From: Fidelibacterota bacterium TCS56
GTDB taxonomy: Bacteria > Fidelibacterota > Marinisomatia > Marinisomatales > TCS56
Assembly (NCBI GenBank): GCA_001577055.1
Contig: LSCG01000007.1
Location: forward strand, 1-37,827
DNA: 37,827 nucleotides
Direction of reading: 5' to 3'
Shown here in pieces: positions 1 to 37,827 of this stretch; position 1 is the stretch's first letter; every line of letters starts with the position of its first letter. The translations under genes and the position numbers were made by a program. The notes beneath the pieces were generated by a model, which was given only the letters and a program-made list of their open reading frames with translations, was not told the origin of the DNA and did no database searches.

Positions 1-46
1 CTTCGCAAATCACAAATCGTTGATCCTTGCTGGATATTCAAAGAGC

Positions 47-82
47 AACCTTCCGGGATAAAACAAAGCAATCCGGAAGGTT
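47..82. repeat. Inverted repeat AACCTTCCGG...CCGGAAGGTT (10-bp perfect arms, 16-nt loop)
   Basis: Arms 47-56 and 73-82 read directly from the sequence. Confidence 0.8.
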
Positions 83-88
83 ATGCAA

Positions 89-150
89 ACCCCGCAGGGG
101 TGATATTATTATAGCACAATCACCACCATACAAGATAACCCCGAAGGGGT
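89..150. repeat. Two same-orientation copies of a mini-hairpin, ACCCCGCAGGGGTGA (89-103) and ACCCCGAAGGGGTGA (138-152); REP-like
   Basis: ACCCC-GNA-GGGGT palindromes 49 bp apart in intergenic DNA. Confidence 0.75.
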
Positions 151-349
151 GAAACAATTTACTCGATCACTGATTTTGGGAAAATCTGCAAATCAAGGGT
201 AGAACTACCCCCGGTTAGAAGCAATCTCTGGAAATAATGGACACGAACCGGGCCGCGCTAATAGAATCATAGCAGATTCATCTGTAAATTTCGGCAATGA
301 TCGGCCGCCCGTTGTGGTAGCTTTAAACCTTTAAAATTGTGAGGAAAAT

Positions 350-1720
350 GTGAATATAAATCCCTATATGTTTCGTGAATATGACATCCGCGGCAATGTG
401 GCTGAGGATTTCCCTCCCGATGTGGTGGTGCTGCTGGGGCAGGGTTTCGGTACTTTTATCGCCAATCAGGGCGGCCGGGAGATTGCCCTTTCCGGTGATG
501 TGCGCCTGACAACCCCGGCCCTGATGGAACAATTCAAACGTGGCGTGCTGTCCACGGGCGTGGACGTCATCGACCTGGGATTGCTGCCCACACCGGTGAA
601 TTATTTCTCCATGTTTCACCTGGATGTGGCCGGCGCCTGCCAGATAACCGGCAGTCACAATCCCCCGGAATATAACGGATTTAAACTGAGCTACAAGCAG
701 GGCGCGGTTTACGGCCAGCAGATACAGGATATCCGTCAAATAATCGCGGATAACAATTTTGCGGTGGGTACCGGTAACGAAATTCGCCACGAAATTAAAG
801 CCGACTATGAGCAGATGATCCGTGAAAAAATTAAGCTGGAACGTCCGGTGAAGGTGGTCATGGATTGCGGCAACGCCGCCGCCTGTATCAATGCACCCAC
901 CATTTTTCGCGAACTGGGCGCCGATCTCACCGAATTATTTTGCGATATCGATGGCAGCTTTCCCAATCACCACCCCGATCCCACCGTGGAAGCCAACCTG
1001 ACTGAGCTGATCAAATTGATGAAGACCGGGGAATACGATGTGGGCCTGGCTTTCGATGGTGATGCCGATCGTGTCGGTGTGGTTGATGAAACCGGTGAGA
1101 TAATCTGGGCTGATCAATTGATGGCGCTGTTCCTGCCGGAGATTGTGGAACCGGGCGACGAGATTTTATTTGATGTGAAATGCTCCCAGGCCCTGGAAGA
1201 AATGATCGTCAAATACGGCGGTAAGCCGGTGATGTGGAAAACCGGCCATTCCCTGATTAAAGTAAAAATGCGCGAACTGAACTGCAAATTCGGCGGTGAG
1301 ATGAGCGGTCATATTTTCTTTGCCGATGATTATTACGGTTACGATGACGCTACTTATGTAGCCGCCCGGCTGATTCAGCTGCTCTCCCGCAGCGATAAGA
1401 AACTATCCGAACTGGCGGCGGAGATACCGAAGTACTACTCCACGCCGGAAATGCGATTGATGTGTGAATCGGACGAGGAGAAATTCCGGATTGCCCAAGA
1501 AGCAGCCGAATATTTCAGCGCCAATTACGATGTGATCGACGTGGATGGTGTGCGAATCAAATTCGGCGACGGCTGGGGACTGGTGCGCTCCTCCAACACC
1601 CAGCCGGTAATCGTCTGCCGCTTCGAAGCCGCCACTCAGGAACGAATGGAAGAGATTAAAAATTTAGTGCTCACCAAACTCCAGTCCATTGGAAAGATCG
1701 AGCTGGATGGCGGCCACTGA
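350..1720 (+). CDS. Phosphomannomutase/phosphoglucomutase (GTG start)
   Basis: FREYDIRG N-terminus, TGSHNPPEYNGFK active-site serine loop, DGDADRVGVVD metal loop, C-terminal RSSNTQP. Confidence 0.95.
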   Translation: MNINPYMFREYDIRGNVAEDFPPDVVVLLGQGFGTFIANQGGREIALSGDVRLTTPALMEQFKRGVLSTGVDVIDLGLLPTPVNYFSMFHLDVAGACQITGSHNPPEYNGFKLSYKQGAVYGQQIQDIRQIIADNNFAVGTGNEIRHEIKADYEQMIREKIKLERPVKVVMDCGNAAACINAPTIFRELGADLTELFCDIDGSFPNHHPDPTVEANLTELIKLMKTGEYDVGLAFDGDADRVGVVDETGEIIWADQLMALFLPEIVEPGDEILFDVKCSQALEEMIVKYGGKPVMWKTGHSLIKVKMRELNCKFGGEMSGHIFFADDYYGYDDATYVAARLIQLLSRSDKKLSELAAEIPKYYSTPEMRLMCESDEEKFRIAQEAAEYFSANYDVIDVDGVRIKFGDGWGLVRSSNTQPVIVCRFEAATQERMEEIKNLVLTKLQSIGKIELDGGH

Positions 1721-2684
1721 TCCGTTCACGGCGGAAATAGCCAATATCCGACAGCAGGTGGAGGAGGGACTCCGCCAGCTTGATTTGCCGGCCCGGCCAC
1801 AATATCTGTACGAACCGGTCCGCTACGGCTTGGGGGGTACTGCCAAACGCCTGCGGCCGGTGCTGGTCACCTTGGCCGGTCGCTCATTCGATGCGGACGA
1901 ATCCGATCTGCTCAACGCGGCTCTGGCCGTGGAGATACTCCATAATTTTACCCTGGTCCACGATGATATTATGGATGGCGATGACCAGCGCCATGGACAG
2001 GCCAGCGTTCACCGGCGCTGGGATGTATCCACCGCCATTTTGGCCGGTGTCGGAATGTTTACACTGAGCCAGTTATTGATCGGGAAAGTGCTCACCAATC
2101 CGGTGGACTGCTGGACACGCTTTAATCAGGCCACGATGGAAATCTGCGAGGGACAGGCTTACGATAAGCAATTCGAACAGTCGGACGAAATATCTCTCGA
2201 TGATTATCTGGCGATGGTGGGAAAAAAAACCGGGAATCTGCTGGGGCTGTGCGCCGAGTTGGGGGGCATCATTGGGGAACAATCCAATGAAATATGTGCA
2301 GGATTATATCGGTTCGGTCTTTTACTGGGGCAGGCCTTCCAGATTCAGGATGATATCCTGGAAATCACTGCCGACGCAACGGCGATGGGCAAGAGTCTCG
2401 GCAGTGATATTGCCGCCGGTAAACAGACGGTACTGACAATCGCGGCCCGTGAACGCAATCCCGGTGAATGGCAAGTATTCTGCCGGGAAAACGTAAAGCT
2501 TAATCCGGTGGATACACGGAAGGCCTATTATGATTATTATCAGTTGACCGGCGTGCTGCAACACAGTCGCCAACTGGCCGATGAATATATTGAAAAGGCC
2601 CGCCAGGCTTTATCGGAATTGACGGATGACCAGCGCCGGCGATTACTGAACTTCGCTGACCTGGTATTGACCAGGAAAAAATAA
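1707..2684 (+). CDS. Polyprenyl (isoprenoid) diphosphate synthase; start probably the internal ATG at 1707, not 1689
   Basis: Two aspartate-rich motifs: LVHDDIMDGD and FQIQDDILE; GGTAKRLRP. Confidence 0.92.
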   Translation: MAATDPFTAEIANIRQQVEEGLRQLDLPARPQYLYEPVRYGLGGTAKRLRPVLVTLAGRSFDADESDLLNAALAVEILHNFTLVHDDIMDGDDQRHGQASVHRRWDVSTAILAGVGMFTLSQLLIGKVLTNPVDCWTRFNQATMEICEGQAYDKQFEQSDEISLDDYLAMVGKKTGNLLGLCAELGGIIGEQSNEICAGLYRFGLLLGQAFQIQDDILEITADATAMGKSLGSDIAAGKQTVLTIAARERNPGEWQVFCRENVKLNPVDTRKAYYDYYQLTGVLQHSRQLADEYIEKARQALSELTDDQRRRLLNFADLVLTRKK

Positions 2685-2710
2685 CAGGCCTCCGGTCCGA
2701 CCGGAGCCTG
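2685..2710. other. GC-rich hairpin CAGGC(C)TCCGG-TCCGA-CCGGAGCCTG with no U-tract
   Basis: Inverted repeat with one bulge, directly after the stop codon. Confidence 0.5.
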
Positions 2711-2742
2711 CTGCTTACAATACCAACTTATGTGGAAAGATT

Positions 2743-3783
2743 ATGAATGATTTTCGTGAATTAGATCCGGGGAAAATGTACCAGGCCATCTATGATTTTC
2801 CCGACCAATTGGCCGACAGCATGGCTATCGGTGAAGCAATCAAACTGAAACATAATTATGACAATGTACAATCGGTGATTGTTGTGGGTATGGGTGGTTC
2901 GGCCATTGGCGGCGATGTGGCCAATATGCTGGCAGGCGATGAGTTGAAGCTCCCCCTGCAGGTGGTGCGAAATTACCGTTTACCAGCCTGGGCTGGAGCA
3001 AACACCCTGGTGATCTGTTCTTCGTATTCCGGTAACACCGAAGAAACCCTGGCCGTCTATCGCCAGTCCCGGGCCAAAGGCGCCGCCCTTATAGGCATAA
3101 CCACCGGCGGTAAAATCGAGCAATTGCTGGACGCCGATGGTTATGACAAAATCAAGATCGTCCCCGGACTCCAACCCCGGGCGGCGCTGGCGTATTCATT
3201 TGTGAGTTTGCTTTATTTATTGCAGCATTTGGGCATGATCGGCGAGTCGATCGCCGGTGAATTGCCGGCCACGATCGAATTATTGCAAGCCCGGCGCGAT
3301 ATTTATGGCGCCACGCACAATAATCCCACGCTGGAGCTGGCAAAAAGAATCGCCGGGAAGCTGCCGGTAATCTATGGAGAAACCGACAGCACGGCCGTAG
3401 TGGCCGCCCGCTGGCGGGGACAATTAAATGAAAACGCCAAAATGCTGGCCCACACCAACGAATTACCGGAAATGAATCATAATGAAATCGTTGGCTGGGA
3501 AAATAATCCTCATTTGCTGGATCAGGCTTACGTCATCTGGTTGAAAGACGAAAGTGACAATGTCCGGGTGGCCCATCGCCGGGAGATCAGCAACCGGCTC
3601 ATCGACCAGTACTGCCGGCAGGAAACTGTTGCGGTGGCGGGGCCATCGCGATTTGTGCGGCTGCTGCATCTGATCCATTTTGGTGACTGGCTCAGTTTCT
3701 GGTGCGCTCTGGAACACGGAACAGATCCTACGCCGGTGGAAAAAATCATGGAATTAAAAGGCCAACTGGAGCAAATCGCTTGA
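2743..3783 (+). CDS. Bifunctional phosphoglucose/phosphomannose isomerase (SIS domain)
   Basis: VVGMGGSAIGGDVA and SSYSGNTEETL SIS motifs, NELPEMNHNEIVGW; small archaeal/PGI-PMI-type length. Confidence 0.9.
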   Translation: MNDFRELDPGKMYQAIYDFPDQLADSMAIGEAIKLKHNYDNVQSVIVVGMGGSAIGGDVANMLAGDELKLPLQVVRNYRLPAWAGANTLVICSSYSGNTEETLAVYRQSRAKGAALIGITTGGKIEQLLDADGYDKIKIVPGLQPRAALAYSFVSLLYLLQHLGMIGESIAGELPATIELLQARRDIYGATHNNPTLELAKRIAGKLPVIYGETDSTAVVAARWRGQLNENAKMLAHTNELPEMNHNEIVGWENNPHLLDQAYVIWLKDESDNVRVAHRREISNRLIDQYCRQETVAVAGPSRFVRLLHLIHFGDWLSFWCALEHGTDPTPVEKIMELKGQLEQIA

Positions 3784-3831
3784 AGAAATTCCGTTGGGAA
3801 CAAAAGCCGGGATTGGTATATTGATTCCAAT

Positions 3832-4383
3832 ATGGATTTACTTCCGGTAAATATTGATAAAATTTCCTACCATTCTGCCAGTCACAGTTATGCCGTGTTG
3901 TTGAAGGATGTTGCTGGTGATCGTATCCTGCCGGTTATCGTGGGCGCCTTCGAGGCCCAGGCCATCGCCCTGGCTATCGAAAAGGTTAAAATACCCCGGC
4001 CCATGACCCATGATTTGCTGGTGGATCTGATAAGGGAGACCGGCGGTGTTCTCAAATCCGTGGCAATAACTGATTTACGTGATGGGGTGTACTTTGCCAG
4101 CATGGAAATTGTGGTTGAAGACGGGCGGCAATTATCAATCGATGCCCGCCCCAGCGATGCCATTGCTGTGGCGCTGCGCCTGCAGACTGCCATTTTTGTG
4201 GCTGATTCCGTCATGGATGAGTCCGGTGTGGCCGAATCAGCCGTAGAGCAACGGGCCACGGAAAAGGAAGACCCGGCTCAGGCAACCCGTCAGCAACTGG
4301 AGCAGGAATTGAGTGAAGCGGTGGAAAAGGAAGAATATGAGATCGCCGCCCGGCTGCGGGACCAAATCAAAGCAATGGAATGA
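3832..4383 (+). CDS. Bifunctional nuclease (BFN/DUF151) family protein with C-terminal UVR-like motif
   Basis: LPVIVGAFEAQAIALA...RPMTHDLL...DARPSDAIAVALR, plus coiled QLEQELSEAVEKEEYEIAARLRDQIKAME. Confidence 0.9.
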   Translation: MDLLPVNIDKISYHSASHSYAVLLKDVAGDRILPVIVGAFEAQAIALAIEKVKIPRPMTHDLLVDLIRETGGVLKSVAITDLRDGVYFASMEIVVEDGRQLSIDARPSDAIAVALRLQTAIFVADSVMDESGVAESAVEQRATEKEDPAQATRQQLEQELSEAVEKEEYEIAARLRDQIKAME

Positions 4384-4384
4384 A

Positions 4385-5092
4385 TTATAGCAGCAGTTTT
4401 TCCAGCGCAATTTGAGCCGCTGATTGTTCAGCGGTTTTTTTATTGCTGCCGATCCCGGTGGGGTAGGAATTGTCACCGACTTTAACCTGAACCTCAAATA
4501 ATTTCTGATGTTCGGGGCCGATGACGGAATTGATGATGAACTTGGGGTTTGCCAGTTGTCGGGAATGACAGAATTCGATCAGACGCCCTTTATAATTGGT
4601 GATTTTCCAGGCATCGGCCCGGTGCCGCCACACCGTATCCAGGATCAGTCTTTCGCAGGGTTCGATACCCCCATCCATGAAGATGGCCCCGATCAGGGCT
4701 TCGTAAACATTACCCAGTTGTTTAACGGCGATTTTATCAACTTCCAGATCAACTGAAGGCTCGATATTCAGGAAAGACAGCAGGTCCAGCAGGTTGCCCA
4801 TGGAGGACAAAAATGATTTCTGTACCAGGGCGGCACGCTTCTGGGTTAAAATGCCTTCATCCCCTTCGGGAAATTCCCGCATTAGTTCACCCGATACCAC
4901 CAGATCGATCACCGCGTCCCCCAGGAACTCCAGCCGTTCATAATTCTGGCGGGGATATGAATTTATCGATCGATGGGTAAAGGCCTGTTCGAGGTAAATT
5001 TGATTCTTAAATTTATATTTGATTACCCGCTCAAGCTTGGAAAAACGGCTATTCCGTTTGCGGCTTCTAAATAGAATATCAGCTAACGACAA
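4385..5092 (-). CDS. rnc: Ribonuclease III
   Basis: NYERLEFLGDAVIDLVVSG signature; C-terminal dsRBD (GSNKKTAEQSAAQIALEKLL). Confidence 0.95.
   Translation of the reverse strand: MSLADILFRSRKRNSRFSKLERVIKYKFKNQIYLEQAFTHRSINSYPRQNYERLEFLGDAVIDLVVSGELMREFPEGDEGILTQKRAALVQKSFLSSMGNLLDLLSFLNIEPSVDLEVDKIAVKQLGNVYEALIGAIFMDGGIEPCERLILDTVWRHRADAWKITNYKGRLIEFCHSRQLANPKFIINSVIGPEHQKLFEVQVKVGDNSYPTGIGSNKKTAEQSAAQIALEKLLL
4417..4441 (+). terminator. Rho-independent terminator for the + strand operon, lying inside the 3' coding end of rnc (opposite strand)
   Basis: CCGCTG-ATTGTT-CAGCGG-TTTTTTT, about 33 nt past the stop at 4383. Confidence 0.7.
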
Positions 5093-5093
5093 A

Positions 5094-6338
5094 TTAATCG
5101 CTCCAGCGCTTTAACAGGATTACCGCATTGTGACCCCCGAAGCCCAGGGTGTTGGAAAGGGCTGCGTTGATCGGTGCTTTACGAGCTTCATTGGGGACAA
5201 AATCCAGATCGCATTCCGGATCGGGAGTGGTATAATTAATGGTCGGGGGCACCAGGCCGTTTTTTAGCGCCAGGACCGTGGCGATCGCTTCAATACCACC
5301 TGCGGCACCCAGCAGATGGCCGGTCATGGATTTAGTGGAACTAACCAGCAGCTTATCGGCGTGTTCGCCGAAGACCTGGCGAATGGCCGCCGATTCATTT
5401 TTGTCATTGTATGGCGTGGATGTTCCATGGGCATTTATATAATCGATATCTGCCGGTTCCAGCCCACCATCCCGGATGGCATTGCTCATGGCGCGGGCGG
5501 CGCCTTCACCACCGGCGGCGGGTTGCGTTACATGAAAGGCATCATCGGTGGCGCCGTAGCCACCCATCTCAGCCAGAATTGTGGCTCCCCGGGCCCGGGC
5601 ATGTTCCAATTCTTCCAGCACCAGAATACCGGCGCCTTCGGCGATGACAAAACCGTCCCGGTCCAGATCAAACGGCCGGCTGGCGGCCGGGGGATCATCA
5701 TTGCGGGTGGACAGAGCTTTCATATTGGCGAATCCGGCCACAGCCATTTGGCAGACTGAGGCTTCGGTTCCGCCGGAGATCATGACGTCGGCATCGCCAT
5801 ACTGGATAGCCCGGTAAGCTTCACCCAGACCGTCGGTGCCGGAGGCACAGGCCGAAACCACGGTGTGGTTGGGACCCTTAAAGCCCCATTTGATTGCCAC
5901 ATGTCCACCGGCGATATTGGCGATCATTTTGGGAATGAAAAACGGCGAAACGCGTCGTGGTCCCCGGTTGCGCAGAATCTCATGCTGTTCCTCAAAGGTG
6001 ACAATACCTCCAATGCCGGACCCGATTATGACGCCAACCCGTTCCATATCCGTGGTGGATTCCAACAGGCCGGAAGCCTTGATGGCTTCCTCGGCGGCAA
6101 TCAGCCCGTAGACGGTGAAGCGGTCCAGTTTGCGGATTTCGCGGCGATCGAGAATTTCTTCCGCCTTCAATCCCGTGACCTCACCGGCGATTTTCACCGT
6201 ATGGTCAGTGGTATCGAAATGGGTAATCTTATCGATCCCGCTGACGCCCCCCTGTAACGCCCCCCAATATTGTTCGAGATTATTACCGTTGGGAGCCAAA
6301 ACTCCCATGCCGGTAATCACCACCCGCCGTTTGGGCAT
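5094..6338 (-). CDS. fabF: 3-oxoacyl-ACP synthase II
   Basis: VVITGMGVLAPNG, SACASGTDGLGEA active-site Cys, NAHGTSTPYND, SMTGHLLGAAGG. Confidence 0.97.
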   Translation of the reverse strand: MPKRRVVITGMGVLAPNGNNLEQYWGALQGGVSGIDKITHFDTTDHTVKIAGEVTGLKAEEILDRREIRKLDRFTVYGLIAAEEAIKASGLLESTTDMERVGVIIGSGIGGIVTFEEQHEILRNRGPRRVSPFFIPKMIANIAGGHVAIKWGFKGPNHTVVSACASGTDGLGEAYRAIQYGDADVMISGGTEASVCQMAVAGFANMKALSTRNDDPPAASRPFDLDRDGFVIAEGAGILVLEELEHARARGATILAEMGGYGATDDAFHVTQPAAGGEGAARAMSNAIRDGGLEPADIDYINAHGTSTPYNDKNESAAIRQVFGEHADKLLVSSTKSMTGHLLGAAGGIEAIATVLALKNGLVPPTINYTTPDPECDLDFVPNEARKAPINAALSNTLGFGGHNAVILLKRWSD

Positions 6339-6341
6339 GGG

Positions 6342-6572
6342 CTAAGCCTGGTTCTCGATGTAATCGATAACAGCGCCGACGGTTGTCAGGGTTTCCGCAT
6401 CTTCATCGGGGATTTCAATGCTGAATTCCTCTTCCAATTGCATAATCAATTCAACCGTATCCAACGAGTCGGCACCCAGATCATCAACGAAATGTGCTTC
6501 TTTGGTGATTTTATCTTCTTCAACACCCAGCTTATCAACGATCACTTCCTTAATCTTGGCAAATGTATCCAT
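6342..6572 (-). CDS. acpP: Acyl carrier protein
   Basis: [21 protein letters not shown] phosphopantetheine site. Confidence 0.98.
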
Positions 6573-6587
6573 TATACTCTCCTTGTT

Positions 6588-7334
6588 TTAAGTCATTGTC
6601 ATTCCACCGTCCACGGCATAAGTCTGTCCGGTGATATATCCGGCGCCTTCGCCGGCCAGGAACAATACCAGGGCGGCGATATCACCGGGTTTTCCAATTT
6701 TACCCAGCGGAATCTGCTTAATCATTTCCGCTTTTAAATTTTCTTTTAAATCGGCGGTCATAGCGGTTTCGATATAACCGGGCGCAATACAATTAACCGT
6801 AATTCCACGGGAGGCCAGCTCCCGGGCGGTGGCTTTGGTGAAACCGATCAAACCGGCTTTGGAGGCGGAATAATTGGCCTGTCCCGCATTCCCGGAGATA
6901 CCAACCACCGAGGAAATATTGATGATCCGGCCGGCACGTTGTCTCATCATGGGCCTGGTCACCGCCTTGGTGGTGTTGAAAGCACCTTTTAAATTAGTAT
7001 CCAGGACGGCGTCCCAGTCTGCCTGGGACATACGCATAATTAATGTGTCGCGAGTGATACCGGCGTTGTTTACCAGAATGTCAACCCGGCCATGCTCCTC
7101 CGTGATTGATTTTACCAGGCTCGCCACCTCATCATGATTGCCCACACTGCAAGCGGCGGCCTGGGCTTTAAATCCGCTGGATTCTATCTGCCGGGCGACG
7201 GCGCTTACGGCTTCCAGATTGCGGCTGACACAGACCACGTGTGCGCCATTTTCCGCCAGCGTTTCGGCAATTGACTGGCCAATCCCGCGGGAGGCGCCCG
7301 TAACGATAGCGATTTTATCAGTTAAATCATTCAT
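6588..7334 (-). CDS. fabG: 3-oxoacyl-ACP reductase; start set at the internal ATG (MNDLTDKIAIVTG)
   Basis: VTGASRGIGQ, NNAGITRD, YSASKAG SDR motifs; ORF track start 7451 overextends into fabD. Confidence 0.95.
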   Translation of the reverse strand: MNDLTDKIAIVTGASRGIGQSIAETLAENGAHVVCVSRNLEAVSAVARQIESSGFKAQAAACSVGNHDEVASLVKSITEEHGRVDILVNNAGITRDTLIMRMSQADWDAVLDTNLKGAFNTTKAVTRPMMRQRAGRIINISSVVGISGNAGQANYSASKAGLIGFTKATARELASRGITVNCIAPGYIETAMTADLKENLKAEMIKQIPLGKIGKPGDIAALVLFLAGEGAGYITGQTYAVDGGMTMT

Positions 7335-8250
7335 TTGCATAGTCTTGAATATCAGTGATTGATTCCACTCCGTTAACCGACAATTTACGATTAATTCGGC
7401 GCAATAACCCCCGTAAAACTCGCCCCGGTCCCACTTCCGTAAATTGTGCAATACCGGCGCCGGCCATATTGTTTATCGATTCGTACCAGCGCACCGGATT
7501 TTCCAGTTGATCCAGCAGAGCTTTCTTAATTTCATCGCCGCCGGTCACTGGACTGGCGGTAACATTGGCATAAACGGGGATCGACAAGTCTCTAATATCA
7601 GTGGCTTCAATTTTTTCCGCCAGCGCCGTCTTGGCCGGCGACATGAGCGGGGAGTGAAAGGCGCCACTCACATTCAGTTCAACGGCTTTCAGCGCGCCCT
7701 GCTCTTTGGCCAGGGCCATTGCCTGTCGCACTCCATCGACGGATCCCGAGATAACCAGTTGTCCCGGTGCGTTATAATTGGCCGGCACCACCAAAGCTTC
7801 GGCCCCAAGCAGGTTGCAGATTGCTTCTACCTGCTCATCGGCCATTCCCAGGATGGCGGCCATGGTGCCCGGCTGGTCCACGCCGGCTTGCTGCATACTG
7901 GTTGCCCGGATTTTCACCATTTCCAGTCCGGTGGCGAAATCGAATGCACCGGCAATTGCCAGGGCTGAATATTCTCCCAGACTGTGTCCGGCTACCGCCG
8001 CCGGATTAGTGCCCTTGTCCAGCAATAATTTACCCAGAATTACGCTGACAATATAAATGGCCGGTTGGGTATGACGGGTTTGCTTGAGTTCTTCTTCGGG
8101 ACCGCTGAAGCTCAACCGGGCTATGTCCACGCCCAGAATCTCATTAGCCTGATCAAAATAGCGCCGACCCGTTTCGCTGTGCTCGTACAAATCCTGTCCC
8201 ATGCCCACATACTGTGAAGCCTGGCCCGGAAAGATAAATGCGCTTTTCAT
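7327..8250 (-). CDS. fabD: Malonyl-CoA:ACP transacylase
   Basis: FIFPGQASQYVGMG, AGHSLGEYSAL, GAFHSPLM. Confidence 0.97.
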   Translation of the reverse strand: MKSAFIFPGQASQYVGMGQDLYEHSETGRRYFDQANEILGVDIARLSFSGPEEELKQTRHTQPAIYIVSVILGKLLLDKGTNPAAVAGHSLGEYSALAIAGAFDFATGLEMVKIRATSMQQAGVDQPGTMAAILGMADEQVEAICNLLGAEALVVPANYNAPGQLVISGSVDGVRQAMALAKEQGALKAVELNVSGAFHSPLMSPAKTALAEKIEATDIRDLSIPVYANVTASPVTGGDEIKKALLDQLENPVRWYESINNMAGAGIAQFTEVGPGRVLRGLLRRINRKLSVNGVESITDIQDYANE

Positions 8251-8257
8251 GATCTCA

Positions 8258-9235
8258 TCACCATTTCACTAAAATACTGCCCCAGGTATATCCGGCGCCG
8301 AAGGCCGCCAACAGGAGTAAATCACCCTGTTCCAGTTTGCCGTTTTCCACTGATTCATCAATCCCGATGGGGATCGTGGCAGCGGTAGTATTGCCGTATT
8401 TACCAATATTAATCACAACCTGCTCCGCAGTGAACCCACAGCGTCTGGCGGATACATCGATAATTCTTTTATTTGCCTGATGGGGAATGAATAATTTGAT
8501 ATCCTGGCCGGTAAAATTATTACGCTCTAAAAGTTCCAGGCTCACATCCGCCATCCCCTTGGATGCAATTTTAAATACCGCCTTGCCATCCTGGTGGACA
8601 AAATGTTCGTTGTTCTCTACTGTTTCATGGCTGGCCGGTTTCAGGCTGCCGCCGGCGGGCATGTACAGAAATTTTCCGCCGCTGCCGTCCAGGTGCAATT
8701 TGGCATCTAAGACGCCCCGGCCGTCTTCGCTCGGTTCCAGCAGGACGGCCCCGGCGCCATCGCCGAAAAGCACGCAGGTATTGCGATCCTTGAAATTCAG
8801 AATCGAACTCATGGTATCGGCACCGATCACCATCACTTTGGAATATTTGCCTGATTCCACAAATTTAGCCCCCGTTTCCAGGGCGTACAGAAAGCCGGTA
8901 CAGGCGCCGGACAGGTCAAAGCCCCAGGCATTGCGGGCGCCGAGATTATGTTGGATCAGGGCCGCAGTGGAGGGAAACATCATATCCGGAGTGACGGTGG
9001 CGACGATGATTACTTCGATTTCGTCGGCGGAATAACCACTGCGCTCCAGCAGCAGCCGACCGGCAGCGCTGCCCATATCGGCCGTGGCCTGCCCATCGCT
9101 AACCAGGCGCCTTTCGGAAATTCCGGTGCGGGTTCGGATCCATTCGTCGTTAGTATTGACGATTTTTTCTAAATCTTTATTGGTAAGTATTTTTTCCGGC
9201 AGGTATCTGGCGGTGGTTGTAACGGCTGCTTTCAA
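8258..9235 (-). CDS. fabH: 3-oxoacyl-ACP synthase III
   Basis: NDEWIRTRTGI, LSGACTGFLYAL, IPHQANKRII, NIGKYGNTTAA. Confidence 0.97.
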   Translation of the reverse strand: MKAAVTTTARYLPEKILTNKDLEKIVNTNDEWIRTRTGISERRLVSDGQATADMGSAAGRLLLERSGYSADEIEVIIVATVTPDMMFPSTAALIQHNLGARNAWGFDLSGACTGFLYALETGAKFVESGKYSKVMVIGADTMSSILNFKDRNTCVLFGDGAGAVLLEPSEDGRGVLDAKLHLDGSGGKFLYMPAGGSLKPASHETVENNEHFVHQDGKAVFKIASKGMADVSLELLERNNFTGQDIKLFIPHQANKRIIDVSARRCGFTAEQVVINIGKYGNTTAATIPIGIDESVENGKLEQGDLLLLAAFGAGYTWGSILVKW

Positions 9236-10236
9236 TTATGTGCTCCCATATGTTCGGCGACACTGTGTTTGATATCGTCAATCAGATTTTTCTCCACGCA
9301 TGACTGGGCGACGCGAATGGAATTTTTTATCGCCTTGGCGCCCGAACTGCCATGACAGATGATACTGACACCATTCACACCCAGCAGTGGTGTGCCCCCG
9401 TACTCTTCGTAATCGAATTGTTTTTTTATGGACTGAAAGATCGGCCGCATGAGTCCGGCGCCCAGCTTGTAACGGGTATTGCTCCCGATCCGGTTTTTAA
9501 TTTCACCGGCGAATATATTGATCCAGCCTTCAGCGAATTTCAGGATCGTGTTACCTACGAACCCATCGCAGACCAGCACCTGGGCTTCGCAATCCAGCAG
9601 GTGGCGCCCTTCCACGTTACCCACAAAATTGGCCAGTTCTTTATTCAGCAACTGATGGGTCTCCTGGTATAATTCACTTCCTTTGTTTGGTTCTTCGCCG
9701 ATATTTACCAGTCCCACCGATGGATCTGAGACATCTTCCACATGACTTAGATAGTCGGCTGCCATCAGGGCAAACTGGAGGATATGATAAGGCTTGGCGT
9801 CTGGATTAGCGCCAACATCACAGATAATTTTCCCGCCTTTCAGCGTAGGTATATAGGCTCCTAAAGCGGGACGGCGCACGCCATATATGCGTCCCAGGGC
9901 GAATAATGAGGTTGACATCACAGCGCCCGTATTACCGGCGCTGATAAAAGCATCGGCATCACCCTTTGCTACCAGCTTGATGCCGGTGACAATTGAGGAA
10001 TCGGGCTTGGTCTTAATAACCCGTGAAGCCCGGTCATGCATGGTCACGACTTCGCCGGCGTGGTGAATGGTGATGCGCTCACTGCTATAATTACCCAGCT
10101 CGCGCTCGATGGCTTCCGTTTGACCAACGAGGATATATTTCAAATCATCCGGGGTTTCAGCCAGAGATTGCTGCACCCCGTCAACCACGGCCCCAGGGGC
10201 GAAATCTCCCCCCATGGCGTCAATGGCCAGTTTCAT
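9232..10236 (-). CDS. plsX: Phosphate acyltransferase
   Basis: MKLAIDAMGGDFAPGAVVDG, SAGNTGAVMS, DGFVGNTILK. Confidence 0.97.
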   Translation of the reverse strand: MKLAIDAMGGDFAPGAVVDGVQQSLAETPDDLKYILVGQTEAIERELGNYSSERITIHHAGEVVTMHDRASRVIKTKPDSSIVTGIKLVAKGDADAFISAGNTGAVMSTSLFALGRIYGVRRPALGAYIPTLKGGKIICDVGANPDAKPYHILQFALMAADYLSHVEDVSDPSVGLVNIGEEPNKGSELYQETHQLLNKELANFVGNVEGRHLLDCEAQVLVCDGFVGNTILKFAEGWINIFAGEIKNRIGSNTRYKLGAGLMRPIFQSIKKQFDYEEYGGTPLLGVNGVSIICHGSSGAKAIKNSIRVAQSCVEKNLIDDIKHSVAEHMGAHN

Positions 10237-10249
10237 TTATCGAACGGTA

Positions 10250-10429
10250 CTATTCCGTCGCAGAAATGACCGGACGGCCACGGTAGTAGCCACAATTAGG
10301 GCAGGCGCGATGTGGCATTTTCGTCTGGCCACACTGAGGGCAACTGCCATAGCTTACATTGGCAGCTTTATAATGGGTGCGACGCTTGCGGCCACGGGCC
10401 CGTGAAATTCTGGTTTTTGGTAGTGCCAT
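10250..10429 (-). CDS. rpmF: 50S ribosomal protein L32 (59 aa), absent from the supplied ORF track
   Basis: Reverse-complement translation MALPKTRISRARGRKRRTHYKAANVSYGSCPQCGQTKMPHRACPNCGYYRGRPVISATE; paired CxxC zinc motifs; position between plsX and DUF177. Confidence 0.96.
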   Translation of the reverse strand: MALPKTRISRARGRKRRTHYKAANVSYGSCPQCGQTKMPHRACPNCGYYRGRPVISATE

Positions 10430-10455
10430 AATTCTTCCTGATTCTGTAACTATTA

Positions 10456-10953
10456 TCAGTTAAGTAATTTTTTAATTCCGTCCCACCGTTCGTCGGTCGA
10501 ATCCTGCTGACAAGAACAATCGCCCTGATTCAGGTTCTGACCGCAGGTATCGCAAAGGCCTTTACAGCCTGGAGAGCATAAAGTCTTGATTGTTTGATCC
10601 AGATAAATAAACTCAACCAGAATTGATGATAACTCGATCCAGTCCTGATGGGCGGGAAAATATATGAAATCCGCGAGTGGATCGGATTCCATATCCTGAT
10701 CGCCGGTCAGGTAGATCTCCAGATTGGCGTCATGCTGCTGGACAAATTCTGTCAGGCAGCGATCACAGGTTGCAATCGTCGAAAATTCCATTTGCCCGGA
10801 TATTTTATACCCGTCCGCTGCTTCTTTACTGGATAAATGGCAGAGGATTTTATCGCTGGCAAACCTTAGATCACCAATATTTACCTTATCGACCGGTATC
10901 TCAAAAAGCGTATTGTCTAATCCGGTTGCTAATTCGGAACGGTAAAGCTTCAT
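10456..10953 (-). CDS. DUF177/YceD family protein
   Basis: CDRCL and CSPGCKGLCDTCGQNLNQGDCSC cysteine motifs; position upstream of rpmF. Confidence 0.9.
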   Translation of the reverse strand: MKLYRSELATGLDNTLFEIPVDKVNIGDLRFASDKILCHLSSKEAADGYKISGQMEFSTIATCDRCLTEFVQQHDANLEIYLTGDQDMESDPLADFIYFPAHQDWIELSSILVEFIYLDQTIKTLCSPGCKGLCDTCGQNLNQGDCSCQQDSTDERWDGIKKLLN

Positions 10954-10992
10954 TTTAAACCCGCAAAACTACTCTTTGTTTCTAAGGCATAC

Positions 10993-11032
10993 AAGTTAAA
11001 AAGTGCCTGAGAAAACAGACACTTTTTAACTT
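10993..11032 (-). terminator. Hairpin with perfect 13-bp arms (AAGTTAAAAAGTG...CACTTTTTAACTT) downstream of the membrane protein gene
   Basis: Inverted repeat read directly; 3' of the - strand gene ending at 11054. Confidence 0.6.
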
Positions 11033-11053
11033 AAATAAAACCGATTTGGTTAA

Positions 11054-12229
11054 TTATTTCTCGTCTTCGCTGCCGCCGGCTTCATCAGTATCTGCAGCAG
11101 TATTTTCGTCCTCGTCGGAGGAAACATCACTGTCTTCTCCTTCTGCTTCCTCTTCTTCCGCCAGCTCTTCTTCGTCCTTGCGCTCCAACAGATTGTCATC
11201 ATCGGATTTTTTCTTGAAGATGACAAACATCAGCGTTTCACCCACTGACAGGATCGACAGACCGTAGCCGATGATGGCGGTGAACAGCAGAAAGATGAAT
11301 ATGGCGGTGATTACTCCGGCAATGCTGTGGGTAACGGGCATATCAGCCGCTGCCGCCGGGAACATGTTACAGCTGACGCAACACAGTTTGGGGATTACAA
11401 TATCAGTGGCATAACCGACAATATTACTGAGCTTGGCGCCCATGCTCATAAACCAATCACCACCAAAAACGATGTTGATCAGCTTATAGCCACCGTACCA
11501 GAACAGGCCGAAGATATAGACGGCCAGATAGGTTATGGGCAGTAAAACCAGATGATAGAGAACGATCCGCCAGGGTTGGGACCAGGTAAGCGAATAACTC
11601 TGGAATACCGCTCCCATGGTATCTTCTTCGTAGGCGCTCACAATCGCCGGTGTGTAAACAAAGGAATTGATCAGTACCACCAGCGTATATACCGTGAATA
11701 CCGCGCCGAAGAAATAGAACAGATAAGGCAGGGCAAACAGGAATTCGCCTACGTAGGGAATTTTCCCGACCAGGCTGAATATGGCGGCCATAATCAGGAA
11801 AAAGGCGATAATCAATATGATGCTGATGGAGCTGAAGATTACCGGATGCCAGTGTTTCTTGACATATTTCCAGGCGTCGCCGGAGGAGTAAAATTCATCA
11901 CCCTTCAGTTGTTTGTAGGTTACGCGGGCTACCGCCGTGCAGGACAGGTTTATGGTGAAAAACCAGACGATAATTCCGATCCAGTACACCACCTGGGCGT
12001 ACCACGGGCCGCAGCCGGTGGCATACAGGCAGGGGTACAGCCCGAATTCTTTCCAGGCGGACGCGAAAGACACACCGGTCAAGCCTAATGCAATATAGGT
12101 TAATAACCAGTAAGCGATCCAGCCGCTGATCAGGCCGAACAGGAAAATCATGATTTTCTTGCCGCTCAAGGCCAGCCGCGGGGCACGGAATATATCCCGT
12201 ACATCAAAATGTAAATTCATGGGACCCAT
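11054..12229 (-). CDS. Polytopic membrane protein of unknown function with a long acidic C-terminal tail
   Basis: Several hydrophobic segments; tail DDDNLLERKDEEELAEEEEAEGEDSDVSSDEDENTAADTDEAGGSEDEK. Confidence 0.85.
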   Translation of the reverse strand: MGPMNLHFDVRDIFRAPRLALSGKKIMIFLFGLISGWIAYWLLTYIALGLTGVSFASAWKEFGLYPCLYATGCGPWYAQVVYWIGIIVWFFTINLSCTAVARVTYKQLKGDEFYSSGDAWKYVKKHWHPVIFSSISIILIIAFFLIMAAIFSLVGKIPYVGEFLFALPYLFYFFGAVFTVYTLVVLINSFVYTPAIVSAYEEDTMGAVFQSYSLTWSQPWRIVLYHLVLLPITYLAVYIFGLFWYGGYKLINIVFGGDWFMSMGAKLSNIVGYATDIVIPKLCCVSCNMFPAAAADMPVTHSIAGVITAIFIFLLFTAIIGYGLSILSVGETLMFVIFKKKSDDDNLLERKDEEELAEEEEAEGEDSDVSSDEDENTAADTDEAGGSEDEK

Positions 12230-12240
12230 AATTCTCTCCT

Positions 12241-13047
12241 TTAATCTTCCAATCGAATGTGATCAACCCAGGTCTCGTATTGGGTTGATTCAGAAATATT
12301 TGCTGCGATTGCCACGGCGGCAGAATAGCTCTCGAAACTTCCCACCCGCACCCGGTACCAGATTTCATCCGTCTCCTTGAAATATGCTTTTTGAATATAA
12401 GCATCATAACCGGATTCGATCAGGGCTTCGGCGGAATTCTGAGCGTTTTCGAATGTCCGTTTGGCGGATACTTGTATCGTGTAGCGCAGGGGATCCTTGG
12501 GGATCGTAGAACCCGGTGGCGGAGGCGCCGGTTTGCGGTACACAGGTTTTTTAGGTGGTGGCGGTGGAGTCCGGACGACCTTTTCAGGCTCAGGCTCCAC
12601 ATAGGATTCCTCGACCGGAGGCGTGTAGATCGTATCAAAGTCTTCCACCGGCTCCTCGATGGTATCCTCCATAATTTCAGCATCGTCTTCATCTACCAGC
12701 TCTTCTTCACCGCCGATGATTTCAAATTGGAAATTCTGGGTGGAAAGTTCATCACCGAATTCATCCAGGATTACTACTTCAAATTCGTAGGATCCGGGAT
12801 AATCGGGGATGAAACTCATGGCCTGGTCACCTTCGTTGAGTTCCAGGTCTTCGGCTATTAATCGGCTGGCATCGGGCTGTTCGATAATAGACCAGGTGTA
12901 TTCAAAATACCCATCTTCGGCCGGAGCTTCGGCTCGGGCTGACTGATACTCACCAACGATGCCCTCATTCCCGTCATCACCACAACCAGCCAACAACAGG
13001 ATACAGGCAAATATTGCCAGATAATGTTTTAAACGCATATCCCTCAC
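12241..13047 (-). CDS. SPOR-domain lipoprotein
   Basis: Lipobox LLAGC; proline-rich linker; C-terminal YTIQVSAKRTFENAQNSAEALIESGYDAYIQ...WYRVRVGSFESYSAAVAIA SPOR repeats. Confidence 0.88.
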   Translation of the reverse strand: MRDMRLKHYLAIFACILLLAGCGDDGNEGIVGEYQSARAEAPAEDGYFEYTWSIIEQPDASRLIAEDLELNEGDQAMSFIPDYPGSYEFEVVILDEFGDELSTQNFQFEIIGGEEELVDEDDAEIMEDTIEEPVEDFDTIYTPPVEESYVEPEPEKVVRTPPPPPKKPVYRKPAPPPPGSTIPKDPLRYTIQVSAKRTFENAQNSAEALIESGYDAYIQKAYFKETDEIWYRVRVGSFESYSAAVAIAANISESTQYETWVDHIRLED

Positions 13048-13071
13048 ACGTGGTTAGGTAAAAATTGTCTC

Positions 13072-13494
13072 TTAAGTACCATGAATTTGATTGGGCGTGA
13101 AGAAAAATGCAATTTCTTTTTCGGCATTGATGTCAGAATCAGAACCGTGAATGGCATTATTCTGGACACTTTCGGCAAAATCCCGCCGAATGGTGCCTTC
13201 GGCGGCATCCGCCGGGTTGGTGGAACCGATGAATTTGCGGAAGCTTTCCACGGCATTTTCATGTGCGATCACCATCACCAGGCAGGGTCCTGAAGTCATA
13301 AACTCAATCAAATCATTGAAAAACGGCTTTTCCTGATGGACAGCATAAAACCCCCGTGCGTCGTTCTGATTCATATGAATCATGCGGGCACCCAGAATTT
13401 CGAAACCGGATTCCAGGATACGGTCGATGATTTTGCCAGTGTATTTCTTGCCGAAAGCATCGGGCTTAATAATTGTAAAAGTTCTATTTCCCAC
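13072..13494 (-). CDS. ndk: Nucleoside diphosphate kinase
   Basis: TFTIIKPDAFGKKYTGKII, NAIHGSDS active-site His motif. Confidence 0.97.
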   Translation of the reverse strand: MGNRTFTIIKPDAFGKKYTGKIIDRILESGFEILGARMIHMNQNDARGFYAVHQEKPFFNDLIEFMTSGPCLVMVIAHENAVESFRKFIGSTNPADAAEGTIRRDFAESVQNNAIHGSDSDINAEKEIAFFFTPNQIHGT

Positions 13495-13534
13495 TATTCA
13501 CTCCAAATCTAATTCGTAATTCGCAATTCGTGAT

Positions 13535-14407
13535 TTATTTCAGCGCATCATGCATGGCCAGACCAATTTCCGCCGGACTTTTTACTACGGTAATCCCGGC
13601 GGTCGTCAGAGCCTGCATTTTATCTTTGGCCGTACCTTTCCCGCCGGCGATGATCGCACCGGCATGCCCCATGCGCCGTCCCGGCGGGGCGGTTTGTCCG
13701 GCAATGAAAGACACCACCGGCTTCTCAAATTTATTATCAATAATCCATTGCGCCGCTTCTTCTTCGGCGGTGCCGCCGATTTCACCGATCAGCACTACTC
13801 CTTCCGTATCGTCATCCTCGTGGAAAAAACCCAGCATATCAATGAAATTAGTACCAATGATGGGATCACCACCGATCCCGATGGAAGTGGACTGTCCCAG
13901 GTCATGCTCAACCAACTGGTGGACGGCTTCGTAAGTCAATGTACCGGAGCGTGATATCACGCCGATCGAACCCGGCTGGTGTATAAAACCCGGCATGATA
14001 CCGACTTTGGCCTGCCCCGGGGAGATGATCCCTGGGCAATTGGGGCCGATTAGGCGGGTATGCTTGTCACAGAGGAATCTGTGTATCTGGACCATGTCGT
14101 TGGTGGGAATACCTTCCGTAATACATACCACCAGGTCCAGACCGGCATCAGCGGCTTCCATGATGGCCTCAGCCGCGAAAGCCGGCGGAACAAAAATCAC
14201 AGAAGTATTGGCACCGGTGACTTTTACCGCTTCCGCCACCGTATTGAAAACCGGCCGGTCAATTGCTGTCTGCCCGCCTTTGCCGGGTGTGACGCCACCG
14301 ACGACGTTGGTGCCATAATCGATCATCTGCTGTCCGTGAAATGAACCTTCCTGACCGGTTATGCCCTGGATTAACAGGCGCGTTTCTTTATTTACCAGCA
14401 CACTCAT
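13535..14407 (-). CDS. sucD: Succinyl-CoA synthetase alpha subunit
   Basis: [52 protein letters not shown]. Confidence 0.97.
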
Positions 14408-15576
14408 AACACACCTCCTTGGGCAGCGGCCACCGCTTTGGCGGCGGCGTCCTGCAGACTATCGGCTACGATAAACTTCAACGGCGCTTCTTCCAACAAC
14501 TGAGCGGCTTTCCTGGCATTGGTGCCTTCCAACCGGATAATAACCGGGAGATCAACTTCGATCTCTGTAAGTGCTTTAATGATTCCATTAGCTACCCGGT
14601 CACAGCGTACAATCCCGCCAAAAATATTAACCAGGATGGCTTGCACATTGGGATCATCGATAATCAGGCGGAAGCCATTGGCAACCGTGGCGGCGTTGGC
14701 CACGCCGCCCACATCCAGGAAATTGGCCGGCTCACCACCGTTGATCTTGATGATATCCATGGTGGCCATGGCCAGTCCGGCGCCGTTGACCATACAGCCT
14801 ACATTGCCGTCCAGTTTGATATAATTGAGGCTGAATTTTGCGGCTTTGGCTTCGGCCTGATCTTCCTCGCTGATATCGCGCAGGTCGCGGATTTCCGCGT
14901 GGCGGAACAGGGCGTTGTCATCGAAATTTAATTTAGCATCCAGCGCCATGACCTGATCGTCGCTGGTAACCACCAGGGGGTTGATTTCAATCAAAGAGCA
15001 GTCCCGGGCGGTAAAAACCTGCCAGAGCGCCATAAATATTTTTACAGCCTCCTTAACCTGTTTACCGGTTAAACCCAGTGCGAAGGCCAGTTGACGGGCT
15101 TGATAGGTGCGCAAGCCCAGACCTGGATTGATCCATTCCTTGATTATTTTATCCGGTGTTTCCTGGGCCACTTTTTCAATTTCCACGCCTCCTTCGGTAG
15201 AAACCATAAAAACGTATTCACTGCGACCCCGGTCCAGCACGATCCCGGCATACAGTTCGCGGGCGATATCGACACCGGCCTCAATCAACAGGCGCTGGAC
15301 CTGCTTGCCATCGGGGCCGGTCTGGTGGGTGACAAGATTCATGCCCAGCATTTCCCGGGCGTAGTTGCGGACATCTGTTTCGGAATGTGCCAGCTTGACT
15401 CCACCGCCTTTGCCGCGGCCGCCAGCGTGAATCTGGGCTTTTACCACCGCCAGATCGCCAGGGATTTCATCATACATTTCGACTGCTTCATCGATGCTGA
15501 AGGCCGGATAACCTATGGGAACTGTTACACCGAATTGGCGAAAGATTTCCTTGCCCTGGTATTCATGAATTTTCAC
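14404..15576 (-). CDS. sucC: Succinyl-CoA synthetase beta subunit
   Basis: [59 protein letters not shown]. Confidence 0.97.
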
Positions 15577-15611
15577 GATGTCCCTCCTGTGGTTTAGCGA
15601 ATTTTTGGCAT

Positions 15612-15641
15612 AAAAAAGGGGAGGGGGAGCCTGGGCTCCCC
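15612..15641 (-). terminator. Rho-independent terminator of the gene ending at 15653
   Basis: On the - strand: GGGGAGCC-CA-GGCTCCCC-CTCCCC-TTTTTT. Confidence 0.85.
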
Positions 15642-15652
15642 ATCCGGTAATA

Positions 15653-16969
15653 TTATTTCAGGTATGGTTTCATTACGTCCGGCAGATTGGGACGGCCAAC
15701 CTCCTGCAAGTCGTAAGTCACTCTGACGGATGGTTGCTTGATTTGGCACACCCGACGCAGATCAATGGGAGTTCCAATAATTACCACGTCACAATCGACT
15801 TTGGCGATAGTGGTTTCCAGGTCCTTCATCTGCTGATCGCCATAACCCATAGCCGGCAGTACCAGACCGATTTCCGGGTATTTCTCGTAGGTTTCGGTAA
15901 TGGAACCGACGGTGTATTCCCGGGGATCCACCACATCGGCGGCACCGAATTTTTCGGCGGCTACCGTACCGGCGCCGTATTTCATTTCGCCGTGGGTCAA
16001 GGTCGGGCCATCTTCCACTACCAGAGCGGTTTTACCCAGGATCAGATCCGGATCTTCCACTGCTATCGGTGAGGCGGCATCCACGATTACGGCCTTGGGA
16101 TTGGCCTGGCGGATATTCCAGCGCACCTCTTCAATATAGTCTGAGTCGGCGGTGTCGATTTTGTTAATCACAACCACATCCGCCAACAGCAGGTTGGTTT
16201 CACCGGGGTAGTAAGTTAATTCGTGTCCCGGGCGATGGGGATCGGCTACCACGATGTACAGATCGCACTGGTAGAAGGGCAGGTCATTATTCCCACCGTC
16301 CCACAGTATTACGTCAGCTTCTTTCTCGGCTTCGCGCAGAATGGCTTCATAGTCTACACCGGCATAAATGATAGTGCCCGTATTGATATGGGGTTCGTAC
16401 TCTTCCATTTCTTCAATGGTGCATTTGTTATTCTTCAAATCATCAATGGAAGCGAAGCGCTGGACTTTCTGGGCAGCCAGATCACCATAGGGCATGGGGT
16501 GTCGAATGGCAGCTACTTTTTTTCCGGCCTGTTTCAGGATTTCGGCCACCCGGCGGGTAGTCTGGCTTTTACCACAACCGGTACGTACGGCGCCGATGCC
16601 GATTACCGGTTTGGTCGATTTAACCATGGTTGGTTCGGCACCCAATAGTTTAAAATGGGCACCAGTGGCGTTAACCCACGAGGCCTTGTGCATTACCGAT
16701 TCGTGTGAAATATCGGAGTAGGCGAAGACAACTTCTTCTACGTCATGCCGGTCAACCAGTACTTCCAGATCACTCTCGTCGTGAATCGGAATACCGTTGG
16801 GATAGAGTTTACCCGCCAGTTCCGCCGGGTAAGTCCGGCCTTCAATGTCGGGTATCTGGGTGGCGGTAAAAGCCACTACTTCATATTGTTCGTTATCACG
16901 GTATAGTACATTAAAATTATGGAAATCGCGTCCGGCGGCTCCCATGATCAAGGTCTTGATTTTTTTCAT
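15653..16969 (-). CDS. Cyclic 2,3-diphosphoglycerate synthetase-like P-loop GTPase
   Basis: N-terminal Rossmann-like IMGAAGRDFHNFN; GAVRTGCGKSQTTRR P-loop; VVINKIDTAD; resembles archaeal cDPGS-family proteins, function inferred. Confidence 0.8.
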   Translation of the reverse strand: MKKIKTLIMGAAGRDFHNFNVLYRDNEQYEVVAFTATQIPDIEGRTYPAELAGKLYPNGIPIHDESDLEVLVDRHDVEEVVFAYSDISHESVMHKASWVNATGAHFKLLGAEPTMVKSTKPVIGIGAVRTGCGKSQTTRRVAEILKQAGKKVAAIRHPMPYGDLAAQKVQRFASIDDLKNNKCTIEEMEEYEPHINTGTIIYAGVDYEAILREAEKEADVILWDGGNNDLPFYQCDLYIVVADPHRPGHELTYYPGETNLLLADVVVINKIDTADSDYIEEVRWNIRQANPKAVIVDAASPIAVEDPDLILGKTALVVEDGPTLTHGEMKYGAGTVAAEKFGAADVVDPREYTVGSITETYEKYPEIGLVLPAMGYGDQQMKDLETTIAKVDCDVVIIGTPIDLRRVCQIKQPSVRVTYDLQEVGRPNLPDVMKPYLK

Positions 16970-17090
16970 TTTTATATCCTCTAATTCTTCGGTTTACTCA
17001 GTTTTTTCATTCGGGATGGCATCCTTGAATCATCGGTCTAGCAAAAGCCGAAGCCCTGTCGGAATGAGAGAATTCTGAGTAACAGTTTGG

Positions 17091-18725
17091 TCATTTTTCA
17101 TCCATGAAGGGATAACGGTAATCGGTGGGTGGTACGAAGGTTTCTTTAATCGTCCGTTGACTGACCCAGCGCAGCAGGTTGAACATGGAACCGGCTTTAT
17201 CGTTGGTACCGGAAGCACGACTGCCACCGAAGGGCTGTTGGCCCACCACTGCTCCGGTAGGTTTGTCATTAATATAGAAATTACCTGCGGCATGCGTCAG
17301 GGCGGCGGAAGCTTCCACCACGGCCTGGCGGTCATCGGCGAAAACACAACCGGTGAGGGCGTAAGGAGAGGTGGAATCCACCAGTTTCAGTGTCTCAGCC
17401 CAATCCTTGGGATCGTACACATAGATGGTGAGTACCGGTCCGAAGATTTCCTCTTCCATGGTCTTGAAGATTGGATTGTTGGTCACGATAGTGGTCGGTT
17501 CGATAAAATAGCCCACCGAATCGTCGTAGTTACCGCCGGTGAGGATTTCAGCATCCTTGGAGTTTTTGGCATAATCGATGTAACTGGTGATCGATTCGTA
17601 GGCGGCTTTATCAATTACCGCATTCATGAAATTGGTAAAATCCTGCGGGTCGCCCAGCTTAATTGTTGCTACCTGGTTAGTGTATTTTTCCTTCACTTCA
17701 CCCCAAAGAGTAGCCGGAATGTATGCACGGGAGAGAGCTGAACATTTCTGTCCCTGATATTCGAAGGCTCCGCGCACCATTGCAGTCACCAGGCCGTCCA
17801 CATCGGCCGATTCGTGGGCGATACAGAAATCTTTGCCACCGGTTTCACCGACAATTCGGGGGTAGGTGCGGTAATTGGCAATATTGTTGCCCAGAGTCTG
17901 CCACATACTTTGGAAAACACTGGTGGAACCGGTGAAATGAATACCGGCCAGGTGTTGGCTTTCCAGCACCACCGGACCAACCTGGGAACCAGGGCCGGGA
18001 ATAAAATTGATCACGCCATCGGGTAAGCCGGCTTTCTTGAACATCTCCATCAGAAACCAGGCTGGATAGACGGCACTGGAGGCCGGTTTCCACAACGCCA
18101 CATTACCCATGAGGGCCGGGGCTGTGGGTAAATTGCCGGCAATGGAAGTGAAATTGAAGGGTGTTACGGCAAAGATAAAACCTTCCATGGGACGGTGTTC
18201 CACCATATTCCATATGCCATTGGGTGAGTATGGGGGCTGCTGCTCGTAAATCTCCTGGGCGTACCAGGCATTGAAGTTGAAGAAGTCGATTAACTCGCAG
18301 GCCGAATCGATCTCGGCCTGGAAAGCGTTCTTGCTCATGTTCAGCATGGTGGCGGCGTTGATTGTATCACGGTAAGGACCGGCCAGCAGGGTAGCCATGC
18401 GTTGGAAGATCGCCACCCGGCTTTCCCAGGGCATTTTTGACCAGCTTTGCCAGGCCTGCTGAGAGGCTTCAATCGCCTGGGCCACTTCGGCTTTTCCCGC
18501 CTGATGATAGTGGGCCAGCACATGTTTATGATTATGGGGAATCACACATTCCGCCATTTTACCGGTGCGGACTTCCTGTCCACCGATAATCAGGGGAATC
18601 TCAATCTCAGAGGCTTTAAGTTCGGCAATCCGGGTTTTAAGAGCGGTTTTTTCAGGGGAACCGGGAGCATAAGACTTGATTGGCTCGTTAACCGCTTTAG
18701 GAACAGAAACTTTAATATTGGGCAT
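17091..18725 (-). CDS. pruA: Delta-1-pyrroline-5-carboxylate dehydrogenase; likely start at MPNIKVS
   Basis: Aldehyde dehydrogenase fold: ETGGKDFCIAH, FEYQGQKCSALSRAYIP, PFGGSRASGTNDKAG. Confidence 0.93.
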   Translation of the reverse strand: MPNIKVSVPKAVNEPIKSYAPGSPEKTALKTRIAELKASEIEIPLIIGGQEVRTGKMAECVIPHNHKHVLAHYHQAGKAEVAQAIEASQQAWQSWSKMPWESRVAIFQRMATLLAGPYRDTINAATMLNMSKNAFQAEIDSACELIDFFNFNAWYAQEIYEQQPPYSPNGIWNMVEHRPMEGFIFAVTPFNFTSIAGNLPTAPALMGNVALWKPASSAVYPAWFLMEMFKKAGLPDGVINFIPGPGSQVGPVVLESQHLAGIHFTGSTSVFQSMWQTLGNNIANYRTYPRIVGETGGKDFCIAHESADVDGLVTAMVRGAFEYQGQKCSALSRAYIPATLWGEVKEKYTNQVATIKLGDPQDFTNFMNAVIDKAAYESITSYIDYAKNSKDAEILTGGNYDDSVGYFIEPTTIVTNNPIFKTMEEEIFGPVLTIYVYDPKDWAETLKLVDSTSPYALTGCVFADDRQAVVEASAALTHAAGNFYINDKPTGAVVGQQPFGGSRASGTNDKAGSMFNLLRWVSQRTIKETFVPPTDYRYPFMDEK

Positions 18726-18850
18726 GGCGCCTCCACAGCTAAAATTGGCGTTAAACAAAGTTTTAGAGCCTCAAAATTTACCGGTCGCAAAATCTGATAA
18801 GCAAGGCAGATCGGAGCCTCATGAAGGCTGAGGTTAAGGCAAAGGCTGAG

Positions 18851-19819
18851 TTAATCACTGCATTGGTTAAGTTCATCGAGGATCGTCAGCATGGCAGATA
18901 AATCAGGCGCAGTAACCAGCCGCTGGCGGTAATCGGCGGCTCCCGAAAAACCTTTGAAATACCAGCCAAAATGCTTGCGCATGAGATTAATCCCCGTATG
19001 TTCCCCACGATAATCCACCTGCATTTCCAGGTGGCGGCGACAGGTGGCGACTTTTTGCTTTAACGATGGTTGTTCGAATGATTCACCGGTGAAATGTGAG
19101 GCCAATTCGGTGAAAATAAAGGGATTTCCCAATGCTCCCCGGCCGATCATTACACCGTCGCAATTGGTTTCATCCAGCATCCGACGCAGGTCATTCGCAT
19201 CGTCAATATCACCATTTCCGATTACGGGAATATTTACAGCCGATTTTAATTCACTGATCAGTGACCAGTCCGCCCGGCCGGAATATCCCTGCTTGGTAGT
19301 GCGCGGATGGAGGGTTATGGCTTTAACGCCTTGCTGCTCCAGGCGTTGACCCGCTTCTGGTACCACGATGGAAAATTGATCCCAGCCCGCACGCATTTTG
19401 GCCGTCACCGGAATATGAGGAACCGCCTCCACCACGGCCCGGGTCGAATCATCCAGAAGGCAGAGATCACGGAGAGCAGCCGAGCCGGCGCCGCGTTTGG
19501 TCACTTTAGGAACTGGACAGCCATAATTTATGTCAATAATGTCCGGTTCAAATCGCTCGGCAATCAGGCGGGCGGCGTCAGCCATCACTAGGGGATCATC
19601 ACCGAATATCTGGATACCCATGGGTCGTTCCTCCGTGGTGAAACGCATCATTCCCAGGGTTTTGGCATTCTCACGGATGATGCCGTGGGCGGAAACAAAT
19701 TCTGAATAAACCACCGCGGCGCCCTGCTCCTTGCACAATATCCGGAACGGGTAATCGGTGACCCCGGCCATAGGCGCCAGGAAAACGGGAACAGGGATGT
19801 TCAGATTACCGATTTTCAC
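18851..19819 (-). CDS. tRNA-dihydrouridine synthase, DusB type
   Basis: APMAGVTDYPFR, DINYGCPVPKVTKRGAGSAALRD, VIGNGDI, GVMIGRGALGNPFIF. Confidence 0.93.
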   Translation of the reverse strand: MKIGNLNIPVPVFLAPMAGVTDYPFRILCKEQGAAVVYSEFVSAHGIIRENAKTLGMMRFTTEERPMGIQIFGDDPLVMADAARLIAERFEPDIIDINYGCPVPKVTKRGAGSAALRDLCLLDDSTRAVVEAVPHIPVTAKMRAGWDQFSIVVPEAGQRLEQQGVKAITLHPRTTKQGYSGRADWSLISELKSAVNIPVIGNGDIDDANDLRRMLDETNCDGVMIGRGALGNPFIFTELASHFTGESFEQPSLKQKVATCRRHLEMQVDYRGEHTGINLMRKHFGWYFKGFSGAADYRQRLVTAPDLSAMLTILDELNQCSD

Positions 19820-19822
19820 AGA

Positions 19823-20281
19823 TCAATCGAAATCAAATTCGTACATCAGATAGTGTGATTCGGCCATCTTCAGCCTGGCATAACTGCGTTGAGCCGTCTG
19901 GTTGTCCAGATGAACATACAGGCGTATCCCGCATACATCGCCCTGTTTTTCAGCCAGATTCAACACGTGACGGTACATCCGGCGCAGATTTCCCCGGCGG
20001 CGATAGGCGGGAATGATATAGAGTGACTGAATCCACCAGTAATGCCGATTGCGCCAGTCTGACCACTCGCTGGTGATCATCAACTGTCCCACAACCTTGT
20101 TATCGCAACGTGCCACCAGGTAAAATCCGCGGCCTGAATCGGCAAAGACGGCTGCAACTCCGTCCGCCACAACTGATTGATCCAGATTCAGCCCCTCGGT
20201 TTCGTGAGCCATAGCTAAATTACCTCGGACTAAGGCCGGGATATCACTGTTCCGGGCAGTAGATATGGTCACATTATCCAT
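19823..20281 (-). CDS. GNAT family N-acetyltransferase
   Basis: WIQSLYIIPAYRRRGNLRRMYRHVL acetyl-CoA-binding motif. Confidence 0.85.
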   Translation of the reverse strand: MDNVTISTARNSDIPALVRGNLAMAHETEGLNLDQSVVADGVAAVFADSGRGFYLVARCDNKVVGQLMITSEWSDWRNRHYWWIQSLYIIPAYRRRGNLRRMYRHVLNLAEKQGDVCGIRLYVHLDNQTAQRSYARLKMAESHYLMYEFDFD

Positions 20282-20370
20282 AATCAACCTTTTCATTTGT
20301 GCTTTAAAAATTGGAGTGTAAATTTGCAGGCTTTTTTAGCCAAGAACAAAATAATTATCCGGAGTAAATA

Positions 20371-20607
20371 ATGAGCAGAGTATGCGACGTGACCGGTAAG
20401 AAACCGCTGTATGGCAATAACGTCAGCCACGCTCACAATAAATCCCGCCGCCGGTTTAATATCAATCTGCAGAAGAAACGCTTCTGGCTGCCGGATGAAA
20501 AACGTTTTGTAACCCTGACCGTTTCCACTCAGGGTATGCGTCTGATTGACAAAAAAGGCATCCGTCGGGTCGTCAACGAAATGCGGGCGGCCGGGAAGAA
20601 AATTTAA
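20371..20607 (+). CDS. rpmB: 50S ribosomal protein L28
   Basis: [41 protein letters not shown]. Confidence 0.97.
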
Positions 20608-20629
20608 CTGACAGCAATATTTAAGTGAT

Positions 20630-20658
20630 GAAAAATCCGCCGATTGGCGGATTTTTTA
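20630..20658 (+). terminator. Rho-independent terminator of rpmB
   Basis: AAAAATCCGCC-GATT-GGCGGATTTTTT. Confidence 0.9.
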
Positions 20659-20666
20659 TTAGAATC

Positions 20667-20699
20667 AGGGATGCCATCCCGCGAAGGGATGGCATCCCT
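20667..20699. repeat. REP-like double palindrome, copy A: AGGGATGCCATCCC-GCGAA-GGGATGGCATCCCT
   Basis: Perfect 14-bp arms; each arm is also internally palindromic (GGGATG-C-CATCCC). Confidence 0.85.
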
Positions 20700-20717
20700 T
20701 TTATATACAATAGGTTA

Positions 20718-20735
20718 AAACCATTGAAATGGTTT
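20718..20735. repeat. Palindrome AAACCATT-GA-AATGGTTT
   Basis: Perfect 8-bp arms, 2-nt centre. Confidence 0.7.
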
Positions 20736-20792
20736 CGCTAGGGTTTGAGTTGTTCTCTATCTGTTTATGATAATCGTTAGTATTGGTAATAG

Positions 20793-20812
20793 CCCACGAT
20801 TTTAATCGTGGG
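20793..20812. repeat. Palindrome CCCACGATT-TT-AATCGTGGG
   Basis: Perfect 9-bp arms, 2-nt centre. Confidence 0.75.
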
Positions 20813-20836
20813 TCATGAATGCGTTAACAAATGGTG

Positions 20837-20852
20837 AACCGTTTTAACGGTT
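20837..20852. repeat. Palindrome AACCGTT-TT-AACGGTT
   Basis: Perfect 7-bp arms, 2-nt centre. Confidence 0.65.
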
Positions 20853-20906
20853 TATTTTTCCGGAAATTTGGAGGTTACCGATGATTGTATTCCTTAGTCA
20901 GGAAAG

Positions 20907-20936
20907 CGTAGGGTCGTTTCGCGAAACGACCCTACG
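20907..20936. repeat. 30-bp perfect uninterrupted palindrome CGTAGGGTCGTTTCGCGAAACGACCCTACG
   Basis: The second 15 nt are the exact reverse complement of the first 15 nt. Confidence 0.9.
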
Positions 20937-21082
20937 AATGAATTGCACGCAACGGACACTTATTCCGCTGCTAAATTTTGGTTATTCTAATAATTCATAT
21001 TTTGCACATACACTACACCAATTATGGTCCACCAATGAATTAATAATTGCACAATCTGCTAATAATTATTAAACTTCTATGA

Positions 21083-21128
21083 AACAGCCGGAAGCAATAG
21101 TGTTCTTTGCTATTGTTCACCGGCTGTT
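21083..21128. repeat. Hairpin AACAGCCGG ... CCGGCTGTT with nested CAATAG/CTATTG stem
   Basis: 9-bp outer arms (21083-21091, 21120-21128) plus an inner 6-bp stem. Confidence 0.75.
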
Positions 21129-21135
21129 GTGCTAA

Positions 21136-21414
21136 CATAACAAATATCTTGGCAGGGCAAGAAAATATTCCCATTTTCGCGCCCATTGGTTCTGGGATCG
21201 CTATCGATGGAAGAAATGGTCCAGACGCGTAAAGAATTATGTAATGAATGAAAATAAGGAGGAATATATATTTGAGTGGGATTATTATGAAGGTGCAAAT
21301 CCTGATTGGGTTACGCCAACCGAGTCGGAAGCTGAGGACAGAATTGACGAGGTCTCAAATTGGCGATTTGTTTTTTTCAACTCCAATCCAGATGGAAATA
21401 CTATAGAACCTTAA
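21136..21414 (+). pseudogene. Open frame with a protein-like sequence but no start codon until 21244 (56-aa ORF 21244-21414); possibly an N-terminally truncated gene
   Basis: Frame reads HNKYLGRARKYSHFRAHWFWDRYRWKKWSRRVKNYVMNENKEEYIFEWDYYEGANPDWVTPTESEAEDRIDEVSNWRFVFFNSNPDGNTIEP*; not in the ORF track because the ATG-initiated part is under 60 aa. Confidence 0.45.
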
Positions 21415-21426
21415 GCCGGAGTTTAT

Positions 21427-21849
21427 ATGAATTTTCCTAGATTTGTTTGGTTATCATTATTGATATTGATTGGTTGCAGTATCAAGGAAGAAACCACGAT
21501 TACCTGCATGGTAAATAACCAATCAATAACTGACGTAACGGTCGAATACAAGGAGACAACGGCAGATTCTGCCACAGTAGTTGGTGTTAATTCTGGCTAT
21601 GTATTCAAAGTGTTTCGTAACAGTTTTGAAGGCAAATTGTCCGAACCGGATAAGGATGAATTTCGCGAATTGGGTGATTACCTGAAAATTTTTGCAGATG
21701 ACTCATTAATCATTGATGAAACGCCGTTAAACAAGGACAATTGGGTGTTAACCTATTCAGGCCAAGGCGCTTTTATGAGCGAGGTCACTTATTCATTCCA
21801 TTATGTATTTTATGTGACCGATTCATTGATCACTGCGAATATGCCTTAG
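21427..21849 (+). CDS. Small putative lipoprotein of unknown family
   Basis: Signal peptide plus lipobox LILIGC; GGAG upstream of ATG; 140-aa intact ORF. Confidence 0.7.
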   Translation: MNFPRFVWLSLLILIGCSIKEETTITCMVNNQSITDVTVEYKETTADSATVVGVNSGYVFKVFRNSFEGKLSEPDKDEFRELGDYLKIFADDSLIIDETPLNKDNWVLTYSGQGAFMSEVTYSFHYVFYVTDSLITANMP

Positions 21850-21872
21850 GAAAAGGTATTGATTATGGTGCG

Positions 21873-21907
21873 AAGGGATGCTGTCCCTCGCAGGGATTGC
21901 ATCCCTT
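21873..21907. repeat. REP-like double palindrome, diverged copy B: AGGGATGCTGTCCCT-CGC-AGGGATTGCATCCCT
   Basis: 15-nt arms pairing at 13/15 positions; same AGGGATGC...GCATCCCT ends as copy A. Confidence 0.8.
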
Positions 21908-21914
21908 TAATAAG

Positions 21915-21943
21915 AAAAGGCCTGCCAACCGGCAGGCCTTTTT
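21915..21943. terminator. Bidirectional Rho-independent terminator
   Basis: AAAAGGCCTGCC-AACC-GGCAGGCCTTTTT between convergent lipoprotein gene and ftsZ. Confidence 0.85.
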
Positions 21944-21963
21944 GCATCCATGTAAGAGCGCGG

Positions 21964-23166
21964 TTATTTATGTTGCTGCCGCACGAAGGCCGGAATCTCC
22001 AGGTCGCCGCCATCGAATAATGACGGTTTGCTGTCATCAAAGACAAACTTGGTTTTGTCTTTCGCCGCCGTTGGAATCGCTGGAGATTTGGACGATTGTT
22101 TCTGGCTGATTAATGGCATGTCCAGGGACTCGGCATAAGCCGGGGTGCGGGTCGGAAGGCGCTCAGCTTCTTCCTTGGCGGTAGAGCGGGTTTCCTCAAC
22201 GAAATCCGGTTGGGAAAATCCCGTGGCAATAACAGTAACGCGTATCTCTTCCGCCATGGCCGGGTCGATGACAGCGCCGAAAATGATATTGGCATCCTGG
22301 CCGGCTTCTTCGAAAATGATCGAGGTGGCTTCGTCAACTTCCAGCAGGGTCAGGTCCGGGCCACCGGTGATATTAACCAGCACACCCCGGGCGCCACTGA
22401 TCTGGGCGCTGTCCAGCAGGGGACTTGAGATAGCCTGCTGCGCGGCCAGCACCGCCCGTTCTTCGCCGCTGGCGATGCCCGTTCCCATGATGGCCTCACC
22501 CATATTTTTCATAATCGTTTCCACATCGGCAAAATCCAGATTGATTAATCCATGAACATTGATCAGATCGGAGATTCCTTTAACCGCCTGATGCAATGTG
22601 GAATCGGCGGTTTTGAAGGCTTCCATTACCGTCGTGGATTTATCGACAATGGACATCAATTTCTGATTGGGAATCACAATCGTGGTATCGCAGGCTTTAC
22701 GCAGCTCGGTGATACCGCCGCTGGCACGATTCATCCGTTTGGGACCCTCAAAATTAAAGGGCAAGGTGACGATACCTACCGTCAGAATTCCTTTCTCCCG
22801 GGCCAGTTGGGCCACCATGGGCGCCGCTCCGGTGCCGGTGCCCCCGCCCATGCCGGCGGTAATAAATACCATGTCGATTTCTTCCAGCAGCGCTTCCACC
22901 GCTTCCTTGTCGGTCTCGATCGCTTCCCGTCCGACTTCCGCTTGGGCGCCGGCTCCCAGACCTTTGGTCAGGCTTTTCCCAATCTGGATTTTGTGCGATG
23001 CGGCGTTATTTTCCAAATCCTGAGCATCGGTATTGATGGCGATGAAATCCACTCCGTGCATACCGGCCTGGATCATCCGATTGATGGCGTTGCCACCAGC
23101 GCCCCCGACACCGATGACCTTCAACTTTGCTTTCTGCTCTGCTAAGTAGTCAAATTCAAACAACAT
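21964..23166 (-). CDS. ftsZ: Cell division protein FtsZ
   Basis: [24 protein letters not shown] tubulin signature, C-terminal IPAFVRQQ peptide. Confidence 0.98.
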
Positions 23167-23200
23167 GGATGCACTCCTTTGATTAGTATGATAATTATCT

Positions 23201-24478
23201 CTAGAAAAATTCTTTGAACCATTTTTTAATTTTTATCCAACTCTGGACCAGCGGTTTCTCCGCAATAACCCCAGGATTGAATTCATCCTCCCGGGATTTC
23301 CAGAGCGTCAGGCCCAGTACGTTGGCGTAAACGGGACTGGATGCCACGTCCACCACGCCACTGATCCCCTTGGGATAGCCAATACGGACCGACTCCTGAA
23401 ATACTTCGCCGGCCAGCGAAACAATATTTTTAAGCAGGGCGCCACCGCCGGTGAGTACGACGCCGAATGTGAGCCGCTCGTTGATGTCGGCCCGGCCGAT
23501 TTCACGGCTGACCATCTGGAATAATTCCACCATCCGGGCTTCCACATACCGTGACAGTTCATGCTCCGAAACCTTGCGTACCAATTCGCCCTCGTCGGCC
23601 GGCAGATCAAAATCCAATTCTGTGGAAGACAACGAAGCCTTGGCGGAGGCGAATTGCAGCTTGATTTTTTCCGCTTCCTCGATGCTGATCTGCAGCATCA
23701 TGGCAATATCATTGGTAATGCTGTTGGCGCCCAGGCCGATCACAGCCGAATGGCGCACGCCGCCTTCATTGAATACGGTGATGTCGGTGGTTCCCGCACC
23801 AATATCAACCACCGCCACGCCCAGTTCTTTTTCGTCATTGGTCAGCGTAGGCAGGGAGGCCGCCAGTGACTGGAATACCAATCCCTCGATTTCGATGCCA
23901 AGTTCCTCGGCGCATTTAGCCAGATTCTTGGCGGCAGTAGTGGCCACCGTTACCAGATGAATGCGTGCTTCCAGCCGGCGACCGGACATACCCACCGGAT
24001 CCTTAATGCTGCCCATGGTATCAATTATGTATTCCTGGGGCAGAACATGCAGGATATCACGGTCCATGGGCAGGGAAATCGCCTTGCTCAGTTCCAGCAC
24101 GCGGTGCACATCATTGGCAGAAATCTCGTGTTCCACCGGAATATTCTGGGTGCTGCTTTTATGGACGGCGATGGCGCCCTGGGTGTTGATCCCGCGAATT
24201 TGCTCCCCGGAGATACTCATAATGGCCCGTTCCACCTTCACATTAGCCATCAGTTCAGCTTCCTTTAAAGCATCGTCCAGGGCGGCAATTGTTTTGTCAA
24301 TATGAATCAGGCTGCCTTTGCGCATACCGCTGAAAGCCGATTTACCCAGGCCCAGCAATTTGGTGGTCCCGTCCATGGGATTTGATTCCACGATGGCGCA
24401 GCGGATTTGCGAGGAACCAATATCAATACCGACCTGAATATTTTTCTCTTGACCGCGATTCAGAGGAATCATGACCAT
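23201..24478 (-). CDS. ftsA: Cell division protein FtsA
   Basis: [29 protein letters not shown], amphipathic C-terminus [11 protein letters not shown]. Confidence 0.96.
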
Positions 24479-25230
24479 TCCTTAGCAATTATTTGTTTCG
24501 CATACCGCAGATCGAGATAAGCGTAGTCTGACAGCAGTTTCATACCGCCCAGCGCCCGTTCAAATTTCACCAGGGTATATATGCGTTCAATTAAAGCCTG
24601 ATCACCCAGATTTATCCGGGTGGGCTTTTCAGCCAGGATGAGCAGATACTCATCCTGTTGATTAATAGTTACTTCCGATAAATTGGCAAACAGACCGGGA
24701 AAATGATCTTTTACCCTGCTGACCAGCGCTACTGTTGATTTCACTTTTACCGACAGTGCCTGTTCACCGATGGGATAGAGATTGGCGTCGGGATTGAAAC
24801 CGGATAAAAACGGTATTTGATAATCCAGTCCTCCTCCGATGCGCGGCAGAACAATACCCTGATCATCGATTAATACCAGCTCGGCATTATTGACCATTAC
24901 CAACGGTCGGCGCTCATGGATTTCGACACGCAGACGTCGGGGAAATATACGGCTCAGCCGGGCGGCGGCGATGTAGGGGTGTTTTTCCAATTTTTTACTG
25001 GATTCACGCAAATCCAGCCCGGTGATAGCGGTATTATCCAGATCGCCCAGCAAGCGCATCAATTCCTGATCGGCTACCAGCCGGTTACCGGCGATCTCAA
25101 CCCCGGCCACCTGACCCAGACCTTTCAATCCGGTCCAGTGAAAAGAGCCCCAGATCAAAGCGGCACATAATACCACAAGTGACAGTGATAATATCAGTGG
25201 TAAGGGTGATTTTTTACGTTTACGGGCCAT
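24469..25230 (-). CDS. ftsQ: Cell division protein FtsQ (POTRA domain); start set at MARKRKKS
   Basis: Single N-terminal TM; VEIAGNRLVADQELMRLL POTRA; RIFPRRLRVEIHERRPLVMV. Confidence 0.9.
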   Translation of the reverse strand: MARKRKKSPLPLILSLSLVVLCAALIWGSFHWTGLKGLGQVAGVEIAGNRLVADQELMRLLGDLDNTAITGLDLRESSKKLEKHPYIAAARLSRIFPRRLRVEIHERRPLVMVNNAELVLIDDQGIVLPRIGGGLDYQIPFLSGFNPDANLYPIGEQALSVKVKSTVALVSRVKDHFPGLFANLSEVTINQQDEYLLILAEKPTRINLGDQALIERIYTLVKFERALGGMKLLSDYAYLDLRYAKQIIAKEWS

Positions 25231-25231
25231 A

Positions 25232-26614
25232 TTAATCCTGGTCATCCTGCAGATGTTGGTAAAGCCGGTCAGAATAGCGCCAGATATTGCCGGCGCCAAT
25301 GGTAATCACAATGTCATTCGGCTGCAAGGTCCCTGACAGATGCTCGATCAACTGATCCAGGTCCGGCAGGTAAATAGTATTTTTATGGCCCAGATCACGG
25401 GCGGTTTGCGCTACTAGTTCACCAGTGATACCTTGGATGGGCGCCTCTCGGGCCGGAAAAACATCGGTGACCACCAGCTTGTCGGATTCCAGCAAGGCAG
25501 CCGCGAATTCACGGTAAAAATCACGGGTGCGGGAATAAAGATGGGGCTGAAAGACGGCCACCAGCCGACGGTTCCAACCGCTGCGGGCAGCCGCCAGGGT
25601 TGCCGCCACTTCGGTGGGATGATGGGCATAATCGTCCACTACCATAATATCATTGGCCACACCCTTAATTTCGAAACGCCGCCGCACTCCGGAATAATTC
25701 TCAATGCCACGTTTGATGGTGGCAAAATCAAGATTCATCTCAAGGCCCAGGGCGATGGCGGCCAGGGCATTCTGCACATTATGCCTGCCCGGGGATTGAA
25801 TCGTGATCCGCCCGAGGTCTTCATCCCCGGTAAGGACGGTAAAACTGGCAGTACCTTCGGAAAAACTGATATCTTCGGCTCGCAGGTCCGCCTGCTTGGA
25901 AAAACCATAGGTTAACACCGGCCGTTTGATATCGGGTAAAATCGTCTGAACACCGGGGGAATCCAGACAGGCGATGATCATGCCGTAAAACGGCGCTGAG
26001 TTGGAAAACTGGGTGAAAGCACTTTGCAAATCCGCCAGGTCAGCGTAGCAATCGGTGTGTTCCAATTCGATATTGGTTACAATAGCCAGCGTGGGGCGGA
26101 GGGCCAGGAAACTGCGGTCGAACTCGTCCGCTTCCACCACGATAATATCACCGGAACCCAGCAACGAATTGGTGTCAATATTTTTCACCAGTCCCCCTAC
26201 CACAAGGGTAGGATCCAGGTCGGCTTCCGACAGGACGGCGCCGATCATTGACGTGGTTGATGTTTTACCGTGGGTGCCGCTGACGCCGATACTCAATTCT
26301 TTAACGGCAATCAATTCACCCAGCATCTCGGCCCGTTTTATAATCGGAATCCCCAGGCGGCGGGCGGCGATCAACTCGGGATTATTATCTTGTACGGCAC
26401 TGGAGTAAACCAGCACATCACAATTTTTTACATGAGCCGCGTCGTGGCCGATGGCGATCTCAGCGCCCCGCTGGCGCAGGTGAGCGAGTATTTCCGAATC
26501 CAGTAAATCAGAACCGCTGACGGCAAAGCCCTGGTTCAATAATAATTCGGCAATGCCGCTCATACCGATGCCACCGATACCGACAAAATGTAGTTGTTTG
26601 ACTTTTCTGAACAT
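25232..26614 (-). CDS. murC: UDP-N-acetylmuramate--L-alanine ligase
   Basis: VGIGGIGMSGIAELL, GVSGTHGKTSTTSMI, VVDDYAHHPTEVAATL. Confidence 0.97.
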   Translation of the reverse strand: MFRKVKQLHFVGIGGIGMSGIAELLLNQGFAVSGSDLLDSEILAHLRQRGAEIAIGHDAAHVKNCDVLVYSSAVQDNNPELIAARRLGIPIIKRAEMLGELIAVKELSIGVSGTHGKTSTTSMIGAVLSEADLDPTLVVGGLVKNIDTNSLLGSGDIIVVEADEFDRSFLALRPTLAIVTNIELEHTDCYADLADLQSAFTQFSNSAPFYGMIIACLDSPGVQTILPDIKRPVLTYGFSKQADLRAEDISFSEGTASFTVLTGDEDLGRITIQSPGRHNVQNALAAIALGLEMNLDFATIKRGIENYSGVRRRFEIKGVANDIMVVDDYAHHPTEVAATLAAARSGWNRRLVAVFQPHLYSRTRDFYREFAAALLESDKLVVTDVFPAREAPIQGITGELVAQTARDLGHKNTIYLPDLDQLIEHLSGTLQPNDIVITIGAGNIWRYSDRLYQHLQDDQD

Positions 26615-27729
26615 TATGCGTGCGCCAGTTTGAGAATTTCGTTGACAATATTTTCTGTGGCATTCCCCAGGGCCTGACCAGCGGCCGCCTGTGACATGCG
26701 TTCCAGGTTATCCCGGTCACTGATTAAAGTATTAATCGTTTCCAGTAAAACCGGCGGTGACAAATCAACCTGGCGAATGACCTGTGCCGCTCCGGCGCCG
26801 GCAAAACTGCGGGCGTTTTTCATCTGATGATCGGCAGCGGCCGATGGCAGGGGAATCAAAACCGCCGGCTGACCGCAGATTGCCAGCTCTGATATGGTAA
26901 TGGCCCCGGCCCGGCAGATGGTGAGATCGGAAAGAGCGTAGGCCAAATCCATGCGATCGATAAACGGCCGGAGGCGCACTTCAATGGTTTCTAAATGGCT
27001 GTATTGCGAATATTGGGCGGGACCGGTCTGCCACAGAACCTGATAATTTTTCCTGGTCAAATCAGTGACGACGGGCGCCATGACTGCGTTTAAAACCGCC
27101 GATCCCTGGCTGCCGCCAAATAGCAGAACGGTTGGGCGATCAGCGTCCAGTTGAAATTCCTCGGCGGCCGCGGCCCGGTCGGTGTTTTTAATCCCGGGAC
27201 GGACCGGATTGCCGGTAATCTGATACTGTATATCTCCTAAATAATCGGCTGCATCGGCGAAGGCCAGACAGACGCGATCCACTTTAGCGGCCAGCTTGCG
27301 CGTGGTGAAACCGGGGAATGAATTCTGTTCCTGGATCAGGGTGGGGATGCCCCTCCGGGTGGCCGCCAGCAAAGGCAGACCGCTGGCATATCCGCCGGTG
27401 CCAATCACTACCTGGGGATCGAATCGGGCGATGATCTGACCCGCCTGCCGGTAGGCCCCTGCCACGCGACCGGGAAACAGCAGATTGCGGGCGAAACTGG
27501 TAAGGTCACGCCCCCGCTGAAATCCCCGCACATTCAACAGGGTGTATTCAAATTCTTTCTCCGAAAATACCCGGGCTTCGATCCCGAACTTGGAGCCAAC
27601 ATAGTGCAAAACGGTAGCGGGATGGGCAGCCAGCAAGCCTTCGCCAATTGCCAGGGCGGGAAACAGATGACCGCCGGTGCCACCACCGGCAATCATGATA
27701 CGCAGCTCGTGATTATTCATGATAACCAC
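26614..27729 (-). CDS. murG: UDP-GlcNAc transferase MurG
   Basis: IAGGGTGGHLFPALAIG, GTGGYASGLPLLAA, GGSQGSAVLN, CRAGAITISEL. Confidence 0.97.
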   Translation of the reverse strand: MVIMNNHELRIMIAGGGTGGHLFPALAIGEGLLAAHPATVLHYVGSKFGIEARVFSEKEFEYTLLNVRGFQRGRDLTSFARNLLFPGRVAGAYRQAGQIIARFDPQVVIGTGGYASGLPLLAATRRGIPTLIQEQNSFPGFTTRKLAAKVDRVCLAFADAADYLGDIQYQITGNPVRPGIKNTDRAAAAEEFQLDADRPTVLLFGGSQGSAVLNAVMAPVVTDLTRKNYQVLWQTGPAQYSQYSHLETIEVRLRPFIDRMDLAYALSDLTICRAGAITISELAICGQPAVLIPLPSAAADHQMKNARSFAGAGAAQVIRQVDLSPPVLLETINTLISDRDNLERMSQAAAGQALGNATENIVNEILKLAHA

Positions 27730-28853
27730 CGCAGGACCGATTTGGCCGGCCGTTTTTTCAGACTGATATTCAATAGAATGCCGATGCTGGCCAGATTAAT
27801 CACCAAACCCGAACCACCGTAACTGATCAGCGGCATTGGCAGGCCGGTGGTAGGCAGCAGATTGGTGACCACCCCGGCGTTGATAAAAGCGTACAGGACA
27901 AAACTGAAAGCGATTCCCAGGGCCAGAAACATGCCAAAGGGATCGGTGCAATTTTTAGCGATTTTGATGCCGCGCTGGAAGACGAATAAAAAGAGGGTCA
28001 GCACGGCAAAGGCGCCAATGAATCCGATTTCTTCACCGATGATGGAAAAAATAAAATCGGTGTGGGGTGTGGGCAGAAAAAGATTTTTCTCCATACTGTT
28101 TCCCAGACCCAAACCCAGCAGACCACCATTACCGAGACTGATCAGACTCTGCTGAATCTGGTAGCTGGCGCCGCCCACATCGGCAGTGGGATCGAAAAAT
28201 GAAAAAATACGCGCCCGCCGGTAAGGCTCCAGCATCATTACCGGGATCATGACCGTCACCGCCACGGCCACAGTAGCGGCGATATGGCTGATTTTGGCGC
28301 CGCCAAGAAACAGGATCGTAAATCCAATTACCCCCAGCATGGCAGCCGTGCTGAAGTCGGGCTGTAAAATTATCAGGGCCAACACCAGCGCCATGATCAC
28401 TACCGCCGGAATGAAGCCATAATAGAAATCGTGTAGCTGTTGGCGTTTGCGGGTCAGGTAAGCTGACAAATAAATGATTAAAGCCAACCGGGCCAGATCA
28501 GAGGTCTGAATGGTGATAAATCCCAGGTTTATCCAGCGGGCGGTGCCATCGATACCACGGATGATGAAACTGATTTTAGTCGCCAGCAGGAAAATGATGG
28601 CGGTAATCATGATCCCGGTGGACCATTGTTTCAGATAACGGAAATCAAGGTGCATGCAGATTACCATGGCCACAAAACCCAGGATCAGCCGCAATAACTG
28701 CTTCTGCAGGAAATAGGCACCGGTATCAAAGTGGTTGTAAGCCCAGATCGAGCTGGCACTGTAGAGCATCACTGTTCCGATTACCGCCAACAGAGCCACG
28801 GTAATCAGCAGGCCGCGATCGTAATTTTTCCAGATGTTCCGCCAGCTAAGCAT
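27717..28853 (-). CDS. ftsW: SEDS glycosyltransferase FtsW; start set at MLSWRNIWKNYD
   Basis: Polytopic SEDS protein with QPDFSTAAML, TDFIFSIIGEEIGFIG, LPTTGLPMPLISYGGS. Confidence 0.95.
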   Translation of the reverse strand: MLSWRNIWKNYDRGLLITVALLAVIGTVMLYSASSIWAYNHFDTGAYFLQKQLLRLILGFVAMVICMHLDFRYLKQWSTGIMITAIIFLLATKISFIIRGIDGTARWINLGFITIQTSDLARLALIIYLSAYLTRKRQQLHDFYYGFIPAVVIMALVLALIILQPDFSTAAMLGVIGFTILFLGGAKISHIAATVAVAVTVMIPVMMLEPYRRARIFSFFDPTADVGGASYQIQQSLISLGNGGLLGLGLGNSMEKNLFLPTPHTDFIFSIIGEEIGFIGAFAVLTLFLFVFQRGIKIAKNCTDPFGMFLALGIAFSFVLYAFINAGVVTNLLPTTGLPMPLISYGGSGLVINLASIGILLNISLKKRPAKSVLRWLS

Positions 28854-30228
28854 TGACGACTTCCTCTTGTACCAATTGTTTAAACTGATCGCCGCGGTCT
28901 TCAAAATCACGGAACTGATCAAAGCTAGCGCAGCCTGGAGATAGTAGAACAATATCCCCAGGCTCTGCGCTATCCCGTGTGAACTTGACCGCATCCCTGA
29001 GACCGTCCAAAGGAATCGGTCTCGCCGCATCCCTGAGAGCGGCCAAGATTCGGGGTTGTGCCTGTCCGATGGCAATAATCTGTTTAACCCTATTCCGGAA
29101 GAGGGGCAGCAGTTCACTAAAATCACCGCCTTTGTCTTTTCCACCGAGAATCAGAATTATCGGACCAGGATAACTTTTCAGGGCGACCTTCACCGCATCC
29201 AGATTGGTGGCCTTGGAGTCATTTACATAGGTGACGCCATTAAATTCGGCCACTTTTTCCAGACGATGGGGAACACCTCGAAAGGTCCCCATCGCCATGG
29301 CGATCGATTGATCGGGTGCACCCGCCAGATGGGCCGCCGTTGCCGCCGCCAGCAGATTGGCTAAATTATGCTGTCCGGGCAGGGCGACCTCATCGAGGGG
29401 TATGAGCGTGGCGTGCTCAAAATTTTTGATTTTGGTACGATTGACGGTAAAAAGGGCGCCGGGAATGTCTTTGAGACTGAAAGAACGGGTATGCGCCGCA
29501 GCTTCGGTGAAAGCCTGATTTAAATAATCATCATCGGCATTATAGACGATAAAGTCCTCAGTACCGGCATTAACGGCCATGCGCATTTTGGCGGCCACAT
29601 ATTCATCCATGGAAGAATAACGGTCCAGGTGATCGGGGGATATATTGAGAAAAACACTGACCTTGGGCCGGAAGTGATGAATGAACTCCATCTGGAAGCT
29701 GGATATTTCCAGCACATGGATCCGCCGGGGATCGGGCTCAATTAAATCGGCCAGTACAATTTGTGAAAACGGAACCCCCATATTACCAGAAAGAGCGCTG
29801 TGGCTGTGTTCAGTCTGGCACATTTTGGCCAGGGCGTGCACCGTGGTGGTTTTACCGTTGGAACCGGTGACCGCCAGGAGCGGAGCCATGGTAAACCAAC
29901 TGGCGAATTCGATTTCGCTGACGATCGATATTCCCCGGTTTTGAGCCTCAAGCACCAATGGAGCATTCCGGGCGATACCCGGGGAAAGAACCCACAAATC
30001 GGCCTGATAAATCCGATCTCCGTGGCCACCGATTTCTCCGGCGATACTATCATGCTGTAAGCGGCGGTAATTTTCCGCCACTGTTGGGGAATCGTGGCTA
30101 TCACTGACGAAGACCTGCGCACCCAGATGGTCCGCCAATCGGGCCGCGGCCACACCACTGCGACCGAGGCCGATTATTGCCACCTGCCGGTCACGTAATT
30201 TGATGTTATTGCGGTCAGAGATATCCAT
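28846..30228 (-). CDS. murD: UDP-MurNAc-L-alanine--D-glutamate ligase
   Basis: [51 protein letters not shown]. Confidence 0.97.
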   Translation of the reverse strand: MDISDRNNIKLRDRQVAIIGLGRSGVAAARLADHLGAQVFVSDSHDSPTVAENYRRLQHDSIAGEIGGHGDRIYQADLWVLSPGIARNAPLVLEAQNRGISIVSEIEFASWFTMAPLLAVTGSNGKTTTVHALAKMCQTEHSHSALSGNMGVPFSQIVLADLIEPDPRRIHVLEISSFQMEFIHHFRPKVSVFLNISPDHLDRYSSMDEYVAAKMRMAVNAGTEDFIVYNADDDYLNQAFTEAAAHTRSFSLKDIPGALFTVNRTKIKNFEHATLIPLDEVALPGQHNLANLLAAATAAHLAGAPDQSIAMAMGTFRGVPHRLEKVAEFNGVTYVNDSKATNLDAVKVALKSYPGPIILILGGKDKGGDFSELLPLFRNRVKQIIAIGQAQPRILAALRDAARPIPLDGLRDAVKFTRDSAEPGDIVLLSPGCASFDQFRDFEDRGDQFKQLVQEEVVNA

Positions 30229-31331
30229 TAGCGTATTTTGAAAGTGCTGAAACTGAACAGGGCCAGCAGAATTCCGATAATCCAGAAACGGATCACCACC
30301 TTGGTTTCCGGCCAGCCGGATAATTCATAATGATGATGGACCGGCGCCATTTTAAATATGCGCTTACCGGTCCCGGTTCGTTTTTTGGTCCACTGGAACC
30401 AGGCGACCTGTAGCATTACCGATGTGGCTTCCCAAACGAAAACGCCGCCGATGATCAGCAGCAATAATTCTTTTTTAAGTAATACGGCCAGTGTTCCCAG
30501 GGCGGCCCCGGTTGCCAGCGAGCCCGTATCGCCCATGAAAACTTCAGCCGGTGAGGAATTGAACCACAAATACCCCAAAGCGGCTCCGGCCATGGCAGCG
30601 GCGAAGATGGTCAATTCACCGGCACCCGGCAGATAGATTATGTTCAGATAATCGGAAAAGTCCACGCGGCCTGACAGATAGGCCACGCCGGCGAAAACCA
30701 TGAATGCAATCGCGGAGAGTCCGGAGGCCAACCCATCCAGGCCATCGGTGAGATTGACGGCGTTACTGAATCCGGTGATAACCAGGATAATGACCACAGG
30801 ATAGAAATAACCGAAATCAAGCTCGAAATTTTTAAAAAACGGAATCGAAGTCACGCTGCGGAAATCATGAAACTCCGGTGCGGAAAACAACCAGAAGCTG
30901 ATTACCAGTCCCAGGGTAATCTGCCCGGCCAGTTTGTATTTTGCCACCAGTCCGGCTTTGGTTTTACGAATCGTTTTCAGGTAATCATCCAGGAAACCGA
31001 TGATACCCATCCAAACCACCGCCATGACAATAATCTGTACGTAAATATTATCCAGGCGGGCGAAAAGGAGGGTGGGGAGAATTACCGCACTAAGGATGAT
31101 AATTCCCCCCATTGTAGGCGTGCCCTTCTTTCTCTGATGAGATTGGGGACCGGTGTCCCGGATTTCTTCACCGATCTGATATCGTTGAAGCAAGCGGATA
31201 ATGACCGGTCCTATAAGGAAGCTCATGAGCAACGCCAGGATGGCAGCCGAGGTTGCTCTGAACGTGATATACTGAAAAATATTCAGTCCGGAGATGTACG
31301 ATTTCAGGGGATAGAGGAGATGGTACAGCAT
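30228..31331 (-). CDS. mraY: Phospho-MurNAc-pentapeptide transferase
   Basis: KKGTPTMGGIIIL, NLTDGLDGLA, FMGDTGSLATG, VHHHYELSGWPE. Confidence 0.98.
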   Translation of the reverse strand: MLYHLLYPLKSYISGLNIFQYITFRATSAAILALLMSFLIGPVIIRLLQRYQIGEEIRDTGPQSHQRKKGTPTMGGIIILSAVILPTLLFARLDNIYVQIIVMAVVWMGIIGFLDDYLKTIRKTKAGLVAKYKLAGQITLGLVISFWLFSAPEFHDFRSVTSIPFFKNFELDFGYFYPVVIILVITGFSNAVNLTDGLDGLASGLSAIAFMVFAGVAYLSGRVDFSDYLNIIYLPGAGELTIFAAAMAGAALGYLWFNSSPAEVFMGDTGSLATGAALGTLAVLLKKELLLLIIGGVFVWEATSVMLQVAWFQWTKKRTGTGKRIFKMAPVHHHYELSGWPETKVVIRFWIIGILLALFSFSTFKIR

Positions 31332-32671
31332 CAGTTCAAATCCAGATTTTCAATGATGGTTTCCATCGCCATCCCCCGGGAGCCCTTGACCAGCAGGGCA
31401 TCACCGGATTGCACAAAATGATTCAATTCGCTGGTTAATTCCGCTTTATCATCAAAATGAAAATTAGTGTCAACAGCGGCGGCGGCCCGGTTGGTGGAGC
31501 GGCTGAGGGGACCGACGGTAAACAGGGCGTCAATTCCGGCGGTAGCCGCCGCTTCACCCACTTGTCGGTGCAGGTCCTCCGCTGCATCACCCAGCTCGAA
31601 CATATCGCCGAAAACCAGTATCCGGCGCCGGGCAGGGAGGGTTTGCAGGTATTCCAGTCCGGCCCGGACGGAATTGAGGTTGGCATTATAGCTGTCATCG
31701 ATGATGGTAACTTGGCCGTTTTGCAGCACCCGCGCCCGGCCGGATGGCGGCTCGAAGCCAGTCAGCCGTTCTTGCAGGTCATTCCATTCCAGTCCCAATG
31801 TTACCGCTACCGCAGTCGCGGCCAGCAAATTGCGCGCGAAGACCGGATTGGTGGTGGGGAGGGTCACTCGCCGGCCGTTAATGATCAGAATCGGCTGGTC
31901 CTCGGCATCAAATTCGGGCCGGGCGTAAAAATTGCCCTTGGAACCGAATCCATAAGTCAGGCTCCGTCCCGGGATCGGCAGGTTGCCAATGCGCGGATCG
32001 TCAATATTCACAAAACAGGTTCCCTCAGCCAGACCGGCGAACAATTCACCCTTGGTCTGAACCACTTTTTCTATCGTACCGAAGCCTTCCAGATGGGCGG
32101 GGGCGATATTGGTGATCAGGCCGTGGGTGGGGTGGGCCAGCCCGGTCAGGTAGGCGATATCACCGGGGTGGTTGGCTCCCAATTCCAGGATCGAAAGCTG
32201 GTGGTTACCGGCCATCTCCAGCAGGGTGAGTGGCAGGCCCACGGAAGTGTTGAAATTCCCCCGCGTCCGATGAACCGCAAATTGCCCCCCCAGCAGATGG
32301 GCCAATAATTCTTTGGTAGTAGTCTTACCGTTACTGCCGGTGATGGCCACCACCGGAAAATCGAATTGCTGTCGCCACCGGCGGCCAATCTCACCAATCG
32401 TTTTGACCGGGTCATTTACACGGTACTGAGACAGCAGGCTATTGTTGTCGTCCAGAGTATCCACCAGCGCGCCGGCGCCGTGGCTGGCGCTGATTTGCGG
32501 CAGGAAGCGGTGGCCGTCCACCTGCTCACCGCGAATGGCCAGATAGAGGTCACCGGGCCGGCATTCGCGGCTGTCACTGCAGATACCGGTGATCAACGGA
32601 TCGGGAGAGATGCTGGTTATCGCGGCAAACAGGGTGGCAAATTCAGCCGGTTCGGGCAGGCTGATTCTCAT
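31331..32671 (-). CDS. murF: UDP-MurNAc-tripeptide--D-Ala-D-Ala ligase
   Basis: [46 protein letters not shown]. Confidence 0.96.
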
Positions 32672-34116
32672 TGCCGGCTCTCGATGATTTGGATATCAGA
32701 GTAAAATTCTTTTTTACCGTTCACATCCTGATACTCTTCCCGGCCCTTGCCCAGGATGACCACCACATCATTTTTACCGGTTTTTTTCAAGGCCGTTTCC
32801 AGCGCCGGGCCGCGTTCGGAATAGAGCTTGTAAATCGATTTAGTGAAGCCGCTGGTGATATCATTATTAATTTGATCAATATCTTCAAAACGGGGATTAT
32901 CGGGGGTAATCAGGCAGCGGTCGCAGTATTGTTCAGCGATGCCGGCCATCTGAGCGCGTTTGCTGCGGTCACGATCGCCGCCACAGCCAAAGACCAGCCG
33001 TAATTTTCCTTTGTCCGGCATCAGACGGCGAATGGAATCCAGCACTTTTTCGTAAGCGTCAGGAGTATGGGCGTAATCCACCACGGCTGTTCCGCCGGAG
33101 CGCAGGGTGAACCTTTCCATTCGACCCGGTATCTGGGGACAATTTTTTATCCCCCGGGCGATTGTTTCGGGATCAATTCCCATGGACCAGGCCACGGTGG
33201 CGGCGGTGAGCAGATTCTCCAGGTTGAAGCTGCCGATTAAATCTGACTGGATCAGAAAGCGATGTTCGCCGATTTCCATCAAGCCTTTGATACCATCGAT
33301 GGTGGCTTTCCAGTCCACATAGTGGGCATCGCCATCGATGGTCATGGAGGTCGTAACGGCGGGAGCCCGGCATTCGGGTTTTAATTTGGCACCCCAGGAA
33401 TCGTCAATATTTATGATCGCCGTTGAGGTAATCGGCATGGTTTTAAAAAGATGGGCTTTAGCCTGGAAATAAGCTTCCATTGAACCATGATAATCCTGGT
33501 GCTCCGGCGTCAGGTTGGTAAAGGCGGCATAATCGAAGTGTACATCGGCCACCCGCTGCTGATCCAGGGCGTGGGATGACACCTCCATGACGGCATGGGT
33601 GTAGCCGTGATCGACCAGGTCGGCAAACAGCCGGTGCAGGTCGATGGCATCCTGGGTGGTAAGTGATTTTTTCTGCGATAATTTTCCGGCGGCAACCCCC
33701 AGGGTACCGATCAGGGCGCATTCGCGACCGGCGGTGGTGAGGATGGCGTGCAGCAGGTGGGCGGTGGTGGTTTTACCGTTGGTGCCGGTGATCCCGGTAA
33801 GATTAATCCGGCGGGTGGGCTCGCCATAAAATTTTGCGGCAATCAGGGATAGGGCCTGGCGGGGATTGTTAACCCGAATCTGGGGAATGCCAACACCTTC
33901 CAGGGTACGGCCGTCGGTTATCACCGCCGTGGCGCCGTTTTTCTCCGCTTCCCGGATAAAATCATGGCCATCCAGATTATGGCCGGGGATGGCGATAAAC
34001 AGGTAATGGCGTTTCACCTGGCGGGAATCGATGGCCAATCCGGCAATGCGGATTTTTGGCACCATCTCCAGGCTGGAGACCAGCCCGCTCACCAGTTTGG
34101 GCAGGGGATAACTCAT
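32668..34116 (-). CDS. murE: UDP-MurNAc-L-Ala-D-Glu--2,6-diaminopimelate ligase
   Basis: [46 protein letters not shown] motif ([10 protein letters not shown]) of meso-DAP-adding enzymes. Confidence 0.95.
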
Positions 34117-36089
34117 TGCAGTCCAATGGCGCAGGTTGAATTGGGACGGACCACATCTCCCGGTTTTGGATTCTGCCAGACCACCCGTCCCGATCCCTGG
34201 AATTTTGGTTTCATCCCCAGCTCGGCCACCGTGTGCAGGGCTTTGCGCAGACTCATGCCGCGGATGTCGGGCATTGTGGGGCGATCGCCGTTTGAATCCG
34301 GGGCCACCACGGCCGCGGTGGACAGGACCAGCGGTGGAACATTCACTGCTAACCGTGAAGACTGCCTGGCCTGGGGGTGCGGCGGGGACTGATCCGCCTG
34401 CGCAGCCATCTGCAGCTCGTCATCCAGATTGATAATTCTTTGGACCACCCGCCGGAACAGGGGTGCGGCGCCGATCCCGCCCCAGTGGTAGCCGTAATTC
34501 GGTTCATCCAGGACGAAAACACCGACGATACGGGGATTTTCCACCGGGAAGAAGCCGGCGAAATTGGAAATATAATCTTTCCGGGAATAACTGCCGTCCA
34601 CGAATTTCTGGGCCGTTCCGGTTTTACCGGCGATGGACCAACCGGCCAGACGGGCGTTGGTGCCGGTGCCGCTGACTACCGCCCGCGTCAGCACGTTGCT
34701 CAATTGATCCATCACCCGGGAATCGGCCACCTTGCGGATCACTTCCGGCCGGTCGCCGTAGATTAATTTTCCATTCCGGCTGATAATACGATCCACGATT
34801 CGGGGCTTCATCAAAATACCGCCATTAGCCAGAGCCGAGTAGGCGCAGGCCAGTTGCAGGGCGGTGACACCCACTTCATAACCGATGGACAGCTCGGCCA
34901 GGGAGATATCCGACCAATCCTGTGGCTGGCGCAGGATGCCGCCGGTTTCGCCCATCAGACTGATATTGGTGCGGGCGCCGAAACCGTAATCGCGCGAATA
35001 GCGGTAAAGGGAGGTGGCGCCGATCCGCTCGGCCACTTTGATGATGCCCACATTACTGGATTGCTCGATGATCTGGGAGAAATTCAGCAGACCGAATTCT
35101 TCCCAGTCCTGAATGGTTTTACCGGCAAAGGAGTAAGCGCCGCCTTCACAATTGAATTCCTGGTCCAGGGCGACAATATTCTGGTCCAACGCCGCCGTGG
35201 CGCAGACCAGTTTGAAAGTTGAACCGGGTTCGAATTGATCGGTGATGACACGGTTTTTCTGATTTTCCAGGGGGGATTGGCCGGGATTACCGGGATTATA
35301 ATCCGGTACGGAAGCCATGGCCAGGATGGAGCCGTCCTGGGGATTCATCAGAATGCCGCTGGCATAACGGGAGCCGGTTTCTTCCAGCCGGCGCATTAAT
35401 TCTTCCTGCAGCAGGGTCTGGTATTCCAGATCGATGGTCAAAAATATGTCGGCGCCATCGATGGGCGCCTGGATGGGCAGGCTGATTTTACGTTGGGTTT
35501 TACCCAGTCCGTCGGCCTGTTTGACCATCCAGCCGGCTTCGCCCTGCAGGTACCGGTCGTATTGCAGTTCCAGTCCGGCGATACCTGCGCCATCCACATT
35601 GATGAAACCGATAATCTGCCCGGCGATATTCTCGTGGGGGTAATTGCGCCGGACCTGTTTTTCTACCGTGACCCCGGGAAAGTTTTGCGTCAGTAATTGC
35701 TCGCAACGGGGATCATCCAGATTGCGCTCCAGGTAAATGAATTTTTTATCGCTGTCCAGCCGTTTCCGGTAATAAGCCGCCGATTTGCCGGTGATGGTGT
35801 GCAAGCGGCCGGCAATTTCGTATTCAGGGTTGACCTGCGCCGGATGAACACCCACCGAATAATGGATCAGATTGGAAGTGAGGGCGATATTTTTGCTGTC
35901 GTAGATCGTGCCGCGATCGGCCGGCAGGATTTCCTTTACCTGGGCCTGGCGCCGGCCGCGGCTGCGATAATCGGAGCCATCCAAAACCTGAATCTGGAAC
36001 AGACGCCCCGCCAGTACAGCCCACACCAGCAGAATTAGCGATGAAAGCACCGTGATACGCGCGCGATATTTAATATAGGTCTTAGTCAC
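34113..36089 (-). CDS. ftsI: Penicillin-binding protein 2/FtsI-type transpeptidase with C-terminal PASTA domain; probable GTG start at 36089
   Basis: PGSTFKLV active-site Ser, EQSSNVGII (SxN), AGKTGTAQK (KTG); C-terminal [42 protein letters not shown]. Confidence 0.94.
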
Positions 36090-36414
36090 GGAGGGCCTCG
36101 ATCTCGCGGTAATCGATATAAACCACGATCGTTTCGGGATTAGCGGCCACCATGCCCAATTCATCGCGGGCGAGGCGCGCGATACGGTCGATGCGCTCCA
36201 ACCGGGCGATGTCGTTGGTTAAAATCTTGTTATCATTCAGCAGGTTGTCGGCCACTTTTTCCAGGGCGGCCACATCACGAACGGTGAGATTGATTTCGTT
36301 GTACACCCACAGGTAAACGATCAGACCGGTGATGGAGAAAATGGCGATAAAGAAAAAAGTGAAGGTCTGGATCAATTCCTTCCGCCGTATGGAGGTGCGT
36401 TTTTTAGCGGCCAT
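36082..36414 (-). CDS. ftsL: FtsL-like septum protein (single TM plus coiled coil)
   Basis: Bitopic small protein between rsmH and ftsI: FFFIAIFSITGLIVYLWVYNEI plus heptad-rich region. Confidence 0.8.
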   Translation of the reverse strand: MAAKKRTSIRRKELIQTFTFFFIAIFSITGLIVYLWVYNEINLTVRDVAALEKVADNLLNDNKILTNDIARLERIDRIARLARDELGMVAANPETIVVYIDYREIEALRD

Positions 36415-37310
36415 CAGGCGCTCCGCTCGGCGGCCCGCAGTTTGGCCGGTTTAGCGCGACGGTTGGTCTGCACTTCTTCTTCGGTTGGGCGCTGTGGTTT
36501 TTTGGTCAGAATGGTCAAACGACCCTCCGCCGCCAGGCGCTTGAAAGTATGCTTCACCAGACGATCCTCCAGGGAATGATAGCTGAGGATTACGATCCGT
36601 CCACCCACGGTGAGATAGTCGATAAATTCGCTGAGGAAGCGTTCCAGTTTCTCCAATTCGCCATTCACGGCGATGCGCAGGGCCTGGAAGACCCGGGCCA
36701 GGGTGCGGTCGCGCTGCTTGGGCGGCGTCGCCCGGCGAATGGCTTCCCGCAGGTGGCCGGTGGTTGCCATCGAATCCATACGCTTAATTGACCGGGCGAT
36801 GGGGCGGGAGCGGCGTTCTTCACCATATTTATATATCAGGTCGGCCAGGTCCGCTTCGCGGGTGGTGCGGATTAAATCGCTGGCAGTTTTTTTAGCACGG
36901 GAACCGAAACGCATATCCAGGGGCGCATCGGTGGAAAAGGCGAATCCCCGGCCGGCTGAATCCAGTTGGAGGGAGGATAAACCTAAATCAAGCAGGATGC
37001 CGTTCACGGCCGGAAGCCCTTCTTTTTGCAGAATTTGGGGCAGGTGGGAGTAGGGGGCGTGGTGGAGAGATACGGGTGGTGAGGAGGCGGCGAAGCGTTC
37101 AGCGGTTGTGTTAAGCGCCTCCTCATCCAGGTCAGTCCCGATCAGTTTTCCCTGCCGGTTGAGCAGGGAATGGATGGCAGTGGCGTGCCCTCCGAGACCA
37201 ATGGTCCCGTCTAAGTAAATTCCCGAAGCCTGGATTTTTAACCAGCCAATGCATTCCGTTAACATCACGGGCACATGCGACTGGCGACTGGCGGAATCCG
37301 AGGTGGACAT
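36414..37310 (-). CDS. rsmH: 16S rRNA (cytosine(1402)-N4)-methyltransferase
   Basis: HVPVMLTECIGWL, DGTIGLGGHATAI, LLDLGLSSLQLDSAGRGFAF, SYHSLEDRLVKHTF. Confidence 0.97.
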   Translation of the reverse strand: MSTSDSASRQSHVPVMLTECIGWLKIQASGIYLDGTIGLGGHATAIHSLLNRQGKLIGTDLDEEALNTTAERFAASSPPVSLHHAPYSHLPQILQKEGLPAVNGILLDLGLSSLQLDSAGRGFAFSTDAPLDMRFGSRAKKTASDLIRTTREADLADLIYKYGEERRSRPIARSIKRMDSMATTGHLREAIRRATPPKQRDRTLARVFQALRIAVNGELEKLERFLSEFIDYLTVGGRIVILSYHSLEDRLVKHTFKRLAAEGRLTILTKKPQRPTEEEVQTNRRAKPAKLRAAERSA

Positions 37311-37774
37311 TAAAGAATAATTTTTTCAGCCAGTTCATCATATGCGGCCTGGTCCAGTTCGATGTTGGTCTGGTCAACCTCCGCCAGGCGGTCGGGATTC
37401 CAGATTTCAATTTTATTATTCATGCCGATGATCGAGACGTCTTTGTCCAGTCCGGCATGGTCGATGAGGGGTTGGGGTATCTGAATGCGTCCCTGCTTGT
37501 CGTAAGTGCAATAGGTGGCGTAGCGGGTGGTATTGCGAATAAAGGTACGGTTGATCGGCTTAAGAGAAGAGAGACTGCGCAGTTCGGTCATAATATCCTG
37601 CCAGACCACCTGGGGATACACCCACACGCAGGGATCGAGCCCGCGGGTGACCACGAAGGTGTTGGCGTTGATCTCGCTCAATACCTGCCGGAAGCGCGCC
37701 GGAATATTGACCCGTCCCTTGGCATCGATTGTATAGGCGTACCCGCCGATAAATGTATTTTCGTTCAGTGCCAT
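37310..37774 (-). CDS. mraZ: Transcriptional regulator MraZ
   Basis: IDAKGRVNIPARFRQVL and YCTYDKQGRIQIPQPLIDHAGLDKDVSIIGMNNKIEIW duplicated SpoVT/AbrB-like repeats. Confidence 0.97.
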   Translation of the reverse strand: MALNENTFIGGYAYTIDAKGRVNIPARFRQVLSEINANTFVVTRGLDPCVWVYPQVVWQDIMTELRSLSSLKPINRTFIRNTTRYATYCTYDKQGRIQIPQPLIDHAGLDKDVSIIGMNNKIEIWNPDRLAEVDQTNIELDQAAYDELAEKIIL

Positions 37775-37800
37775 CTACTCGTTTCTTAAAAGGGAAAGTT

Positions 37801-37815
37801 ACCCACAACTACCCA
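37801..37815 (-). promoter_or_regulatory. Candidate MraZ operator: TGGGT-N5-TGGGT
   Basis: - strand reads TGTGGGTAGTTGTGGGTAAC, two TGGGT boxes at 10-bp period, 27-41 nt upstream of the mraZ ATG. Confidence 0.7.
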
Positions 37816-37827
37816 CAAACTAATTTT

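Follow-up and report, generated by a model that had tools for sequence, protein, structure and literature searches.

The convergent core genes rpmB and ftsZ of an uncultured member of Candidatus Neomarinimicrobiota are separated by a 1.25-kb block of extra DNA, which is a genome-specific insertion at a conserved junction. The block contains the stump of an accessory gene pair and several unrelated palindromic repeats, and it is probably a site of accretion between convergent core genes rather than one mobile element with REP ends. One of the repeats is an inverted pair of units with two hairpins each, and it matches the ends of a Y1 transposase gene that is present in low copy elsewhere in the same genome. 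The likely cognate repeat system thereby indicated for TnpA-Y1 subclass 1.2 was a side product of the analysis and is its most valuable result.

The window, i.e., the whole stretch of 37,827 nucleotides that was analyzed, is contig C116 of the MAG G000 (1.94 Mb, 161 contigs, 87.6% complete, contamination estimate of 0.08). The nearest relatives used for comparison belong to other genera: G001 and G002 represent two sister genera, with G002 in the same family, while G212 and G221 come from another family within the phylum. Copy counts of repeats were obtained by targeted searches.

A preliminary description of this DNA had proposed comparing the rpmB–ftsZ junction across relatives, and the block proved to be absent from all 21 genomes that keep rpmB beside ftsZ; the conservation in close relatives that had been named as refuting the proposal was thus not observed. 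The gap amounts to 1356 bp in G000 as compared to 59–229 bp in these relatives; in G002, which belongs to the same family, the two genes are 137 bp apart. In G001, ftsZ has a rearranged flank from which rpmB is absent. The block is AT-rich, with a GC content of 38.5% as compared to about 52% (about 45–57% in the surroundings). Its composition agrees with the different character ascribed to it earlier. The block, previously described as low in coding density, is more than non-coding DNA, as it carries an intact 140-aa gene and a 92-codon 3' end (Table 1). A search against Rfam gave no match approaching a gathering score, and a Pfam search of the small ORFs gave no match.

Table 1. Features of the rpmB–ftsZ junction, in coordinates of the window.
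Feature	Position	Strand	Basis or remark
rpmB (ribosomal protein L28), left border gene	20371..20607	+	Pfam PF00830, 96.6 bits
Terminator-like hairpin of rpmB (left block edge)	20628..20659	+	inverted repeat I4
Copy A, GGATGCCATCC hairpin family	20667..20699		palindrome search, fold test
Decayed left unit of the inverted pair	20719..20762	-	covariance model R1, 22.2 bits, E 0.005; hairpin I10
Intact two-hairpin unit	20791..20852	+	82% DNA identity to C147:711-776; R1 69.5 bits
Perfect palindrome CGTAGGGTCGTTTCGCGAAACGACCCTACG	20907..20936		fold test; GTAG...CTAC at ends, 'double foot' type
Imperfect hairpin abutting the start of the truncated gene's homology	21083..21128		fold test
DUF6973-containing lipoprotein gene, 3' stump	21136..21414 (open to 21411)	+	92 codons; ~305 N-terminal codons missing
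Intact 140-aa lipoprotein gene, lipobox LIGC	21427..21849	+	homologues downstream of DUF6973 gene elsewhere
Copy B, GGATGCCATCC hairpin family	21873..21907		palindrome search, fold test
Terminator-like hairpin of ftsZ (right block edge)	21915..21942		inverted repeat I5
ftsZ, right border gene	21964..23166	-	ORF; orthologues in 53/61 genomes searched

By homology, the truncated frame noted previously in the block is what remains of the 3' part of a DUF6973 gene, sharing 62% identity with residues 306–399 of a 403-residue protein of G221 (E 1.6e-34) and 61% with a protein of G212. Intact homologues of the truncated gene match PF22322 (DUF6973) with 30–31 bits (cut-off 27), while the stump alone, which begins after most of the domain, gave no PF22322 match. 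The homology ends sharply at position 21136, beside the 46-nt hairpin. The second gene had been regarded as an orphan lipoprotein; it is indeed an intact lipoprotein gene, but no orphan, being the usual downstream neighbour of the DUF6973 gene. A homologue lies directly 3' of that gene in both G212 and G221, in the latter in tandem twice. The lipoprotein family occurs in 3 of the 245 genomes of the phylum, and a paralogue is present on contig C125 of G000. The stump and the downstream lipoprotein gene follow each other just as their homologues do in G212 and G221, and the genes of the block are, by homology and gene order, a decayed two-gene accessory module and not random spacer. A toxin–immunity function of the pair is speculation: both products resemble lipoproteins, and no tested function of DUF6973 was found. 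The lipoprotein gave no match when compared with phages and plasmids, and its single-sequence AlphaFold model was unusable (pLDDT 38). Nothing significant was found for the DUF6973 homologue in the PDB, and publications about DUF6973 or about Neomarinimicrobiota REPs yielded nothing useful.

The edges of the block had been described as two diverged copies, A and B, of a double-palindrome REP. Strong hairpins are present at both positions. Copy A forms a perfect 14-bp stem and folds as ssDNA with -17.6 kcal/mol (z -7.5), the 16-nt arms of copy B are 88% complementary (-13.9 kcal/mol, z -6.3), and none of the shuffles folded as well as either of them. Instead of a double palindrome, however, each copy is best read as one 13–15-bp hairpin with arms that happen to be internally near-palindromic. 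Their reported placement was accurate, as copy A begins 8 nt past the terminator-like hairpin of rpmB and copy B stops 8 nt short of that of ftsZ. Further palindromes between A and B, also reported before, are the inverted pair at 20719–20852, CGTAGGGTCGTTTCGCGAAACGACCCTACG and the hairpin at 21083–21128.

As anticipated, copies A and B belong to a genome-wide family. A degenerate search for the GGATGCCATCC hairpin returned seven places in G000 (A and B included), seven in G002 and two in G001, and a further copy on contig C123 of G000, cut by the contig end, brings the MAG to about eight copies. No copy was found in two genomes of another family, and the reversed-pattern control gave no matches. 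Stem pairing was kept via changes on both sides in 10 cells, as compared to 3.5 in shuffles. The members other than A and B are single and intergenic. One of them precedes purQ closely, in an identical location in G000, G001 and G002 (L003, L101 and L102; purQ was recognized by its N-terminal sequence), with differing loops, which suggests a function or long persistence there. Because this site is common to three genera, at least one position of the family was inherited and not newly inserted. Several copies lie close to other palindromes. On C62, C123 and G002:C137, GGATGCCATCC hairpins have a TAGGG/TGGGG...CCCTA palindrome no more than about 30 nt away, an arrangement that would fit landing sites common to different repeat families; the counts of the TAGGG palindrome (4, 7 and 12) were not clearly above those of the reversed-pattern control (11, 8 and 8).

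Y1 matches in G000 are located on contigs C79, C29, C147, C123 and C85, and none is in the window, in agreement with the earlier statement that it holds no transposase. The expectation that a RAYT or Y1 gene would be flanked by the A/B palindrome failed for every Y1 gene whose flanks were read, namely those on C147, C123, C79 and C29 and four from the sister genera. The only transposase hint for this family is a half-site, GGATGGCATCC, adjoining the repeat unit on C147. Copies A and B, members of a dispersed multi-copy hairpin family with compensatory changes, may derive from another source or act as 3'-end hairpins.

The latter reading, in which A and B are 3'-end RNA or DNA hairpins (back-up terminators, transcript stabilizers or protein-binding sites) placed by a preference for convergent spacers, is compatible with accretion and is possible, if rather unlikely. 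Copy A scores as terminator-like and has a T-run, but rpmB and ftsZ already have their own adjoining terminator-like hairpins, and the terminator scan found three where 1.8 were expected. Stem pairing that survives changes on both sides and the copy upstream of purQ at one site in three genera would fit such a role, as would the preference of REPs for spacers between convergent or co-directional genes (PMC3733652), yet a start codon follows closely after the purQ copy.

A single composite or non-autonomous mobile element with A and B as its ends is an improbable carrier of the gene pair into the rpmB–ftsZ spacer. Both copies lie within 8 nt of a terminator and the extra DNA is missing in relatives; the very exact bracketing of the block by A and B is not predicted by accretion. 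The nearest family member of B is A (5 of 33 positions differ), but A is nearer to two others (4 differences) and five others differ from B at 6 positions, so that A and B have diverged from each other about as much as each has from several other members. In addition, the other copies are single and intergenic, one of them having its site in common between three genera, a second such cassette was not found in the genome, and no examined Y1 gene is flanked by this palindrome. Of the insertion boundary proposed earlier, what stands is that a conserved junction has received additional DNA, whereas A and B as ends of one element are unsupported. A mis-assembly or foreign contig join is very improbable: the GC content drops sharply and the MAG is incomplete (87.6%, in 161 contigs), but the repeat families of the block occur on other contigs of the bin and in the sister genera, a lipoprotein paralogue lies on C125 of the same bin, and the contamination estimate is 0.08.

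Under accretion, the AT-rich module of a DUF6973 lipoprotein gene and a small lipoprotein gene would have arrived between the terminators of rpmB and ftsZ, and its first gene would have lost about 305 leading codons. Several unrelated hairpin repeats surround the remnant: A, B, the GTAG/CTAC palindrome and the inverted pair of two-hairpin units. As the block shows, accessory genes and unrelated repeats can gather together in a spacer between convergent core genes. The GTAG/CTAC palindrome at 20907–20936, which has a similar counterpart at C42:3734, is like the 'double foot' REPs of TnpA-REP subclass 2.4 in having GTAG and CTAC at its two ends, but no subclass 2.4 protein was identified in G000.

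The earlier suggestion of an element mobilized by a RAYT or Y1 transposase was right in that a Y1-linked non-autonomous repeat is present in the block, but this repeat is the inverted pair at 20719–20852 and not A/B. Its unit consists of AGCCCACGGTTTTAACCGTGGGT, a spacer of about 25 nt and AACCGTTTTAACGGTT. In 19 distinct units from three genera, 99% of the cells are paired, and double changes number 18 as compared to 4.9 in shuffles. The covariance model R1 was built from these 19 units, which include the intact window unit and not the decayed one. In the intact unit, the hairpins occupy 20793–20812 and 20837–20852; the decayed unit has kept its outer hairpin (20718–20735) and lost the AGCCCA hairpin. 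The pair, 134 bp in length, lies between A and B and, with one unit decayed, is probably no longer mobile; an empty site for it was not found within this species. The window sequence 20700–20860 matches contigs C147, C113, C124 and C144, and the matches on C147 flank a Y1 transposase gene. Including those at the gene, seven unit matches were found in G000, nine in G001 and eight in G002, which is low for a REP family and a point against the preferred explanation of the block. Dispersed units also occur as inverted pairs at loci L181, L184 and L186.

The Y1 gene on C147 (139–573, minus strand; PF01797, E 2.2e-27) lies beside atpC, and the units at 87–147 (+) and 619–682 (-) are inverted around it (L090). 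Its orthologues in G001 and G002 are located between atpC and aspS and are flanked by the same hairpins. As a separate observation, 292 bp at the end of C113 (C113:11629-11920, L089) are 99.3% identical to C147:614-905 (L090) next to atpC. Beyond the shared hairpin, C113 diverges from C147 and has no Y1 gene; this is either an assembly fork or a difference between strains in the presence of the transposase gene.

The C147 protein scores above the cut-off of NF033573 (transpos_IS200) and fails the NCBIfam RAYT model REP_Tyr_transpos (24.5 bits, cut-off 80), as do its orthologues. It reads YIRNQ and not Y..NP, the NP motif after the catalytic Tyr being absent. TnpA-Y1 subclass 1.2 is defined by the signature Y---Q--HH, DH[IV]H, a length of about 148 aa and low copy number (PMC6006769). 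With DHVH, EYIRNQVEHH, 144 aa and a low copy number (the other Y1 matches in G000 are divergent genes), the C147 protein fits subclass 1.2, an assignment by motif, length and copy number rather than by a tree. Table 1 of the same study lists REP as 'no' for subclass 1.2, and typical IS200 end structures are described as generally missing (PMC6006769). In contrast, clear inverted hairpin pairs flank the gene here and at part of the loci from other phyla. Similar to IS200/IS605 (subclass 1.1), the protein exceeds the NF033573 cut-off and hairpins lie near the ends, but here one site per genome is occupied, in the same neighbourhood in three genera, and gene-less units are dispersed.

Class 2 RAYTs are the usual explanation for REPs and REPINs. 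REPINs and BIMEs are inverted pairs of hairpin units linked to RAYTs (PMC3116915, PMC2817692). The present system resembles REPINs and their RAYTs (TnpA-REP, class 2) in its dispersed intergenic inverted hairpin pairs, which match units inverted around a low-copy Y1 gene. Thus, a Y1/HUH domain, flanking inverted repeats and dispersed, often paired units are present, but the protein lacks RAYT-specific motifs, including the NP motif, and stays below the RAYT cut-off. The unit also differs from RAYT REPs in comprising two hairpins, in its AGCCCA-type foot instead of GTAG, and in its number of only 7–9 matches per genome. Around two other Y1 genes with a similar motif (L115, G002:C289, and L118, G001:C130), many alternating GACCCC-N-GGGTC and CAATCCCT-N-GGGATTA hairpins were observed, which may represent another repeat family served by a transposase of its own.

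The pair at 20719–20852 would derive from the ends of the low-copy Y1 (HUH) gene beside atpC, as a non-autonomous and now decayed copy moved by the transposase of that gene. This transposase would likely cut and rejoin single strands at AGCCCA-type hairpin pairs. By analogy to IS200/IS605 and TnpA-REP, it would bind the hairpins in ssDNA, cut alongside them and rejoin the ends, and an inverted pair could thus move without the gene.

The flanks of homologous Y1 genes were compared at 50 loci from other organisms, with the two sister genera excluded; a few of these loci do not have the Y---Q--HH signature. A CCC...GGG hairpin with an AG foot, a pattern picked after the Neomarinimicrobiota units had been seen, occurs within 250 bp of the gene at 21 of the 50 loci (on both sides at 14) and is absent within that distance at the other 29. 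The loci are not independent by descent, and several Acidobacteria have near-identical hairpins. Of 41 such hairpins, 36 are in inverted orientation, mostly 41–80 nt upstream and 70–92 nt downstream, as compared to 6 hairpins in 164 kb of distant flank used as control. Any hairpin in non-coding DNA was about 4-fold more frequent near Y1 genes than far away (6.25/kb vs. 1.57/kb). On these data, the balance tips slightly towards subclass 1.2 having its own widespread repeat system in several phyla, with two-hairpin AGCCCA-type units inverted around the gene, at a distance of about 50 nt on its upstream side and about 80 nt on its downstream side, and shed as dispersing non-autonomous inverted pairs, of which the window element would be a decayed example. 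A transposase–repeat partnership is thereby indicated where the published table lists none (subclass 1.2, PMC6006769). If an IS200-like subclass has its own two-hairpin repeats across phyla, this would offer a testable origin for many orphan palindromes in uncultured bacteria and, possibly, a link between true insertion sequences and domesticated RAYTs, as an intermediate form. At two Y1 genes that are more distant (L170 and L172), nearly the same hairpin, CCCGGATGTTYACATCCGGG, lies exactly 159 nt downstream.
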